Shown: in pieces, positions 1-64,000 of the stretch | Layout: each line of letters starts with the position of its first letter | Numbering within the stretch: the first letter of the stretch is position 1 | NCBI GenBank assembly: GCA_012842395.1 | Contig: DUSX01000009.1 | Location: 62,001 to 126,000, forward strand | Length of the DNA stretch: 64,000 nt | Source: Bacillota bacterium | Lineage (GTDB): Bacteria > Bacillota > SHA-98 > UBA4971 | Direction: 5' to 3' | Translations under genes and position numbers: made by a program | Notes under the pieces: generated by a model | Seen by the model: only the letters and a program-made list of their open reading frames with translations | Databases searched by the model: none | Told to the model about the DNA's origin: nothing

Positions 1-2
1 AA

Positions 3-1136
3 CTGGGGCGCTACCTCTGCGAGATCGGCGGCATGGACGAGATCACGCTGCAGCCTGCGGCGGGCGCCCACGGCGAGCTCACGGGGCTCATGATCATAAG
101 AGCCTATCACGAGAGCCGCGGGGACGGCGCGAAACGCACGAAGGTGATCGTCCCCGATTCCGCCCACGGCACGAACCCCGCAAGCGCGGCGTTTTGCGGG
201 TACAAGGTGGTGGAGGTGAAATCCGACGCGCGCGGTGGTGTCGACCTCGACTCGCTCAGGGCGGTGATGTCCGACGAGGTAGCCGCGCTCATGCTCACAA
301 ACCCCAACACGCTGGGGCTCTTCGACGAGAATATCGTGGAGATCGCCAATATAGTGCACGAGGCTGGGGGCCTTTTGTACTACGACGGCGCGAACATGAA
401 CGCCATCATGGGCATCGCTCGGCCTGGGGACATGGGGTTCGACGTGCTCCACTTCAACCTTCACAAGACGTTCTCCACGCCTCACGGCGGCGGCGGCCCG
501 GGATCGGGGCCCGTGGCCGTGAAGAAAGCGCTCGCTCCGTTCTTGCCGGTCCCAGTCGTGGACAAAAAGGACGGGCGATTCGTGTTGGACTATGACAGGC
601 CGCAATCCATCGGTAAGGTGAAGGCCTTCTACGGCAACTTCAATGTGATGGTCAAGGCGTACGCGTACATCAGGGCCCTCGGCGCGAGAGGCCTGCGCGA
701 GGCAAGCGAGAACGCGGTTCTCAACGCGAACTACCTGATGAGAAAGCTTGCGCCCTACTATCACCTGCCGTATGATCGACACTGCAAGCATGAGTTCGTC
801 CTCTCAGCGGCACATCAGCTCGCGTGCGGGGTCCACACCGCAGACATCGCGAAGATGCTCCTGGACTACGGGTTCCATGCCCCCACGGTGTACTTCCCCC
901 TCATTGTGAGGGAAGCCATCATGGTGGAGCCCACGGAGACAGAGTCCAAGGGCACGTTGGACGCGTTCGCAGCCGCGATGGTCGAGATCGCCCGCCTGGC
1001 GGAGACGAACCCGGAGGTTCTGCACTCTGCACCCCACAAGATGGTTGTGGGGAGGCTGGACGACGTCACCGCGGCACGCAGGCCCGTGCTGCGCTGGAGG
1101 CAAGGAGAGCAGGCGAGCGGAGATTGCGGGAATTGA
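3..1136 (+). CDS. gcvPB: Glycine dehydrogenase (decarboxylating) subunit 2, 5'-truncated by window edge
   Basis: This is the C-terminal subunit of the two-gene P-protein of the glycine cleavage system. It decarboxylates glycine on PLP and passes the aminomethyl group to the lipoyl arm of GcvH. The frame is open from base 3 ([19 protein letters not shown]...), so the start lies upstream of the window and about 377 codons are visible. The PLP lysine is in [18 protein letters not shown] (Lys codon 465-467), followed by the glycine-rich loop typical of the family. Its TGA overlaps the ATG of the next gene, so it is probably co-transcribed with the lipoyl-assembly genes downstream. gcvT, gcvH and gcvPA are presumably upstream, outside the window. 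Confidence 0.96.
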
Positions 1137-2209
1137 TGAGTGTCCGCGGGTCAGGTGTCGGGGAGACTGGAGATCGCTCTGCCACGGCCGCGTGCAGCCG
1201 TGACCTGTGTGCGCGTGTCCGTCCCGTTCCTGGCGCCGTTCCTGGCGAGGTCCGGGACGGACACGAGTGCCTCGGACATGGACGGGTCTGGGCGCCCCGC
1301 GCGGACGCGCGCCCGGCGTCGGAGGCGCCCGACGCCGATCTGCCACCGGCCCTGCAGGCGCTCCTGGACAAGGCCTGGGAGGCCCGGCGAGCGGCCTTCG
1401 GCGACGCCATCGAGTGGGTGAACCCTGTGCGCACAGCGGTTCTGAGCGTGACGGGGACCGCGTGTGCGCTCGGGTGCGCCCATTGCGGAGGCCACTACCT
1501 CAAACACATGATTCCGATCGATAGGTGGCCCGAAGTGGCCGCGGATGAGGGTGTGAAGAGCTGCCTCGTGAGCGGCGGGTGCGACCTGCGGGGCAGGGTG
1601 CCCGTGGCGGCGCACATGGACGCTTTGACGGAGCTCGCGGCGAGGTTCCGGCTGAACCTTCACCTCGGGCTCGCCGACGAGGCGGACGTGGCGCGACTTG
1701 CCGCGCTGCGTCCGGTGGTCTCGTTCGACCTCGTGGCGGACGACGCCACGGTCCGAGAGGTGTACGGGCTGGACAGGCCGGCTGCCGACTTCGTCTCGAC
1801 CTACAGCCTTTTGAGGCGTTATGTGCGTGTCGTGCCGCACGTGTGCATCGGGCTCCGGGGTGGGGAACCATCAGGCGAGCTTGAAGCGCTCCAGGCGCTC
1901 GCGCGACTCGGAGCTGACGCGATCATCTTCATCGTCTTCGTTCCAACCCCGGGCACGCGTTACGCGTCCCGGAAGCCGCCTGCCCTCGAAAAAGCGGTCG
2001 AAGTGATTGCCCGCGCCCGGCTGATGTTTCCCGAGACCCCGATATACCTCGGATGCATGCGCCCTCGCGGTGCTTACCGGGAGGCCCTGGACGCACTGGC
2101 AGTCCGGGCGGGTGTCAACAGGATAGTGGTACCGTCGCCCCGGGCGCGTGGGGAGGCCGAGTCGCTGGGCCTCTCCGCAAAGTGGCGAGAGGAGTGCTGC
2201 GCGTTGTGA
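1136..2209 (+). CDS. Radical SAM protein, probable half of a LipS1/LipS2-type lipoyl synthase
   Basis: A 357-residue radical SAM protein with the [4Fe-4S] motif CALGCAHC (Cys110, Cys114, Cys117; CX3CX2C). The ATG overlaps the gcvPB stop (TGATG), which supports coupled translation. The first 65 or so residues look poorly conserved, so a later start is possible. The next gene is a second radical SAM protein starting on GTGA overlap, followed by a LipM-type octanoyltransferase. Two-component lipoyl synthases (LipS1 and LipS2, both radical SAM) insert the two sulfurs into octanoyl-GcvH in archaea and some bacteria. The position between gcvP and lipM makes that the best reading. The sequence alone does not let me say which partner this is, and another radical SAM function is possible. 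Confidence 0.6.
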   Translation: MSVRGSGVGETGDRSATAACSRDLCARVRPVPGAVPGEVRDGHECLGHGRVWAPRADARPASEAPDADLPPALQALLDKAWEARRAAFGDAIEWVNPVRTAVLSVTGTACALGCAHCGGHYLKHMIPIDRWPEVAADEGVKSCLVSGGCDLRGRVPVAAHMDALTELAARFRLNLHLGLADEADVARLAALRPVVSFDLVADDATVREVYGLDRPAADFVSTYSLLRRYVRVVPHVCIGLRGGEPSGELEALQALARLGADAIIFIVFVPTPGTRYASRKPPALEKAVEVIARARLMFPETPIYLGCMRPRGAYREALDALAVRAGVNRIVVPSPRARGEAESLGLSAKWREECCAL

Positions 2210-3189
2210 GCGAAAAGATCAGGGTATCAACGGGAAGCGCGGCGGTCCTGGGCCTTTTGGACGCCCGCCTCGACGACGCGCCGACCACCATCTATCTCCT
2301 GACGGGCGGCCGGTGCGCCGCCACGTGCGCGTTCTGTCCGCAGGCGAGGACGAGCAGCTCGCCCGACGACCTGCTGTCCCGCGTCAGCTGGCCCGAGTTT
2401 GAGGTGGATCGGGTCCTCGAAGCGCTCGATGGACGCCGGCCCGCGGGCGCGAAACGCGTGTGCGTCCAGGTCACCCGCACGCCGGGCGGGCGTGCGGCCC
2501 TGCGCCGGCTCCTTCCGGCGTTGCACGCGCTCAGGCGGGGAGACGCTGCGCGCTTCGAGATATCCGTCTGCTACCATCCCGCCACGGCGGCCGAGGCGGG
2601 CGAGGTGCTCGCCCTAGGCGCCGACAGGATCGGGATCGCCCTGGACGCGGCGTGTCCGGAGGTTCACGCGAGGACCAAACCGGGCTCGTGGGCGAGCACG
2701 ATGTCGCTTCTCGAGGAGGCTGCCAGCCTTTTCCCGGGGCGCGTGAGCACGCACCTGATCGTGGGCCTCGGCGAGACGGAAGAGCACATGGTGCGGGTCA
2801 TGCGGCGTCTCGCCGCGGCGGGCATCACGATCGGCCTCTTCGCATTCACGCCGGTGAAGGGCACCGCCATGGAGCGAGTGCCGCAGCCGCCCATCGATGC
2901 TTACCGCCGGGTGCAGCTGGCACGGCACATCATCGTGAACGGGCTCGAGGGCGAACAGGGGTTCAAGTTCAGCAGCGGGCGCATCGTGGGCTTCGGGATG
3001 GAGCCGCTGAGAGTCCTCGAGATCGCCCGCAGCGGGGCGCCGTTCCGGACGTCTGGCTGTCCGGGCTGCAACAGGCCCTATTACAACGAGCGGCCTGGCG
3101 CGATCATGTACAACTACCCTAGGCCCCTCACCCCTGCCGAGGCGGAGAGGGCCGTCTTTGAGGCGCGCCTGTCGGCGGAGAGCGTCTAA
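2206..3189 (+). CDS. Radical SAM protein, probable second half of a LipS1/LipS2-type lipoyl synthase
   Basis: A 327-residue protein starting on a GTG that overlaps the previous stop (GTGA). The radical SAM motif is CAATCAFC (Cys37, Cys41, Cys44). A conserved C-terminal CPGCNRPYYNERPG segment could bind an auxiliary cluster, as lipoyl and biotin synthases need a second Fe-S cluster as sulfur donor. It resembles biotin-synthase-like radical SAM proteins in general layout (TIM-barrel core, no long N-terminal extension). It sits between its radical SAM partner and lipM, directly behind gcvPB. I infer that it acts with the preceding gene product to convert octanoyl-GcvH to lipoyl-GcvH. No canonical lipA is visible in the window. 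Confidence 0.6.
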   Translation: MSEKIRVSTGSAAVLGLLDARLDDAPTTIYLLTGGRCAATCAFCPQARTSSSPDDLLSRVSWPEFEVDRVLEALDGRRPAGAKRVCVQVTRTPGGRAALRRLLPALHALRRGDAARFEISVCYHPATAAEAGEVLALGADRIGIALDAACPEVHARTKPGSWASTMSLLEEAASLFPGRVSTHLIVGLGETEEHMVRVMRRLAAAGITIGLFAFTPVKGTAMERVPQPPIDAYRRVQLARHIIVNGLEGEQGFKFSSGRIVGFGMEPLRVLEIARSGAPFRTSGCPGCNRPYYNERPGAIMYNYPRPLTPAEAERAVFEARLSAESV

Positions 3190-3318
3190 GCATGGCGCAA
3201 CAAGTTTTCAAGCTTGCCGTCCTCCAGCGGCAACACTGACGACCCTGAACAGCAGTCGCGCGCTCATGAGCATCTCGCACTCGCGGTGACCAACTTAGTG
3301 GGGGATTCAGCTGTGGAC

Positions 3319-4194
3319 ATGAAATGGAGGCTTCTCCGAACGGGGCACAGGCCGGGCGCATGGAACATGGCGGTGGACGAGGCCATTATGGTGCAGGTGG
3401 CGGCGGGCGCTTCGCCTCCTACGTTCAGGCTCTTCGAGTGGGACCCGCCGAGCCTGTCGCTGGGCCGGGTGCAGTCTTTCCAGAGGGATGTGGATGCGGA
3501 GGCATGCAGGAGGCTCGGGGTTGACGTCGTGCGCCGGCCCACCGGCGGCAGGGCCGTCCTGCACGATGTGGAGGTCACGTACAGCCTGATCATGAGCCAG
3601 AATGATCCCGTGCTCCCGGCGGGGCTGGGAGAGTCGTTCAGCCTTGCGACCCAGGGCATCATAAAGGGGCTCAGGCTCCTGGGGGTCGAGGCGGAGATCC
3701 GCGGGCGCGACGAGGGCGATGGATCGGGTCACGTTGCTGGTGCGCCGGCCGAGGCCGTGGGCGCGGCTGGTCCGGTGCGCACCGGGGCGTGCTTCGACTC
3801 GCCGTCCTGGTATGAGGTGGTTTCAGGTGGGCGGAAGCTCGTGGGAAGCGCTCAAGCTCGGCTGATGGGCGTCTTCCTCCAGCACGGATCGATCCTCATC
3901 GAGCTCGATGCGGAGAAGCTTTGTTCCCTGCTCAGGTTCGACTCGGAGGACGAAAGGGCCGTGGCTGTGAGACACTTGCGGTCCCACGCCACCTCGATCT
4001 CGGAGATCCTCGGGCGCCGGGTGAGCTTCCGGGAGGTCGAGGACGCGGTGATCGCCGGAATGCGCTCCCACATATCTCCGATTGAGCTCGTCGAAGGAGA
4101 GCTCACTGCCGAGGAAACCGCCCTGGCAAATACCCTTATTTCCCGGAAATACGGCTCGCCTTCCTGGACCGTGCACCGTAAGGCGGAGGCTTGA
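3319..4194 (+). CDS. lipM: Octanoyltransferase LipM (octanoyl-ACP:GcvH N-octanoyltransferase)
   Basis: A 291-residue member of the BPL/LplA/LipB superfamily. LipM moves octanoate from octanoyl-ACP to a lysine of GcvH through a cysteine thioester. Visible features are the RRPTGGRAVLH motif, the catalytic cysteine in ACFDSPSWYE (Cys158), the lysine of GRKLVGSAQ (Lys173) and LQHGSILI. This Cys-containing layout matches Bacillus LipM rather than ATP-using lipoate ligase LplA. I chose ATG 3319, preceded by a G-rich ribosome site; GTG 3313 is an alternative. It follows the two radical SAM genes by 129 bases and completes a de novo lipoylation route for the glycine cleavage system. The stop codon lies inside a -35 element for the next gene. 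Confidence 0.85.
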   Translation: MKWRLLRTGHRPGAWNMAVDEAIMVQVAAGASPPTFRLFEWDPPSLSLGRVQSFQRDVDAEACRRLGVDVVRRPTGGRAVLHDVEVTYSLIMSQNDPVLPAGLGESFSLATQGIIKGLRLLGVEAEIRGRDEGDGSGHVAGAPAEAVGAAGPVRTGACFDSPSWYEVVSGGRKLVGSAQARLMGVFLQHGSILIELDAEKLCSLLRFDSEDERAVAVRHLRSHATSISEILGRRVSFREVEDAVIAGMRSHISPIELVEGELTAEETALANTLISRKYGSPSWTVHRKAEA

Positions 4195-4220
4195 CACAAG
4201 GGACTGAAATGGACTAGCAT
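4191..4220 (+). promoter_or_regulatory. Sigma-A-type promoter for glycerate kinase
   Basis: TTGACA (4191-4196) and TAGCAT (4215-4220) are separated by 18 bases. The -35 box contains the lipM stop codon. The predicted start point leaves a leader of about 135 bases before the ATG at 4363. Confidence 0.5.
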
Positions 4221-4362
4221 GTCGCGGAAAACGTGCCTTCGCGCGGGGCGGGCGCCGTGCGCGTGTGAGCGTGACGGAGCGCCCGCGCGCAGTGTGGCCC
4301 CGCCGAAGGGTGGCGCGAACTTTTGGCGACATACTTAGCGCAGCGGAGAGGAGGCTTGCGGA

Positions 4363-5724
4363 ATGGTGTCAGATGAGACCGACGCCCGGGGGAGCGCCGC
4401 GCGGGAGCCTCTGCGGCGCGACGCGCTTGCCATCATGAGAGCGGCGTTGGCGGCCGTGGATCCCTACGAGGCGGTGAAACGTCAGCTGTCGCTCGAAGGG
4501 GATATCCTCACGATAGGGGGACGGCGTTACGACCTTGCGAAGATCGCCCACGTGTATGTGGTGGGCGCTGGCAAGGCGAGCGCCCGCATGGCGCTTGCGG
4601 TGGAAGAGGTCCTGGGGGACCGGGTGACAGCGGGGCTCGTGAACGTAAAGTACGGTCACTCCGAGGCGTTGAGCAAGGTCCGCGTTCGGGAGGCGGGGCA
4701 CCCGGTTCCCGATGCCGCAGGGCTCGAGGGTGCGCGCGAAATGCTGGACCTCGCGAGCGCGGCCGGGGAGGACGATCTCATCATCTGCCTCATCTCGGGC
4801 GGCGGGTCGAGCCTCCTGCCGCTTCCGGCGCCCGGCATCGGGCTTTCGGACAAGCAGGCGACGACGCAGGCCCTTCTGAGGTGCGGCGCCACGATCCATG
4901 AGATGAACGCGGTCAGGAAACACATCTCCCTCGTAAAAGGCGGCGGCCTTGCCCGGGCGGCCGCGCCGGCCCATGTGGTCTCGCTCATCCTTTCGGACGT
5001 GATCGGGGACGACCTCGATGTAATCGCCTCGGGCCCCACGGTCCCGGATACGAGCACGTTCGCCCGGGCCTTCGAGGTGCTGGATCGTTACGGCGCGCTC
5101 GAGACCGTCCCGGCAGCGGTCAGGCATCGCCTTGAGGCGGGGGTGCGGGGCGAGGTTCCCGAGACGCCGAAGCCTGGAGATCCGCTCTTCGAGAAGGTGG
5201 CCAACATCATCGTCGCCAGTAATGCCCTGGCAGTTGACGCCGCGGCCCGGAGCGCCACTCGGCTGGGTTACAATCCCCTCGTGCTGTCGTCGCGCGTTCA
5301 AGGCGAGGCCAGAGAGGTGGGGCGCGTGCTCGCCGCCATCGCACGTGAGATCCGTGCGAGCGACCGCCCCGTGCCCAGGCCCGCATGCGTGTTGGCGGGA
5401 GGTGAGACCACGGTGACGCTCAAGGGTGCCGGGCTCGGAGGACGCAACCAAGAGCTCGCGCTGGCGGCCGCGCTCGACATCGAAGGTCTCGACGGCGTGC
5501 TCGTGATGGCTGTGGGCACCGACGGCACGGACGGCCCGACGGATGCGGCGGGCGCTATCGCCTTCGGCGACACGGTGGCGCGGGCGCGCGAGGCCGGGCT
5601 TGACCCCCGAGCGTATCTCCGGGACAACGATTCGTACCATTTCTTTGACGCGCTGGGCGACCTCGTTATCACAGGCCCCACGCGCACCAACGTCATGGAC
5701 ATCATCGCGGTCCTCGTAAGGTAG
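4363..5724 (+). CDS. Glycerate 2-kinase (MOFRL/GckA family)
   Basis: A 453-residue protein of the DUF4147-MOFRL family. These enzymes phosphorylate D-glycerate at C2 to give 2-phosphoglycerate and are sometimes annotated as hydroxypyruvate reductase TtuD. Supporting motifs are VVGAGKASARMA near residue 67, the CLISGGGSSLLPLPAPG loop, and the C-terminal MOFRL signature with GGRNQELALAAAL and VGTDGTDGPTDAAGA. The ATG at 4363 follows a strong gaggagg ribosome site. Length is normal for the family. It has its own promoter overlapping lipM. A link with glycine/serine metabolism (glycerate from serine or glyoxylate) fits the neighbouring glycine cleavage genes but is inference. Confidence 0.9.
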   Translation: MVSDETDARGSAAREPLRRDALAIMRAALAAVDPYEAVKRQLSLEGDILTIGGRRYDLAKIAHVYVVGAGKASARMALAVEEVLGDRVTAGLVNVKYGHSEALSKVRVREAGHPVPDAAGLEGAREMLDLASAAGEDDLIICLISGGGSSLLPLPAPGIGLSDKQATTQALLRCGATIHEMNAVRKHISLVKGGGLARAAAPAHVVSLILSDVIGDDLDVIASGPTVPDTSTFARAFEVLDRYGALETVPAAVRHRLEAGVRGEVPETPKPGDPLFEKVANIIVASNALAVDAAARSATRLGYNPLVLSSRVQGEAREVGRVLAAIAREIRASDRPVPRPACVLAGGETTVTLKGAGLGGRNQELALAAALDIEGLDGVLVMAVGTDGTDGPTDAAGAIAFGDTVARAREAGLDPRAYLRDNDSYHFFDALGDLVITGPTRTNVMDIIAVLVR

Positions 5725-5794
5725 TCGCGGGGTGCGCCCAGCAGAGCCCGGGCTCGGCGGCTCGATGGCGGCGGCAGGTGGCCGCCGTGGATCA

Positions 5795-6496
5795 CTATCC
5801 TGAAAGCATGATTATCCCGGCCAAGGCGAAGTACACCGCGAGCACCACGAGGAAGCATCCGCACACCAGAAGGACGGCCCTGTATACGGCGTCGTTGAGC
5901 AGTCTCCTTCCGGTCACCACTATCAACGAAACCAGGAAGTACCACGCGAAGTCGGAGGAGATGTGGCCAGCGTAGAAGGCCGCGGAGGCCGCGCGTCCTT
6001 GCTGAAGGGCAAGCCCGACCGAGGTCGCGCCGATGGTGGCCCACCAGAGTGTCCAGTAGGGGTTGGAGACGGTTGCCAGCGCGCCGGCCGCAAAGGAAGC
6101 GACGTCTCCGCGCGCGGCCGACAGCTTGCCCGAGGCCCGAAGATGCGGCCCCGCCTCAGGCGCTGGCGCTCGCTGCTGCCCCCTGACAGCCACGGGCATC
6201 GGGGCAGCGCTCCATGCCGTCTTGATGGTGCCGTACGCCATCCACGCGAGCATGACGCTCCCGGCAAGCCCTATGGCCCCAGCCACAGGCCGCCTCGAAA
6301 GGATCCCGCCGAGCCCGAAGGCGAAACCGACAACCACCATGAGCTCCAACACTCCGTGCGCGGTTACCGCGAGCATGCCCCCGCGGAGCCCCCGTCTCGA
6401 CGTCTCGCTGATGTTGACCACGAGGAGGCTTCCCGGCATCATCGCGCCGGAGAGGCCCACGACAAAAGCGCTGGCGAATATGGCTGCGATGTTCAT
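5795..6496 (-). CDS. LysE family translocator
   Basis: A 233-residue integral membrane protein with about six hydrophobic segments, starting MNIAAIFASAFVVGLSGAMMPGSLL. The early A-MMPGSLL motif and overall spacing fit the LysE/RhtB exporters of amino acids or related metabolites. A polar, charged loop near residues 95-130 separates the two halves. I chose the ATG at 6496 because the family normally begins just before the first helix; ATG codons at 6541 and 6568 are in frame but would add an unusual basic leader. The substrate cannot be predicted. It converges with the glycerate kinase gene and diverges from pstS. Confidence 0.75.
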   Translation of the reverse strand: MNIAAIFASAFVVGLSGAMMPGSLLVVNISETSRRGLRGGMLAVTAHGVLELMVVVGFAFGLGGILSRRPVAGAIGLAGSVMLAWMAYGTIKTAWSAAPMPVAVRGQQRAPAPEAGPHLRASGKLSAARGDVASFAAGALATVSNPYWTLWWATIGATSVGLALQQGRAASAAFYAGHISSDFAWYFLVSLIVVTGRRLLNDAVYRAVLLVCGCFLVVLAVYFALAGIIMLSG

Positions 6497-6726
6497 CGTC
6501 TCTTTCACCGTCCGCTCCGCAAGTTGTCGTTCTACATTCATCACGCGTGCCAAGATTCCTCCAAGCATGGCGCCGAGACTCCTCGTCTTTTCTCAAGAGG
6601 CGGCTGAGGTCGGCAGTGGTGGCCGCAGGTGGCCGTACGGCAGGGCGTGGGAGAGACCTTGTCGCGTCCGCGGCGCCCGTCCCCGCCCGCGCCCCACTCC
6701 GGCGGGCGCTGACCGTCCATCTCCCC

Positions 6727-6775
6727 TTAACCAGCGTGTCACAATCGTTAACATGGGCGTCACATGCGGGTAAAC
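6727..6775 (+). promoter_or_regulatory. PhoP-box array upstream of pstS
   Basis: Five hexamers resembling the PhoP half-site TT(A/C)ACA occur with 10-11 base phasing: TTAACC 6727, GTCACA 6738, TTAACA 6748, GTCACA 6759 and GTAAAC 6770. A -10-like AATAAT follows at 6785-6790, so the array sits where activating PhoP binds in Bacillus. This points to phosphate-starvation induction of pstS-pstC-pstA. The rest of the 6497-7000 interval shows no gene. Confidence 0.7.
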
Positions 6776-7000
6776 TCGGTATGCAATAATAGCCGTGGCT
6801 CGAGCGGCTCGAGCCGAACATGAGCCAGCGTCCAGCTCCACGCGCTCGCCGGAGGAAACGCGCGACCCGTCTCAACCGGGGCTACTGCCGAGCCGGGCCG
6901 TGGCGGTAGGTGGGGGTCGCCGCCCCGCTCCATCACCACGCGCCGACCCGGCAGACGGGAACGCTGGGATGCAAGTTCATCCGAAGGAGGTTTTTGGAGC

Positions 7001-7864
7001 ATGAAGTTGGACACAAAGAGCGAGAGCTTCATGAAAGCGGCGCCTGCTCTCATCCTCGCTCTCGTGCTGTGTGTAAGCCTCTCCGTAGGGCGGGTTGAAG
7101 CGAGGAGCCAGATAACCATCCAGGGCTCCACGACAGTCCTTCCCATCGCCCAGAGGGCGGCCGAGGTCTTCATGGCGAAGCATCCGGAGGTATCCATCTC
7201 CGTCAGGGGCGGTGGCTCTGGCAACGGCATAGCCGCGCTTGTCGATAAGGCCGTCCAGATCGCGACCGCCTCTCGCTTCATCAAGTTTGACGAGGTCAAG
7301 AAGGCGGTAGCAAACGGGGTGTACCCGGTCCCGCACCGGGTTGCCTTGGACGGCATCGCCGTGATCGTGAACCCTCAGAACCCCGTGGACAAGCTCACCG
7401 TCGGTCAACTGAAAAAGATATTCGCGGGCGAGATCACTAACTGGAAACAGGTCGGCGGGCGCGACCTGAAGATCGTGGTCGTGTCCCGCGACTCGAGCTC
7501 GGGAACGTTCGAGACATTCCAAGAGCTCGTGCTTCAAGGGGCGAGGGTCGCTGCCAGCGCCCTGTTGCAAGCCTCCAACGGCGCGGTGGCGGATGTGGTG
7601 ACCAGGACCCCAGGAGCGGTGGGTTACGTCGGCCTCGGATATTTATCCGGCAAAGTGAAGGCTCTCAGGATCGGCACGACTGACAAGGCTTACGTGGACC
7701 CGTCAGTGGCGACGGTGCAGGCAGGGCAGTACCCGCTCGCGAGAGCGCTTTACATGTTCACAGACGGCTGGCCCACCGGCGATGAGGCGAGGTTCATAGA
7801 CTTCGTGTTGAGCGCGGAGGGCCAAAGGATAGCGCAGGAGGAGGGCTTCGTCCCCCTCCGTTAA
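7001..7864 (+). CDS. pstS: Phosphate ABC transporter substrate-binding protein PstS
   Basis: A 287-residue exported phosphate-binding protein. An N-terminal signal segment (about residues 11-35, APALILALVLCVSLSVG then EARS) precedes the mature protein; no lipobox cysteine is evident, so membrane anchoring is uncertain. The phosphate-site motifs are ITIQGSTTVLPIAQ near the mature N-terminus and SRDSSSGTFETF in the middle. The ATG follows a gaaggagg ribosome site. It is the first gene of pstS-pstC-pstA and lies behind the PhoP-box array, so starvation control is likely. Confidence 0.93.
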   Translation: MKLDTKSESFMKAAPALILALVLCVSLSVGRVEARSQITIQGSTTVLPIAQRAAEVFMAKHPEVSISVRGGGSGNGIAALVDKAVQIATASRFIKFDEVKKAVANGVYPVPHRVALDGIAVIVNPQNPVDKLTVGQLKKIFAGEITNWKQVGGRDLKIVVVSRDSSSGTFETFQELVLQGARVAASALLQASNGAVADVVTRTPGAVGYVGLGYLSGKVKALRIGTTDKAYVDPSVATVQAGQYPLARALYMFTDGWPTGDEARFIDFVLSAEGQRIAQEEGFVPLR

Positions 7865-8042
7865 CCCGCCGCGTCAGCCGGCCGCATGTGGCTCGGCAGC
7901 TCTCTTGGGCCGTCGGTCATAGCACAAAGCGCGCGGACAGCGCGGAAGGCACGCGGGCCGCGGAAGGACGGAGGGACGGAAGGAAGGCCGCGACGACCTT
8001 CCACAGGCGCGTCACGGAGACCCTGGCGCGGAAGCGGGAGGG

Positions 8043-8939
8043 ATGGAATTGCGGAACCGAGTTCGAATACGCGAGACCCTCATATCGATCGTTCTCACCG
8101 TCGTTGCGTTCTCGTCGTTGGCGTTTCTCGTCGGCATCGTGCTCGTCCTCTTCAGGGAGGGTCTTCCCATATTCCGAGAGACCGGGCTTGGCGCGTTCAT
8201 ATTCGGGCGTGACTGGTACCCGACGTACGACCCTCCTTCCTTCGGGACGCTCCCGCTTATCGCTGCGTCGTTTCTGGTGACGGCAGGTGCCATGGTCATC
8301 GCCGTTCCGGTCGGCGTGGGCTCGGCGATCGCGATCTCGCAAGTCCTTCCGACACGTGCCCGAACGGTGGTCAAGCCGGTCGTGGAGCTTCTCGCGGGCG
8401 TGCCCTCGGTGGTATACGGGCTCTTTGGGATGCAGGTGATGGCACCGCTCGTGATGGACGCGTTCGGTCTTCCCACGGGCCTCACGGCGCTGACCGCCTC
8501 CATCGTTCTGGGGATCATGGCCCTCCCGACTGTGGTGAGCATCGCGGAGGACGCGATATCCGCCGTCCCCGGCACGTACAGCGAGGCCTCCTACGCGCTC
8601 GGCGCCACTAAGTGGGAGACCATGAGCCGGGTTATCGTCCCGGCTGCCTCCTCGGGCATCCTCACTGCCGTGCTGCTTGGGATGGGGAGGGCCATAGGCG
8701 AGACCATGACGGTCCTGATGGTCGCAGGCGGAGCCGCCGTGGTGCCGACCTCCTTCCTCCAACCGGTCCGGCCCATGACGGCCACGATCGCCGCTGAGAT
8801 GGGCGAGGCGCCCGTGGGGGGAAGCCATTATCACGCGCTCTTCGCCATCGCTCTCGTGCTCTTCGTTGTGACGCTCGCGTTCAACATGGTGGCCGAGGTG
8901 TACACCCTGAGGTTCCGGAGGAGGGTGGCTGGCGCATGA
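8043..8939 (+). CDS. pstC: Phosphate ABC transporter permease PstC
   Basis: A 298-residue permease with about six membrane helices and the BPD_transp_1 layout. It shows the LAGVPSVVYGLFGM motif typical of PstC/PstA and the EAA-type loop around YSEASYALGATKWETM, which contacts the ATPase. It pairs with PstA to form the phosphate channel. A 178-base gap from pstS contains no gene. The stop codon overlaps the pstA ATG (ATGA). Confidence 0.93.
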   Translation: MELRNRVRIRETLISIVLTVVAFSSLAFLVGIVLVLFREGLPIFRETGLGAFIFGRDWYPTYDPPSFGTLPLIAASFLVTAGAMVIAVPVGVGSAIAISQVLPTRARTVVKPVVELLAGVPSVVYGLFGMQVMAPLVMDAFGLPTGLTALTASIVLGIMALPTVVSIAEDAISAVPGTYSEASYALGATKWETMSRVIVPAASSGILTAVLLGMGRAIGETMTVLMVAGGAAVVPTSFLQPVRPMTATIAAEMGEAPVGGSHYHALFAIALVLFVVTLAFNMVAEVYTLRFRRRVAGA

Positions 8940-9907
8940 GCGGTTCGCGAGATGCTTCGCGAGATGCTTCGCGAGATCTGGTGGCGGTGAGCGGCGCCGC
9001 CCTGAAAACGAAGGATGTTCGAACGGCAAGTCACGCGACTCAGGCGAGCGGCGACCTTTGGAAGAGACGGCGGCGGCGTCAGACGGTGATGTTGGCGCTC
9101 ATCACGAGCACCCTGCTCGTCACCCTCGGGTTTCTCGCGTTGCTGGTGGGCTTCGTTGTCGCTCGAGGCGCAGGCGTCATAAGCTGGGAATTCATCAGCG
9201 AGATGCCGCGCAACGCCATGACCGAAGGAGGCATACTCCCGGCGATCCTCGGGACCCTCTACCTTGTCGCCGGAGCGATGGTGGTCGCCGCGCCGCTCGG
9301 CGTCGCGTCCGCCGTGTTCCTCACGGAATACGCGCACCAGGGACCGCTCGTGCGGGTGATCAGGATCGGCGTCAATAACCTCGCGGGGGTCCCGTCGGTG
9401 GTGTTTGGCTTGTTCGGTCTCGCGGTGTTCGTGAAAACGCTCGGGCTCGGCGTATCGATCGTCTCAGGCGCCCTGACGCTCGCGATAGTCGTGCTGCCCA
9501 CGATCATACGGGCGTCTGAGGAGGCGATTCGAGCGGTCCCGGCCTCGTACCGGGAGGCGTCCCTCGCGCTGGGCGCCACGAGGTGGCAGACGGTGCGCTA
9601 CGCGGTGCTCCCGTCGGCCATGCCCGGCATCCTTACAGGCTGCATCCTCGGTATCGGGAGGATCGCAGGAGAAACCGCTCCGATCATGTTCACGGCCGCC
9701 ACGTTCTATACTGCACGTCTCCCCGGGTCCATATTCGAGGAAGTCCAGGCGTTGGCGTATCACATATACGCGCTCGTTACGGAGGGCACGCATCCCGAGG
9801 CTCAGGTGCCCATCGCTTTCGGCACGGCGCTCGTGCTTCTCGCGCTCGTCCTGGGCGTGAACCTTGTCGCGATAATCCTGAGGTCGCGGTATGAGAAGGC
9901 TCGCTAG
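8936..9907 (+). CDS. pstA: Phosphate ABC transporter permease PstA
   Basis: A 323-residue permease, partner of PstC, with LAGVPSVVFGLFGL and the coupling loop YREASLALGATRWQTV. The N-terminus carries a polar extension of about 45 residues before the first helix. It begins with a 12-base tandem repeat (8944-8977) encoding SRDASRDASRD. Translation is coupled to pstC by ATGA overlap. Normally pstB and phoU follow, but here the next gene is a holin-like membrane protein, so the ATPase must come from elsewhere in the genome. Confidence 0.92.
   Translation: MSGSRDASRDASRDLVAVSGAALKTKDVRTASHATQASGDLWKRRRRRQTVMLALITSTLLVTLGFLALLVGFVVARGAGVISWEFISEMPRNAMTEGGILPAILGTLYLVAGAMVVAAPLGVASAVFLTEYAHQGPLVRVIRIGVNNLAGVPSVVFGLFGLAVFVKTLGLGVSIVSGALTLAIVVLPTIIRASEEAIRAVPASYREASLALGATRWQTVRYAVLPSAMPGILTGCILGIGRIAGETAPIMFTAATFYTARLPGSIFEEVQALAYHIYALVTEGTHPEAQVPIAFGTALVLLALVLGVNLVAIILRSRYEKAR
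8944..8977 (+). repeat. 12-base tandem repeat at the pstA start
   Basis: The unit ttcgcgagatgc is present 2.8 times (8944-8955, 8956-8967, 8968-8977). It stays in frame and adds Ser-Arg-Asp-Ala repeats to the cytoplasmic N-terminus of PstA. Confidence 0.9.
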
Positions 9908-10072
9908 ACATAGGCGTCAACACATCAACGACACATCAACGCCGCGAATCCCGAAAGACGGCAGCCAATAAGGGCGACGAATGGGGCGGCGACCAAGGGC
10001 GACAAGAACACGTGGCGCAAGACTCAAACCGGAACGCGAGACGGCTGGGCGCGTCCCGCCTTAATGCGCATA

Positions 10073-10100
10073 TTGCAGCAGGATATGGTTACTCTATGGT
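10073..10100 (+). promoter_or_regulatory. Possible promoter for the PF04020 membrane protein
   Basis: TTGCAG (10073-10078), a 16-base spacer and TATGGT (10095-10100) lie about 40 bases before the GTG start at 10139. Agreement with consensus is moderate. Confidence 0.3.
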
Positions 10101-10138
10101 TAGCATCAAGCCAATCTCAGCGCAGGGGGTGAAAGCAA

Positions 10139-10474
10139 GTGGGCGACTGGCTGCGCCACATCGTGAGATTCATCGTGTCGGCTCTGGTGCTCATGTTCAT
10201 CGGGCTCATAGTGCCGGGCTTCAGCACCTTGAGCTTCGTCAACGCCCTGATCGCAGCAGCGGTGATAACGGCGCTCGGATACATCATCGAGGCTGCCGTG
10301 GGAAGGAGCGTTTCTCCGTTTGGTCGGGGGGTAGTGGGATTCCTTGTGTCAGCCGCGGTCATCTACGTATCGCAGTACGTTGTTCCGGCGATGCGCGTCA
10401 CGGTCCTCGGCGCCCTGATAGCCGCGTTCATTATAGGGCTCGTGGACACGTTCATCCCGACCACTTTGAGATAA
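10139..10474 (+). CDS. Phage-holin-like (YvlD/PF04020) small membrane protein
   Basis: A 111-residue protein with four hydrophobic helices (roughly residues 8-26, 31-52, 64-80 and 86-105). It opens with MGDWLRHIVRFIVSALVLMF and ends with TFIPTTLR. This is the pattern of the PF04020 'phage holin 4_2' family, which includes Bacillus YvlD. Despite the name, these are mostly chromosomal proteins of unclear role, some linked to envelope stress. The GTG start follows agggggtgaaa. It is monocistronic between pstA and the mscS region. Confidence 0.75.
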   Translation: MGDWLRHIVRFIVSALVLMFIGLIVPGFSTLSFVNALIAAAVITALGYIIEAAVGRSVSPFGRGVVGFLVSAAVIYVSQYVVPAMRVTVLGALIAAFIIGLVDTFIPTTLR

Positions 10475-10778
10475 TCCGGCCGAGAGCCGACACATTGAGT
10501 ACAAGGCCATGCGCACGGCCGAAAGCCTCGACTCGCGAGTTCCCCGCCCGTCCCGGACGGGGATTTTCGCTTGCTCCACCCCGCCTGCCGCGCCGCGTGC
10601 GCGAGCGCGCGTGCCGCCCCGCAAGACGCGCCCGCCGAACGCATCCCCCGCCATCCCGCGCCAGGAAGCGGCCTGGGCCGGACGGCATGGGAGGATATCA
10701 CGCCACCGCTGACGAAACATCATTCGACTGCCCCAATTGGGTGCGGATTAGTTCTCGCCTCCTTTCGAGCAGTTACAA

Positions 10779-10889
10779 GGTTGTCGGCCTTGAACTCGGC
10801 GCGGCGTCCCAGGCGAGGCGCGCCTCGCCAAAGCCCAGCCCGCCTGGCTAGGCAACGGGGTTCTGAGCGGCCTTGTGCAATCACCGGCA
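10779..10889 (+). repeat. Foldback repeat element, copy A
   Basis: A degenerate member of a family seen four times in this window. The left arm (10779-10795, ggttgtcggccttgaac) and right arm (10875-10889, gtgcaatcaccggca) flank a perfect 18-base palindrome at 10812-10829 (ggcgaggcg plus cgcctcgcc). The sequence after the right arm (to about 10920) resembles that after copy C. The element fills most of the 10475-10965 gap upstream of the mscS gene; no gene is seen in that gap. Confidence 0.55.
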
Positions 10890-10965
10890 GTCTCCTCCGG
10901 AAAGCCGGGAGCATCTTTGCACTCCCGCCTGGCGGGTTGGCCGGAGAACGAGGAGGAAAGCATAC

Positions 10966-11907
10966 GTGAAGGGATTGTTGGACGTGATGGGACAGACCTT
11001 TTCCGGCGGGGTGCCGGTTGACAAACTCATTGACCTCGTGGTCGGCGCGGGCGGGACCATCATCCGCATCGTGCTTACGCTCATCCTTGCCTTCGTTCTG
11101 GTCAAGGCCTCGAACGCGCTTATCGACAGGCTCGTGACGCAGAGATCGGCGGAGGGAGAGGGACGCAGGTTCATGGACGAGCGCAAGGCCAAAACCCTCC
11201 GGTCCCTTCTCAAGAGCCTTCTCAAGTATGCCATATACCTTTTCGCCGGGATATCCATCCTCAACGAGCTCGGGGTGGACACCACGAGCCTGCTCGCGGG
11301 GGCTGGGCTCGCCGGCCTCGCGATAGGCTTCGGTGCGCAGAACCTCGTGCGTGACGTGATCAACGGCTTCTTCATCCTATTCGAGGACCAGTTCGCCGTC
11401 GGGGATTACGTTACGGTCGGCGATGCCGAGGGAATAGTGGAGTCCATAGGTCTTCGGACCACCAGCATAAGGGCTTTCAGCGGGGAACTGCAGATCGTGC
11501 CGAATGGTCAGATCTCCAAGGTCATCAACCACATGGGCAGTGCGATGCGCGTCCTGTTCGGAGTCACAGTAGACTATCGCACCGACATCGACCATGCGAT
11601 GGAGGTGCTTACCCGCGACTTCGAGAAGGCAAAGACGGAGATCCCCGACATAGTTGAGGGCCCGACCGTTCTCGGTGTAAACGCGTTGGGCGAGTCCGGC
11701 GTGGAGCTTCTCGTCATAGCCAAGACGAGGCCCATGGAGCAGTGGCGCGTCGAGCGCGCCCTCAAGAAGCGCATCAAGGAGGTCTTCGATCGGGAGGGCA
11801 TCATCATCCCGTACCCGTACATGCAAGTTCTCCTGAAGAGAAGCGAGGACGAGCCGTCAGATGGCCGGGACGGGAAGGCCGAAGGCCGAGGCGCCGCGAC
11901 GGCGTGA
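10966..11907 (+). CDS. mscS: Mechanosensitive ion channel MscS family
   Basis: A 313-residue small-conductance mechanosensitive channel that opens on hypo-osmotic shock. It has membrane helices near residues 25-47 and 80-135. The pore-lining helix is LLAGAGLAGLAIGFGAQNLVRDVINGFFI, directly followed by the beta domain FEDQFAVGDYVTVGDAEGIVESIGLRTT. The GTG at 10966 is preceded by gaggaggaaag. Order mscS-DUF951-ychF-rpsF is common in Firmicutes. A foldback repeat lies about 76 bases upstream. Confidence 0.92.
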   Translation: MKGLLDVMGQTFSGGVPVDKLIDLVVGAGGTIIRIVLTLILAFVLVKASNALIDRLVTQRSAEGEGRRFMDERKAKTLRSLLKSLLKYAIYLFAGISILNELGVDTTSLLAGAGLAGLAIGFGAQNLVRDVINGFFILFEDQFAVGDYVTVGDAEGIVESIGLRTTSIRAFSGELQIVPNGQISKVINHMGSAMRVLFGVTVDYRTDIDHAMEVLTRDFEKAKTEIPDIVEGPTVLGVNALGESGVELLVIAKTRPMEQWRVERALKKRIKEVFDREGIIIPYPYMQVLLKRSEDEPSDGRDGKAEGRGAATA

Positions 11908-12038
11908 TCGGTCCAACGGGTTGCCGCCCGCACTCACGTTCGCCCCGTGAGGCCGCGAGGTGCAGCTTCCGGCCGGGCGCTGCACTACGTGCACCACGGG
12001 GGCACTCGATGGGAGAGCGGAGGAGGAGGCAAGGGCTC

Positions 12039-12242
12039 TTGAAATTCTACATAGGAGATGTGGTTAGGCTGAAGAAGGAGCACCCGTGCGGCTCCTACGA
12101 ATGGGAAGTGATGCGCGTCGGGGCCGATTTCCGCATCAAGTGCCTGGGATGCGGGCGCGTGGTGATGATCAGCCGGTCGAAGTTCGAAAGGAGCGTCAAG
12201 CAGATAGTGTCGCGGCCGGGGGCCGGGGAGGGTGAGGCGTGA
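12039..12242 (+). CDS. DUF951 domain protein
   Basis: A 67-residue protein, LKFYIGDVVRLKKEHPCG at the start and KCLGCGRVVMISRSKFE in the middle, matching the DUF951 family found in Firmicutes next to ychF. A CxxC pair (CLGC) suggests a metal-binding or nucleic-acid-binding fold, but the function is unknown. The TTG start at 12039 follows ggaggaggcaa and gives the usual family N-terminus; an in-frame ATG at 12009 would add ten basic residues. The stop overlaps the ychF start (TGATG). Confidence 0.8.
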   Translation: MKFYIGDVVRLKKEHPCGSYEWEVMRVGADFRIKCLGCGRVVMISRSKFERSVKQIVSRPGAGEGEA

Positions 12243-13348
12243 TGGTGCGCATCGGCATCGTGGGGCTTCCCAACGCGGGCAAATCCACGCTCTTCAACGC
12301 TCTCACACGGGGCTCGGCGCTCGTGGCGAGCTACCCGTTTACTACTATCGACCCGAACGTTGGGGTCGTCCCGGTGCCAGACGAAAGGCTCGATACCATC
12401 GCTAGGCTCACAAGGCCGGAGAAGCTTACCCCCACCACAGTCGAGTTCGTGGACATCGCGGGGCTCGTGAAGGGCGCGAGCCGGGGAGAAGGGCTTGGCA
12501 ACCGCTTCCTCGGGCACATAAGGGAGGTCGACGCCATCGCGCACGTGGTGAGGTGCTTTGAGGACCCCGACGTGCCGCACGTGGCTGGAAGGCTAGACCC
12601 GGTAAGCGACGCCGAGGCCGTCGAGATCGAGCTCATCCTGGCGGACCTCGAAACCGTGGAGAAGAGACGGGAAAAGACCGCGAGGATGTGCAAGGGCGGC
12701 AACAAGCGGTACGCAGAGGAAACAGCGCTCATGGACAGGCTGAAGAGCGAGCTCGAAGCGGGCAAGCCCGCCAGGCTCGTCCCCGTCTCTCCCGAGGAGA
12801 GGGAGATCATCGAGGGGCTGTTCCTCTTGACGATGAAGCCGGTCGTGTACGTCGCCAATGTCGGCGAGGACGATCCCAAGGACGCGGCAGGACGCGTGCG
12901 CGCCCTCACGGCATGGGCGGCGGCCCGTGCGGACCGGGCGCCCGTGGTTGCGATATCGGCGAAGATCGAGTCGGAGCTCCTGAGCCTCGAGCCGGGCGAG
13001 GCCGCGGAATATCTGCGCGAGTTGGGAATTGAGTCGTCGGGGCTCGACAGGGTTGTGCTGGCGGCGTACCGCGTCCTCGATCTCATAACCTTCTACACGA
13101 CCAAGGGGCCGGAGACGAGGGCGTGGACTCTGCGCAGGGGAAGCACCGCTTACGAAGCGGCGGGCAAGATCCATACCGATATCCAGCGGGGGTTTATCAA
13201 AGCAGAGGTGGTCGGTTACGATGAATTGGTGGCCGCGGGCTCGTTCGCGCAGGCGAGAGAGAGGGGGCTCCTGAGGCTCGAAGGCCGGGACTACGTGGTG
13301 CAGGACGGAGACATAATCCTCTTCAGGTTCACCGAGTCGGCCCACTAA
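12242..13348 (+). CDS. ychF: Redox-regulated ATPase YchF
   Basis: A 368-residue Obg-family P-loop protein (YchF/OLA1). It binds ATP rather than GTP and associates with ribosomes. Motifs are GLPNAGKST near the N-terminus, the YPFTTIDPNVGVV switch, FVDIAGLVKGAS and a C-terminal TGS domain (TRAWTLRRGSTAYEAAGKIH). The ATG at 12242 overlaps the DUF951 stop; a GTG one codon upstream is also possible. Length is normal. Confidence 0.95.
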   Translation: MVRIGIVGLPNAGKSTLFNALTRGSALVASYPFTTIDPNVGVVPVPDERLDTIARLTRPEKLTPTTVEFVDIAGLVKGASRGEGLGNRFLGHIREVDAIAHVVRCFEDPDVPHVAGRLDPVSDAEAVEIELILADLETVEKRREKTARMCKGGNKRYAEETALMDRLKSELEAGKPARLVPVSPEEREIIEGLFLLTMKPVVYVANVGEDDPKDAAGRVRALTAWAAARADRAPVVAISAKIESELLSLEPGEAAEYLRELGIESSGLDRVVLAAYRVLDLITFYTTKGPETRAWTLRRGSTAYEAAGKIHTDIQRGFIKAEVVGYDELVAAGSFAQARERGLLRLEGRDYVVQDGDIILFRFTESAH

Positions 13349-13394
13349 GGATGGAGGCCCCCCGGCGAGGCGCGCAAGTCACCCGTACGTGTCG

Positions 13395-13423
13395 TTGCTC
13401 CGCGCCGGCGACGATGCTATAAT
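13395..13423 (+). promoter_or_regulatory. Sigma-A promoter of the rpsF-ssb-rpsR operon
   Basis: TTGCTC (13395-13400), a 17-base spacer and a perfect TATAAT (13418-13423) with an extended TG at 13415-13416. It lies about 90 bases before rpsF. Confidence 0.75.
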
Positions 13424-13511
13424 AGGGACGGCGATTGTCCCGAAAACGCCAAAGCGTCATCCCTGCTCCACGCGTGGCGTGGGGCCATAAGTCCAGAGGG
13501 AGGTGAAAGAG

Positions 13512-13799
13512 ATGCGGGATTATGAGACCATGTTTATCCTCAAGCCCGACCTGGAGGAGGAAGCCGTCAACGCGGCGGTCACGAAGTTCCAAGACCTGGT
13601 GACCGGCGGGGGCGGAACCGTGAGCAACGTTGACAGGTGGGGCAAGAGGAGGCTCGCGTACGAGATCGCGGGCTACACGGAGGGCATATACGTGGTCATG
13701 GAGTTCTCCGCGGAACCTGGCGTCGCTCGCGAGCTGGAACGGGTGTTTCGCATCACCGACGAGGTGATCAGGCATCTCATCGTGAGGAAGGGCGACTAG
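13512..13799 (+). CDS. rpsF: 30S ribosomal protein bS6
   Basis: A 95-residue bS6 protein starting MRDYETMFILKPDLEEE, with the WGKRRLAYEIAGYTEGIYVVMEF core. It binds bS18 in the platform of the small subunit. ATG 13512 follows agagggaggtg with proper spacing; a GTG three codons earlier lies inside the ribosome site. It leads rpsF-ssb-rpsR, the standard bacterial order. Confidence 0.97.
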   Translation: MRDYETMFILKPDLEEEAVNAAVTKFQDLVTGGGGTVSNVDRWGKRRLAYEIAGYTEGIYVVMEFSAEPGVARELERVFRITDEVIRHLIVRKGD

Positions 13800-13852
13800 C
13801 TGCCGATTAGCGATACGCCTGGGCGATGCCCTGGGCAGGGTGGTGTGCGACG

Positions 13853-14254
13853 GTGAATAAGGTCCTTCTTGTGGGAAGGCTGGCACAGCAACCGGAGCTC
13901 CGTTACACCCAGAACGGGGTCGCCGTTGCTAGGTTCACGGTGGCGGTGAGCCGCCCGTTCACCAACCAGCAGGGGGAACGCGAGGCCGACTTCATTGACG
14001 TCGTGGTCTGGCGTACCCAGGCGGAGAACTGCGCCAATTACCTTGCCAAGGGAAGACTTGTGGGCGTGGAGGGGCGGCTGCAGATCCGATCGTACGAGAC
14101 TGCCGAGGGGCAGAAGCGGCGCGTAGCCGAGGTTGTCGCCGACAGGGTGGAGTTTCTCGACCGTGGTAAGGAGGGCGCTCAGGGCGGGCAAGACGTGCCG
14201 GGCCAAGGTTTTCCGGATGACGCGGTCGGCTCCGGCGATGATGTGCCGTTCTGA
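13853..14254 (+). CDS. ssb: Single-stranded DNA-binding protein
   Basis: A 133-residue SSB with one OB fold (residues 1-105: [39 protein letters not shown]) and a short acidic tail ending DDVPF, the tip that recruits replication and repair partners. The GTG at 13853 follows cagggtggtg and gives the family N-terminus. It lies between rpsF and rpsR. Confidence 0.96.
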
Positions 14255-14444
14255 TTCGCAAGGCTACGGTGGGGGCCACGGGTGAAGGCCCGGGTCGAGG
14301 TTTCCCTATTGCGGAGGCCGCTCGAAGCGGGCGGCGAAGTCCAGTCCGAAAGGAGCGAAAGCCTGGTAAGCGAGAGGTCGGCTCGCAGACCCGATCTGTG
14401 CGGTCTGCGCCAAGGGATGCCGAGCTCCTGAGCCAGGAGTCGAA

Positions 14445-14678
14445 ATGAGACGTGAAAAAGGGCGCAAATCCAAGAAGCGAGTTTGCAGCTTCTGCGTGGA
14501 CAAGATAGACGCCGTTGATTACAAGGACGTGGCGCGGCTGCGCAGGTTCATCACGGAAAGGGGCAAGATCATCCCGCGCCGTATATCGGGGAACTGCGCA
14601 AGGCACCAGCGCCAAGTCACGACAGCCATCAAGAGGGCCCGGCTCGTGGCGCTGCTGCCCTTCACAGCGGAGCAGTAG
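14445..14678 (+). CDS. rpsR: 30S ribosomal protein bS18 (zinc-ligand type)
   Basis: A 77-residue bS18 with [17 protein letters not shown] and the [25 protein letters not shown] signature. The cysteines at CSFC and NCARH suggest the Zn-binding form. ATG 14445 follows aggag. A 190-base spacer separates it from ssb, and a strong terminator follows about 85 bases downstream. Confidence 0.96.
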
Positions 14679-14764
14679 GCGGCGGACACCGCCGAGGCGC
14701 TGGGGCGACGGAGCACACGCACGGGCGTGCACCGGAATCTTAGGTGTTTCGGGCGTTTCATCCG

Positions 14765-14795
14765 GCGGGAGGGGGGATAACCCCCTCCCGCTTTT
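14765..14795 (+). terminator. Rho-independent terminator after rpsR
   Basis: An 11-base perfect stem (gcgggaggggg at 14765-14775 with its complement at 14781-14791), a 5-base loop and TTTT. It ends the rpsF operon. A 15-base tandem repeat (gcgatccccttcggc twice, about 14799-14830) follows. No gene is seen in 14679-15076. Confidence 0.8.
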
Positions 14796-15076
14796 GGGGC
14801 GATCCCCTTCGGCGCGATCCCCTTCGGCGCCTGCGCGACTATGCGAGGCGAGGCGATGGACGGAGGCCCGCGGCGGGCGCCCGCACGCAGATTCCAGCGT
14901 CCGCGGCACGAACCCCAGGGCGCCGGGTGGAAGTGGACTGGTGGCCGTCGTGACGGCCATCTTCCCAGTCGTGCCAGCAATTGTTTGGATGCGGCCTGAA
15001 GGAGAAGGGCGTAAAATTAGAGAATAAGTCAGGCGAACGCGAGGGCCGCGTCGGGCGGAGGGAGGCAGGACACCAT

Positions 15077-15424
15077 ATGGCTTTTCTGGAAGGCGTCGGG
15101 GCCAGGGAGCAGGAGACCATCTCCCGGGCGGACATCGCCCGCAACCTGAAGACCATCGAATGGCTCAAGACGGAGCTTGTGTCGAATATCGCGTCCCTCT
15201 TCAAAAGCATGTTGAAGACGAGCGATGAGGGCAGCGCGGATTCGCTCGCCAACATCGTGGTGGGGTGCTACCTTCTCGGCAAGCGCCTTGGCCTTCCTCA
15301 CTCAGCGCTTGACGCCAAGATAAGGGAGAAGATCAACGCCAACATCGAGCAAAACCACGAGATCGAAGCTTGGTATGGCGATTTCACGGCCTTGAAGAGG
15401 CACCTTGCCGAGAGGAAGATGTGA
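15077..15424 (+). CDS. MazG-like family protein
   Basis: A 115-residue, mostly helical protein (TISRADIARNLKTIEWLKTEL, VVGCYLLGKRLGLPHSALD, INANIEQNHEIEAWYGDF). It matches the short MazG-like family encoded beside DUF2232 and rplI in many spore-forming Firmicutes. MazG proteins hydrolyse NTPs, but this short form is not characterised. The ATG at 15077 follows ggaggcagg. DUF2232 starts four bases after its stop. Confidence 0.7.
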   Translation: MAFLEGVGAREQETISRADIARNLKTIEWLKTELVSNIASLFKSMLKTSDEGSADSLANIVVGCYLLGKRLGLPHSALDAKIREKINANIEQNHEIEAWYGDFTALKRHLAERKM

Positions 15425-15428
15425 AGGA

Positions 15429-16388
15429 ATGCCCCGCCGTTCGATAGCCACGAGGACTCTAGTAGAAAGCGCGCTTCTCGTGGCGATGGCCACGATATTC
15501 TGTGTGCTTGACGCCTACGTGCCGGTTTTCGCCCTGGTGTACCCGCTGCCCATCGTCGTGCTGGTGGTGAGGCACGGCGTGGAAGCGGGAGTGTGGGCCA
15601 CCGCGGTCACGATCGCGGCTACGAGCATGTTTGTGGGGTTTGCGCAGGGCTTGACGGTTCTGGCGAAGGTCGGCATCATAGGCATCACGCTCGCCTGGTG
15701 CATCAGGCGACGGCTCCCGCCCTTGCGAACGCTCCTTCTGACATGCGTCGCGGTGGCGGTCGCGATGGCACTCATACTCGGGCTTGGCGCTTGGCTGGGC
15801 GGGTTCAGCCTCGCGGCGGTCGAGGAGATGTTCCGCAAGAGCCTGAGCTCAGCCGTGGACTTCTACAGAAGGCTTGGGATGTCTGAAGCGCAGCTTCAGC
15901 AGGTGCAGACGCAGTTATCGCAGCTCGTCGAGACCGCCAAGGTCATCCTCCCCGCGTCGATCACCATGGCGATCGTGGGGATTGCCGGGGTCAACTATCT
16001 TATCGCGCGGCTCGTCCTGGGCCGGCTGGGATACAAGATGGAGGAGATACCGCCGTTCGCCAAGTGGAGGGTTTCGTGGCCCTTTGGATGGGGGTATATC
16101 GCTGCGCTGGTCCTTTCCATGGCCGGCCAGGCAACGGGGATCCCCATCCTATGGAAGGCCGGGGCCAACCTCCTGTCGCTCTTCAGCACGCTTTTCCTTG
16201 TACAGGGGCTTGCGCTGGCCTGGTATCTCATGAACCGCTACCAGCTGAACACGGCGGTGAGGATCCTCCTTGGAGTGTTCGCGGCCTTGAATCCGACCGT
16301 CCTACAGATAGTATCTTGGGTGGGACTGTTCGACGCATGGTTTGATTTCCGCAAGCTTTCTTGGGGAGGCGGGGGGAAGAGAACGTGA
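15429..16388 (+). CDS. DUF2232 (YybS-like) membrane protein
   Basis: A 319-residue polytopic membrane protein with about eight helices, starting MPRRSIATRTLVESALLVAMATIF. Spacing and the conserved context upstream of rplI fit the YybS/DUF2232 family, which resembles ECF-transporter S components in topology; the substrate is unknown. In Bacillus the next gene is gdpP (yybT), a cyclic-di-AMP phosphodiesterase, but here rplI follows directly with a GTGA overlap. Confidence 0.8.
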   Translation: MPRRSIATRTLVESALLVAMATIFCVLDAYVPVFALVYPLPIVVLVVRHGVEAGVWATAVTIAATSMFVGFAQGLTVLAKVGIIGITLAWCIRRRLPPLRTLLLTCVAVAVAMALILGLGAWLGGFSLAAVEEMFRKSLSSAVDFYRRLGMSEAQLQQVQTQLSQLVETAKVILPASITMAIVGIAGVNYLIARLVLGRLGYKMEEIPPFAKWRVSWPFGWGYIAALVLSMAGQATGIPILWKAGANLLSLFSTLFLVQGLALAWYLMNRYQLNTAVRILLGVFAALNPTVLQIVSWVGLFDAWFDFRKLSWGGGGKRT

Positions 16389-16852
16389 AAGTGATTCTGA
16401 AGCAAGATGTCAAGGGGCTCGGGCGCGAGGGCGATACCGTAAAGGTGGCCGACGGGTACGCTCGCAATTTCCTTATCCCCCGTGGGCTTGCGATCGAGGC
16501 GTCTAGCCGCAACCTCAGAATCCTCCAGGCGGAGAAGGCAGCCATGGAGAGGAAGGCCGACAAGGAGCTTGCGCTTGCACGCAAGCTCGCCCAGGAGTTT
16601 GCGTCCGGTGGCATTACGATACGCCGCAAGAGCGGCGAGGGAGGCCGCCTCTTCGGGTCGGTCACCGCCAGGGACATCGCCGACGCCATCAAAGAGGTGC
16701 TCGGCGTGGAGGTCGACAGGAGGAAGATCGAGCTTTCCGAGCCCATCAAGGCGGTGGGCTCCTATACAGTCCCGGTGAGGCTCCACCCACAGGTGCCGGC
16801 ACGAGTAATGATCGATGTGCAGCCGCAGTCGGAAGGGGACCAGGATGGATGA
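16385..16852 (+). CDS. rplI: 50S ribosomal protein bL9
   Basis: A 155-residue bL9 starting on GTG: VKVILKQDVKGLGREGDTVKVADGYARNFLIPRG is the N-terminal rRNA-binding domain (in two parts, residues 1-18 and 19-35), followed by a long helix (residues 40-75) and the C-terminal domain (LFGSVTARDIADAI). The start follows ggggaagag and overlaps the DUF2232 stop; its own stop overlaps lonC. Confidence 0.96.
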   Translation: MKVILKQDVKGLGREGDTVKVADGYARNFLIPRGLAIEASSRNLRILQAEKAAMERKADKELALARKLAQEFASGGITIRRKSGEGGRLFGSVTARDIADAIKEVLGVEVDRRKIELSEPIKAVGSYTVPVRLHPQVPARVMIDVQPQSEGDQDG

Positions 16853-18891
16853 ATGGCATCATAGCGAGGATATTCAAGGGATCCGGCGCGCAGCAGGCAG
16901 CACCGCGGGGCGCTGCTGAGGACGAGCTTCAGAGGCAGGTTTCGGCGCTCATGGGCGTTCTCGCCCACATTTACGGCGCCGACAAGCTGGTGCTCAAGGC
17001 GGGGAAGCTGGAAGCGCTGGAGCTCATGAAGTCCGCGGCCCTGCGCGATCGGGTCATCGCCCTGCAGCGGCTCGTGTTCGACGACCCCACTATCGAGGAG
17101 ATCCCCCAAGGGAAAGACATACACGACGTGATAAGCGAAGTCGAGGACGAGATCGCGGACATCCTTGCCAGGCGCGAGGTGGAGGGCAGGCTCGAGAAGC
17201 GCATCGCGGAGCGGATGCGCAAGAAACAAGAAGAGTACGTGCGCGAGGTCAAGATGCAGGTTCTCAAGGAAGAGGGACCTGCCGACAACGCGCACACGTT
17301 GAAAAAGTACGCGGAGCTCGAGAAGCTCGAGACGAGGAAGCTCGCGAAGTCCGCTATGGAGCTCCTGAAGCCGCGACGCCTCAGCGAGGTGGTCGGCCAG
17401 GAACGTGCGATCCAGGCCCTCCTCTCCAAGATCGCATCGCCCTTCCCGCAACACGTGATACTTTACGGGCCGCCGGGGGTCGGCAAGACCACAGTGGCGC
17501 GGCTGGTCCTGGAAGAGGCGAAGAGGCTCAAGTTCACGCCTTTTGCAAGGAACGCGAAGTTCGTGGAAGTCGACGGTGCGACGCTCCGCTGGGACCCTCG
17601 CGAAGTCACGAACCCCCTCCTGGGATCGGTGCACGACCCCATCTACCAAGGGGCAAGGCGCGACCTGGCGGAGACTGGAGTGCCCGAGCCGAAGCTCGGC
17701 CTCGTGACGGAGGCGCACGGGGGAGTCCTCTTCATCGACGAGATAGGAGAAATGGATCCCATCCTCCTCAACAAGCTCCTCAAGGTGCTGGAGGACAAGA
17801 GGGTGTACTTCGACTCGTCGTACTATGACCCGCAGGACCCGCACGTGCCGAAGTACATCAAGAAGCTCTTCGAGGACGGCGCTCCGGCCGATTTTGTCCT
17901 GATCGGGGCGACGACTCGAGATCCCTCGACCATAAACCCGGCCATCAGGTCGAGGACGGCCGAGGTGTACTTCGAGCCACTGACATGCGCGCACATCAAG
18001 CAGATCGTGGAGGACGCGGCACGCCGCATGAAAGTCACGCTTGAGCCCGGCGTCGCCGATATAATCAGCGACTATACCATCGAGGGGCGAAAGGCGACTG
18101 CCATACTGGCAGACGCGATGGGTCTCGCGGTGTACCGGGCCGGCGAGAGGCCTCGCAAGCTCACGGTCACGGTGGAACATGTGCTGGAGGTCATAAGGAG
18201 CGCCCGAATGACGCCCTTCGTTCTCGTGAAGGCCCAGGATCGCGCGGAGGTCGGGCACGTGTTCGGCCTCGGCGTGAGCGACTTTGTGGGCACGGTCATC
18301 GAGATGGAGGCCATAGCCTTCCCTGCCCGCGAGGGCGGCAAGGGCACCATCAGGTTCAACGACACCGCGGGGAGCATGGCCAAGGACTCCGTGTTCAATG
18401 CGGCGTCGGTCTTCAGGAAGGTGACCGGGCGCGACCTCGCAGACTACGACGTGCACGTGAACGTGGTGGGCGGGGGGCTCATAGACGGTCCGTCCGCTGG
18501 GAGCGCGATACTCGTGGCCATCCTCAGCGCCGTCACCGGGACGCCTGTAAGGCAGGATGTGGCGATCACGGGTGAGATATCCATCCAGGGCAAGGTGAAG
18601 GGCGTTGGGGGCGTCTTCGAGAAGATCTATGGCGCACGCCAAGCGGGCATGAAAAAGGTTATCGTCCCGCAGGAGAACGCGAAAGACGTTCCGCCGGACC
18701 TGCGGGGTATAGAGGTAGTGCCAGTCGAGCGAATCGAGGACGTGATCGCCCACGTTTTCGAGGGCGGCGCGCTGAAGCCTCCCGAGGAGTGGGAGGGCCG
18801 GGACGCGCCGTTTTCCCGGAGCGCAGCGACCGTCCAGGGCTCCAGCTCCAGCGAGGAGGGGCACGCGGCATCGCCCGCGCAGGCACTCTAG
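16849..18891 (+). CDS. lonC: Sporulation-associated ATP-dependent protease LonC
   Basis: A 680-residue Lon-family protease of the LonB/LonC type, lacking the long LonA substrate-binding domain. An N-terminal helical region (about 1-160) leads into an AAA+ domain with Walker A GPPGVGKT near residues 207-214 and Walker B VLFIDEIGEMD. The C-terminal protease domain has the catalytic serine in DGPSAGSA (about Ser549) and the lysine in GGVFEKIYGA (about Lys592). LonC is restricted to some endospore formers. ATG overlaps the rplI stop (ATGA). Its placement between rplI and dnaB is typical. Confidence 0.88.
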   Translation: MNGIIARIFKGSGAQQAAPRGAAEDELQRQVSALMGVLAHIYGADKLVLKAGKLEALELMKSAALRDRVIALQRLVFDDPTIEEIPQGKDIHDVISEVEDEIADILARREVEGRLEKRIAERMRKKQEEYVREVKMQVLKEEGPADNAHTLKKYAELEKLETRKLAKSAMELLKPRRLSEVVGQERAIQALLSKIASPFPQHVILYGPPGVGKTTVARLVLEEAKRLKFTPFARNAKFVEVDGATLRWDPREVTNPLLGSVHDPIYQGARRDLAETGVPEPKLGLVTEAHGGVLFIDEIGEMDPILLNKLLKVLEDKRVYFDSSYYDPQDPHVPKYIKKLFEDGAPADFVLIGATTRDPSTINPAIRSRTAEVYFEPLTCAHIKQIVEDAARRMKVTLEPGVADIISDYTIEGRKATAILADAMGLAVYRAGERPRKLTVTVEHVLEVIRSARMTPFVLVKAQDRAEVGHVFGLGVSDFVGTVIEMEAIAFPAREGGKGTIRFNDTAGSMAKDSVFNAASVFRKVTGRDLADYDVHVNVVGGGLIDGPSAGSAILVAILSAVTGTPVRQDVAITGEISIQGKVKGVGGVFEKIYGARQAGMKKVIVPQENAKDVPPDLRGIEVVPVERIEDVIAHVFEGGALKPPEEWEGRDAPFSRSAATVQGSSSSEEGHAASPAQAL

Positions 18892-19318
18892 CGACGGGCG
18901 ACGGCGAGACGCATTGAGCGCCGCGTCGGCGGTCGAGAGGTCCTGCTGGCGCAAGCCTGCTTCTGACAGGCGGGCGCATCCTGCCCGGGCCCGGGTGGTG
19001 AGCGGCGGGGGCGCGGCGCGCGGGCACGGCGGGGTGGACGGCGCAGGCACAGGGCGCGAGCGTGGGGTGCGCGATTCTGAGCGCGCCCGCGGGTCCCGGC
19101 GCGCTCCGCTCGGGTAATGGGGAGCTGTCGGGCTGGGGCTGCGCGCCGTTGCGCGCACTAGGGCTTGGCCATATCGGCGCCTGAATTGTGGCAATAATAC
19201 TACTTGGGAAGGTTGGGAGAGGGGACCACCCCTTCCCAGGACGGTTGTCCGTGCGCGGCCAATAGTGCGGCCGGTAGCACGGGACACGCGGGTTATTTGC
19301 ACGGGAGGTAAGAACCGC
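18892..19318 (+). other. lonC-dnaB intergenic region with a hairpin
   Basis: No convincing gene. A hairpin with 8-base arms TGGGAAGG (19205-19212) and CCTTCCCA (19231-19238) lacks a T-run. AT-rich caataatac at 19192-19200 could be part of a dnaB promoter but no well-spaced -35 box is visible. Confidence 0.4.
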
Positions 19319-20671
19319 ATGGAGGCAGCAGTTGGGCTGGAGCGCGTGCCGCCTCAGAACACCGAGGCGGAACAGGCAACTATTGGCTCCATGCTTCTCG
19401 AGAGAGACGCAATCGTCAAGGCGCTCGACATCGTGGGCGCAGAAGACTTTTACAAGGATGCCCACAGGGTCATCTTCGAGACCATCGTCAACATGTATGA
19501 TAGAGGCGAACCCATCGACCTGGTGACGGTCACGGAGGAGCTCCGCAAACACGGGGCGCTCGAGAAGGTCGGGGGCGTATCGTACATAACGACCCTCGCG
19601 GGCGTGGTGCCCACTGCGGCGAACGTTGAGTACTACGCCAGGATAGTTAAGGAAAAGTCCCTTTACCGCGCCCTCGTCAGGGCGGGGACGACGATAGCGT
19701 CCCTCGGCTACGAGGGAACTGAGGACGTCGAGCTCGCGCTGGACCAGGCGGAGCAGATGATCTTCTCCCTCTCGCAGCAGCGCGGCAGGCAGGGCGTGGC
19801 GGACATAAAGGCCGTCCTAGTTGATACGTTCGAGCGCATCGAGAAGCTGTATGAAAGCAAGGGCAAGATCACGGGCGTCCCGACGGGGTTTACGGATCTC
19901 GATGCGATGCTCACGGGGTTGCAGCCGTCGGACCTCATCATCATCGCAGCGAGGCCGTCCATGGGGAAGACGAGCTTCGCCCTGAACATCGCCGCCCATG
20001 CCGCACTGAACGAGAAGATACCCGTGATCATCTTCAGCCTCGAGATGTCCCGGGAGCAGCTGGCGATGCGTCTGCTCTCCGCCGAGGCGAAAGTGGACGG
20101 GCAGAGACTGCGCAGGGGCCAGCTCGTGGACGAGGACTGGAAGCGGCTTTCATACGGTCTCGGACGGTTGAGCGAGGCTCCCATCTTCATCGACGACAGC
20201 CCCTCCATGACCGCCCTCGACATCAGGGCGAAGGCGCGGCGGCTCAAGGCGGAGCACGGATTGGGGCTCGTGGTCATAGACTACCTGCAGCTCGTCCAAG
20301 GGCGCGGGCGCGCGGAGAGCAGGCAGCAGGAGATAGCCGAGATCACGCGTTCCCTAAAGTCTCTCGCCCGTGAGCTGAAGGTGCCCGTGGTTGCACTTGC
20401 CCAGCTCAGCCGGGCGGTAGAGGCTGCGGCGGAGCGCCGGCCCTTGCTGAGCCATCTCAAGGAGAGCGGCGAGATCGAAACTTCCGCGGACGTGGTGGCG
20501 TTCATCTACCGGGAGGATTACTACAACAAGAACACGCAGAAGAAGAACATAGCCGAGATCATCGTTGCTAAGCAACGGAACGGGCCGACCGGCTCAGTCG
20601 AACTCATGTGGCACAAAGAGTACACGCGCTTCGAGAACCTCGAACGCGTCGGGCGTCCGACGTCCGCCTGA
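19319..20671 (+). CDS. dnaB: Replicative DNA helicase DnaB
   Basis: A 450-residue hexameric helicase (DnaC in Bacillus naming). The N-terminal domain starts VPPQNTEAEQATIGSMLL. The RecA-like domain has AARPSMGKTSFALN (Walker A, near residue 215), FSLEMSREQLAMRLL, and VVIDYLQLVQGRG (Walker B). The C-terminus has IAKQRNGPTG-type sequence (IVAKQRNGPTGSVEL). ATG 19319 follows gggaggta. No intein or unusual insertion is seen. Confidence 0.97.
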   Translation: MEAAVGLERVPPQNTEAEQATIGSMLLERDAIVKALDIVGAEDFYKDAHRVIFETIVNMYDRGEPIDLVTVTEELRKHGALEKVGGVSYITTLAGVVPTAANVEYYARIVKEKSLYRALVRAGTTIASLGYEGTEDVELALDQAEQMIFSLSQQRGRQGVADIKAVLVDTFERIEKLYESKGKITGVPTGFTDLDAMLTGLQPSDLIIIAARPSMGKTSFALNIAAHAALNEKIPVIIFSLEMSREQLAMRLLSAEAKVDGQRLRRGQLVDEDWKRLSYGLGRLSEAPIFIDDSPSMTALDIRAKARRLKAEHGLGLVVIDYLQLVQGRGRAESRQQEIAEITRSLKSLARELKVPVVALAQLSRAVEAAAERRPLLSHLKESGEIETSADVVAFIYREDYYNKNTQKKNIAEIIVAKQRNGPTGSVELMWHKEYTRFENLERVGRPTSA

Positions 20672-20844
20672 CATATTTGACACAACCGCGTCGCCTTGGG
20701 TCGCCTTGGCCCAAGCTTTAGCGTCATACGCGCCGTGCGCCAGGGGGAACCTAACAAAACAGGCGTGGGGCCGCGCGGGGCGAGGCCTGAGCAGCCGCGG
20801 CCTTGGGGCGGCCCAGGGAGAGCGATCAAGGGAGGTGGGCCCTC

Positions 20845-22128
20845 GTGCCCGCAGTAGCCGTCGTGGGAGCCCAGTGGGGCGATGAAGGAAAAGGAAAAGT
20901 GACCGACCTTCTGGCCGGCCGCGCGGATGTGGTCGCGCGCTATTCGGGAGGCAACAACGCCGGCCACACGGTGCAGATAGATGGCGAGATCTTCAGGTTG
21001 AAGCTGATCCCTTCCGGTATCTTCTATCCCGGCAAGATAAACGTCATCGGCAACGGGGTGGTAGTCGATCCCGCCTGGCTCGTGGAGGAGATGGACTACC
21101 TGGAAGGGAAGGGTATCAGCCTCGCGGGCCTCAGGATCAGTGAGAAGGCTCATGTCATCATGCCGTACCATATCCTCATAGAAAAGCTGGAGGAAGAGGA
21201 GAAGGGCGCCGCCCGCATCGGGTCCACCGGGAGGGGCATAGGGCCGGCATACACGGACAAGGTTGCGAGGCTCGGCATAAGGATCGTGGACCTCGTGGAC
21301 AGGGATGCTCTTTCTCGGAGGCTGGATGTCGTCCTTCCCATCAAGAACAAGGTGATCGAGCGGGTATACGGTGCAAAGGGCTTCGACAAGGATGAGCTCA
21401 TGGAGTGGGCTTTGAAGCCTGCTGCGCGCATAAAGCCGCACGTCACCGACACCTCCGCCCTGCTGAACGACGCCATTGACAGCGGCAAGAACGTGCTTTT
21501 CGAGGGCGCGCAGGGCACGATGCTCGATGTGGATCACGGCACGTATCCATTCGTGACCTCGTCGTCGCCCACCGCTGGCGGCATCGCGCCGGGCACCGGA
21601 GTCGGCCCGAGAAAGATCACAAAGGTCATCGGCGTCACGAAGGCCTACACCAGCCGTGTCGGTGCGGGCCCAATGCCGACTGAGCTCAAGGATGAGACAG
21701 GGGACAGGCTGCGCGAGCGCGGCCAGGAGTACGGCACGGTCACAGGGCGTCCGAGGCGGTGTGGGTGGCTCGACGCTGTCATCGTGCGCTACGCGGCACG
21801 TGTGAACGGCCTCGACGGCATCGCCGTCACGCACCTCGACACGCTCTCCGGCTTTCCCAAAGTGCGGATATGCACGGCGTACAGGTATCGCGGCGATGTC
21901 CTGCGCGATTTCCCCGCGAACCAGAGCGTCTTCGCCGAGTGTGAGCCTGTGTACGAAGACCTGCCCGGCTGGCCTGAAGGCTCGTGCACCGTCCAACGAT
22001 ATGAAGACCTCCCTGCGGCAGCCAAAGCCTACCTGACGCGCGTAACAGAGCTGGTGGGTGTGCCGGTGCTCATCGTCTCCACGGGCAGGGAGAGGACCGA
22101 GACACTCGTTCTCGGGGAGATCTTCTGA
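20845..22128 (+). CDS. purA: Adenylosuccinate synthetase
   Basis: A 427-residue enzyme that joins IMP and aspartate using GTP, in AMP synthesis. The N-terminal GTP loop is VVGAQWGDEGKGKVTDLL, followed by RYSGGNNAGHTV; LFEGAQGTMLDVDHGTYPFVTSS and GVTKAYTSRVGAGPMPTEL are signature segments. The GTG at 20845 follows aagggaggtg. Position after dnaB is standard in Firmicutes. Confidence 0.97.
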   Translation: MPAVAVVGAQWGDEGKGKVTDLLAGRADVVARYSGGNNAGHTVQIDGEIFRLKLIPSGIFYPGKINVIGNGVVVDPAWLVEEMDYLEGKGISLAGLRISEKAHVIMPYHILIEKLEEEEKGAARIGSTGRGIGPAYTDKVARLGIRIVDLVDRDALSRRLDVVLPIKNKVIERVYGAKGFDKDELMEWALKPAARIKPHVTDTSALLNDAIDSGKNVLFEGAQGTMLDVDHGTYPFVTSSSPTAGGIAPGTGVGPRKITKVIGVTKAYTSRVGAGPMPTELKDETGDRLRERGQEYGTVTGRPRRCGWLDAVIVRYAARVNGLDGIAVTHLDTLSGFPKVRICTAYRYRGDVLRDFPANQSVFAECEPVYEDLPGWPEGSCTVQRYEDLPAAAKAYLTRVTELVGVPVLIVSTGRERTETLVLGEIF

Positions 22129-22160
22129 TAAGCGAGACGATAAATAAGCGAGAGCGCGGT

Positions 22161-22200
22161 GGCCGCCGGCGCCAGCCAAGGTCGCTGGCGGCCGCCGCAG
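22161..22200. terminator. GC-rich hairpin between convergent purA and ferritin genes
   Basis: A 7-base stem cgccagc/gctggcg (22170-22176 and 22184-22190) with further GC-rich flanks. There is no T-run, so it may be a bidirectional attenuating hairpin rather than a classic terminator. Confidence 0.35.
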
Positions 22201-22249
22201 GCGCCCCGCGCTCGACGGCTGTCAAGTGCCCGCTCTTGTCTGCGCTCGC

Positions 22250-22741
22250 CTACAGCTGGCTCGCCCGTCTGATCCCGAGGGCCTTCTCCAGGTCTATGGC
22301 GTGGTTCTGCTCCACCAAGACGATGTTGCGGATCTTTTGAGCGGCGTCGTACAGGCCGACAGCTTCAAGCTGCTGGATGCGGGTGAGGTACCGCCCTATG
22401 GCGTCGTATTCGGCCTGGAGATCTTGGGTGATCATGGTCGCGTTGTCGGGCGACGTCGCGCGGTCGGCGACCTCGACAGTAGGCACGCCCCCGAGATACT
22501 GGACGAGGTCTGACACGATCACGCTATGCTCGTGCTCGTCCTGGGCGTGTTGCAACTCTTCCTGAATCACCGCCACGTATTCTGGCCCGGTCAGCATGCT
22601 TGCGTGTTGGATGTACTGGATCATGGCGGCGTATTCCCACATGAGGTCCAGGTTGAGCCCGGCTATGATCTCGTCCCGGTCCCGCGCCGGGATCCTGTAG
22701 GGTGGCTGGAGATACGCGCGATCCTCGCGCTCCCCGGTCAT
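22250..22741 (-). CDS. Ferritin-like diiron protein (bacterioferritin-like)
   Basis: A 163-residue four-helix bundle protein. The expected diiron ligands are visible: Glu in LMWEYAAMIQY, EELQHAQDEHEH (ExxH), Glu in AEYDAIGRYL and VEQNHAIDL (ExxH). This suits iron storage, peroxide detoxification or a ferritin-like oxidase; no haem-ligand methionine can be assigned with confidence. ATG 22741 follows gggaggtgag. It is monocistronic and convergent with purA. Confidence 0.8.
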   Translation of the reverse strand: MTGEREDRAYLQPPYRIPARDRDEIIAGLNLDLMWEYAAMIQYIQHASMLTGPEYVAVIQEELQHAQDEHEHSVIVSDLVQYLGGVPTVEVADRATSPDNATMITQDLQAEYDAIGRYLTRIQQLEAVGLYDAAQKIRNIVLVEQNHAIDLEKALGIRRASQL

Positions 22742-22938
22742 GTGACTCACCTCCCGATGCGTCCTGAGCGTCATCTTGGCGTGGCTCCATCAACACACTC
22801 TATGCACCGGCAGCCGATACTGTACCGGTCGACTCCACGCCACGGCACGGTCGTAGGCGGGCTTTCGACGGCGCTGTGGGAGGAAAACGGGTCGCTACGG
22901 CGAAGACATGGTGCCAAATGAGGAGCTGAGCAGGTAGC

Positions 22939-23742
22939 ATGGCACGCACTCGAGAAAAGGGCCAGGGAGAGGGCAACCGGTCGCTCGCTGCGTTCGCGCG
23001 AGGGGCGAGGCTTGCGGTTCCCGTGGTCATGGGGTACGCGCCCGTTGGCCTCGCGTACGGGGTGATAGCACGCCAGTCAGGGCTGTCGCCCGCGGAAGCG
23101 GTGCTCATGTCGGTTCTGGTGTATGCAGGATCCGCGCAGTTCATCGCGTGCGGCCTGATATCGTCGGGAGCTGCGGCGGCCGGGGTGGTGGGCACGACTC
23201 TTCTCGTGAACCTGCGGCACGTGCTCTACAGCATGTCCCTTCTGCCTAGGGTGAGGCATTTGTCCCAGAGTTTGCTGGCGCTGGTGGCGTTCGGGATAAC
23301 GGATGAAACCTACGGGGTCGCGATCGGCGCCTTTCCCCCGGACGAGCGTGCGGACTGGAGGGAGGTCGCCGGGCTCAATTTGGTCTCATACGCTGCCTGG
23401 GTTGCGACGTCGCTCGGCGGAGCGGTGCTCGGAGAAAGGGTGGGGGACGGTGCGAGGCTGGGGATGGATTTCGCCCTTCCGGCGATGTTCATCGGCCTCC
23501 TCGTGATGCAGCTGAGGAACCGCATAGCGCTGCTCGTGGCCGGGGTAGCGGGCGTGGTCGCCGTCGCCGTGGCGGCAAGCCCGTTCGACCGGTGGGCCAC
23601 GGTGATCGCGACCGTGGTTGCTGCCTCTGTTGGAACGGTCCTGGAGGCGACGGGCCGAGGCGGTGCAAGCGGTAACCCCTCACAAGGGGACGGGCGACCG
23701 AGCGCAGGGCCAGGGCGCGCAGCCGGGCGGCTGCGCGATTAG
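22939..23742 (+). CDS. azlC: Branched-chain amino acid exporter large subunit AzlC
   Basis: A 267-residue membrane protein of the AzlC family: PVVMGYAPVGLAYGVIARQSGLSPAEA and VYAGSAQFIACGLI are characteristic, and NLRHVLYSMSLLP is the conserved loop. It works with the small AzlD subunit encoded next to export branched-chain amino acids or analogues. The C-terminal 25 residues are low-complexity and polar. Confidence 0.9.
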   Translation: MARTREKGQGEGNRSLAAFARGARLAVPVVMGYAPVGLAYGVIARQSGLSPAEAVLMSVLVYAGSAQFIACGLISSGAAAAGVVGTTLLVNLRHVLYSMSLLPRVRHLSQSLLALVAFGITDETYGVAIGAFPPDERADWREVAGLNLVSYAAWVATSLGGAVLGERVGDGARLGMDFALPAMFIGLLVMQLRNRIALLVAGVAGVVAVAVAASPFDRWATVIATVVAASVGTVLEATGRGGASGNPSQGDGRPSAGPGRAAGRLRD

Positions 23743-23756
23743 GCGGTGAGGACGAC

Positions 23757-24092
23757 TTGAGCGTGAGGATCTCCATACTGGCGATCGTGGGCGGGATGTT
23801 CGCGGTGACGTATCTGTCCCGCGCCCTGCCGCTCGTGACGTTATCTCGCAGGCAGATGCCGCTGTGGCTCAAGACGTGGCTCGTGTACGTGGGGCCAGCG
23901 GTGCTCGCGGCGCTCGCCGCGCAGAGCATCCTTGTGAGCGGTGGCAAGCTCGCGTTCGGCAAGGAGAACGTGTACCTCATCGCCTCGGTGCCCACGATAA
24001 TCGTGGCGGCACGCACCAAGGGCCTGCTGCTTCCCGTCGTGGTTGGCGTGGGCTGCGTCATGATCCTGAGGGCTATGGGTGTAGCTGGCTAA
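23757..24092 (+). CDS. azlD: Branched-chain amino acid exporter small subunit AzlD
   Basis: A 111-residue protein with about four helices: MFAVTYLSRALPLVTLSRRQMPLWLKTWLVYVGPAVLAAL is the AzlD pattern. The TTG at 23757 follows ggtgagg; a GTG at 23763 is an alternative. It lies 14 bases after azlC and is presumably co-translated. Confidence 0.85.
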   Translation: MSVRISILAIVGGMFAVTYLSRALPLVTLSRRQMPLWLKTWLVYVGPAVLAALAAQSILVSGGKLAFGKENVYLIASVPTIIVAARTKGLLLPVVVGVGCVMILRAMGVAG

Positions 24093-24152
24093 AGGCGGGG
24101 CGAGGCAGCCTCACGGGCATACCAGAAAGGATCGGCGCATTTCCGGATCGGG

Positions 24153-24908
24153 CTAACGCGCGAAACGATGGAGGCCCGCCTTCCGGGCGAGCCGCACGGC
24201 CTCCTCATACTCCCGCGCCGTTATCGGGCGGTCCAGCGGAGGATGCTCGCGGGCGCGGTACTCGGGGCGATATTGCGACATGATGTTGATGTACGTGTCG
24301 CGCGAGATCTCGTCCGCAATGAACTTGACGATCTCGGCGGTCCCCGCGAGCCCTCCCGGGAGGACCAGGTGGCGCACGAGAAGACCCCGCCAGGCAATGC
24401 CGTCCTCGTCGATCCACAGATCTCCTACCTGGCGGTGCATTTCCTTGAGGGCCGCCTTGACCACCTTGGGGTAGTCCGGCACGTGCGAATACCGCAGGCC
24501 TATATCGGGATCGGCGTATTTCACGTCGGGCATGTAGATGTCGACGACCCCATCGAGGAGCCTGAGAGCGGAGACCGATTCGTAGCCGCCGCAGTTGTAC
24601 ACGAGCGGAACCTCGAGGCCGCGCTCACATGCGGCGACGAGGGCCGCCAGAATATGTGGCATGTAGTGCGTGGGCGTCACGAGGTTGATATTGTGGCACC
24701 TCATGTCTTGCAGCTCTATCATCATGTCTGCAAGCTCCGATATTGAGACAGTGCGCCCTAAGCGCATCTGGCTTATGTCCCAGTTCTGGCAGAAGACGCA
24801 GCGGAGATTGCATCCGGTAAAGAAGATCGTGCCCGATCCATGGGTGCCGACGAGAGGCTCCTCCTCGCCGAAGTGCGGGCCGTAGCAAGAAGGAATAGGC
24901 CGCGCCAA
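24153..24908 (-). CDS. PflX-like radical SAM protein, short N-terminus
   Basis: A radical SAM protein of the COG1313/PflX (PflA-like) family. It has GSGTIFFTGCNLRCVFCQN (CX3CX2C), NINLVTPTHYMPHI, YMPDVKYADPDI and VRHLVLPGGLAGT. Family members usually begin with a cysteine-rich segment (CxxCP..C) of about 35 residues before the GEE..SG segment; here no ATG or GTG is found in frame near the right place. A TTG at 24908 gives 251 residues but lacks a ribosome site. The frame stays open further upstream, but that overlaps the divergent gene at 24966. Start uncertain; possibly 5'-eroded. Confidence 0.7.
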   Translation of the reverse strand: MARPIPSCYGPHFGEEEPLVGTHGSGTIFFTGCNLRCVFCQNWDISQMRLGRTVSISELADMMIELQDMRCHNINLVTPTHYMPHILAALVAACERGLEVPLVYNCGGYESVSALRLLDGVVDIYMPDVKYADPDIGLRYSHVPDYPKVVKAALKEMHRQVGDLWIDEDGIAWRGLLVRHLVLPGGLAGTAEIVKFIADEISRDTYINIMSQYRPEYRAREHPPLDRPITAREYEEAVRLARKAGLHRFAR

Positions 24909-24965
24909 GTCAAATAGATGCGTTCGAGGCGAGCAACGCAACGATCCATGGGAGGAGGAGCCACG

Positions 24966-25448
24966 ATGGCAGGTGCTGGGGCAGGTGCTGGTGTTGACGT
25001 CGGCAGGCTTGCCGTGTCGTACTTCGACGGTGGGTTCAATTGCGCAGAGGCCACGCTCAAGGCTGTGTGCGAGGCCCTCGGGCTGGACCACGAGCGGATC
25101 CCGGCCATGGCGACGGCTTTCGGAGGCGGGATAGGTCGCAGGGGCTACACGTGCGGGGCCGTGAGCGGCGCAGCGGTGGCTGTCGGCTTGATGATGGGCC
25201 GCATGCGCGCGCAAGACCCAAAGGACCCTTCGTACAACACCGTAGGGCGTTTCGTCGACGACTTCGTTAAGGAGTTCGGGACCCTCATGTGCAGGGATAT
25301 CTCGGGCGTGGACTTCCTGACCGAGGAGGGGCAGAGGAAATACAAGGAATACGCCCACTCAGAAAGGTGCTGCCCGGCTGTGCAGTTCGCGGCACGCAGG
25401 ATATGCGACCTTTTAAAGGCCGGAGTCGCCGACACTGGCGGCCGCTGA
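24966..25448 (+). CDS. C_GCAxxG_C_C family protein
   Basis: A 160-residue protein of the family named for its cysteine pattern: FNCAEATLKAVCEALG, GGGIGRRGYTCGAVSGA, LMCRDI and RCCPAVQF. These cysteines suggest metal or Fe-S binding; the family is often found near redox genes and is uncharacterised. The N-terminus has an Ala-Gly repeat (MAGAGAGAG). ATG 24966 follows ggaggaggag. It is divergent from the PflX-like gene. Confidence 0.85.
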   Translation: MAGAGAGAGVDVGRLAVSYFDGGFNCAEATLKAVCEALGLDHERIPAMATAFGGGIGRRGYTCGAVSGAAVAVGLMMGRMRAQDPKDPSYNTVGRFVDDFVKEFGTLMCRDISGVDFLTEEGQRKYKEYAHSERCCPAVQFAARRICDLLKAGVADTGGR

Positions 25449-25539
25449 GGAAGCTCAGAGACGAAGCTCAGAGACCTCACGGCACCATAGCCAAACGGGA
25501 CGGCATCTAGCGCGCGAACGAACATCTGGGGTACAAAAA

Positions 25540-25614
25540 TGGAGCGGATGACGGGATTCGAACCCGCGATCCTCGGCTTGGGAAGCCGATGCTCTACCGC
25601 TGAGCCACATCCGC
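25540..25614 (-). tRNA. tRNA-Gly (anticodon CCC)
   Basis: A complete cloverleaf on the minus strand with a 7-base acceptor stem gcggatg/catccgc, the D-arm gctcagcggtagagc, anticodon loop ttcccaa, T-loop ttcgaat and an encoded CCA at 25540-25542. Confidence 0.96.
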
Positions 25615-25669
25615 TCGTAAGAGTTGCGAATTTTACTTGTCGTTAGGCGACATCCTGCCGCCCATCCTT

Positions 25670-25698
25670 AGTATACGTCGCCCGCCTGCCCGAGTCAA
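25670..25698 (-). promoter_or_regulatory. Promoter of tRNA-Gly
   Basis: On the minus strand TTGACT (25698-25693) and TATACT (25675-25670) are 17 bases apart, about 55 bases upstream of the mature tRNA. Confidence 0.7.
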
Positions 25699-25752
25699 CT
25701 CACCACTCAACGAAGCCGTGGCGCGCGTGCAGGGCTAGGAACGAGCCAAAAG

Positions 25753-25829
25753 TGGTGGTCGCTGCTGGACTCGAACCAGCGACCTCTACGATGTGAGCGT
25801 AGCGCTCTAACCAACTGAGCTAAGCGACC
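25753..25829 (-). tRNA. tRNA-Val (anticodon CAC)
   Basis: A complete cloverleaf with acceptor stem ggtcgct/agcgacc, anticodon stem-loop ctacg-ctcacat-cgtag, T-loop ttcgagt, discriminator A and encoded CCA. Confidence 0.96.
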
Positions 25830-25874
25830 ACTTCAACCACATGACCGTGCCGTCGACTCTGTCGGCGCACTGTC

Positions 25875-25903
25875 ATTATACCCCAAGACGCCATGAAAGG
25901 CAA
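25875..25903 (-). promoter_or_regulatory. Promoter of tRNA-Val
   Basis: On the minus strand TTGCCT (25903-25898) and a perfect TATAAT (25880-25875) are 17 bases apart, about 45 bases upstream of the tRNA. Confidence 0.75.
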
Positions 25904-25999
25904 GAGGGGCTTCGAGCCTTGAGCGTCGCCTGCGCGGGTGTGCCCGGCGGCGGCCCCTCCCTTGCCGTCCACATTGCCATCGATCACGTACAAAACAAA

Positions 26000-26075
26000 T
26001 GGCGCTCCCAGCGGAATTCGAATCCGCGTCGCCGCCTTGAAAGGGCGGTGTCCTAGGCCCCTAGACGATGGGAGC
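26000..26075 (-). tRNA. tRNA-Glu (anticodon TTC)
   Basis: A complete cloverleaf with acceptor stem gctccca/tgggagc, anticodon stem-loop ccgcc-ctttcaa-ggcgg, T-loop ttcgaat and encoded CCA. The D-arm begins gtctagg as in other glutamate tRNAs. Confidence 0.95.
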
Positions 26076-26139
26076 GCGAGCTCTATTCTCCATAGAGACT
26101 GCGGTTCGTGATCCACCGGCACTTCCGGCGGCATTTCGT

Positions 26140-26169
26140 ATGCTACCACAACAACCTCGCCCCTGTCAA
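26140..26169 (-). promoter_or_regulatory. Promoter of tRNA-Glu
   Basis: On the minus strand TTGACA (26169-26164) and TAGCAT (26145-26140) are 18 bases apart, about 65 bases upstream of the tRNA. Confidence 0.65.
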
Positions 26170-26219
26170 GACCGGCGGCTCGAGGCCCGAGCGAGGCCCG
26201 AGGCCCCGAGTAGGCGAAG

Positions 26220-27077
26220 CTATGCGGGGCGCGACGGCGGCGGAGAGGGCGTGAGCGCCGACGCGGCCGTCCTTCGGTGCCGGAGAGCGCGCCAGACCGA
26301 TGAGAGCGCGAAGGCCACCCCGGAGACCATGACGATGGCGGCGCCCGGGGTGAGGTCGAACGCGTAAGACAGCCACAGGCCCGTCAGGGTGAAGACCGCG
26401 CCGAGGAAGCTCGAGAGGGCCATCATCCTGCCGAGGTGGGCGGTGAATTGTCGGCTCACGGCCGCGGGGATCGTGAGGAGGGCTATGGTCAGGATGAGGC
26501 CGACGACGCGCATGGCCATGACGGCCGTGAGCGCGACGAGGCCGAGGAGAACGAGGTACAAGGCCTCCACGGGAGCGCCTGCAACCAGTGCGAACTCCTC
26601 GTCGAACGATACGGCAAGGAACTCCTTGTAGAGGGCGACCACGGTCAGGATGATAACGGCGTCAAGCACGGCCATGAGCGTGATGTCGCTCGCGGGAACC
26701 GCGAGTATGCTGCCGAACAGGTAGCTCATGAGGTCCGCGGAATAACCGGGTGTCATGTCGATGAGGATTATCCCAAGGGCCATGCCCATAGCCCACATGA
26801 TGCCAATGGCGATGTCCACGCCCTGCCGCGCCCGCCTGCTGACGACGCCCATGGCGAGGGCCGCGCCAAGGCTGAATGATACCGCACCTGCGACCGGGCT
26901 TGCGCCGAGGAAGATTCCAAGGCCGATGCCGCCGTATGCTGCGTGCGAGATGCCCCCCGCCAGGAACACGATGCGGTTCACCACTACGTAAGTGCCGATT
27001 ATCCCGCACGCCACGCTGACCAGGATGCCTGCCGCAAGCGCGTTTCTCATGAACTCGTATTGGAGCGCGTTCAGCAT
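26220..27077 (-). CDS. znuB: Metal (probably zinc) ABC transporter permease
   Basis: A 285-residue permease of the ABC-3 family with about eight helices (MRNALAAGILVSVACGIIGTYVV at the start, GGISHAAYGGIGLGIFLG as the conserved loop). It forms the channel for a metal taken up by the ZnuA-like binding protein. The start overlaps the end of the ATPase gene by 7 bases. Last gene of the zur-znuA-znuC-znuB operon. Manganese or iron transport is possible for this family; zinc is inferred from the adjoining Zur-like regulator. Confidence 0.88.
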   Translation of the reverse strand: MLNALQYEFMRNALAAGILVSVACGIIGTYVVVNRIVFLAGGISHAAYGGIGLGIFLGASPVAGAVSFSLGAALAMGVVSRRARQGVDIAIGIMWAMGMALGIILIDMTPGYSADLMSYLFGSILAVPASDITLMAVLDAVIILTVVALYKEFLAVSFDEEFALVAGAPVEALYLVLLGLVALTAVMAMRVVGLILTIALLTIPAAVSRQFTAHLGRMMALSSFLGAVFTLTGLWLSYAFDLTPGAAIVMVSGVAFALSSVWRALRHRRTAASALTPSPPPSRPA

Positions 27078-27862
27078 CGATCATGGACCTCCCCGGAGAC
27101 GTCGGTCGTCATCTCGTTGTGCGTGTCCAGGACGCGGTGGGCGAGCCCGTGCGCGATGAGATCCACTGGACACTCGTATGCGACGTCCAGCATGTCCCTG
27201 GTGATCTCCCTGGAATCATGGTAAACGAGCCTGCGGTTCAGGCAGGCGATGGACTTCACGTAAGAGGAAATGACGCCGATGTCGTGCGACACCATCACTA
27301 TCGCCACTGTCTCGTTCAGAGCACGCAGGAGATCATATAACCCCGCCTCGACGCGGCTGTCGAGGGCCGCCGCGGGCTCGTCGAGGAGAAGGACCTTGGG
27401 CTCTGCGGCGAGCGCCCTCGCTATCAGCACCCGCTGCCTCTGGCCCCACGAAAGCTGTCCTATCTGGCGGTCTTTGAGTTGGAACATGTCGACGGCCTCG
27501 AGCGCCCTTGCGGCGATCGCCTGGTCTGCGCCGGTGTACCCTCGGAAGAGCCCCCTGTGCCCCAGCCGCCCCATGAGCACGACATCCCAGACGCTTACAG
27601 GGAAGTCCCGGTCGAAGAGGGAGTATTGCGGCACGTACCCGAGGAACCTGCGCCCTTTCAGCGGTGTTGTTCCGAGCACCGTCACCCTTCCGCGTCTAGG
27701 CTTCGTAAGGCCGAGGATGGTCTTGAGGAGAGTAGTCTTGCCGCCGCCGTTGGGGCCGATAACCCCAATGAAGTCGCGCTCGCGCACGGCAAACGTGACG
27801 TCCTCCAACACGGTGGCGCCGTCGTACTCTACCCAGACGTTTTCGAGGCGTATAACCTCCAT
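27071..27862 (-). CDS. znuC: Metal (probably zinc) ABC transporter ATP-binding protein
   Basis: A 263-residue ABC ATPase. Walker A is GPNGGGKTTLLK, the signature LSWGQRQRVLIARAL and Walker B VLLLDEPAAALDS, followed by the H-loop MVSHDIGVISSYV. The ATG at 27862 gives the usual family start MEVIRLENV but its ribosome site (taagg) is very close; an ATG at 27895 is the alternative. A 135-base gap separates it from znuA. Confidence 0.9.
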   Translation of the reverse strand: MEVIRLENVWVEYDGATVLEDVTFAVRERDFIGVIGPNGGGKTTLLKTILGLTKPRRGRVTVLGTTPLKGRRFLGYVPQYSLFDRDFPVSVWDVVLMGRLGHRGLFRGYTGADQAIAARALEAVDMFQLKDRQIGQLSWGQRQRVLIARALAAEPKVLLLDEPAAALDSRVEAGLYDLLRALNETVAIVMVSHDIGVISSYVKSIACLNRRLVYHDSREITRDMLDVAYECPVDLIAHGLAHRVLDTHNEMTTDVSGEVHDRC

Positions 27863-27997
27863 CCTTAAGATCACGCTCCCAGGGTGGCCGGTCATGTCGC
27901 AGGCCTGTCTTGGCCATTCTTGGCCACGGCCCATCACTCATCGCCACGACGCGCCGGGACGCGGCCGGTGATGCAAGACAGCGCCGCGTTCAGGGGT

Positions 27998-28975
27998 TCA
28001 GGGCCTGGCCTTGTGAGCTGTGCCCCCGCCGCTCGCGCCAAGGGCCTCCGCAATGGCGCGCGCCGCGGCGCGAAGGTTGGCGGGCCAATCCCGTGCGAGC
28101 GGGTCGAGGGTTACGACGCGGGCCCCGATTTGCTGCGCCAGCACCTCGGCCGTCCTCGGGTTCATCTGAGGCTGCACGAAGATCACGCGAACCCTGTCGG
28201 CCTTCGCCGCCTCGACGAGCGCGGCCAACTCCCGCGCGCTCGGTTCCTTGCCTTCGACCTCTATCGGTACTTCCTCGAGGCCATAGTCCCTGGCGAAATA
28301 GCCCCACGCGGGGTGGAGCACCATGAAACGCCCGCCCCTCACAGGCGCGAGGATCGTCGAGATCTCCTCGTCCAGGGCGTCAAGCTCGCGCAGGAATGCC
28401 TCTTCGTTGCGCTCGTAGACCTTCCGGCCGTCCGGGTCGATCTTCGCGAGACCCTCGTAGATGTGCTCGGCTTGAATCCGCACGAGCCTGGGGGACAGCC
28501 ACACGTGGGGGTCTTTGTCGCTCGAGAGCTCTATCCCGGACGTGGAATCCACCACTAACATGTTCTTGTTAGCGGCAGCGATGCGCGGCATCCACGCCTC
28601 CTCAAAGTCCACGTGGACCCGCACGTACATTTGGGCGCGGGCCAGCTCGCGCATTTGGCTCGCGGTCGGCTCATACGTGTGGGGGCTCGCCCCCGGTGGG
28701 ACCATGACCAATACGGACACCCTCTCGCCGCCGATGCGCTCCACGAAATAGGCCTGCGGCAGGATGCTCACAGCAACCTTCACCTTCGCGTCGCCGCCTG
28801 CGACGCCCCCTGGCGCCGCACCGCTACCGCCGCCTGATGAGGCCGCCCGGCACACCGGGGCCGGCATCTCACCCGAGCCCCCGCCGAGCGCGGCAAAGAC
28901 CCCGGCTGCTACCACGATGATGGCCGTGATGGCAGAGGTGATCAGCGCTTTCCTTGACATGGCTTTCCTTGACAT
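27998..28975 (-). CDS. znuA: Metal (probably zinc) ABC transporter substrate-binding protein
   Basis: A 325-residue cluster A-I binding protein. A signal segment (about residues 10-32) is followed by a Gly/Ala/Ser-rich linker. The mature domain starts KVKVAVSILPQAYFVERIGGERVSV, and metal-site motifs are GASPHTYEPTASQ, DPHVWLSP, and MVLHPAWGYFARDYGL. ATG 28975 follows ggaaggtg; it lies inside the 3' end of zur. The first ten codons are a 15-base tandem duplication (MSRKAMSRKA). No histidine-rich loop is seen. Confidence 0.88.
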   Translation of the reverse strand: MSRKAMSRKALITSAITAIIVVAAGVFAALGGGSGEMPAPVCRAASSGGGSGAAPGGVAGGDAKVKVAVSILPQAYFVERIGGERVSVLVMVPPGASPHTYEPTASQMRELARAQMYVRVHVDFEEAWMPRIAAANKNMLVVDSTSGIELSSDKDPHVWLSPRLVRIQAEHIYEGLAKIDPDGRKVYERNEEAFLRELDALDEEISTILAPVRGGRFMVLHPAWGYFARDYGLEEVPIEVEGKEPSARELAALVEAAKADRVRVIFVQPQMNPRTAEVLAQQIGARVVTLDPLARDWPANLRAAARAIAEALGASGGGTAHKARP

Positions 28976-29385
28976 GCCGGGCACCTTCCTAAGAGCTGTA
29001 GCCAGTGATCCTCAACCTTGAAACCGGTTTTGGAAGCCACGGAATCGAGCAGAGCTGTAAGGTCGCACCCCTCGAACTCCACGGCCCTACCGCACTCTAC
29101 GCATATGACGTGATGGCGGTGGCCTGGGGACGCAGGTGCGTAAGTACTGCACCCGTCAGGCAGGTGCAGGCGCCTCAGGACACCCATGTCTGCAAGGATG
29201 TCGAGGGTGCGGTACACCGTCGTGAGGCCGATCTCGGGACATTCGGCTTTCGCGTCCTCGCAGACCGTCGCGGCGTCAAGTCGCCCCTCGGTAGCGGTGA
29301 CCACGCGCAACACGGCGCGCCGCTGGCGAGTCAGCTTGCAGCCGCGGGCTCTAAGCTGCTGTTCCAGGCTTTCCAGGCTTATCAT
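28942..29385 (-). CDS. zur: Fur-family regulator, probably Zur
   Basis: A 147-residue Fur-family repressor: winged helix with RGCKLTRQRRAVLRVV and GLTTVYRTLDILADMGVLRRL, then the metal domain GHRHHVICVECGRAVEFEGCDL and C-terminal CPAC, giving the structural zinc pair CxxC twice. Location as first gene of a znu operon argues for zinc sensing over PerR or Fur. ATG 29385 follows ggggagag. The frame extends 71 codons upstream to 29598, but that segment does not look like protein and crosses the leader, so I exclude it. It probably represses its own operon. Confidence 0.85.
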   Translation of the reverse strand: MISLESLEQQLRARGCKLTRQRRAVLRVVTATEGRLDAATVCEDAKAECPEIGLTTVYRTLDILADMGVLRRLHLPDGCSTYAPASPGHRHHVICVECGRAVEFEGCDLTALLDSVASKTGFKVEDHWLQLLGRCPACQGKPCQGKR

Positions 29386-29610
29386 GTGGCCTGCTCTCCC
29401 CAATGTGGCGCCACGAGTCCCTTCCTCGCCTCTCTTCTTGCGGATGCTGAGGCTGCCGGTGCTTGCACGAGGGGCGTCGAGAATTTCCCCAGCTCGCGCG
29501 CTGAATCGAACGGGGCGCCCTGCAAGCGTTCCGTCGCCAGGGGCCAAGGCCGGCAACAGCGGGTAGGACGTGCGTGCCGAAGAGTAGCGCAAACTCATGG
29601 CGACCTAGTT

Positions 29611-29663
29611 AGTTGAACATCATTTTCAATTAGCAGCATACGCTCTCTCCGCGCCAGTGTCAA
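29611..29663 (-). promoter_or_regulatory. Promoter and Zur-like operator of the zur-znu operon
   Basis: On the minus strand TTGACA (29663-29658) and TATGCT (29640-29635) are 17 bases apart. Immediately downstream, at about +1, is an inverted repeat AGTTGAA-N7-TTCAATT (29611-29631) centred on catcatt, resembling Fur/Zur boxes. Binding there would block initiation. The leader from there to zur (29386-29610) shows no gene. Confidence 0.65.
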
Positions 29664-29723
29664 GGGACGCACGCGCGCACGCAAGAAAGCATAAAGCATA
29701 CAGATATACGAGCGCGGTCCTTC

Positions 29724-29966
29724 TCACTGGGTGCCCGGTGGGCCGAGGATCCTGGCCGCGATAGGCTCGAGCACCCTCATTATGTGACGGTTGATGGAGA
29801 CGGGAGGGCGCACGATGCCCCAGTAGAGAGCAAACGCGACGGTTATGAGGTAGATCCCCATATAGACGGCGAATTCCCGCCACCGGCGGCGCCGTATGAG
29901 CGATGGGCCATCCATGAGGAATACAGCGATACATACCAACACCAGCTCAACAACGATGACAAACAT
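29724..29966 (-). CDS. Small two-helix membrane protein of the germination operon
   Basis: An 80-residue protein with two hydrophobic helices (residues 2-18 and 34-51) separated by a basic loop (RRRRWRE), and a polar tail. ATG 29966 follows aaggagg. It lies 100 bases after the gerC-type gene and likely belongs to the same transcript. I do not recognise a named family. A minor subunit like GerD-like or GerW-like accessory proteins is conceivable, but that is only context. Confidence 0.6.
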   Translation of the reverse strand: MFVIVVELVLVCIAVFLMDGPSLIRRRRWREFAVYMGIYLITVAFALYWGIVRPPVSINRHIMRVLEPIAARILGPPGTQ

Positions 29967-30066
29967 TGGATGTCACGCCTCCTTCCCTCCTTTCTCTGAC
30001 CCTCCTTCCTCTGAGGGCCTGGGCCTGCGCGTTTCCGCTTCTGCGCGCTCCTTCTGCGCGCCCAGC

Positions 30067-31470
30067 TCAGCGCAATTCCGGCGGTTTGAGCGTCAATCCC
30101 GTCCTTCGCAGCCTTGCTTTGACCTCGATCGTCACCGGGAGCCTCCGGTACTCATCTGGCCAGCGTGCTTTCATCGAGCGCCATAGCGCCGGGTTGGCCC
30201 GGTGGAGCGCGGGCCCGAATCCCGCTAGGTCCGTGCCGTATGATTTCGTCTTAGCCAGGGCCTCGGAGATCTCGTTTCGCACCGCCTCTGCCAAGCGGCT
30301 CTCCAGGGACGCGAGGGCGCGCTCCGTTGAGAGGTCGGTGTCGCCGCCTTGTTCGGCCACGTTGCCCTCAAGCTGTACCTTCACGGTGCCTTCGAGAGCA
30401 CCTTTCTTGACCCGCACACCTACCTGAGCGGAGGACCTCGTCACCTCGAGGGCGACCGGACTTCTGGAGCCCGGGCACTCGACCTCCACCACCGCGCCCG
30501 GGACTTTGTTCCTCATCCACATGACCCCGCGGGTTTCCCGCGGGCTGAGCTCACCGACCAGCTTGTCCCGGTAGAGCACCCCTGCGCCGGTGAGCCTTGC
30601 GGTGGGCATCACCGCTGGTGTCCAGACTTTGGGCTCCTGTCCCTGCGGCACGGGGCCAGGCTCAGCGGGCTCAGGAACCGGGCCCAGCGTGATGAAAGGG
30701 ATCACTGTGCACGCTGTGTCCCCGGTGATGTCCAGAAGGACCGAATGGACCGTTGGGACGGCACCGTACCCGCTCCTCGGAGCGACCCTGGAGATCCCGA
30801 GGATCTCCTCTGCCAGAGATTTTTCGAGTACACTCTGGGCGCGCGTTACGATCTCGCCGGCAGGCCCCCGGCTCAGGAGGACGAGCGTGCTCCGCCGGAT
30901 CTCGGGATCCCGGTCCCACAGATCGAGGAGCTCGAGCGTGCCATGTCGCGCCAGATCCTCGCCAATGATGGAGGCCGTCTGGTGGGCCCAGTAAGGGTGA
31001 CGGGGCATCTTAACGTCCAACTCCTCCACGGCACCAGCGATCGTCCAACCCGTGCCCACCCCAACCGACACCCGTCGGCCTCCGGTGTCGTCGCCGCCAT
31101 CGCCGCCTGCCGTAGCTCCGCCCCGTGGCCGGTAGAATTCAGCCGTGACCCGGAACCGCGGCTTCGCCGTTCCTAACTTCGTCTCGGCCGCCGTTGCCAT
31201 GGGGCCTTCGTCGGAAGGTACGATATCCACCGCTCCGACCGAGACCATCGCAAGCTGGTTGATCTCGCGCCGGTCCCAGCACCCGGCGACGAGCCCGCAG
31301 ACAGCCCCGCAGACTGCCAGGGCGGACGCCATGCGCGCGATGCGCGCGGCCGCCAACAAGACGTCGGAGGCCGGCGCGGGGAGGGGGGGTTTGGCGCGCC
31401 GACCGTGCGAACTTCGCGCCGGGCGTGCTTGAGCACCTTCGTGTCGGAACGGGAACGTCAGGCGAGCCAT
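30067..31470 (-). CDS. gerC: Spore germination lipoprotein, Ger(x)C family
   Basis: A 467-residue GerAC/GerKC-type protein, the lipoprotein subunit of a germinant receptor at the spore inner membrane. The lipobox is GLVAGCWDRREIN (Cys64 from the chosen start), and CWDRREI is the family hallmark. A 45-residue basic, low-complexity stretch precedes the signal helix, so the true start may be the ATG at 31332. The mid-region near residues 200-225 has a Pro/Glu-rich insertion. It starts 17 bases after the gerA stop and pairs with it. Confidence 0.88.
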   Translation of the reverse strand: MARLTFPFRHEGAQARPARSSHGRRAKPPLPAPASDVLLAAARIARMASALAVCGAVCGLVAGCWDRREINQLAMVSVGAVDIVPSDEGPMATAAETKLGTAKPRFRVTAEFYRPRGGATAGGDGGDDTGGRRVSVGVGTGWTIAGAVEELDVKMPRHPYWAHQTASIIGEDLARHGTLELLDLWDRDPEIRRSTLVLLSRGPAGEIVTRAQSVLEKSLAEEILGISRVAPRSGYGAVPTVHSVLLDITGDTACTVIPFITLGPVPEPAEPGPVPQGQEPKVWTPAVMPTARLTGAGVLYRDKLVGELSPRETRGVMWMRNKVPGAVVEVECPGSRSPVALEVTRSSAQVGVRVKKGALEGTVKVQLEGNVAEQGGDTDLSTERALASLESRLAEAVRNEISEALAKTKSYGTDLAGFGPALHRANPALWRSMKARWPDEYRRLPVTIEVKARLRRTGLTLKPPELR

Positions 31471-31486
31471 GTGATGCGACCTGCTC

Positions 31487-33331
31487 TCACCACAGCCTGT
31501 TGACCGGGGCACCTGCCGCACCCTGGGCGTCCTGGCCTTCGTCGCGGCCCTTGCCCCTGCCGTCGGCGCCGCGAGGTCCGCCGGGCCCCGAGCCCACGGC
31601 CACGGCAAGTCCTTTGAGCCTGTGCGGCATCTTCCCCTGGATTTGGAGGCGGGCCTTGGCGCGTGCCGGTGCGGGCGCGGACTCCTCGAGCACGCGCTCT
31701 GTGGTGGCCTGCTGTCGCCACCGTGCGGCGATGCGCGGGAAGTCGAGCCTCGGCTCCATGCGATGAGGGTTCTTGTAGCCTATGAGCCGTGGGCGCAAGC
31801 TCATCGCCCACCACGGTGCCCTGAACACCTGGTCGAGCTGATCGGAGAGCACGAACGGCGCAAGGCCGCTCGTGAAGGGGACGCCGAACGATTTCAGGGT
31901 GGAGATGTGGATGAGGATCGCCAGGAAACTCGCCAGGATCCCAAAAAGCCCGAGGATTCCTGAAATCACGGTGAGGGGCAGCCGCAGCATCCTCGCCACG
32001 AGGGCGAGGTCATATGAGGGAAGCACAAAGGTTGCAAGGGCTGTGAGCGCAATCGTGATGACCATGGCCTCGGACACGAGCCCCGCTCTGACTGCCGCCT
32101 CTCCTATGACCAGAGCCCCCACGATCGTCACGGCGGAGCCGATGGGGCGCGGCAGCCTCACGCCGGCCTCGACCATTATCTCGAAGGCGAATATCATCAC
32201 CAATGCCTCAAAGATAGCCGGGTACGGCACGCGCTCCCGTTGCTGGGCGATGGCTACCGCAAGCCCGGTCGGGATGAGCTCCTGGTGGTACGATGTGAGC
32301 ACCACATAGAAGGCGGGCGCCACCATCGAGATAAACAGGCTCAACCAACGGAAGAGGCGTATTCCCACGACTACGGGCCATCGTGAGTAATAGTCTTCCG
32401 ACGACTGAAGCAGCAAGGAGAAGGTCAAGGGGACGAGGAGGGCGAACGGCGTGCCGTCTATGAGAATGGCGGCGGCACCTCCGAGGAGCCGCATCGCCAC
32501 GCGGTCGGGCCTTTCAGTGTGGCCGATCGTCGGGAATATGGAGAGCGGCTGATCCTCGATGAGCCCCTCCAGCTGCCCACTCTCGATGATGCTGTCCGCG
32601 TCAATGGCAGAGAGCCTGTTCCGTATGGTCTCCACAAGATGCTCGGGCGTAAGGCCACGTATGTAAACGATAGCGATCTTTGTAGGAGAGACCCTGCCTA
32701 TCTGCACTTCTTCCATGCGCAGGCTCGGGGTTCGGAGCCGCCTTCTCAGAAGGGACGTGTTGGTGCGCAGGTCCTCGGTGAATCCTTCTCGCGGCCCGCG
32801 GACCACCGACTCCACATCTGGTTCGGATACGGCTCGCATCCGCCACTGCTGCACGGACGCGGTGAGGGCCATGTTCCAGCCTTCTCCGAAGATCGCGACT
32901 TGCCCATCCAGCATGGATGAGATCGCCTCCTCGATGGAGGCCGCCTTCTGCACGTTCATCGTGGCGATGCTGGCTTCAGCGAGACGTTTCGCGGCCTCGC
33001 CGATCGGTACCCCTGTTGTGCCGTGGGAAGCCTCGGTGAACCTGTCGATAAGAGCCCTCACAACGTCGCGATCGACCCCGTCTCGGCTTACAAGGCCGTC
33101 GATCATCGCGACGCCGAAGGAAGCCTTGCCAGACCCGACTTTCCTCAGGACGAGGTCAGCGGCCGGCTCAAGTGCCTTCCTGATCGCAGCGAGGTTTTCG
33201 TCGATGCCCGGGTAGATCGGTGTATTCGCCTGGCCTCCTCGTTCCTGGGCAGCCGATCGCGCGCCCCACCGGGGAGCGAGAAGCCTTGCCAACCTTCGCA
33301 GGACCCTGCCTGCGCGTCCGAAAGCATTCAT
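31487..33331 (-). CDS. gerA: Spore germination receptor A subunit, GerA family
   Basis: A 614-residue GerAA/GerKA-type protein. A cytoplasmic N-terminal domain (about 1-300; IYPGIDENLAAIRKAL, KIAIVYIRGLTPEHLV) precedes a membrane domain with about five or six helices (GTPFALLVPLTFSLLL, YHQELIPTGLAVAIAQQRERVPYP, EAGVRLPRPIGSAVTIVGALVIGEAAV). PRPIG and PYP motifs are family signatures. The C-terminal 65 residues are a charged, Gly/Arg-rich tail. ATG 33331 follows ggaggt. The B subunit gene is divergent, not in the operon. Confidence 0.93.
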   Translation of the reverse strand: MNAFGRAGRVLRRLARLLAPRWGARSAAQERGGQANTPIYPGIDENLAAIRKALEPAADLVLRKVGSGKASFGVAMIDGLVSRDGVDRDVVRALIDRFTEASHGTTGVPIGEAAKRLAEASIATMNVQKAASIEEAISSMLDGQVAIFGEGWNMALTASVQQWRMRAVSEPDVESVVRGPREGFTEDLRTNTSLLRRRLRTPSLRMEEVQIGRVSPTKIAIVYIRGLTPEHLVETIRNRLSAIDADSIIESGQLEGLIEDQPLSIFPTIGHTERPDRVAMRLLGGAAAILIDGTPFALLVPLTFSLLLQSSEDYYSRWPVVVGIRLFRWLSLFISMVAPAFYVVLTSYHQELIPTGLAVAIAQQRERVPYPAIFEALVMIFAFEIMVEAGVRLPRPIGSAVTIVGALVIGEAAVRAGLVSEAMVITIALTALATFVLPSYDLALVARMLRLPLTVISGILGLFGILASFLAILIHISTLKSFGVPFTSGLAPFVLSDQLDQVFRAPWWAMSLRPRLIGYKNPHRMEPRLDFPRIAARWRQQATTERVLEESAPAPARAKARLQIQGKMPHRLKGLAVAVGSGPGGPRGADGRGKGRDEGQDAQGAAGAPVNRLW

Positions 33332-33576
33332 AGACGTGGTAGAACCTCCGCGAATTAGTATTTCACTTCTGGGAAAGCATAGTCGCGGAGCCGCGGGCGC
33401 TTGGCGCGACAAGCCGGCTGCCGAGGCCAGGGCGGCCGGCAGAACGCGTGGGCGCAAGACCTTCCGGCCGCGCGGGCGGCGTGGTGCTGGCCGCCCGGCG
33501 ACCTGGCGACGAAGGCTTGGAGTTATGCGAGGACAGCGAGGCTGAGGAGGATGAAGGGAAAGGGCGTCGTGAAGAG

Positions 33577-34677
33577 ATGGCGCAGCCCCGCATCTCAGGG
33601 TTTCAGTTTGTGACGTTGGCATTCTGGTACACGGTAGGTACCTCCACGCTCTTGCTACCAGCGAACTATGGGCGCCAGGACACGTGGCTTTCAATTCTGA
33701 TCGCCGCCGCCGCGGCCTTGTTGGCACTTGTGGTGTGGTTCAGCCTTGGTGGAAGATTCCCTGGCAAGACGCCTTTCGGATACGCCAAGGATATCTTCGG
33801 CCCCGTGTTCGGCACGCTTATAGGCGTTGTGTACTTGCTGTATTTCACGCACCTTTCGTCTCTCGTTTTGAGAAACGTGACAGAGATGTACGCCACATCC
33901 ATACTTACTCGGACGCCGCCCGTCGTCTTCGTCGGAACAATGGCGCTTCTGTCTGCCTGGATAGTGCGGGCCGGTCTAGAGCCGCTAGCCCGTACGGGCG
34001 AGCTTCTTGTGCCTTTCCTCGGCATCGGCATGCCTGTTCTGATCGCGCTGGCGTTCGCCACGCCAGGCCTTACCCACTTCGAGTTTCTCTTGCCCGTGCT
34101 CGAACGAGGGATGACGCCTGTGTTGCGCCAGGCTCTGTGTCTACTGGCCTTTCCCTTCGGAGAGCTTGTCGTGTTCCTTTTCATAGCGCCGGCCACGGCC
34201 CATCCCGAGCGCGCCGGTAGACTACTGGCAGTGGCCGTGGTCGCGGGCGCGGCGGCATTGGTCTTCGTTTTCATCAGGAACTTGGTAACGGTCGGCCCGA
34301 ACGAGCTTGTGAGATTGAGTTTCCCGAGCCTCACGACGATCCGCGAGATCATGCTCGGACAGTTCCTGCAGCGCATCGAAGTGCTCGGCATCCTCCAATG
34401 GACCGCGGGGTCGTTTGTCAAGCTCGCGCTGACGCACTATGCCGCCGTGCTGGGCGCCGTCGAGGTGTTCTCGCTCGAAGATCCGCGCCCCGTGGCCGTG
34501 CCCCTGGCGTTCCTCATCTCGGTTCTGTGCATCGCGGGATATAACAACCTCCCCGAGATGGTCGAGTTCGCCGCGCGCGCCTTCCCGATATACGCCTCCG
34601 TGGTGCAGATAGTCCTTCCCCTCGTGATGCTGGTGGCATCGTGGCTTCGAGGACGCACTGCGAAGCAAGGGACATGA
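33577..34677 (+). CDS. gerB: Spore germination permease, GerB family
   Basis: A 366-residue APC-superfamily protein with ten helices, of the GerAB/GerKB (PF03845) family: ISGFQFVTLAFWYTVGTSTLLLP is the typical start. It is the germinant-sensing subunit of the receptor with GerA and GerC. It is transcribed divergently from gerA-gerC over a 245-base gap. The usual organisation is a single gerA-gerB-gerC operon. ATG 33577 has only a weak ribosome site (gtgaagag). Confidence 0.88.
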   Translation: MAQPRISGFQFVTLAFWYTVGTSTLLLPANYGRQDTWLSILIAAAAALLALVVWFSLGGRFPGKTPFGYAKDIFGPVFGTLIGVVYLLYFTHLSSLVLRNVTEMYATSILTRTPPVVFVGTMALLSAWIVRAGLEPLARTGELLVPFLGIGMPVLIALAFATPGLTHFEFLLPVLERGMTPVLRQALCLLAFPFGELVVFLFIAPATAHPERAGRLLAVAVVAGAAALVFVFIRNLVTVGPNELVRLSFPSLTTIREIMLGQFLQRIEVLGILQWTAGSFVKLALTHYAAVLGAVEVFSLEDPRPVAVPLAFLISVLCIAGYNNLPEMVEFAARAFPIYASVVQIVLPLVMLVASWLRGRTAKQGT

Positions 34678-34865
34678 TATACTTGTGTTGTGTCTTGGCT
34701 GGCACCCTGGGCACGGTGGGCACGCCTGCCCCAAATAAGGTGCCATGAGACCTTTTCTCTTTACCGGTATCTGGAGAATCTAGCCATCGCGCGCCCAGTT
34801 CGAACAGGGCGGGACGAGAGGATGAGGGGGGCATCGAGGGAGACGTGGGAGAGGGTGGAAGTCAC

Positions 34866-35495
34866 GTGAGGCTGGTCTCTCAGTGTGTGGAGATCCTCCG
34901 CCGCTACGCGCTGCCTGACGGCGTGATCGAGCACTCCGTCAAGGTGGCCGAAGTGGCGAGTTTCATTGCCGCGCGGCTCGCGGAGCGCGGCGAACGCATC
35001 GACTTGGAGCTCGTGGTGAAAGGGGCGCTCCTCCACGACGTGGGGAAATCCCAGCGGCACGTGCGGCGTGGCGCGCGCAACCATGCCGAGGCGTCCGCGG
35101 AGATCGTGCTGGACGAAGGGATGCCGGAGGTTGCGGGGATAGTCGCCCGGCACATCCTGGACTCCATCATCAGCAGGGAGGACTACCCGCGCAATTGGGA
35201 GGAGAAAGTTGTTTTTTACGCGGACAAGATCGTCACGCGCCGGCTTGTCACTGTGGAGGAGCGGTTCGCCGACCTGCACGAGAGGCGGCAAGACATAGCG
35301 GACCTCCTCAGGGCGTCGCTTCCCCCGACGAAGGCTCTCGAGGCAGAGATCTTCGAGGCGGCCGGCCTCACCTGGGATGAACTCGCATCGCGCTTCGGCG
35401 GCGACTGGGTGGCTCGGTTCGGAGGTCGGAGGGGGCAGGATCACGGGCAACGGCAGGCAGGTACAGGATGGCAGGGCTCACCAGGCGTGGTATAA
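34866..35495 (+). CDS. HD domain phosphohydrolase
   Basis: A 209-residue HDIG-type protein: EHSVKVAEVASFIA gives the first metal histidine, GALLHDVGKSQRHV the HD pair, HAEASAEIVLDEG and ARHILDS the later ligands, FYADKIV the final aspartate. Such proteins hydrolyse phosphate esters of nucleotides or tRNA ends; the substrate is unknown. The GTG at 34866 follows gagggtgg. The last 35 residues are low-complexity, so a frameshift near the end is possible. Confidence 0.8.
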   Translation: MRLVSQCVEILRRYALPDGVIEHSVKVAEVASFIAARLAERGERIDLELVVKGALLHDVGKSQRHVRRGARNHAEASAEIVLDEGMPEVAGIVARHILDSIISREDYPRNWEEKVVFYADKIVTRRLVTVEERFADLHERRQDIADLLRASLPPTKALEAEIFEAAGLTWDELASRFGGDWVARFGGRRGQDHGQRQAGTGWQGSPGVV

Positions 35496-35567
35496 TGGCT
35501 TCGGGGGCGGGGTCCGGCGGACGCCTCGTTTTCCAGATTGCCGAGGGAAGGAGTTTGCCTAAGCGGG

Positions 35568-36845
35568 ATGAGCGACGAGTCACGGTCTCTGACCCGTGGG
35601 TCACGAAAGATGCAGGCCCTCAGGCAAATATGCGAGAGGAACGGGGTGGGCCTGTGCTATCTCTTCGGGTCGCAGGCCGAGAACGCCTACCGGATGCTTT
35701 TAGGTAGGCGAGCTCAGATCGAGGATCCCCTGACGGACATAGACGTTGGCGTGGTTCTGCTTGACTTCGACCGCCTGGTGCGGGCGGGACAGCTCCACGT
35801 CCTACACGCGCAGCTTTACGGGTCGATGGCCGATCTCTTCGTCCCGTTTGACCTCGATCTTGTCCTCCTTCAGGAGGGCCATTCCGTATTTCAGTTCGAG
35901 GCCGTTAAGGGCATATGCGTGTATGAGGCATCGGCGCGCTTCCGCGGCGAGTACGAAGAAATGGTCGCCAGGAAAGCTGCTGACTTCCGTTATGTGCTGG
36001 AGACTTACCTCTGCGAGAGGACGGCCGACTTAGCAGGGCCTCAGGAAGACCGCGTCTTCACATTAATAATGCCCGAGGAGGCCGCGCGCCTTCGCGGCCC
36101 TTTCGCACGCCGAGAAGATAGCGAGCCCCGCCGCGAGGTAGGCTACTCCAACCGCAAGGGCGGCCAGTACATCTGCCGCCGGCAGTTCCCACAGGCGCTT
36201 CCCTTCAGCCATGACCCTATAGATGAGGGCGTTTCCCGTAGTGAGCGGAAGAAGCTTTGCCCACGGTATGCGCGATGGGACGACGAGGCACCCGACGAAC
36301 GCGAACTGGATGACCTGGAAGAATGCTTGTATCCTCTTGAACACGAGCGCGAGCCCGCCCAGGGCGAAGCCCGTGCCGTACGCCCCCAGCACCGTCACGA
36401 TGATGAGCGGCGCGATGCTCACGACGTCGAGGTTGAGCCACCGGCCGGTGGTCGCCATCATGGCGAAGAGAAAGGCGACGGCTGCAACCATGTTGACAAG
36501 GAAGTCCACCACCAGGCTGAACGTGCATATCCACTTGAAGCCAGCGGGGGAAAGATAGAGCTGCTCGAGCGTGCCCGTTTGCGCCTCGTTGATGAGGTCC
36601 CACGAGGCACTCGAGTAACCAAAGATCGCGAGGGTCCACACGAAAAAGCCCACGATCGCCCCTTCGAACGTTCCATCCAGGGCGCCCGACGCCGATACGG
36701 CAGCGAACGCCTTCAGGCCGAAGAACGCGAGGCAGAAGACGATATAGATGGATACGAGAGCGGACACCGTGTTGAACAGGTACCGCTTCATCATGGTTAT
36801 GTTGCGGCGGATCACCGCTGTCAGGGCGTGTGCGAGTTGCACTGA
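35568..36845 (+). CDS. MNT-type nucleotidyltransferase with read-through antisense C-terminus
   Basis: The first 160 or so residues are a minimal nucleotidyltransferase: YLFGSQAENAYRMLL and DPLTDIDVGVVLLDF supply the GS and DxD motifs, and FVPFDLDLVLL the third carboxylate. Such proteins are often paired with a HEPN protein, which is absent here. The recognisable domain ends near 36050. The frame then stays open to 36845, running antisense through the complete ABC permease gene (36063-36842). The last 260 residues look like shadow sequence. A -1 shift near 36060 would stop at once, so a lost stop codon or sequence error is likely. Confidence 0.7.
   Translation: MSDESRSLTRGSRKMQALRQICERNGVGLCYLFGSQAENAYRMLLGRRAQIEDPLTDIDVGVVLLDFDRLVRAGQLHVLHAQLYGSMADLFVPFDLDLVLLQEGHSVFQFEAVKGICVYEASARFRGEYEEMVARKAADFRYVLETYLCERTADLAGPQEDRVFTLIMPEEAARLRGPFARREDSEPRREVGYSNRKGGQYICRRQFPQALPFSHDPIDEGVSRSERKKLCPRYARWDDEAPDERELDDLEECLYPLEHEREPAQGEARAVRPQHRHDDERRDAHDVEVEPPAGGRHHGEEKGDGCNHVDKEVHHQAERAYPLEASGGKIELLERARLRLVDEVPRGTRVTKDREGPHEKAHDRPFERSIQGARRRYGSERLQAEEREAEDDIDGYESGHRVEQVPLHHGYVAADHRCQGVCELH
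36063..36842 (-). CDS. ABC-2 type transporter permease
   Basis: A 259-residue membrane protein with six helices: an amphipathic start (MQLAHALTAVIRRNITMMKRY), NTVSALVSIYIVFCLAFFGL and the GTLEQLYLSPAGF loop typical of ABC-2 exporters. It partners the ATPase encoded just upstream (22-base overlap). Substrate unknown; drug, lipid or polymer export is typical of the family. Its 3' end coincides with where the opposing nucleotidyltransferase domain ends. Confidence 0.88.
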   Translation of the reverse strand: MQLAHALTAVIRRNITMMKRYLFNTVSALVSIYIVFCLAFFGLKAFAAVSASGALDGTFEGAIVGFFVWTLAIFGYSSASWDLINEAQTGTLEQLYLSPAGFKWICTFSLVVDFLVNMVAAVAFLFAMMATTGRWLNLDVVSIAPLIIVTVLGAYGTGFALGGLALVFKRIQAFFQVIQFAFVGCLVVPSRIPWAKLLPLTTGNALIYRVMAEGKRLWELPAADVLAALAVGVAYLAAGLAIFSACERAAKARGLLGHY

Positions 36846-37819
36846 TTCTCCCTCTCCTTTCGGACGATCTCGAGGAAGACCTTCTCGAGGTCCGGCTCTT
36901 CCTGCGAGAGCCCCTCGATGGTAGCGCCCGCGTCGCGCAAGAGGTCCATTAGCGTGTAGATGTCGTCCGGCTCCGGAAGTCGCAACCGTATCTGGGTCAA
37001 GTAGGCCGATCTCTGCAACTCCAGCCCGGGGAAACGCGCGGCGAGGCTGGCCTCAAGCTCGTCCAGCGCGGGACCCCGCAGGGCGAGCCGGTACGCCTTG
37101 GTCCTGAAGAGCCCCATGAGGTGCTCGATGGAGTCGTCGGCAACTACGCGCCCCGCAGCCATTATGATGACGCGCTGGCACACATCCTGGACCACGTCCA
37201 TGTCGTGGCTGCTCAGGACGACCGTGCGGTTTTCCTCCCTCGCGAGGTCTTTCAGGGTCTCGCGGAGCTCGTATGAGGTCTCCACATCAAGGCCGAGCGT
37301 GGGCTCATCGAGGAAGACGAGGGGTGTGCGCTTTGCCAGCGCGCAGACCACCGCGGTCTTCTGCTTCATCCCCTGAGACAGCTTGCGGACCTCTACGTTC
37401 CGCTTCTCGGCGAGGCCGAACCGCTCGACGAGATGGTCGAAGTAGCGGAGGTGTTGCCGTCGCGGCAACCCATGGATGCCGGTGAAAAACTCGATGTTCT
37501 CCCACACGGTCATCCTCCAGTAAAGGTTGCGGCTTCCTTCGAGGACCGCGCTCACCTGGCTGAGGATGCCGGGGTAGTGCGAGGCGATGTCGCGTCCGAA
37601 GATGGTCACCCTGCCCGATGTTGGTTGGACGAGGCCGAGGATGCACTTGATGGTGGTGGTCTTGCCTGCACCGTTCGGGCCGAGGAGGCCGACCACTTCC
37701 CCGGGTGCCACCCTGAAGCTGATTCCATCGACCGCCCGAATCTCACGTGCGCCCCGTTCGCGGAACACCTTTTCAAGCCGGTCTACTTCAAGGGCAAGCC
37801 CGTCGCGACGCTCCATCAT
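36821..37819 (-). CDS. ABC-2 type transporter ATP-binding protein
   Basis: A 332-residue ATPase of the CcmA/DrrA type. Walker A is GLLGPNGAGKTTTIK, signature KLSQGMKQKTAVVCAL, Walker B LVFLDEPTLGLD and H-loop LSSHDMDV. The C-terminal 85 residues form the extra domain usual in this group. ATG 37819 follows gaaggagggg. It is co-translated with the permease. Confidence 0.92.
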   Translation of the reverse strand: MMERRDGLALEVDRLEKVFRERGAREIRAVDGISFRVAPGEVVGLLGPNGAGKTTTIKCILGLVQPTSGRVTIFGRDIASHYPGILSQVSAVLEGSRNLYWRMTVWENIEFFTGIHGLPRRQHLRYFDHLVERFGLAEKRNVEVRKLSQGMKQKTAVVCALAKRTPLVFLDEPTLGLDVETSYELRETLKDLAREENRTVVLSSHDMDVVQDVCQRVIIMAAGRVVADDSIEHLMGLFRTKAYRLALRGPALDELEASLAARFPGLELQRSAYLTQIRLRLPEPDDIYTLMDLLRDAGATIEGLSQEEPDLEKVFLEIVRKERENQCNSHTP

Positions 37820-38259
37820 GCCCCTCCTTCGCACCACACTCATCTCCCTGTTCGCCATCGTTGGGTGGTTTCCTCCACGTCGCGGGAGGCCGTCCCGTCA
37901 TAACTATGCCGCGCTCGCGGGCGACCGTGCACGGATACACCGTTTCCTGATGTGGGCCCGCTCTGCCACCAATTCCCTGCCGAGCTACAACCGGTGCTTG
38001 CAGGATCTGGAGGGCCTCTCGGCTAATTGAAACAGCACTGCTGCTTTCCAACTATGGAGGCTTGCGGTCTCGATGCCGCCGAGTTCCGGGGACCTGCGCT
38101 GGCCGCCCACGTTCCCCACTTTCGTTCCCCACTTTCCGGGCAACCACTTTCGCCGTCCGATGCCGGGGCGGGGGTGGGCGCGCCCACTGCCATCCACTGC
38201 CAAGCGGCGGCCGGCGCGAGGGCGGTGGGTCAGTGCATCAGAAGGAGGAAAACCATGAA

Positions 38260-38367
38260 CAAGGGAACACACTTCGGAACACGCTCTCTGCTCGAACCTG
38301 CCAGGCGAATTCGGCGCTTAAGACAGCCGGATTCTCCACGCCCCGTTGTGCAAGCACCGGCAACCCC
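38260..38367 (+). repeat. Foldback repeat element, copy B (left arm degenerate)
   Basis: The right half (38307-38367) is very similar to copy D: a gaattcggc/gccggattc hairpin (38307-38315 and 38326-38334), a spacer ending ccccgtt, and right arm gtgcaagcaccggcaacccc (38348-38367). The left arm is weak. It lies between a strong ribosome site plus ATG (38255) and the lipoprotein start of the S8 peptidase. The remaining 37820-38254 interval shows only accggtgcttgca-like sequence at 37989-38001 and no gene. Confidence 0.55.
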
Positions 38368-38443
38368 AGCGCCGTCAAGAAAGGAGACGAAAACTCATGG
38401 CGCCATACTTAGGCGTGGCCGTGCCGGCGCACCCGAAGGTCCC

Positions 38444-40399
38444 ATGCCGACAAACCGCCGCGCCTACCGCGCATACGAAGGCGCACGCGCATCCGCGCAT
38501 CTGCTTGCGGCAGCGTCAAGGCTCACGCGCGCGGCCGCGCTCGTCGCGCTCTTGGTCATCGCCCTTGCCGGGTGTTCACCTGGCAGCTTCGGAACATCCC
38601 CCTTGCCGCCCTCATCGCCGTCCGACCCTGGAGGAGGCGGAGGCACTCAGCCGCCTTCCGAGGAGCCGCGCGTGTACGGGCGGGTCCTCGGGCACGTGGT
38701 GATGGAAAACGCGTACGCGTCGAGCCTTACGACCTCGACGACCGCCGTGCCAGGCGTGGTGGTTCAGGGTGCAACGCGGAGCAAACCTCTCTCGACTCCA
38801 GGCGGTCCGGCCTACTCGCCTTCTGATTTCCTGGCTAGCTTCCGTCCGGGCACCACGTCCGACCAGATCCGCGCTGCAGCGGAGCGACACGGCTACAGCA
38901 TAAAGCGTATCATCGAGGGCACGGGCATATACGTCATCGCCGTGCCACACGGCACCGATCCCGCCAGTGCCGCTGAGGAGTTCAAGGAGGACCCGCTCGT
39001 GGAGCACGCGCAGCCCAACTACACGGCCCGTGTGGGCGGAGCGGCGGCTCCGACGATGCTGGCGAGCGCGCTTGGCACGGCCAAGACGGCGCGCGTCGTC
39101 CCCAACGACCCATATTACCCGCGGCAATGGGGACCGGAGGCGATGAGCCTTCCCTACGCGTGGGAGTTCACCACCGGAAGCTCGTCCGTGACGGTGGCGG
39201 TGATAGACACGGGCGTCCAGACCGACCACCCCGATCTCGCGGGGCACATCACCACGGGCTACGATTTCTACAACCGTACCACGTATGTGCGGGACATCAA
39301 CGGCCACGGAACTCACGTGGCAGGAATCATAGGGGCCGTGACAAACAACGCCATCGGCATAGCGGGCATCAACTGGAACGTGCGCGTCATGCCCCTTAAG
39401 GTGACGGACGACTCCGGCTCTGGCTACCTCGACCTTTCGATGATCATCGAGGCCCTGCGGTATGCCGCCGACCACGGCGCGGACGTCGTGAACATGAGCT
39501 TCCAGATAGGCGACGCCACGACGGGCGAGGACCCCTTCATGGACCAGGCCATCGAATACGCCTACAGTAAGGGTGTGACCATGGTCGCGGCCGCGGGCAA
39601 CGACGGGAAGCTGTGGGTCGCGTACCCCGCGCGTGACCCAAGGGTCATCGCCGTAGGCGCAGTGGGCCCCGACCTCGTCCGTGCCTCGTGGAGCAACTAC
39701 GGCAGCGAGGTGGACGTGGTCGCCCCGGGCTCTGACATCCTGAGTACGTGGCCCACCAATTCTTTTGCGAACGCCTCGGGGACCTCGATGGCCACGCCGC
39801 ACGTGGCGGGCCTCGCCGCCCTGATGATCGCCTCGGGGGTCAGGGGACCGGCCGCGGTGGCGAAGGCGCTTCACGAGACGGCCATGGACCTTGGGTCCCC
39901 AGGGCAGGACAGCGAGTACGGGTGGGGCCTCGTCAACGGCCACGCTGCAGTAACCGGTTCGTCCATAACGACTATGAAGGTCTTCGCGGGCGAGGACGAC
40001 GGGACTACGCTCACCTACCACAGTGCGGTGGCAAGCCCCGCTCCCGGCGGGCTATATGAGGTGGACGACGTCGAGGCTGGCTCCTGGTACATTTACGGTT
40101 GGATCGACGTCAACCACAACGGCATGATCGATGACGGTGACTATTACGGGCGCACCCCGGGAAGGATCACGTCGAACGGGGACACGATCACCGGGGTGGA
40201 CCTGTACGTGCGGATCAACGCTGGCTCGGTGCCAACAGCGAAACTGGCGGGGGCAAGCTCGCCAGAGTCGCGAGGAGGGCTGTCTAGAGGGCCTGGTGCA
40301 GGGGCGGACGTGGCGGACGGGGACGGCGGCGTGCGCCTTGTGCGCCTGACGCCCAAGGGCTCTGCCGGGACTAGCTCTACCGCGGGAAAGGGAAGGTGA
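38444..40399 (+). CDS. Lipoprotein subtilisin-like serine peptidase (S8)
   Basis: A 651-residue secreted S8 peptidase. A basic leader and hydrophobic helix end in the lipobox VIALAGC (Cys44). A pro-domain-like region (about 125-200, FLASFRPGTTSDQIRAAAERHGY) precedes the catalytic domain: Asp255 in VAVIDTGVQTDHPDL, His288 in NGHGTHVAGI, and Ser448 in ASGTSMATPHVAGL, with AAAGNDG as oxyanion loop. A C-terminal Ig/regulatory-like domain (about 500-600) has DVNHNGMIDDGDYYG. An in-frame ATG at 38255 with a better ribosome site exists, but the segment between is largely repeat element. The inhibitor gene overlaps its stop. Confidence 0.88.
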   Translation: MPTNRRAYRAYEGARASAHLLAAASRLTRAAALVALLVIALAGCSPGSFGTSPLPPSSPSDPGGGGGTQPPSEEPRVYGRVLGHVVMENAYASSLTTSTTAVPGVVVQGATRSKPLSTPGGPAYSPSDFLASFRPGTTSDQIRAAAERHGYSIKRIIEGTGIYVIAVPHGTDPASAAEEFKEDPLVEHAQPNYTARVGGAAAPTMLASALGTAKTARVVPNDPYYPRQWGPEAMSLPYAWEFTTGSSSVTVAVIDTGVQTDHPDLAGHITTGYDFYNRTTYVRDINGHGTHVAGIIGAVTNNAIGIAGINWNVRVMPLKVTDDSGSGYLDLSMIIEALRYAADHGADVVNMSFQIGDATTGEDPFMDQAIEYAYSKGVTMVAAAGNDGKLWVAYPARDPRVIAVGAVGPDLVRASWSNYGSEVDVVAPGSDILSTWPTNSFANASGTSMATPHVAGLAALMIASGVRGPAAVAKALHETAMDLGSPGQDSEYGWGLVNGHAAVTGSSITTMKVFAGEDDGTTLTYHSAVASPAPGGLYEVDDVEAGSWYIYGWIDVNHNGMIDDGDYYGRTPGRITSNGDTITGVDLYVRINAGSVPTAKLAGASSPESRGGLSRGPGAGADVADGDGGVRLVRLTPKGSAGTSSTAGKGR

Positions 40400-40908
40400 T
40401 TCCCGTGCTGCAAACGATTCCCGTGCTGCAAGCGCTGAGATCACGAAGTATTCGGTCGATCACGGGCGTGGTGATGGTAGTGCTCATGTCGGCGCTCTTT
40501 TCGGGTTGTTCTGCAAGGGCCTTCGAAAACCTCAAGATCCAGGTGGGCGTGAGTGATGTCCGGGTCGACGGCCGCGCGCTGAAGGTGTTCACCATCGCTG
40601 CTCTCAATACGGGTGGGGACCCCGTCCGCCTGCAGTTTTCAAGCGGGATGCAGTTCGACTTCGTGGTGACGGCGAAGGACGGCACGGAGGTGTGGCGCTG
40701 GTCGTCGGGCAAGGCAGCCATCATGATGCTGACCGAGCGAAACATAGCCCCAGGGGAGCTGGCTGTATACTCGGTCGTTTGGGACGGCACCGATTCGACC
40801 GGCGCCCCGGTCGCGCCGGGCGAGTACGATGTTCATGCCGAGGTCCTCACGAAACCTCGACTTGTTACAGACAAAGTGCCGTTCACGCTTCCGGGCCTCA
40901 AGCCCTGA
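40396..40908 (+). CDS. BsuPI-type proteinase inhibitor, lipoprotein form
   Basis: A 170-residue protein. Lipobox MSALFSGC (Cys38), then a beta-rich domain with FTIAALNTGGDPVRLQFSSGMQFDFVV, WRWSSGKA, and GELAVYSVVWDGTDSTGAPVAPGEYDV, the signature of the intracellular proteinase inhibitor BsuPI family. BsuPI inhibits a Bacillus subtilisin. Here it is exported and its GTG overlaps the S8 peptidase stop. I infer that it restrains that peptidase, though many BsuPI-domain proteins have no shown inhibitor activity. Residues 2-13 come from an 18-base tandem duplication. Confidence 0.75.
   Translation: MIPVLQTIPVLQALRSRSIRSITGVVMVVLMSALFSGCSARAFENLKIQVGVSDVRVDGRALKVFTIAALNTGGDPVRLQFSSGMQFDFVVTAKDGTEVWRWSSGKAAIMMLTERNIAPGELAVYSVVWDGTDSTGAPVAPGEYDVHAEVLTKPRLVTDKVPFTLPGLKP
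40398..40433 (+). repeat. 18-base tandem duplication at the inhibitor start
   Basis: The units gattcccgtgctgcaaac (40398-40415) and gattcccgtgctgcaagc (40416-40433) differ by one base. They encode IPVLQTIPVLQA at the N-terminus of the BsuPI-like protein. Confidence 0.9.
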
Positions 40909-41069
40909 CGGCCCGATTGCGCGCTAGCGGCCAGAACCCAGGGCGCACGCTGTCTGGTTAGCGTCGTTCTGTCGTTCTATTGTGTCTTCTCGCTTCAGCC
41001 TGAGGACTCGGGCTTGAGGGTTCGGGCTGTGGCCGATAGGGCCTGTACAGACCGTGAACCGGACACAAG

Positions 41070-41198
41070 TCAGTCGGGGCCGGGCTGAGCCTTGACTTTC
41101 AGAGATGGAAAGTACGTCTTGTAGAATCCGCGGTCTCTTGACAGCAGCCGGTCTGCACGGGTGAGAGCATGCCCGCCGATAAGGAAATCGGTGATTAT
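41070..41198 (-). pseudogene. C-terminal remnant of a PIN-domain (VapC-like) toxin
   Basis: The peptide TDFLIGGHALTRADRLLSRD followed by RGFYKTYFPSLKV matches the last third of VapC-type PIN toxins, including the final acidic residue in SRDRGFY. The first two thirds, with the catalytic Asp residues, are absent. The frame continues upstream only into a palindrome at 41240-41264. No antitoxin is next to it. It is a broken gene. Apart from that palindrome, the rest of 40909-41300 is empty. Confidence 0.65.
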
Positions 41199-41239
41199 AT
41201 GCTGTCGCGACGTGATGGCATCACCGCACTGAGCACAGC

Positions 41240-41264
41240 AGAGGCCTGGCAATGCCAGGCCTCT
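41240..41264. terminator. Perfect 12-base inverted repeat downstream of leuS
   Basis: Arms agaggcctggca (41240-41251) and tgccaggcctct (41253-41264) around one central base. It lies 37 bases past the leuS stop on the minus strand. No long T-run follows, so termination is likely but not certain. Confidence 0.5.
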
Positions 41265-41300
41265 TGCGGACTTGAAGTTGCTTCGGGCGGAATTGTGCTT

Positions 41301-43874
41301 TCACCGCACGACGATGTTGACGATCTTCCCTGGAGCGTATATCTCCTTAACGATCTGCTTCCCGGCGATGTGGCGCGCCACGGTGCCGGCCTCCCGGGCG
41401 GCCGCGATGACCTCCGCCTCCGGCGCATCCTTATGCACCTGGATGGTGCCGCGAAGCTTGCCGTTGACCTGCACAGGCAAGGTCACGAGGTCTTCCTCGA
41501 CTTTCGCGGGGTCGTACTCGGGCCAGCTCGCCGTGAACACGCTCTCGTTGTGGCCGAGCCGCTGCCACAGCTCCTCCGCGATGTGCGGCGCGAACGGGGC
41601 AAGGAGCCTCACGAGCGTCTCGAGGCTGTCCCTATCTACCGCGCCGTTCTCGTCCGCCCAGTCGTTCAGGAAGTTCACGTAAGACATCAGCGCGCTGACC
41701 GCAGTGTTGAGCTTGAAGGCCTCCAGGCGCTGGGTGACTTCCATGGCGGCGCGGTGTCGCTCGCGTTCAAGGGCCGCAGGGATTTGGCCGGCAACCCGTG
41801 GCCCCACAGCACCTGTCGCTCTCACGGCAGCCTCAGCCCCCGTCGCGGGCGCGGCCGCTGTCCCCCTGCGAGTCGCCGCCTCCACGCCTTCGCGGCAGTG
41901 GTGGGAGTTCACGAGATGCCACACCCTGTTGAGGAAGCGGTACATCCCCTCAATGCCGCTGTCGTTCCATTCCGAGTCGAGCTCGGGCGGGCCGATGAAA
42001 AGCTCGTAAAGCCTGAGCGAGTCCGCACCGTACCGCTCGACCATGTCATCAGGGCTTACGACGTTGCCCTTGGACTTGCTCATTTTGGCGCCGTCTTTGT
42101 AGATCATGCCTTGGTTGAAGAGCCTGCCGAAGGGCTCGTCGAACCCGATGGCTCCGATGTCGTACAGGAACTTTACGTAGAACCGGGAGTAGAGCAGGTG
42201 CAGCACGGCATGCTCTATGCCGCCGACGTAAAGGTCCACAGGCAGCCACGCGTTGGCCTTTGCCGGGTCGCAAAGCTGTTTATCGTTCTTCGGATCGACG
42301 TAGCGAATGAAGTACCAGCACGACCCTGCCCACTGCGGCATGGTGTTGGTCTCACGCTTCGCGGGCCCTCCGCACTTCGGGCAAGTGGTGTTCACCCATT
42401 CGGCTATCGCTGCGAGGGGCGATTCACCGGTTCCGGTGGGCTCGTAGCGCTCGACGCGCGGCAGCAGCACGGGAAGCTGGTCCTCCGGCACGGGGACCTC
42501 GCCGCACTTCTCGCAGTGCACGATGGGAATGGGCTCGCCCCAGTAGCGCTGGCGCGAGAAGACCCAGTCGCGCATCTTGTAGTTGACCGTGAAGCGTGCC
42601 TTGCCGGCCTTCGCCAACTTCTCAGTAACGGCCTTCTTGCCTTCCTCGGACGTCATTCCGTCAAACTCGCCCGAGTTGACCATGACGCCGTATTCCGTCT
42701 CGGCGTGGTCAAGGGGCATCGCGGCAGCGCCCGCCATGTCCCGGCGCGCGATCTCCGTCGGAGCGATCACCCTTATGATGGGGAGTCCAAAAGCCGTGGC
42801 GAAGTCAAAGTCTCGCTCGTCGTGGCCCGGCACGCCCATGACCGCGCCCGTGCCGTAGTCCATGAGGACGTAATCGGCGATCCAGATGGGGATACGGCGG
42901 CCGTTGATGGGATTGATGGCGTAGCCCCCCGTGAAGACACCGGTCTTCTCCTTCGTCGCGGTCATCCGGTCCACCGATGACTTGGCGAGGGTGCGCTCGA
43001 TGTAGTCGTCGACTGCCGGGCGCATCTCGGGCGTGGTGACTTTCGCGACAAGGGGATGCTCCGGCGCGAGGACCATGTATGTTGCACCGAAGAGCGTGTC
43101 GGCCCTGGTCGTGAACACCGTGATAGTGTCCTGCGTGCCCTGCACGTCGAAGGTGATCTCCGAGCCGTAGCTGCGGCCGATCCAGTCTGCCTGCATCTTC
43201 TTGACCTTTTCAGGCCAGTCGAGCTTGTCGAGGTCCTCGAGGAGCCTGTCGGCATACGCGGTGATCCTGAGCATCCACTGGACCAGGTTCTTCTTCGTGA
43301 CCTTGGTGCCGCAGCGCTCGCACTCGCCTGCCACGACCTCCTCATTGGCGATGCCCGTCTTGCAGCTCGGACACCAGTTGATGGGCATCTCCTTGCGATA
43401 GGCGAGGCCCTTCTCGAACATCTTCAGGAAGATCCACTGCGTCCACTTGTAATACTCCGGGGAGCTCGTATTGATCTCGCGGCTCCAGTCGTACATTGCG
43501 CCGATGTCGTGGAGCTGGCGCTTGAAGGTGGCGATGTTGCGCGCCGTGGACACCTCGGGGTGGATCCCCTTCTTGATCGCGTCGTTCTCTGCGGGGAGCC
43601 CGAACGCGTCCCAGCCCATCGGATGGAGCACCGCGTAGCCCTGCATCTTCTTGTAGCGGCTCCACGCGTCGCTCAGGACGTAGCCGCGCCAGTGGCCGAC
43701 GTGCAGGCCCGAGCCGGACGGGTACGGGAACATGTCCAGGCAGTAGTATTTGGGCTTGTCGGGGTTCTCGTCGGTGCGGTGGGCGCCAGTCTCCTCCCAG
43801 ATATCGCGCCATTTCTTCTCTATAGCCTGATGGTCGTATCTTTCGATGCGCTCAGGTGCTCGCTCAGTAGCCAT
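41301..43874 (-). CDS. leuS: Leucyl-tRNA synthetase
   Basis: An 857-residue class I synthetase. The HIGH motif is HVGHW (58-62) and the KMSKS loop AKMSKSKGN is near residues 596-604. The CP1 editing domain (about 220-415) has the TFVGDIV-like region and a zinc-type CPSC/CERC pair (WCPSCKTG, CERCGTK); a second Cys pair occurs at CEKCG/CPKCGG. An Ala/Thr-rich stretch of about 40 residues near position 680 looks like a lineage-specific insertion. ATG 43874 is preceded by ggaggtttgag. Expression is set by a T-box leader. Confidence 0.97.
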   Translation of the reverse strand: MATERAPERIERYDHQAIEKKWRDIWEETGAHRTDENPDKPKYYCLDMFPYPSGSGLHVGHWRGYVLSDAWSRYKKMQGYAVLHPMGWDAFGLPAENDAIKKGIHPEVSTARNIATFKRQLHDIGAMYDWSREINTSSPEYYKWTQWIFLKMFEKGLAYRKEMPINWCPSCKTGIANEEVVAGECERCGTKVTKKNLVQWMLRITAYADRLLEDLDKLDWPEKVKKMQADWIGRSYGSEITFDVQGTQDTITVFTTRADTLFGATYMVLAPEHPLVAKVTTPEMRPAVDDYIERTLAKSSVDRMTATKEKTGVFTGGYAINPINGRRIPIWIADYVLMDYGTGAVMGVPGHDERDFDFATAFGLPIIRVIAPTEIARRDMAGAAAMPLDHAETEYGVMVNSGEFDGMTSEEGKKAVTEKLAKAGKARFTVNYKMRDWVFSRQRYWGEPIPIVHCEKCGEVPVPEDQLPVLLPRVERYEPTGTGESPLAAIAEWVNTTCPKCGGPAKRETNTMPQWAGSCWYFIRYVDPKNDKQLCDPAKANAWLPVDLYVGGIEHAVLHLLYSRFYVKFLYDIGAIGFDEPFGRLFNQGMIYKDGAKMSKSKGNVVSPDDMVERYGADSLRLYELFIGPPELDSEWNDSGIEGMYRFLNRVWHLVNSHHCREGVEAATRRGTAAAPATGAEAAVRATGAVGPRVAGQIPAALERERHRAAMEVTQRLEAFKLNTAVSALMSYVNFLNDWADENGAVDRDSLETLVRLLAPFAPHIAEELWQRLGHNESVFTASWPEYDPAKVEEDLVTLPVQVNGKLRGTIQVHKDAPEAEVIAAAREAGTVARHIAGKQIVKEIYAPGKIVNIVVR

Positions 43875-44076
43875 CTTGAACTCTCAAACCTCCTCGTGCG
43901 GTGTGCGGGGCGCGAGCCGTGCGCCAGGCACGGCTACGAACACGGCCACGGGTGCAGGTGCGGATGCGGCCGCCGGTGCGGGCGAAAACGCACGCTCCGG
44001 CGCGGACACGGGCACGAGCACGGGCACGGGTGCAAGCCCCGGCAGCAGTCCTTCTCAAGGATTAAGGAACCCATCC

Positions 44077-44109
44077 AAAAAAACACCCCGTCTCCATGAA
44101 GAGACGGGG
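44077..44109 (-). terminator. T-box intrinsic terminator of leuS leader
   Basis: On the minus strand, a 9-base stem ccccgtctc/gagacgggg (44109-44101 with 44094-44086) and six-base loop are followed by seven T residues after gtg. It lies just after the T-box sequence and about 200 bases before leuS; 43875-44076 otherwise has only GC-rich repeats (acgggcac-type) and no gene. Confidence 0.9.
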
Positions 44110-44863
44110 GTAATCAGCTCATCACCCTCGCGGTACCACTCTACTTGGCCGGATGCCGCCCGCCCTTCGGATGGATGCAACCGTCGCCGACGCCACGCCC
44201 CTGCTGCCCCCGCTGTGCGGCTTCCCGGCACCGAGGCCGGCAGCATCATCCAAGAAGGCTCGCGTCGAACGGGCCCCGCCTGAAGCGGCGTTTCCTTTGG
44301 CGGTTCAGGCCCTCTCAACTGGGCTCACGCAACGGGACAGGATCGCTTCGGCTACGCCACGCGTTCCGCGACACGACTCGCCTCTGCCTCCGCCTTTGCT
44401 TCTGCTCGCGCGGCGTTTCAGCCGCATCGCGCTGCTCCCGCCATCCACCATGCGGCAGCAACCAGAAGCCGACACCGGTCTCCAAGCAAACGCGAGCTCT
44501 GCGCCTTGCGCCGCGCTGCGGCCAGGCCTTGGTCGGGCCCGGCCCGGCGAGCCCACGCTCGCCCATGCCCGAATGAGGCGGTCCCTGCGTGCGCCCTCCC
44601 GGATAACGGCGGGTCCGTCTTCGCCTACTGGCGCCGACATTGACACGGCACGGGCACGGCGTGCCGTCGGATCAACGAGCCGTTCGGCGTGAGACTCCCG
44701 GGCGAGTTCGGCTGCGCCGAGGTTGCCGCCTCGCACCGTCCGGCGGCTCTCTTCAAACGCTCCGTGAGCCTACTGCTCCCGTTCATCGCCTTTTGCGTTA
44801 TTCGCCTTTGCGTTGTCGTAGTTGCCCTTTCACGGGCATCTTGTGCTTGAAAGCCTGCTGTTG
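44110..44863 (-). promoter_or_regulatory. T-box leader controlling leuS (Leu specifier CUC)
   Basis: The antiterminator T-box AGAGTGGTACCGCG is at 44142-44129 (minus strand). Stem I lies far upstream, about 44790-44690: it has the AG-bulge agagagc, the ggtgcgagg terminal-loop region and gaactcgcccgggag, whose CTC (44706-44704) is a leucine specifier. Uncharged tRNA-Leu should stabilise antitermination. Some 540 bases of GC-rich sequence separate Stem I from the T-box, making the leader about 790 nt, far longer than usual T-box leaders. Confidence 0.88.
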
Positions 44864-44869
44864 TCTCGT

Positions 44870-44898
44870 ATTATACCATCCCATGCCTACAGGCGCAA
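44870..44898 (-). promoter_or_regulatory. Promoter of the leuS T-box leader
   Basis: On the minus strand TTGCGC (44898-44893) and a perfect TATAAT (44875-44870) are 17 bases apart. Start of transcription is predicted near 44863. Confidence 0.8.
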
Positions 44899-44916
44899 TA
44901 AAAGCTTTACCCGCGG

Positions 44917-45115
44917 CCTAAGTGAGGATGCATTAATCCTCGCCCCTCTTCCAGCAGTTGCCGGGTTGCCGGTGTTGCACTTTGGGACGGCGCCCCGAGC
45001 GGGGCACCGTGACAAAATCCGGCCCGTCAGGCCAGTGGCCGGATTTTGTCACCCCTCGTGCAATCACCGGCAACCCCTCCCAAAAGTCGGCAGCACTTTT
45101 GCAGCCTCACTTAGG
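44917..45115. repeat. Foldback repeat element, copy C (nested inverted repeats)
   Basis: Three nested inverted repeats: outer cctaagtgagg (44917-44927) with cctcacttagg (45105-45115); middle gggttgccggtgttgcac (44963-44980) with gtgcaatcaccggcaaccc (45058-45076); inner 16-base perfect stem gtgacaaaatccggcc (45009-45024) with its complement (45037-45052). It starts 19 bases behind the leuS leader promoter. The flank also repeats gcgcaataa-gct-tt-cc-gcggc at 44893-44916 and about 45159-45182. Confidence 0.75.
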
Positions 45116-45532
45116 TCACGGTTGACAGGGCACAAGAAAGCCCGGCCTGAGCCGGGGGCGCAATAAGGGCTTTTCCTGCGGCTTCGCTCACGGATGCGCC
45201 GGCGCAGAAACGCCTTGGGGCCGCGAATTCCTGCCTCCCTGCCTCGCTGCTCCCTGCCTATCTGCCGCGTTCCGCCTTGCAGCATCCCGCAAGGGAGGAC
45301 TACCGGATTGCTTGTTGAATTAAGTCGAGGCGAGCAAGGCGGTTGAGCTTCCCTTCAACCCCCCGGTTCAAGCGACCCCAGCGACTAACCAGCGACTGAT
45401 TTCAGGGCCTTCGGCTGGCCGAGGTGGGACGTGGCGCAGCGAAGGAAAGCTCAACGGTGTCCCGCGAGGCGTACCGTCGTTCCAATACTCCTAACCTATT
45501 TACTTATGTGAAAGGGGTGCAGCCACGAGGCG
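45116..45532 (+). other. Intergenic region before the aminotransferase
   Basis: No gene seen. A weak promoter-like pair TTCCAA-18-TTATGT occurs about 45480-45509, and gaaaggggtg at 45511-45520 may be a distant ribosome site. Otherwise GC-rich sequence without clear structure. Confidence 0.3.
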
Positions 45533-46723
45533 ATGGCGAGAAGGGTTGAAGTCACAAGAGCAGGCATTCCCCAATCACGCAGGGCGTGTGAGATCCCGCC
45601 CTTCATAGTCATGGATGTGCTCGAGAGGGCGAAAGAGCTCGAGCGGTCGGGGAGGAGCGTCATTCATCTCGAGGTGGGTGAGCCGGACTTCCGGACACCC
45701 GAGCCGATACGGGAGGCGTGCCGCAGGGCGCTCGCCGCGGGCGAGACAGGGTACACGTCCAGCCTTGGTATTCCCGAGCTGCGCGAGGCGATAGCCAGGT
45801 ACTATTCCGAGAGGTACGGCATTGATGTGCCCGCCCGGCGTGTGATCGTGACGCCCGGGAGCTCTCCCGCACTTCTCCTGGTTTTCGAAGCTCTCCTGGA
45901 CCCCGGGGACGAGGTCATCATCTCCGATCCGTGCTATTCATGCTACCCGAACTACATCCGGGCGGCCGAAGGGGTCCCCGTGCGTGTGAAGGTGCCGGCG
46001 GAGAACGGGTTCCGGTTCGTCCCGGATGAGGTGCGGTCTCGCGTCACTCCGAGAACGAAAGCCATCCTGATCAACTCGCCGGCGAACCCCACTGGTAATC
46101 TCCTGAGCGCGGAGGACCTTCAAGCCCTTGCCGATATCGGCATTCCCATCGTGTCCGACGAAATATACCACGGGCTGGTGTACGAAGGGCGAGCCCACTC
46201 GATCCTCGAGTTCACCGATAATGCGTTCGTGATAAATGGCTTTTCGAAGACCTGGGCTATGACGGGGTGGCGACTGGGTTACGCCATCCTTCCTGAGGAG
46301 TTTGTGCGACCCGTGCAGAAGCTGCAGCAGAACCTGCTGATTTGCGCCGGGTCCTTCACGCAGCGCGCTGCGGTGGCAGCGTTCTCTGACGAGTGTAAGC
46401 CTTACGTAGACGAGATGGTTCGCACGTACGACGAGCGCCGACGGTATATCGTCCCGAGGCTCAGAGAGATCGGCCTCCCGGTGGCGGGGGAGCCGACAGG
46501 CGCCTTCTACGTGCTCGCGGACGCCAGGAAATACTCCAACGACTCCTACAACCTGGCGTTCAGGATCCTCGAGGAGTGCGGCGTGGCCACCGCGCCTGGG
46601 ATAGACTTCGGCCCGAATGCCGAGGGCTACCTGCGCTTCTCTTATGCGAACTCCCTTGAGAACATCGAGGAGGGGCTCCGCAGGCTCGAGCGCTTCTTCG
46701 CGGAGGGCGGGGGATGCCGCTAG
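45533..46723 (+). CDS. Class I/II pyridoxal-phosphate aminotransferase
   Basis: A 396-residue fold-type I aminotransferase. VGEPDFRTPEPIREA and TPGSSPALLLVFEAL are typical of the aspartate/aromatic aminotransferase group; NSPANPTGNLLS is the substrate-side motif, SDEIYHGLVYEG binds PLP, and the Schiff-base lysine is Lys239 in NGFSKTWAMTGWRLGY. The C-terminal arginine motif is EGYLRFSYANS. Specificity cannot be fixed from sequence; aspartate, alanine or aromatic substrates are possible. It stands alone between two foldback elements. Confidence 0.92.
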   Translation: MARRVEVTRAGIPQSRRACEIPPFIVMDVLERAKELERSGRSVIHLEVGEPDFRTPEPIREACRRALAAGETGYTSSLGIPELREAIARYYSERYGIDVPARRVIVTPGSSPALLLVFEALLDPGDEVIISDPCYSCYPNYIRAAEGVPVRVKVPAENGFRFVPDEVRSRVTPRTKAILINSPANPTGNLLSAEDLQALADIGIPIVSDEIYHGLVYEGRAHSILEFTDNAFVINGFSKTWAMTGWRLGYAILPEEFVRPVQKLQQNLLICAGSFTQRAAVAAFSDECKPYVDEMVRTYDERRRYIVPRLREIGLPVAGEPTGAFYVLADARKYSNDSYNLAFRILEECGVATAPGIDFGPNAEGYLRFSYANSLENIEEGLRRLERFFAEGGGCR

Positions 46724-46758
46724 GTTGCCTCGAAGAAACCGTGCGCGGCGCGGCGTGC

Positions 46759-46872
46759 GGGGTTGCCGGTGCCGCACTCCGGGGACGGCGCGCTTGAGGC
46801 GCGCCTCGCTCGAATTCGGCGCGCGGGAGTGCCGAATTCTCAACGCCCCGTCGTGCAAGCACCGGCAACCCC
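46759..46872 (+). repeat. Foldback repeat element, copy D
   Basis: Left arm ggggttgccggtgccgcac (46759-46777) and right arm gtgcaagcaccggcaacccc (46853-46872) are near-perfect inverted repeats. Between them lie ggggacggcgc, as in copy C, and a hairpin gaattcggc (46812-46820)/gccgaattc (46831-46839), as in copy B. The remaining sequence to 47077 has no gene. Confidence 0.75.
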
Positions 46873-47077
46873 GGCGCTGTCAAAAGGGAAAAGTCGGGTT
46901 CGGGCCGATATTGAACCCGCCTGGCCTCATCGAACGCGTGTCCACCCTTCCGTCGACAGAGAGCTGCCTTGTGCGGTGAGGCGGCGGCGCAGCCGGCCGG
47001 TTCAAACAAGGCGTCCCGGCTACTCGATGGCTACCTAAGCTGCGGCTATACACAGCGTTGCGCCGTGGGAGGGCATC

Positions 47078-48187
47078 ATGATGCCGTCCGACGAGAGATC
47101 ACGATTGGGAGCGTCAGGATTCAGAATACGAGAGCTCAACGAGGCAGATCTATCCTTGATTGCCGACCTCACTCGCAGAGCTTTCTCAACGCCGCACGTT
47201 CCTAGTCCCGGTCTGCCGGCGCCGGGCGCGACGCACGAGACCCGCGAAGGAATCGTGAAGGAGTTGAGAGCGGGCACGCGCGTTTTTGTGCTCTATCTCG
47301 GTCCCGGCACAGGGCAAGACGGAAACGGCTTAGGGCCCGCAGGCATCGTCCGCGTTACACCTCGTCCCCCGGACGCATGGGTTTTGAGCCGGTTCGGCGT
47401 GCTCCCCGAATTCCGGGGACGCGGGGCGGGAACGCTCCTTCTCAGCTCCATCGAAAAGCAGGCGAGAGACGCCGGGGTGAGGCGGCTCGTGCTCTACTGC
47501 GTTGTGGAACGTCTCCTAGTCCCATACTATCAGCAGCGTGGTTTCAGGGTGACCGCCGTCGCGCCGCACACCGAGAAACCCCTCACCGTCGCCACAATGG
47601 AGAAGGACATCGGGCAAGACAGCTGCAAAGAGAACTGCGGGGACTCCCTTACCCGTGTCACCCGCGCTACTCCGGACGCGGACGTCACCCCTGAATGGGG
47701 CGCCCTGCCTCAGAGAGGCCTTTACGTTCTGTGGCTCTACGTGCCTGAGCCCAGCGTGGTCCGTATCGGAAGTCTGGGCGAGCACTCGCTCGACAGGGGG
47801 TTGTACGCCTACGTCGGCTCCGGCGTCAAGGGTCTCCCCCATCGCCTCCGCCGCCACTGGACGGGCGGCGGAAGCCGCCGCTGGCATGTGGACTGGCTCC
47901 GGGCGGTAGCGAGACCCGTGGGAATCGATGTCGTCCCAATTGTGTCTCGCGAGGTGGAAGCCTCATCGGTGGTCTCATTGCCGACCCTTTCAGAGTGCGA
48001 GCTGGCGGATTCCCTGTGCAAGGTGTCGGGCGTGACTCGGCACATACCTCGCTTCGGGGCGAGTGACTGCGGGTGTGCAGGACACCTCTTTTCCGTCCCT
48101 CGCACCTCCACGGCGCATTCCTTGCCTCGCTCATGGCAGGACAGCCTCTTGTGCTGCTATCGCCATCCGTACGCGACGAGGCCGTAG
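47078..48187 (+). CDS. GNAT acetyltransferase fused to DUF123 (GIY-YIG-like) domain
   Basis: A 369-residue two-domain protein. Residues 15-170 are a GNAT fold: FRIRELNEADLSLIADLTRRAF, then the acetyl-CoA loop FGVLPEFRGRGAGTLLLSSIE and a tail PYYQQRGFRVT. Residues 210-345 match DUF123, the GIY-YIG-related domain often linked to endonuclease III: GLYVLWLYV, RGLYAYVGSGVKGLPHRLRRHW, RRWHVDWLRAV, and ADSLCKVSGVTRHIPRFGASDCGCAGHLF. I do not know of this fusion as a described family. The last 25 residues look unstructured. Start ATG 47078 or 47081. Confidence 0.75.
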   Translation: MMPSDERSRLGASGFRIRELNEADLSLIADLTRRAFSTPHVPSPGLPAPGATHETREGIVKELRAGTRVFVLYLGPGTGQDGNGLGPAGIVRVTPRPPDAWVLSRFGVLPEFRGRGAGTLLLSSIEKQARDAGVRRLVLYCVVERLLVPYYQQRGFRVTAVAPHTEKPLTVATMEKDIGQDSCKENCGDSLTRVTRATPDADVTPEWGALPQRGLYVLWLYVPEPSVVRIGSLGEHSLDRGLYAYVGSGVKGLPHRLRRHWTGGGSRRWHVDWLRAVARPVGIDVVPIVSREVEASSVVSLPTLSECELADSLCKVSGVTRHIPRFGASDCGCAGHLFSVPRTSTAHSLPRSWQDSLLCCYRHPYATRP

Positions 48188-48281
48188 CGGCGTCCACGAA
48201 CCCGCCCGGATGGCGACGGACGGCACAGGCCTGGCACGCCACGAAACTACGCCGCGCACTAAGTCGATCGCCTGAGCCGCG

Positions 48282-48410
48282 TCACCCGGGCCTACAAACA
48301 AAACCTGCCTGTATGTCGGCCATGCTTCTGCCTTCCGAAAGAGCGAGATACCGCAGCGCCTCGTGTTCCTCCTCCGTAAACCGAACATTCGTGAGCTTGT
48401 ACTTCGCCAT
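48282..48410 (-). pseudogene. Truncated ribbon-helix-helix antitoxin
   Basis: A 42-codon frame, MAKYKLTNVRFTEEEHEALR then YLALSEGRSMADI, that matches the N-terminal DNA-binding part of RHH antitoxins (VapB/CopG-like). It has a good ribosome site (gaggtgatg) but ends soon after the second helix, where a full antitoxin would run 30-40 residues longer. No toxin gene adjoins it. A PIN remnant lies 7 kb away at 41070. Confidence 0.6.
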
Positions 48411-48550
48411 TGGCCATCACCTCACCCGCATGATACCACACTACCGCGGTAGTGGCACGTGAGGACGCGTGAGACTCCAGGGCGTGCTTCACCGAAACCT
48501 GCCCGCAACGCCGATGGCCGAGTTTGACCCCCTTGTCATAGTTAGTGGTG

Positions 48551-48579
48551 TTGCATTCCGTGCTTGGATGAGCTAGACT
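48551..48579 (+). promoter_or_regulatory. Possible promoter for the caspase-like gene
   Basis: TTGCAT (48551-48556) and TAGACT (48574-48579) with 17-base spacing, about 50 bases before GTG 48632. The rest of 48411-48631 holds no gene; a ggggcatgcccc palindrome lies at 48595-48606. Confidence 0.4.
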
Positions 48580-48631
48580 GAGTTGCCAAGATAGGGGCAT
48601 GCCCCTGGCGGCCGCCTTTCATGGTTCATAG

Positions 48632-49627
48632 GTGGTTACCTCGCGGCATATCTTGTTGTGCGGACATGCGCTTAAAACGACGCTGAGCCCAGGGACGTAT
48701 GACGTTTCGATAACACACGAGAGGTTCATAAACGGCCTGACGTATCCCGGCGTGTGGGTGGTCGCGGACACGACGACTCACCTTGGCGAGGCCAAGCTGG
48801 GCTCGTTCTTCTATCTCATCATCGGGATAAACGATTACCCCGACGAAGCGAACGACCTGCACTATGCTGTTGCCGATGCGGATTTGTTGGAATCTACGCT
48901 CTGGGGCACCAATGGGTATGCGGGAAAGGTAGTGAAGCTAACCGACCAGCAGGCGACCAAGGCAGGCATTTTGAACGCCATAGCGGCCATAGGGGATGAG
49001 ATGAGCCCGGACGGCCAGGATTACTTCGTCATGACCTTCTCAGGGCACGGCGCATCGGACGGTGAACCCAGCCCAAACCCCGGGGACCCTCCGTACGAGT
49101 GTCTTGTTGCCTCAGATGGTCAGGCCATCTACGACTACGAGCTGAGGCAGTGCGTGGCCTATTACATACCGGCGTCGCCGGTGACCGGGACCAGATACTG
49201 CACATTCATCTTCGATAGTTGCCGGAGCGGGGGGATGTTCAAGGGGGTCGGCGGCGCCAGCAGCAGCGGCGCTGCTTCGACGGCGGATGGGAGCAAGAGC
49301 TTTAGATCTGGCTTGTCGCGCATGGCCCGGAACCTCAGCGCAGCGGGGTACGTGGTGATCACCGCGTGCGATGATACAGAGGTCTCGTACGAATCCTCGG
49401 ACCTCCAGAACGGAGTGTTCACGGAATTTTTCTGTGAAGGGTTAGCCAACGGGGCGGCGGACTCGAACGAGGACGGGCTCATAAGCGCCTATGAGGCTCT
49501 CAGCTACGCCGCGCCCCGAGTGCAGGAATATGTCTCGGCGGAATTCGGGCCGGGTGCAGTGCAGACCCCTCAGCTCTTCGCCTCGCCCGATGCCCTTCGT
49601 GACGTGCCGATCTACCGCGTGCAGTAG
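48632..49627 (+). CDS. Caspase-like (C14/metacaspase) peptidase, 5'-truncated
   Basis: A 331-residue frame with a caspase fold: FYLIIGINDYPDEANDLHYAVADADLL opens the p20 region, catalytic His139 is in TFSGHGASDG and Cys197 in FIFDSCRSGG. The C-terminal ADSNEDGLISAYEAL resembles a calcium loop. The first 50 residues (LSPGTYDVSITHERFINGL) look like the end of an exported regulatory-like domain. No signal peptide or good start exists: the only start is a GTG next to an in-frame TAG, without ribosome site. The 5' part has probably been lost, so it may be a pseudogene. Confidence 0.75.
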   Translation: MVTSRHILLCGHALKTTLSPGTYDVSITHERFINGLTYPGVWVVADTTTHLGEAKLGSFFYLIIGINDYPDEANDLHYAVADADLLESTLWGTNGYAGKVVKLTDQQATKAGILNAIAAIGDEMSPDGQDYFVMTFSGHGASDGEPSPNPGDPPYECLVASDGQAIYDYELRQCVAYYIPASPVTGTRYCTFIFDSCRSGGMFKGVGGASSSGAASTADGSKSFRSGLSRMARNLSAAGYVVITACDDTEVSYESSDLQNGVFTEFFCEGLANGAADSNEDGLISAYEALSYAAPRVQEYVSAEFGPGAVQTPQLFASPDALRDVPIYRVQ

Positions 49628-49669
49628 CGCGCGGCGTCTCCCAGGGGGCTCGCGCTCGTGAGCCCGCGG

Positions 49670-49705
49670 CAACGCGGCCGCCCATAAGCTTAGGCGGCCG
49701 CGTTG
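49670..49705. terminator. Strong 13-base hairpin after the caspase-like gene
   Basis: Perfect arms caacgcggccgcc (49670-49682) and ggcggccgcgttg (49693-49705) with a 10-base loop. No T-run on either side. It lies 43 bases after the stop codon; the rest of 49628-49938 has no gene. Confidence 0.55.
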
Positions 49706-49938
49706 GCGTCGTGAGGATCGACGTAATCACCAGCCGTTTCCACCTGAAGCCTTTGAAGGCTTTCCACCGGCTCAGTTCCTCTTGCGCTCCCTCTACCCGG
49801 CTGGAGGAGTCCGTTGCCGCACGTGCGGAGTCCAATGAAGCCCAAACCGTTAGTGTGCAACCAAAAACGCCGCACGGGCTCGGCGGCTGCGGTACGGGCG
49901 TAGTTGGACACGGTCGAGGTTGGCAGCCTCAGGCAGAC

Positions 49939-49966
49939 TTGACCTGGATTTGGCAGATGGTAGTAT
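49939..49966 (+). promoter_or_regulatory. Promoter of the clostripain-like gene
   Basis: TTGACC (49939-49944), 16 bases and TAGTAT (49961-49966), about 45 bases before the first start codon. Confidence 0.55.
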
Positions 49967-50016
49967 AGAGCCTGGAGCGGTTACAACTGACGTAACGGGA
50001 GGAGCGAACGTCATCA

Positions 50017-51726
50017 ATGGGGAGACTGATGATGCGGCGGAGGCTCCGGGTGGCCATGTACGCAGCCGCGGCTCTGGCGACGAGCGTGCTCATTGCGGGC
50101 TGCTTTGGGAGTGATTCTCCGCGGCCTGGCTCGGTGGATGGGTATGTGTTCAAACCAGCAGGGTACAGCGCCGTCGCGGCGACCACCACCGTCCGCCCGG
50201 CCCAGAGCGCGGCCCTTGTTGCCGAACCAGCCCCCGCCCCAGGGCTGAAAGTCCTCCCGGCCGGGGCGCGCGGCGCGCCAGCACCGGCCGTGCCTGAGGG
50301 ATACGAGCCGTGCGCGGGTGCTGTGGTAAGAGTGACCGGGTCCGGCGGGCTGGCGGTGACTGACGCTGCGGGTTACTTCAGGAAAGACGGGGTCTCGCCC
50401 GGGACGCAGACGGTTAGCGTCGTGTACGAGCCTTACCGGCTGGACGTGAAGGTCCTCGTCCGCAGCGGGCAGGTCACCACAGTGAACGAGACCTACGGCA
50501 ACCTGCTCGGGAAGTGGACCGTTATGGTGTACATGTGCGCCGACAACAACCTCGAGTCCGCGGCGATAGCCGACATGAACGAGCTGGAGGAGGTCGGCTC
50601 GACGGACGAGGTCAGGATCCTGGTCCAGATCGACAGGGCCGACGGGTTCGACACGAGCAACGGCGGCTGGACCGGCACGCGCCGTTACTATGTAGAGAGG
50701 GATCCAAACCCGCCGGGCTCGCTAGCCTACGACACCATCGCGTCTCCCCTGGCGCCGTGGGACGGGAATTACGACAGCAAGACTGAGGTAAACATGGCAG
50801 ACCCCGCGCAGCTCCGCGATTTCGTCTCTTGGTGCATGACGCACTACCCCGCCCAGCATTACGTGCTTATCCTCTGGGACCACGGCGACGGCTGGACCAT
50901 CTGGCGGACCGCGCGCGTCGAGCCGCGGGCGATCTGCGTTGACAACGGCGGGAGCGAGCCCGCCGCCCTCGACGTGGACCAGGTCCGCTCGGCGCTCCAG
51001 GGCCTGCCTCGCCTCGATATCATCGGCTTCGACGCGTGCCTCATGCAGATGGTCGAGGTGGCGTACGAGATGCGCGGCGTTGCGGACATCGCCGTGGGTT
51101 CGGAAGAGATTGAGCCCGAGGAAGGCTGGGACTATGGCGCCGCCCTGGCAGGCCTCGTGGCAGATCCATACGGCACGTCGCCTTGGGATCTGGCGAGAGC
51201 TTTCGTAGACACGTACCTCGCATCATACGGCGCGAGCCTCTCGTGGGGCGTCACCCAGTCTGCGTTCCGCCTTGAGCACGCCGACGACGTGGCGGCCGCG
51301 GTCAAAGCTCTGAGAGACGAGCTCCTACGCCGTATACAGGCGAACTCTGGCGGCTCCGACGCGGCCAAGATCGCGCAGGCCATTAGCATCGCAAGGCTCG
51401 ATGCCATCCAGTACTGGAACTGCGCGCACTTCGACATAGCGGACTTCGCGTCGAAGCTGCGCGCCCGCGTGGCGGACCCGGCATCCGGCATATCGGCCCC
51501 TGCCCGCGAGGCCATCTGCGCCAAGGCCGACGCGCTCGTGGCAGCGCTTTCCGGGTCGTGGATGTATGCTGGGGCGCCCTATACGCGTGCCTGGGGGAAC
51601 GGGCTTTCAATCTATCTGCCGGATCGTTATTCCTGGAGCCCCTATTCCAAATACGATTACCTCCAGTTCGAGCGAGACACGCACTGGAGCGACATCTTCA
51701 CATACGTCGACCCCTATCCGTATTGA
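50017..51726 (+). CDS. Clostripain-family (C11) cysteine peptidase, lipoprotein
   Basis: A 569-residue exported peptidase. Lipobox ATSVLIAGC (Cys29) is followed by an Ala/Pro-rich linker and a carboxypeptidase-regulatory-like domain (about 100-165, CAGAVVRVTGSGGLAVTDAA). The C11 domain starts KWTVMVYMCADNNLESAAIADMNE; catalytic His289 is in ILWDHGDGW and Cys341 in IGFDACLMQMVEVAYE. C11 enzymes cleave after Arg or Lys and may self-activate. In-frame ATGs at 50029 and 50032 are alternative starts; gggagga lies 13 bases before 50017. Confidence 0.9.
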   Translation: MGRLMMRRRLRVAMYAAAALATSVLIAGCFGSDSPRPGSVDGYVFKPAGYSAVAATTTVRPAQSAALVAEPAPAPGLKVLPAGARGAPAPAVPEGYEPCAGAVVRVTGSGGLAVTDAAGYFRKDGVSPGTQTVSVVYEPYRLDVKVLVRSGQVTTVNETYGNLLGKWTVMVYMCADNNLESAAIADMNELEEVGSTDEVRILVQIDRADGFDTSNGGWTGTRRYYVERDPNPPGSLAYDTIASPLAPWDGNYDSKTEVNMADPAQLRDFVSWCMTHYPAQHYVLILWDHGDGWTIWRTARVEPRAICVDNGGSEPAALDVDQVRSALQGLPRLDIIGFDACLMQMVEVAYEMRGVADIAVGSEEIEPEEGWDYGAALAGLVADPYGTSPWDLARAFVDTYLASYGASLSWGVTQSAFRLEHADDVAAAVKALRDELLRRIQANSGGSDAAKIAQAISIARLDAIQYWNCAHFDIADFASKLRARVADPASGISAPAREAICAKADALVAALSGSWMYAGAPYTRAWGNGLSIYLPDRYSWSPYSKYDYLQFERDTHWSDIFTYVDPYPY

Positions 51727-51734
51727 TTGAAAGA

Positions 51735-51773
51735 AGAGCGGCCCGCTCCTGTCAGACGGTGCGGAGCCGCTCT
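51735..51773. terminator. Hairpin between convergent C11 and ArsA-like genes
   Basis: Arms agagcggc (51735-51742) and gccgctct (51766-51773) with further inner GC pairing. It lies directly after the C11 stop and 32 bases from the end of the opposing operon. Confidence 0.5.
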
Positions 51774-51804
51774 CTCTGCCTATGCCTGCGGAGCCAATCT
51801 CAGC

Positions 51805-52848
51805 CTATCCGGCCTGGCCCGCCTTCTGGCTGCATCCATCCTTGAAGAGCGCTTCCGCCACCCGCATGATCATCGGCACGCCGCGCACCTCGGTCTCGAA
51901 GAGCGGCACTACCGCGCGGACGTCCGGGAACATCTCGTATATCTGCTTCATATAGCTTTGTTGCATCTCCACACGGTTCAGCACGAACTGCGAGGTGCCC
52001 TCGTCCAAGTCCTCCGCCTTTATCACGCCGTTCACTATGACCCCGCCCACCGGGATGCCGAAGTCGTTGAACCAACCGATGAACCTCTTGATGACCGCGA
52101 TGGGCAGCGCCTCCGGCAGCGTCACGAAGAAGAACGCCGTCTTGTCGTAGTCGCAGAGCAGCTCGCGGGCGTGTCCGATGCGGTCCCTGAACGAGAGGAG
52201 GTAATCGAGGAGCGGGTCTTTCTCCTCCTTCCTCCGGAAGGACAGCGCCTTGCGCAGGGCCGTAGCCTCCTCACGACTCTTGAGCATCTTGTTGACCCAA
52301 AGCGAGTACACCTGCGACATGCCGAGGAGGCGCCTGGCGTTGGCCGTGGGCGCGGTGTCGAAGACGTACACCTCATACTTGTCTTCGAACATGATGTTGA
52401 TCATGTTCTCGAACATGGCCGACTCCTCGAAAGCCGGGTTCATTGTGGCGGTCTGGACGAAGTCGTCGGCCTTCGTCGGGATGTCGGCGAACTTGAGGAA
52501 CATCCTGATCTTGTCGCTTATCTCGCGCTTCGACTTCTCGATAGTGTCCTTTGTGTCTATCTCGTACGCCTCAAGCCCCGGCGCGCCCTCCACCGGCTTC
52601 GGGCTCCCGAAGACGTCCTGCCCGAGGAGGCTGCTCAACGAGTGAACGGGGTTCGTGGACGCGAGGAGCGTCCGGCGGCCCTGCTTTGCGAACCAGCACG
52701 CCGCGGCGCCGGCCATCACGGTCTTCCCGACGCCGCCCTTGCCGCCGAAGAACACGTATTTGAGATGAGGCTTCGCCGCGAGGAACTCCGACATCGAGCC
52801 GGACATGGCCGGCTGCGCTGGGCTGACTGCCTGTGCCACTTTCACCAC
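51805..52848 (-). CDS. ArsA/Get3-like ATPase, subunit with altered switch I
   Basis: A 347-residue SIMIBI-class ATPase. The signature-lysine P-loop is FFGGKGGVGKT (residues 35-43). Switch I reads STNPVHSLSSLL, with Asn66 where ArsA/Get3 proteins have the catalytic Asp of DPAHS. Switch II is intact: FDTAPTANARRLL. ESAMFENMINIMFEDKYEVYVFD aligns with its neighbour. No CxxC zinc motif or membrane helix is seen. The GTG at 52848 overlaps the end of the preceding paralogous gene; an ATG at 52794 is another possible start. It is the last gene of a four-gene operon. Confidence 0.8.
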   Translation of the reverse strand: MVKVAQAVSPAQPAMSGSMSEFLAAKPHLKYVFFGGKGGVGKTVMAGAAACWFAKQGRRTLLASTNPVHSLSSLLGQDVFGSPKPVEGAPGLEAYEIDTKDTIEKSKREISDKIRMFLKFADIPTKADDFVQTATMNPAFEESAMFENMINIMFEDKYEVYVFDTAPTANARRLLGMSQVYSLWVNKMLKSREEATALRKALSFRRKEEKDPLLDYLLSFRDRIGHARELLCDYDKTAFFFVTLPEALPIAVIKRFIGWFNDFGIPVGGVIVNGVIKAEDLDEGTSQFVLNRVEMQQSYMKQIYEMFPDVRAVVPLFETEVRGVPMIMRVAEALFKDGCSQKAGQAG

Positions 52849-53837
52849 CCCCCGAACATCGCGTGGGCCATCTTTTCGATCATCGGGATGCCCCTCACGT
52901 CGCTCTCGAGCTCCGGAACGCGCCCGAGCACCTTTTCGCCGAACGATCTCTCGATCTCCTCGAGGAACCCCTTCTGCATGGTGATCCTGTTGCGCAGGTA
53001 TGTGGGGATATTCTGGCCGAGCAGTTCCTGGGGGACTACCCGGTTCACGATGTACCCGCGTATCGGCACTGAGAACTTCGCAAACATATCGGCGGCCTTC
53101 TTCGTATCCAGGATGATCATTTCCTCCGGGGTGAGCACGAAGAAAAACGCGGTCTTCCGCGAGTCTGTGAGTATACCCGACGAGGCGTTGATGCGCCCCT
53201 TGATATACTGCAGCTCGTTCAGGATCTGATCCTCCTGAAGCTCTTTCTCACGCCTCACCGTCGCCATCACGCGGTCGTACTCGCGCATCTGCTCGCGCAG
53301 GCGGGTGATCTTGCTGATCCACTGGTCGTACACCGACGCCATACTGAGGTAGTAAAGCGCGTGGCCGAGCGGCACGAGGTCGTAAATGTAGTAGTCATAC
53401 CCGCCTTTCACCACGATGTTGACGACCTCGTCGAATATGGCGCTTTCCTCCATGGCTGGCTCGGCAGACGCCGCCTGCATGTAGTTCTCGATTTCCTCAG
53501 GGATCTCTTCGAACCCGTACATGTCACGGATCTTCTGGCGGATCTCGTCCTGATACTCCTTGATGCGGCGGTCGGCATCGATCTCGCAGGCGTAGAGGTT
53601 GGGCAGTATCTCCACCTCGCCCTGCCCGAAGATGTTCCTCTCGAAGATGTCCGACAGGGACGCCTGTGGATCTACGGAGAACACCAGAACCTTGTGCCCT
53701 TTCTTGGCTAGGTAATAGGCGGTGGCAGCGGAGAAGGTGGTCTTTCCCAGGCCGCCCTTGCCGCCGTACATGATGTATCTAACGTCCGGATAATCTTCGA
53801 AGAATTTCGCCAGTGACACGGAGTCGTTCACCTCCAA
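52842..53837 (-). CDS. ArsA/Get3-like ATPase, subunit with altered switch II
   Basis: A 331-residue paralogue of the following gene. The P-loop is YGGKGGLGKTT (25-34), switch I keeps the catalytic Asp in FSVDPQASLSDIF (Asp56), but switch II reads YDLVPLGHALYYL instead of DTAPTGHTLR. A shared EPAMEESAIFDEVVNIVVKG segment supports common ancestry. Long charged helices (about 90-120 and 175-215) may form the client or partner surface. No anion-binding cysteines are apparent, so arsenite export is unlikely. It lies 51 bases after the small-protein genes. Confidence 0.8.
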   Translation of the reverse strand: MEVNDSVSLAKFFEDYPDVRYIMYGGKGGLGKTTFSAATAYYLAKKGHKVLVFSVDPQASLSDIFERNIFGQGEVEILPNLYACEIDADRRIKEYQDEIRQKIRDMYGFEEIPEEIENYMQAASAEPAMEESAIFDEVVNIVVKGGYDYYIYDLVPLGHALYYLSMASVYDQWISKITRLREQMREYDRVMATVRREKELQEDQILNELQYIKGRINASSGILTDSRKTAFFFVLTPEEMIILDTKKAADMFAKFSVPIRGYIVNRVVPQELLGQNIPTYLRNRITMQKGFLEEIERSFGEKVLGRVPELESDVRGIPMIEKMAHAMFGGW

Positions 53838-53888
53838 CTTCCAGCGGGCCCTCCAGCGGGCTTCCGCGAACCTGGGCGTCCCAGGGTT

Positions 53889-54206
53889 TCAGAATATGGC
53901 ATCCATCAGGTCCTTCTCCCTGAGCATGCGCCGCTTCCACGTGGATATCTGCGGGACTACGTAAGGCAAGAGCCGCAGCGAGTAGTAGGGCGGCAGGATG
54001 GGGACTCCGAGCATGTCGCCCATGGTGATCAGGATGAAGAGATGCTCCATGCTTGAACGGGTCTTCAGGGCGAATCTCGTCATGTCATGGGCCGCCATTC
54101 CGTAGATGAACTCTTTGGCGGCTTGGAAGAGCCCCCCATGCCTGCGGGGCGTCGTATCCTTGTTTGATTCCGTCGCGGGACCCTGTGGGATCTCAGGCGA
54201 GTTCAT
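53889..54206 (-). CDS. Small protein with YYSLRLLPY motif (paralogue 2)
   Basis: A 105-residue protein of no family I recognise. After a polar N-terminus, LFQAAKEFIYGMAAHDMTR is followed by a hydrophobic segment (HLFILITMGDMLGVPILPP), the motif PYYSLRLLPYVVPQISTWKR and the end LREKDLMDAIF. The second half aligns with the preceding gene product over its whole length. ATG 54206 follows ggaggtg; it overlaps the preceding gene by 14 bases. Operon context implies joint action with the two ArsA-like ATPases. Confidence 0.7.
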   Translation of the reverse strand: MNSPEIPQGPATESNKDTTPRRHGGLFQAAKEFIYGMAAHDMTRFALKTRSSMEHLFILITMGDMLGVPILPPYYSLRLLPYVVPQISTWKRRMLREKDLMDAIF

Positions 54207-54462
54207 GCGCAAACACCTCCGTTAGATCCTTTTCCTTGAGCACGCTGCGCTTCCAGCCGGGCATCCTGGCCGCGAGATATGGCAGAAGGCGCAGCGAATA
54301 GTACGACTGCGGAATCGGCACGCCGAGGGCGCATCCGAAGAGCGCACACATGAAGGCCTGCTCGCATGCGGCACGCCTTCGCCTCGCCGTCTCGGCTATC
54401 TCGAATCCAGTGAGACCGTAGAGAAACTCACGCGCCACACGAAGCGCCCTTTCAAACACCAT
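54193..54462 (-). CDS. Small protein with YYSLRLLPY motif (paralogue 1)
   Basis: An 89-residue protein, first gene of the ArsA-like operon. ALRVAREFLYGLTGFEIAE, a hydrophobic segment AFMCALFGCALGVPIPQ, then SYYSLRLLPYLAARMPGWKR and LKEKDLTEVF. It is clearly paralogous to the next gene product but lacks its polar N-terminal extension. ATG 54462 follows ggggagacgg. Family unknown. The hydrophobic stretch plus an amphipathic, basic segment could be a membrane-associating hairpin or a client-binding surface. Confidence 0.7.
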   Translation of the reverse strand: MVFERALRVAREFLYGLTGFEIAETARRRRAACEQAFMCALFGCALGVPIPQSYYSLRLLPYLAARMPGWKRSVLKEKDLTEVFAHELA

Positions 54463-54927
54463 TCGTCCGTCTCCCCAGTATGGGTGCCGCACGGACCCAC
54501 CGCCCGGCGCCCAACGCTCGGCGCCGGGCGCATGTACCCGTGTTGGCGTCCACAATGCGGCGTCCACCCGATGTCCATCCATGCCGTGTCATCGGACGCG
54601 GAGCCGCCCCGGCCGGGGGTGCGCACGGAACGCCGCATCCCGCGCCCGGACGACGCCACGGCGCGCCACGGCGTGCGTCTGCCGGGACGCGTCTACGTGC
54701 GAATCGGAGGCGAATCGCATGTGATTCACACGCGACACAACGATTTGCGTGTAAGCACGCGCGGGCTTCGCCTCTCGCCCATCCGCGTGATGGCAGAAGC
54801 CGCGGGGCGCGGGCCGACTGAGCCCGAGGGAAGGGAGGGCCCGCGCCCCGCCTGGGGAAGGGAAGGCCCGCGCGTGAGATTCGCCGCCGACCGCTTCTTA
54901 CAACTCTCTGCATTCTCTCGGAGGTCT
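54463..54927 (-). other. Intergenic region upstream of the ArsA-like operon
   Basis: No gene seen. It must contain the operon promoter, but no convincing -35/-10 pair stands out. GC-rich inverted repeats (gcgcccaacgctcggcgccgggcgc region near 54507) and two similar segments gaagggagggcccgcgc / gaagggaaggcccgcgc (about 54830-54873) are present. Confidence 0.3.
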
Positions 54928-56637
54928 CTATGCCTTGGCCGTCGGTGCAGCCGCGGGCGCTTTGCCAAGCTTACCGGCTCTAGCCTTACCGAACATCCTC
55001 AGGCCATCGTACGCCAGCACGAGCGCGGCGATGATCAAGAACACGGCTATCGCAGCGGATATGATGTTGCCGCCGATCGCCACACCCACGCTCTGCCCGG
55101 CGGGCGGACTCGCGGTCCCCGCCGACAGCTTTGAGGCGGTGATGATAAGGTTCCTCGTGGTGAGCACGAGCGCGGCGATGGTCGTCACGAGCATGAACAG
55201 CATCGGGTAGTACGTGAACTGCCAAGCCTTGCCCTCCTTCGCCAGCCATATGGAGGCGAGCATGAGGGCGAGCGCGGCCATGAGCTGGTTAGCACCGCCG
55301 AACAGGGTCCAGATGTAGCTCCACGTGCCCGTCATCACCAGTATGTAGGTGAGCAGCACGGCTACGAAGGCCCCCACGTAGGTGTTGCGCAGAAGGGGCA
55401 CACCCTCGCCCGCTATCTCCGCCGTGGCTATCCTCATGAACCTCACGGCGAGCTGCATGATGGTGATAGCGAGGACCACAAGCATCGCGCCGGCGAAGGC
55501 CTTGCCGAACTCCGCCCCGATCCCGAGCTTGTTGAGGAGCGCGCCGAGGCCGGCCGCGAAGATGCCCGCGGGGCCGAGCGCCTTCAGGTTCGCCCCGTAC
55601 TCGTCGAACGTCGCGAAGGAAGCGGCGCCGATTATGAGAGCGATGAGCCCGAGGAGCATCTCGAGGAACATGGAGCCGCCCGTGACGTAGCGCGTGTCGG
55701 TCTCGTTCTCAAGCTGACGCGCCGTGCCGCTGGACGACACGAGGCTATGCCAACCCGAGATCGCGCCGCACGCGATGGTGACGAAGAGGATCGGCCAGAG
55801 CGGGCCCACGCTGATGGAGAAGGTCGTGAACACCGGCACGCTGAAGTTCGGGTGACCCACCAGTATGCCGAGAACCGCGCCCAGCATGCCGAGGGCGACG
55901 AGGTAGAATGAGATGTAGTTGATGGGTTGAGTGTAGCTCCAGATGGGCAGCACCGCTCCTATGAAGCTGAACAGCAGGCCGAACACGACCCAGGCTCCGT
56001 ACGACCCCTTGATCGGGATCACGGTGCCAAGCCAGATAGCAAATATGGAAAGAACGACCATGAGGATGGTCACGGCGAGAATGTCCATCTTTTTCTTGTA
56101 AATGAGGTAGCCGGATAGTAAGCCGACCGCCATTAGCGCCAAGATGGCCAGCGGCACGCTGGGGGTTCCCTGGAGCATGCTGGCGACGATGCTGCCGAAG
56201 GCCGACACTATGAGCAGTAGATAAAAGTACATGAAGCTCAGGAGTATGACGCGACCTCTCGGGGAGATCAATTTGTAGCTCAGGGCGCCGAAGGTCTCGC
56301 CGTCGTTGCGGAGACCGATGATAGCGCTGGAATAGTCGTGGATCCACCCTATGAAGAATGTTCCCAGAAGGATCCATAGGAGCCCCGGAAGCCAGCCCCA
56401 CTGCAGCGAGATGATCGGACCCAGCACTGGGCCGAGTGCTGCGATGGACTTGAACTGATACCCGAAGAGCACGTGCTTGCTCGTGGGGATGAAGTCCACT
56501 CCGTCCATGTACATTTTGGCCGGGGTGGCCTTCTTGGGATCTACTTGGATGACCCTCTCATCAAAATACCGCGCGTACCAGTAATACCCGATTCCGGCCA
56601 CTATGAACCCGATAACCAGGGCAACAACTGAGTTCAT
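54928..56637 (-). CDS. cstA: Carbon starvation protein A (CstA family transporter)
   Basis: A 569-residue membrane protein with about 16 helices. VDFIPTSKHVLFGYQFKSIAALGPVLGPIISLQWGWLPGLLWIL is the CstA core (peptide or pyruvate transport), and IHDYSSAIIGLRNDGETFG and SGWHSLVSSSGTARQL follow. Escherichia CstA and BtsT import pyruvate; Firmicutes members are thought to do the same or take up peptides. ATG 56637 follows ggagggagaagg. The C-terminal 20 residues are Ala/Lys-rich. It stands alone. Confidence 0.92.
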   Translation of the reverse strand: MNSVVALVIGFIVAGIGYYWYARYFDERVIQVDPKKATPAKMYMDGVDFIPTSKHVLFGYQFKSIAALGPVLGPIISLQWGWLPGLLWILLGTFFIGWIHDYSSAIIGLRNDGETFGALSYKLISPRGRVILLSFMYFYLLLIVSAFGSIVASMLQGTPSVPLAILALMAVGLLSGYLIYKKKMDILAVTILMVVLSIFAIWLGTVIPIKGSYGAWVVFGLLFSFIGAVLPIWSYTQPINYISFYLVALGMLGAVLGILVGHPNFSVPVFTTFSISVGPLWPILFVTIACGAISGWHSLVSSSGTARQLENETDTRYVTGGSMFLEMLLGLIALIIGAASFATFDEYGANLKALGPAGIFAAGLGALLNKLGIGAEFGKAFAGAMLVVLAITIMQLAVRFMRIATAEIAGEGVPLLRNTYVGAFVAVLLTYILVMTGTWSYIWTLFGGANQLMAALALMLASIWLAKEGKAWQFTYYPMLFMLVTTIAALVLTTRNLIITASKLSAGTASPPAGQSVGVAIGGNIISAAIAVFLIIAALVLAYDGLRMFGKARAGKLGKAPAAAPTAKA

Positions 56638-57154
56638 CCTTCTCCCTCCTTGCCTCTCCGATTCGCATCCCTGGTTCCTCTGCCAAGCAGACCGAGGAGC
56701 CTACCGCAGTTATGACGCACGAAAGTGGAACCTGAAGCGGAACGGATCACATGCAAGCGGAAAGAAGCAAGCATCTCAGCGCGGTGTCGTGCCACCACCT
56801 CCTTGTCGTGGACCGTCTTCGCCCAGGCCCTTTGCGCAACCGTGCGGTGCGTGAACATGCCGCCGGGTTGTGCCGATTCTGACAATCCGAAGATTCTCCA
56901 GAGCATCGTGTTTTCCTGCTTGTGTCATTCCTTCAGATTATCATGGTGTTGCCCTCGCGCACCCGCCGCAGGCACGCGCCGGCCGTCGCTCGGGCGGTCT
57001 CGAAAGAGCGACGCAGGCTGGCCCAACCGACCCCAGGCTCGGACCGCAAGGGGGACCGTAAAGGCCCCTTCCTCATATATGCCGCTCGCTCTCATATATC
57101 TTTGGTACGACATCTATGAGGGATCCGCCCGAGATAGTCAGGGGTGTTTTCTGG
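56638..57154. other. Divergent intergenic region, cstA / L,D-transpeptidase
   Basis: No gene with recognisable product. Both flanking genes need promoters here, but none matches consensus well. A minus-strand frame (56634-56906) containing HRTVAQRAWAKTVHDKEVV has no good start and resembles nothing I know. Confidence 0.3.
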
Positions 57155-58297
57155 ATGGGCAGGAGACGAATGGCGCGTGGGGTGGCGCGTGGGGCGCGCG
57201 TGCTCGTGCTGGCCTTTCTCGTGGTGACGGTCGTGGCGGCGGTCGTCGCAGCGGCGGCAGCGGTTGCCGCGGTCGCGCGGCGCGTCGTTCTCTCCGCGGC
57301 GCCGGGCCCGATGCCTTCCCCGTCCGCATCGCAGCCGACACCCATTGCAGAAACCTCGCGTCGCGATCCTGCCAGTCCTGCAAGCCCTGCAAGCCGTGCG
57401 AGTCATGTAAGCCAAGAGTCAGCGAGCCGCCCACGGTCGTACAGGGTGGTCGTCCCCAAGTGTGGCGAGACGAACCGCCGCCTGTATCTTACGAAACCTC
57501 GTCTCAAGGGCAATGACGTATTGGAGCTCCAGGAGCGCCTGCGAGCGCTCGGCTTTTTCAGTGGCAAGCCCGACGGCGTCTTCGACCTGTCCACCGATGC
57601 CGCGGTCCGAGCGTTCCAGCGGGCCGTCGACCTCGAGCCTGACGGCGTCGTCACCCCCGACACGTGGCTCAAGATGGCCACGGGCCGTGCGCAAACGCTT
57701 CCCGCCCTCACGGAGGCCGAGATGCCCAGCGGCGAACGGAGGATAGTGGTTGACGTCACCAAACTGACGCTGACTCTCTATGCAGGTGACAAAGTCGTAA
57801 AGCAGTACCCCATCGCTATCGGGAAATGGCATACACCGACCCCGATCGGCGAGTTCGCCATAATCGAGAAGGATTACGCGCCCGGCGGAGCTTTCGGGTC
57901 GCGTTGGATGGGACTCAATGTCCCGTGGGGCGGATACGGCATTCACGGCACGAACAGGCCGTGGTCCATAGGCACCGCGGCGAGCGCGGGGTGTATCAGG
58001 ATGTTCAACGAGGACGTGGAGGAGCTCTTCGAGCTCGTCCCCATCAAAACGAGGGTCTTCATTGTGGGTTACGAGCCCGAAGGGGATATTACGCGCGAGC
58101 TTGGTCCCGGGGCCACTGGACAGGACGTCCAGGTGCTCCAGTACTACCTAAGACGCGAGGCGTTCGACGCAGGCCCTCTCGACGGCAGGTTCGGCGAGCG
58201 TGTCGAGGCGGCGGTGAGGGAGATGCAGAAGTTCTACGGCGTTCCCGTGACCGGCCGCGTGGGGACGAACGAGCTCTATCTGTTGGGCTTGAGGTGA
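57155..58297 (+). CDS. L,D-transpeptidase (YkuD) with two peptidoglycan-binding domains
   Basis: A 380-residue envelope protein. A basic start and one long Val/Ala-rich helix (residues 10-45) anchor it; a Ser/Pro/Ala linker follows. PG_binding_1 domain (about 112-170, LKGNDVLELQERLRALGFF), YkuD domain (about 190-310) with IHGTNRPWSIG and catalytic Cys280 in SAGCIRM, then a second PG-binding segment (about 325-380). It cross-links peptidoglycan 3-3, perhaps in the spore cortex or coat. ATG 57155 follows aggggtg; ATG 57116 is alternative. The linker contains a 9-base repeat. Confidence 0.88.
   Translation: MGRRRMARGVARGARVLVLAFLVVTVVAAVVAAAAAVAAVARRVVLSAAPGPMPSPSASQPTPIAETSRRDPASPASPASRASHVSQESASRPRSYRVVVPKCGETNRRLYLTKPRLKGNDVLELQERLRALGFFSGKPDGVFDLSTDAAVRAFQRAVDLEPDGVVTPDTWLKMATGRAQTLPALTEAEMPSGERRIVVDVTKLTLTLYAGDKVVKQYPIAIGKWHTPTPIGEFAIIEKDYAPGGAFGSRWMGLNVPWGGYGIHGTNRPWSIGTAASAGCIRMFNEDVEELFELVPIKTRVFIVGYEPEGDITRELGPGATGQDVQVLQYYLRREAFDAGPLDGRFGERVEAAVREMQKFYGVPVTGRVGTNELYLLGLR
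57368..57412 (+). repeat. 9-base tandem repeat in the L,D-transpeptidase linker
   Basis: Five imperfect copies of cctgcaagc (57368-57412) encode SPASPASRASHVS-type sequence in the extracytoplasmic linker. Copy number may vary between strains. Confidence 0.75.
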
Positions 58298-58373
58298 GGC
58301 CCGCCGCAAGCGGGGGATCGCTGCGGGCTGAGGCTTGTCGCGAGCGAACGCGCAAGCGAACGGAGGTTGCACT

Positions 58374-59870
58374 ATGCGATGGCTTCGCACGGCCGTCCTG
58401 GCTTTGCTGGTCCTCGGCGCGATCGGGTTCGCCGGCGCTGTGACCGCGGTCTTCGTCAGACCCGAGCTCATGCCGCCGGGGCCGTATCACCCCCGCGGGA
58501 TTTACTACGCGCTGCGCGGCTACCGTGTTCACCCATGGATCAGGGTGGATCCGGTGAAATCGTACACGCTGAAGGTGTGGAGCACGCGCTGGCCACTGTT
58601 CAGAGGTGGGTACGGATACGACGACCTCATCGACGAGACTAGGGCCGAGTTCCGCGCGCTCTACCCTAACGTCGAAGTGGAGTACGTGCTGCTGAGGCTC
58701 GACGAGATCGGCGAGGCCATCGCGCAGGCCGTTGACAACAACACGCAGCCGGACGTCTGCGTCGCGCCGTTCGACCCCTCCCTGGTCGAGAGCGGCGCCG
58801 TGGTGCCGGTGGACGCGTTCATGGACCGCACCGTGGCGGGTGACGCGGGGGCTGAAGCCTTCGAGCCCCGCGCCCTGCAGGCGCTGACCATCGAGGGTCG
58901 AGTGTGGGCGTGGCCCTCGTGGATCGCGGTACAGGCTTGGGCGGGAAACGCCCAGCTTCTCAGGAAAGCTGGCGTTGACGTTGAGCGGGTCATGACTTTC
59001 GGGTGGTCGTACGACGACGTCCTCGCGATGGCGCGGGCCCTGGCTGCTCAACAGGTCGGGGTCGATGAGCGCTACCGGGCTTACCCGCTCGTCCTGGAGA
59101 CGACCTCCACAGCAACTCTGGACACACTCATGAGGGCCGCGGGGAAGGCGCTAGCCGTCAACGCCGACGGCAGCCTGGCCTGGCACGGGGCGTCTCTAGC
59201 GGAAACCCTATCCTTTTTGGAGGAGGCAAGGGACGAAGACGCGTTCCCCGAGCCCGTCCCGCGAATGGGCGAGCGCATGCTCGAGCTTTTCTGGACGGGC
59301 AGAGCGGCGGTCATAGGACCGGTGGGCCCGGGTTTCGCGCGTCACGTCCGCGAACGCCTGGAGCGGATCGCGAAGGGAGAGTTCCCGTCAGCGCGGGAGG
59401 GTGTGGAGCCCGTCCTGCTCCCCATCCCACACCCGCCCGGCGGAGAGGCCAATTCCTGCACATCCGTGACTTCGGTGATGGCGTTCAGGCGTCCGGGCCC
59501 TGGCGGAGAAGACGCTGCCCGACTCGCGGTGGAGTTCGCGCGCCAACTCGCGAGGAAGGAGGCGTTGTGGCTCGCAAAGGAGATGTGCGTCGTCCCCGCC
59601 CATCTGGGCGACAGGCAGGAGGTGCTCGGGATGATCGGGCCGGACGGAGCGAGCGAACGATTCCTGACCCTGTCGGCCGCATCAGGAACGCCGTGCGGTC
59701 ACAGGTCCGCCCGCCTTGCTCTCATGGAGAAGGACGTCCGGACGCGGGCGATCGCGCCGGCGCTGGCGGAGTTCTGGGAGGGCACCCTCCGCGCCCGCGA
59801 TTTCGACGCATACGTGGCGCGGCTTCTCGCCAGCGGGGCGCCTGCGCCGGAGCGGGTGAAGAGGAATTGA
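58374..59870 (+). CDS. Extracellular solute-binding protein (family 1-like), orphan
   Basis: A 498-residue membrane-anchored binding protein: MRWLRTAVLALLVLGAIGFA is an uncleaved or cleaved signal helix, without lipobox. YTLKVWSTRWPLF, RAEFRALYPNVEVEYVLL, QPDVCVAPFDPSLVESG and FWTGRAAVIGPVG follow the ABC sugar-binding pattern. No permease or ATPase gene is nearby, so the partner is elsewhere or it acts as a sensor component. ATG 58374 follows cggaggttg. Confidence 0.75.
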   Translation: MRWLRTAVLALLVLGAIGFAGAVTAVFVRPELMPPGPYHPRGIYYALRGYRVHPWIRVDPVKSYTLKVWSTRWPLFRGGYGYDDLIDETRAEFRALYPNVEVEYVLLRLDEIGEAIAQAVDNNTQPDVCVAPFDPSLVESGAVVPVDAFMDRTVAGDAGAEAFEPRALQALTIEGRVWAWPSWIAVQAWAGNAQLLRKAGVDVERVMTFGWSYDDVLAMARALAAQQVGVDERYRAYPLVLETTSTATLDTLMRAAGKALAVNADGSLAWHGASLAETLSFLEEARDEDAFPEPVPRMGERMLELFWTGRAAVIGPVGPGFARHVRERLERIAKGEFPSAREGVEPVLLPIPHPPGGEANSCTSVTSVMAFRRPGPGGEDAARLAVEFARQLARKEALWLAKEMCVVPAHLGDRQEVLGMIGPDGASERFLTLSAASGTPCGHRSARLALMEKDVRTRAIAPALAEFWEGTLRARDFDAYVARLLASGAPAPERVKRN

Positions 59871-59947
59871 GGCGGGTTTGGCGAAGTGATAGCCAGTATG
59901 CGGGCGCCGGCCCGCGTGGCCTCGTGACGGCCAGGAGGCGGTTCCCA

Positions 59948-60550
59948 GTGCAGTCGTCCATCGTGTACAGGCTCGGGGATTCATTGTACATCAATCTCAC
60001 CAACCGCTGCACAAATGACTGCGAGTTTTGTATCCGCCGCACCTCCGACGGGGTGGGCGGCGAGCGGCTGTGGCTGGACCAGGAGCCTAGCGTGGAGCAG
60101 GTTATCGAGGAGCTTGAAAAGGCACCCACGGCCCATCTCAAGGAAGTTGTGTTCTGCGGCTTCGGTGAGCCGATGATGCGCCTGGACGAGGTGAAGGCGA
60201 TAGCGAAATGGCTCAAGGAGCGCGGGATGTACGTCAGAATGAACACTAACGGCCACGGGAACCTCATACACGGCCGCAACGTAGTGCCCGAGCTCGCTGG
60301 CCTTGTGGACTGCATGTCCATAAGCCTCAACGCCTCGAACGCGGCGGCGTATGATGCGCTGTGCCACCCCATATACGGTAGACAAGCCTTTAAAGCGGTG
60401 ATATCCTTCGCCCGGGAATGCAAGAAACACATTCCCAGGGTGGTACTCAGCGTGGTACAGGTGCCCGGTGTGAGCATATGGGGGTGCCGGAGGATCGCGT
60501 CCAAGTTGAAAGCCGAGTTTCGCGTTAGGCACTACGACTCGCACATATGA
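59948..60550 (+). CDS. TatD-linked radical SAM protein
   Basis: A 200-residue short radical SAM protein. YINLTNRCTNDCEFCIRR holds the CX3CX2C motif; VVFCGFGEPMMRLDEV and MNTNGHGNLIHGRNVVPEL are typical of the TatD-associated group (also found fused or next to TatD nuclease). Function unknown. The GTG at 59948 follows aggaggcgg. It occupies the position where Firmicutes usually have tatD before yabE, but no tatD is present in the window. Confidence 0.8.
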   Translation: MQSSIVYRLGDSLYINLTNRCTNDCEFCIRRTSDGVGGERLWLDQEPSVEQVIEELEKAPTAHLKEVVFCGFGEPMMRLDEVKAIAKWLKERGMYVRMNTNGHGNLIHGRNVVPELAGLVDCMSISLNASNAAAYDALCHPIYGRQAFKAVISFARECKKHIPRVVLSVVQVPGVSIWGCRRIASKLKAEFRVRHYDSHI

Positions 60551-60956
60551 CACGTGTTAGACGGGTGCTAGGACGGGTGCAATATGGCCCCTAGAGGGCG
60601 ACGTGTACATGAGCCCCTTCGAGAGCGCATGCCGTGACGCAATCCGCGGAACGCCTGCCCGAGAGTGCTCCGGAGGCACGGCCGCGGGGAGGCATGAATA
60701 ATACAATAAGTACCTGCCGATAATGGTGTCGGGTGCTTTCCTAATAATGGGGCGTACAGGCTGCGTGTCGCGATATTGCGATCGAAGGAGGATTTTGCTG
60801 ATTTTAGGCGAATATGACCGAACAGGTATTTCGGCCCGGTGTGCTTCCGGTGTGATTCGACCGGGGTGATTGGAGAATGCGGCGCGCGCGCCTGGGCCGG
60901 CTTTGTTCGTGGGATGTCACCGAGAGTTGGCGCGACGCCGCAGGGAGGATGAGGAG
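60551..60956 (+). other. Leader region of the yabE-like gene
   Basis: No established gene. A consensus aaggagg (60786-60792) stands before a 24-codon frame beginning TTG/CTG (about 60796-60870), which could be a leader peptide, but start spacing is poor. AT-rich gaataatacaataag near 60697 could hold a promoter. I see no cyclic-di-AMP riboswitch motif, although such switches precede related genes elsewhere. Confidence 0.3.
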
Positions 60957-61985
60957 ATGAAGTCTGGCCCTTATAAAAGGCGGGAGCGGCCGTCCGTTTT
61001 CACCGAGCGAAAGAGGGAGATCGCGCTCGTGGTGTGCACCGCCGTCCTTCTCGTGACGGGCCTTGCTGGTGCCGCCAGGGAGGTCAAGGTCATCGTGGAT
61101 GACCAAGTCATATCGGTGGCTACAACCGCCCTTAAGGTAGGTGACATCCTGAGGCAGGCCGGGGTCGAGCTCCACGAGGGGGATGAGGTAACACCCGGCG
61201 TATCGGAACGTGTGTACGGTTCGGCCACTATCACGGTCACGCGCGCGGTCCCGGTCACGCTGGCTGTGGACGGTCGCGAGATCAAGATGGTCACGACCGG
61301 TCCGATGGTGAAACACGTCCTGGCGCAGGCGGGCGTCTTGCTGAGGCCGGACGATAAGGTGAGTCCCGGAATGGAGGCGGGCCTCACCGCCGGGATGCAG
61401 ATAAAGGTCATCCGCGTGACATCTGAGGTGGTCACCAAGCAGGTGAGGCTGGCTTACCGGATAGAGAAAAGGTCCGATCCCAGCATGGACCGGGGCAAGA
61501 CGAAGGTGCTCCGGCCCGGCGTAGAGGGCGTCATGGAGCAAAAGGTGCTCGTTACATACGAGGACGGAAGACCGGTCAAGGAGAAGGTGCTCTCCAGCAA
61601 AGTAGTGCGGCAGCCCGTGTCGAAGCTCTTGGCGGTGGGAACCCGCAATCCCGTGCGCACCTTGTATACGTCGCGCGGCGCGTACAGGTACCGTGAGTGC
61701 TACACAATGCTCGCCACCGCGTACGAGCCGGGCCCGACGAGCTGCGGGAGGTACGCGGACGGGTACACAGCCATAGGCATGAAGGCCGAGCCGGGCGTCG
61801 TGGCGGTTGATCCCAGGGTGATCCCCCTTGGAACGAAGCTTTACGTCGAGGGCTACGGCCCAGCCATCGCCGCCGACGTGGGGGCGGCCATCAAGGGCAA
61901 CAGGATCGACTTGCTTTTCGAGACCGTGGAGGAGGCTCTGCGATACGGAAAGCGATGGGTGAAGGTGTACGTTCTAGAACCGTGA
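60957..61985 (+). CDS. yabE: YabE-like cell-wall protein (DUF348-G5-3D)
   Basis: A 342-residue exported wall-active protein. One N-terminal helix (about 24-42), two DUF348 repeats (VIVDDQVISVATTALKVGDILRQAG and the VPVTLAVDGREIKMV copy), a G5 domain (about 165-240, VLVTYEDGRPVKEKVLSSK) and a C-terminal 3D domain with its three aspartates: ATAYEPGP, VAVDPRVIPLGTKLYVEGYG, and GNRIDLLF. Related to RpfB/YabE muralytic factors. ATG 60957 follows gcagggaggatgaggag. It overlaps ksgA by GTGA. Confidence 0.9.
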   Translation: MKSGPYKRRERPSVFTERKREIALVVCTAVLLVTGLAGAAREVKVIVDDQVISVATTALKVGDILRQAGVELHEGDEVTPGVSERVYGSATITVTRAVPVTLAVDGREIKMVTTGPMVKHVLAQAGVLLRPDDKVSPGMEAGLTAGMQIKVIRVTSEVVTKQVRLAYRIEKRSDPSMDRGKTKVLRPGVEGVMEQKVLVTYEDGRPVKEKVLSSKVVRQPVSKLLAVGTRNPVRTLYTSRGAYRYRECYTMLATAYEPGPTSCGRYADGYTAIGMKAEPGVVAVDPRVIPLGTKLYVEGYGPAIAADVGAAIKGNRIDLLFETVEEALRYGKRWVKVYVLEP

Positions 61986-62890
61986 AACCCTGCGCCCGCA
62001 GGCTGAGGGGCAACCCCTCGATCCGGCCGAGGAAAAACCTCGGCCAGAACTTTCTCGTGGACCATTCTTGGCTGAACGTCATCATCAGCGCGGCCGATCT
62101 CGGCCGCGCTGATGCTGTGCTCGAGATCGGGGCGGGCACGGGCGTTCTCACGCGCGCCCTTGCCGAGCGGGCGGCGCACGTCATAGCGGTGGAGCTCGAT
62201 GACAGGCTCGTTGAGAGCCTCCGGACGGACTTTCGCGGCTGGCCGAACGTGGACATCGTTCATGCTGACGTTTTGGACGTTTGCTTGACAGAGTTAATGC
62301 AATTTGATAGACTTGCTTACAGGAAATGCAAGGTCGTTGCGAACCTGCCGTATTACATCACGTCGCCCGTCATCTTGAAGATCCTCGATGAGGCGAGGTT
62401 CCTCGAGCGGGTCGTGGTGTTGGTCCAAAAAGAGGTAGCAGAAAGGATGGTTGCCGCTCCGGGCTCGAAAAGGTACGGAGCGTTTTCTGTAGTTGTGCAG
62501 TATCGCACGCTTCCTGAGATCGTTGCCATTGTGCCTCCGGATGCGTTCCGACCTGCACCGAAGGTGGACTCAGCGGTGGTGCGCCTTGTCATGCGGCGCG
62601 AGCCGGCAGTGAAGGTGGTCAGCGAGGATGTGCTGTTTCGCGTGGTGAGGGCGGGGTTCGGCATGAGGCGCAAGACGCTCCTACGGGCGCTAGTCATGGC
62701 GGGGCCTGGCGCCCTGGGCCTTCCGAGAGCGGACGAGAGCGTCATCCGGAAGGCCATGGAGATGGCAGCCGTTCAGCCGGAGAGACGGGCGGAGACCCTG
62801 AGCCTCGATGAGTTCGGCAGGCTAGCTGACGCACTCCTTGCAGTTGCCATGAGGGTCAGGCAAGAGCCCAACGGGGTTTCATCCTCCTGA
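61982..62890 (+). CDS. ksgA: 16S rRNA (A1518/A1519) dimethyltransferase KsgA
   Basis: A 302-residue SAM-dependent methyltransferase that dimethylates two adenines in helix 45 of 16S rRNA. RPRKNLGQNFLVDHSWL, VLEIGAGTGVLTRAL (SAM loop), VVANLPYYITSPV (NLPY catalytic motif) and FRPAPKVDSAVVRL are all present. GTG 61982 overlaps the yabE stop. In most Firmicutes rnmV lies between the two; it is missing here. Confidence 0.96.
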   Translation: MKPCARRLRGNPSIRPRKNLGQNFLVDHSWLNVIISAADLGRADAVLEIGAGTGVLTRALAERAAHVIAVELDDRLVESLRTDFRGWPNVDIVHADVLDVCLTELMQFDRLAYRKCKVVANLPYYITSPVILKILDEARFLERVVVLVQKEVAERMVAAPGSKRYGAFSVVVQYRTLPEIVAIVPPDAFRPAPKVDSAVVRLVMRREPAVKVVSEDVLFRVVRAGFGMRRKTLLRALVMAGPGALGLPRADESVIRKAMEMAAVQPERRAETLSLDEFGRLADALLAVAMRVRQEPNGVSSS

Positions 62891-62897
62891 GATCAAG

Positions 62898-63377
62898 GTG
62901 AGGAAAGTGGTCTTTATAAGCCCGACAAAGGGCAAGCTCAGCTTCAACGAGACTTTCAAAGACATCATGGATTACATGCAGGAGGTCCCCGGCGTCCCAT
63001 ACAAGCTCATCATCGGGACCGACTCGCAGCTGCGTGAGGACGCCTGCTTCGTCACGGCCATAGTTGTCCACAGGGTGGGCAAGGGAGCCCGGTACTACTA
63101 CAGCAAGGAAAGGGAGAGAATGGGGCGCAGCCTGAGGCAGAGGATCTTCTACGAAACGGCGAAGAGCCTCGGAGTCGCGAGCAAACTCGCCGAAAGGCTT
63201 GCGAAGAACGGTTACGGCGATCTCGACGTGGAGATCCACCTGGATATCGGGCAGAACGGAGAGACCAAGGACCTCATCCGTGAGATCGTCGGCATGGTCA
63301 CCGGGACGGGGTTCGCGGCGAGGATCAAGCCCGACTCCTACGGTGCGTCAAAGGTGGCGGACAAGCACACGAAGTAG
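62898..63377 (+). CDS. ykuK: RNase H-like YkuK family protein (DUF458)
   Basis: A 159-residue protein of the DUF458/YkuK family, an RNase H-like fold. YKLIIGTDSQLREDACFVTAIVVHRVGKGARYYYSKERE shows the first acidic residue; VEIHLDIGQNGETKDLI the second and SYGASKVADKHTK the third. The role is unknown; the family is enriched in spore formers. It starts on GTG seven bases after ksgA. Confidence 0.85.
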   Translation: MRKVVFISPTKGKLSFNETFKDIMDYMQEVPGVPYKLIIGTDSQLREDACFVTAIVVHRVGKGARYYYSKERERMGRSLRQRIFYETAKSLGVASKLAERLAKNGYGDLDVEIHLDIGQNGETKDLIREIVGMVTGTGFAARIKPDSYGASKVADKHTK

Positions 63378-63404
63378 GCAACCGCAGGCTGAACCTCCAT
63401 TGGC

Positions 63405-63431
63405 ACCTTTTCTCGTCCACCTCATAGTATG
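63405..63431 (+). promoter_or_regulatory. Sigma-K/E-like promoter of yabG
   Basis: AC (63405-63406), 16 bases and CATAGTATG (63423-63431), which agrees with sigma-K consensus AC-N16-CATANNNTA except at the last base. It lies about 40 bases before yabG, a sigma-K gene in Bacillus. Confidence 0.55.
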
Positions 63432-63469
63432 TTGGTAGCGACCGAGACGGTGCTGATGGAGGGGAGAGC

Positions 63470-64000
63470 GTGGAGCTTATCAAGGTAGGAGACGCGGTCT
63501 CTCGGAAATCGCACGGGTCTGACGTCATATTCGCGGTCATCAGGATCCTGACAGGCCCTGCACGTCGCGCCATAGCGGTCCTCAAGGGGCTGAACGCACG
63601 CCTTGTGGCGGACGCGCCGCTTGCGGACCTCGTGCGCGTGCATGAGAGGGACATAGAGTCCGCCCGGGAGCAGGTGCACAGGATTTCCAGGGAGTCCCTG
63701 GAGAAGGTGTTCCTGCGCCGGATGGCGGAGGAGATCAGCGCGACTGGCTTCAGAGGACGAGCAGCCGATGCACTTCCCCCAGGCGTTAACTACGGGAAGA
63801 TGCCCGGCCGTGTCCTTCACCTCGACGGGGACGGGGATTACCTAGGGAACTGCATGAGGTATTACCGTGAGCTCGGGGTGCCCGCCGTGGGGGAGCACGT
63901 TCCCGAGGAGGCCCAAGCGGACAGAGTTGTTCCCTTGATCCGGGCTTATTTGCCGGATATCCTCGTGCTCACCGGGCATGATGGGCTAATCGCGCGCAGG
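63470..64000 (+). CDS. yabG: Sporulation-specific peptidase YabG, 3'-truncated by window edge
   Basis: The first 177 codons of YabG, a cysteine peptidase that processes spore-coat proteins in the mother cell. VELIKVGDAVSRKSHGSDVIF at the start, AIAVLKGLNARLVADAPLADLV, then RVLHLDGDGDYLGNCMRYYRELG and the end DILVLTGHDGLIAR are strong family matches. The GTG at 63470 follows tggaggggaga. Preceded by a sigma-K-like promoter. The catalytic C-terminal part lies beyond the window. Confidence 0.9.
   Translation, partial: MELIKVGDAVSRKSHGSDVIFAVIRILTGPARRAIAVLKGLNARLVADAPLADLVRVHERDIESAREQVHRISRESLEKVFLRRMAEEISATGFRGRAADALPPGVNYGKMPGRVLHLDGDGDYLGNCMRYYRELGVPAVGEHVPEEAQADRVVPLIRAYLPDILVLTGHDGLIARR

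Follow-up and report, generated by a model that had tools for sequence, protein, structure and literature searches.

A CstA transporter operon with two small partner proteins and a pair of ArsA/Get3-like ATPases that differ in their switch motifs

What is served by an operon in which two related small proteins precede two related ArsA/Get3-like ATPases? This question is raised by a locus of a Bacillota bacterium, analysed here within a stretch of 64,000 nucleotides (contig DUSX01000009.1, referred to as the window). An initial annotation reported four minus-strand genes with overlaps and a 51-base gap, arranged as two duplicated pairs, and took them for an undescribed operon lacking ars genes and arsenite-binding cysteines. 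An ORF check of the window confirmed the four minus-strand reading frames at 51805-54462 (Table 1). Both pairs are true paralogues, since the ATPases A1 and A2 share 36% identity over 324 aa (E 6e-65) and the small proteins SA and SB 43% over 75 aa (E 1e-20). The absence of arsenite-related features was also borne out: no Cys triad is present, and the neighbours of the operon are a C11 peptidase and an L,D-transpeptidase, not ars genes. What had been overlooked is the membrane-protein gene cstA, which lies outside the four-gene interval and adjoins SA upstream on the minus strand, 465 bases before it. Pyruvate and peptide transporters of the CstA family are widespread, and to our knowledge the small partner proteins of CstA are unexplained even in Escherichia coli.

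Table 1. Coordinates of the CstA operon in the window, from head gene to last gene
Feature	Position	Strand	Description
cstA	54928..56637	-	CstA-family membrane transporter, 569 aa, operon head gene; PF02554 E 5.9e-122
Spacer cstA/SA	54463..54927		465 bases, GC-rich, single copy in genome
Small protein A (SA)	54193..54462	-	89 aa, divergent CstX/CC-star-like paralogue, C-terminus ...FAHELA without Cys-Cys
Small protein B (SB)	53889..54212	-	105-107 aa; start ATG 54206 or TTG 54212
ATPase 1 (A1)	52842..53837	-	331 aa, ArsA/Get3-like; PF02374 E 1.1e-69
ATPase 2 (A2)	51805..52848	-	347 aa, ArsA/Get3-like; PF02374 E 1.7e-63

The SA and SB genes overlap, SB is separated from A1 by 51 bases, and A2 overlaps A1 by 7 bases. 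Two starts are possible for A1, TTG 53837 and GTG 53819, of which the GTG has the better-placed GGAGG. The spacer between cstA and SA spans 465 bases here versus about 35 bases in the close relative L008. It may have been inserted, or may act as a control region of its own. Nothing promoter-, terminator- or Rfam-like was matched in the spacer, and the same three scans of the whole operon gave no match or none above chance. Of the PF02374 matches in the genome of the window, only A1 and A2 are strong; five others are weak P-loop matches. An ACR3/SBF-like gene occurs on another contig and is positionally unrelated to the operon. Two cysteine peptidase genes, encoding a caspase-domain protein (PF00656; 48632-49627, plus strand) and a clostripain-family lipoprotein (PF03415; 50017-51726, plus strand), point convergently at the operon. 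On its other side, an L,D-transpeptidase with two peptidoglycan-binding domains is encoded at 57116-58297 on the plus strand, opposite to the operon.

The term undescribed cannot be kept, as Castillo and Saier described cstA-cstX-arsA operons, tandem ArsA pairs among them, in 2010 (PMC2963123). That study listed 26 associations of cstA with arsA, introduced the name CstX for the small protein and placed tandem ArsA in cluster 15, in Symbiobacterium Sth1/Sth2 and in Pyrobaculum Par1/Par2. From co-evolution, the authors proposed that ArsA energises CstA via CstX, and they pointed out that single-domain ArsAs may carry N in place of the conserved D (PMC2963123). The published operons and the present one have in common CstA, a small partner (about 90 aa), tandem single-domain ArsAs (about 330 aa) and the absence of ars genes. 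SA (89 aa) and SB (105-107 aa) resemble CstX in length and have homologues in the Symbiobacterium locus L009. Co-evolution of CstA and its partner is likewise found here, in that the partner type follows the CstA clade. Nevertheless, the earlier study treated the ArsAs as possible homodimers, did not tie the D/N exchange to one member of a pair and reported duplicated CstX in two archaea only. A literature search for later work on CstX, with subscription journals and preprints mostly outside its scope, retrieved only Castillo and Saier 2010. The operon type is therefore already known, and the present operon, with its asymmetric ATPase pair and its second small protein, is a variant of it, whose key feature, the Asp/Asn asymmetry, is not spelled out in the literature found.

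How far this variant is a fixed unit was judged from its relatives. SB was used to scan one genome per species, giving 329 relatives; 80 loci were fetched, and 54 of these had enough flanking DNA for synteny to be judged. All 54 eligible loci carry CstA, SB, A1 and A2 on one strand in this fixed order, the tandem ArsA pair included. Such kept order far exceeds chance, and the same-order co-occurrence that the initial annotation had asked for is thus found. The related loci belong to Thermodesulfobacteriota and other former Deltaproteobacteria, Bacillota, Chloroflexota, Actinomycetota, Spirochaetota and others; the Symbiobacterium locus L009 encodes proteins 70-80% identical to those of the window. 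Over 20 loci of several phyla, mean pairwise identity is 0.78 for SB, 0.71 for A1, 0.69 for A2, 0.52 for CstA and 0.42 for SA. Of the 80 loci, 23 encode a second small protein between CstA and SB and 5 encode it convergently downstream; in 52 it was not seen within the fetched stretch. Whole-genome searches usually gave two or three small-protein copies per genome, sometimes on another contig. The small proteins almost always adjoin ATPases, and neither refuting pattern named in the initial annotation, small proteins mostly without ATPases or single ATPases with an established client, was found as worded. The exceptions are stray second copies away from CstA and the ATPases in Deltaproteobacteria and Chloroflexota (L199-L203, L257, L260), and no neighbour gene is shared among the four Deltaproteobacteria-like loci inspected. 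The module is patchy in its spread: small-protein matches, some of them from single-ATPase systems, occur in 14 of 199 Bacillota, 14 of 99 Deltaproteobacteria-like and 7 of 81 Chloroflexota genomes sampled. CstA itself is commoner, with a CstA-family match in 97 of the 199 Bacillota genomes, including all 14 with the small protein. A plasmid search with SB gave no match.

The transporter was compared with forty extra CstA-family loci without the module, a broad rather than exhaustive set drawn from matches listed for one phylum. In two trees, the second a fast tree with long branches, the CstA proteins of dual modules group in one clade, which contains no CstA lacking the module, and CstA accompanied by YbdD forms another clade. 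Four partner labels placed on the CstA tree need 4 changes versus 33-36 when shuffled. Two sister species in the genus of the window (G003 and G005) have CstA from a different clade and no module. CstA is very probably the functional partner of the module; where the small proteins had earlier been proposed as adaptors or clients, the client or partner is most probably this protein, encoded just outside the four-gene interval. A heteromeric ATPase serving some other client, with the link to cstA a case of operon hitch-hiking, is very unlikely. It would accommodate the stray second copies without conserved neighbours, and also one Bacillota group (L189, L190, L191, L192) in which a small protein ending WCC* adjoins a single canonical ArsA with no cstA nearby, an arrangement that also counts against the reading as a CstA module. 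However, the genomes of this exceptional group have CstA-family matches elsewhere, and hitch-hiking is opposed by the synteny of all 54 loci and by the module-specific CstA clade across several phyla.

The CstA protein is predicted to be a secondary transporter of the LeuT/APC fold. Its AF2 model (pLDDT 85, pTM 0.86) gave a best fold match with Z 24.9 and rmsd 3.6 over 380 aligned residues, and many LeuT/APC/Nramp chains scored above Z 21. A PDB sequence search with CstA gave no match.

The two ATPases differ in their switch motifs. A1 and A2 both match TIGR00345 (GET3_arsA_TRC40) above cut-off, and in the ATPase tree each is monophyletic and the two are sister clades (96*). This topology implies that the duplication and the Asp-to-Asn change each happened once, and no reversal occurs among the sampled sequences; by this evidence the pair arose by one ancient duplication. 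Among 76 A1 sequences, switch I reads SVDPQASL with the Asp kept in all, and switch II is altered to DLVPLGHAL in 75, one more differing only in the preceding residue. Switch I of A2 reads STNPVHSL with Asn in 70/70 sequences, and its switch II reads DTAPTANAR. The Asn aligns with the Asp of STDPAHSL in archaeal Get3-like structures, which is the position of D57 in Get3. Even the most divergent dual genome keeps the asymmetry (SLNPVHSL/STDPQASL), and the canonical Asp is retained in ATPases that occur singly next to CstA or a CC-star protein. In Get3, the switch I Asp aligns the attacking water (PMC10248533), and in the yeast protein hydrolysis cannot proceed without D57, the D57N variant being locked in its ATP-bound form (PMC12506534). 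A different switch altered in each copy is what would be expected of an obligate heterodimer with one working site, and A1 and A2 probably work as an asymmetric heterodimer. The loss of the catalytic Asp is not proof that A2 has lost hydrolysis. The change in A2 nevertheless suggests a lopsided two-part motor or switch acting on the transporter. Haloarchaeal two-domain ArsA (NF041417) was considered as a natural A2-A1 fusion and set aside, as its copies on plasmids carry the annotation arsenical pump ATPase and were not tied to CstA; no CstA was found near two further haloarchaeal plasmid ArsAs.

Several features separate the pair from well-known members of its family. A1 and A2 share with Get3/TRC40 the ATPase fold and the deviant P-loop, and their nearest solved relatives are the archaeal Get3-like chains 3ug6 and 3zq6. 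Unlike Get3/TRC40, one of the two ATPases is missing the catalytic Asp, CXXC is absent from all 146 A1 and A2 sequences, and the segment aligned to the TRC40 insert is hydrophilic, with a mean hydropathy of -1.3 in A1 and A2 versus +0.24 in one archaeal Get3 (a crude measure on a single aligned segment). No Cys column is conserved in A1 and none is invariant in A2. The ArsA-ArsB pump resembles the module in its ArsA-family ATPases, its two non-equivalent nucleotide sites and the secondary transporter alongside, whereas the module has no Cys triad, has CstA as the transporter, encodes the two halves separately and is not accompanied by ars genes. The module is thus neither an arsenite pump nor a standard Get3.

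An ATP-driven targeting or assembly device had been suggested for the operon. In this case the A1-A2 heterodimer would shield a hydrophobic segment of SA and SB, or of CstA, and deliver it to the membrane or to CstA, acting as a dedicated Get3-like chaperone with no role in transport. The Get3 fold of both ATPases agrees with such a role, as does the fact that SB alone folds without confidence: its AF2 model, left out of the fold search, consists of two helices with pLDDT 69 and pTM 0.28. A single stretch of moderate hydrophobicity occurs in SB and in SA (maximum 19-residue mean 1.49 and 1.53, respectively), which is below the usual transmembrane threshold, so that a membrane segment in SB is possible, not clear. 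A chaperone would also be compatible with a proton-driven CstA that needs no ATP. Nevertheless, neither ATPase has Get3's CXXC zinc motif or its hydrophobic insert, and one dead site would be unusual in a symmetric delivery cycle. We consider a pure chaperone possible but unlikely; of the earlier suggestion, the hetero-oligomer remains likely in view of the ancient ATPase pair with complementary motif changes, and the targeting role is weakened.

Comparison with E. coli bears on what the ATPases might do for CstA. E. coli CstA requires YbdD for uptake (PMC5847655), and CstA, a proton-driven pyruvate transporter, and BtsT run on the proton gradient with no ArsA (PMC7730263). ATP is accordingly not needed for transport as such, and it is likelier that the ATPases gate, boost or assemble the transporter than that they are its sole source of power. 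We tentatively read cstA-SA-SB-A1-A2 as a CstA transport module with ATP-gated or energised transport, a reading that, taken as a whole, has somewhat less than an even chance of being right. CstA would be the LeuT-fold secondary transporter for a small carbon compound such as pyruvate, and SA and SB would bind it as obligatory small subunits, in a role analogous to that of YbdD for E. coli CstA. A1 and A2 would form an obligate heterodimer docked via SA and SB, in which A2 binds ATP and hydrolyses it poorly or not at all, as a fixed or regulatory half, and A1 carries the working site. The ATP cycle would then open and close the dimer and thereby gate or energise transport by CstA, much as ArsA acts on ArsB. 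The nearest precedent is that ArsA acts on ArsB, which is itself able to run on the proton gradient.

That the output lies in gating or energising transport, rather than in assembly or sensing, we hold to be plausible, a little short of probable. As a nutritional or energy sensor, the heterodimer would bind ATP or ADP and switch CstA via SA and SB according to the energy state of the cell, with hydrolysis uncoupled from each transport step. One ATP-trapping half and one cycling half are what a sensor would need; nucleotide-regulated LeuT-fold transporters exist, and one of them, KimA, which is regulated by c-di-AMP, occurs among the fold matches of CstA; moreover, CstA is a carbon-starvation protein in E. 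coli. By sequence a sensor is hard to tell from an energising device, and we regard it as quite unlikely. Returning to ATP-gated or energised transport, its most specific form has a LeuT-fold secondary transporter whose driving or gating by ATP would be mediated by a Get3-class heterodimer, with one of the two ATPase subunits as a natural equivalent of the D57N trap and two paralogous small proteins as adaptors. All of this together is doubtful; if true, the arrangement of transporter and motor would be distinct from ABC transporters, ECF transporters and ArsAB. The module naturally joins CstA to two small partners and two ATPases that are inherited together with it, and its catalytic asymmetry is built in and conserved. 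It makes the 15-year-old proposal that ArsA energises CstA directly testable by point mutation, and it raises the question of how a transporter family that elsewhere runs on the proton gradient came to carry an ATPase.

The small proteins provide further links to known systems. SB exceeds the other operon proteins in conservation and has a near-invariant C-terminal core, which suggests that it may contact several binding partners at once. The small-protein tree has too few columns to decide if SA and SB split once. A PDB sequence search with SB gave only a chance-level TatC match (E 1). Against the NCBIfam cory-CC-star model NF041419, SA and SB gave E 3e-8 and 3e-9 (33.5 and 36.7 bits, below the 80-bit cut-off), and by this comparison they are distant relatives of that family. 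Their C-termini, ...HELA and ...DAIF, have no Cys-Cys, and small proteins of several single-ATPase systems end RCC* or WCC*. The E. coli proteins YbdD and YjiX also end RCC*, and the ending common to them and single-ATPase relatives is suggestive. SA and SB gave no Pfam match, PF04328 (YbdD/YjiX) included, and this family was found in 0/199 Bacillota genomes. Homology of SA and SB to YbdD/YjiX was rejected on a profile-profile probability of 0.3% (E 0.24), a comparison based on only 8 YbdD sequences, so that a very remote relation is possible.

In gene order, E. coli CstA-YbdD and BtsT-YjiX-YjiA resemble the module, as a small-protein gene directly follows that of the CstA-family transporter. 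BtsT-YjiX-YjiA also includes a P-loop NTPase, but YjiA is of a different P-loop family, E. coli CstA falls in a different clade from module CstA, and YbdD and YjiX have no detectable sequence homology to SA and SB. The cory-CC-star systems beside CstA and one ArsA, e.g., on a Cytobacillus plasmid (L099), share homology to SA and SB and the same operon logic, yet differ in their Cys-Cys end and single canonical ATPase. The Cytobacillus operon also encodes, between cstA and the CC-star gene, a hypothetical protein of 95 aa that does not resemble SA or SB (L099, 3347-3634).
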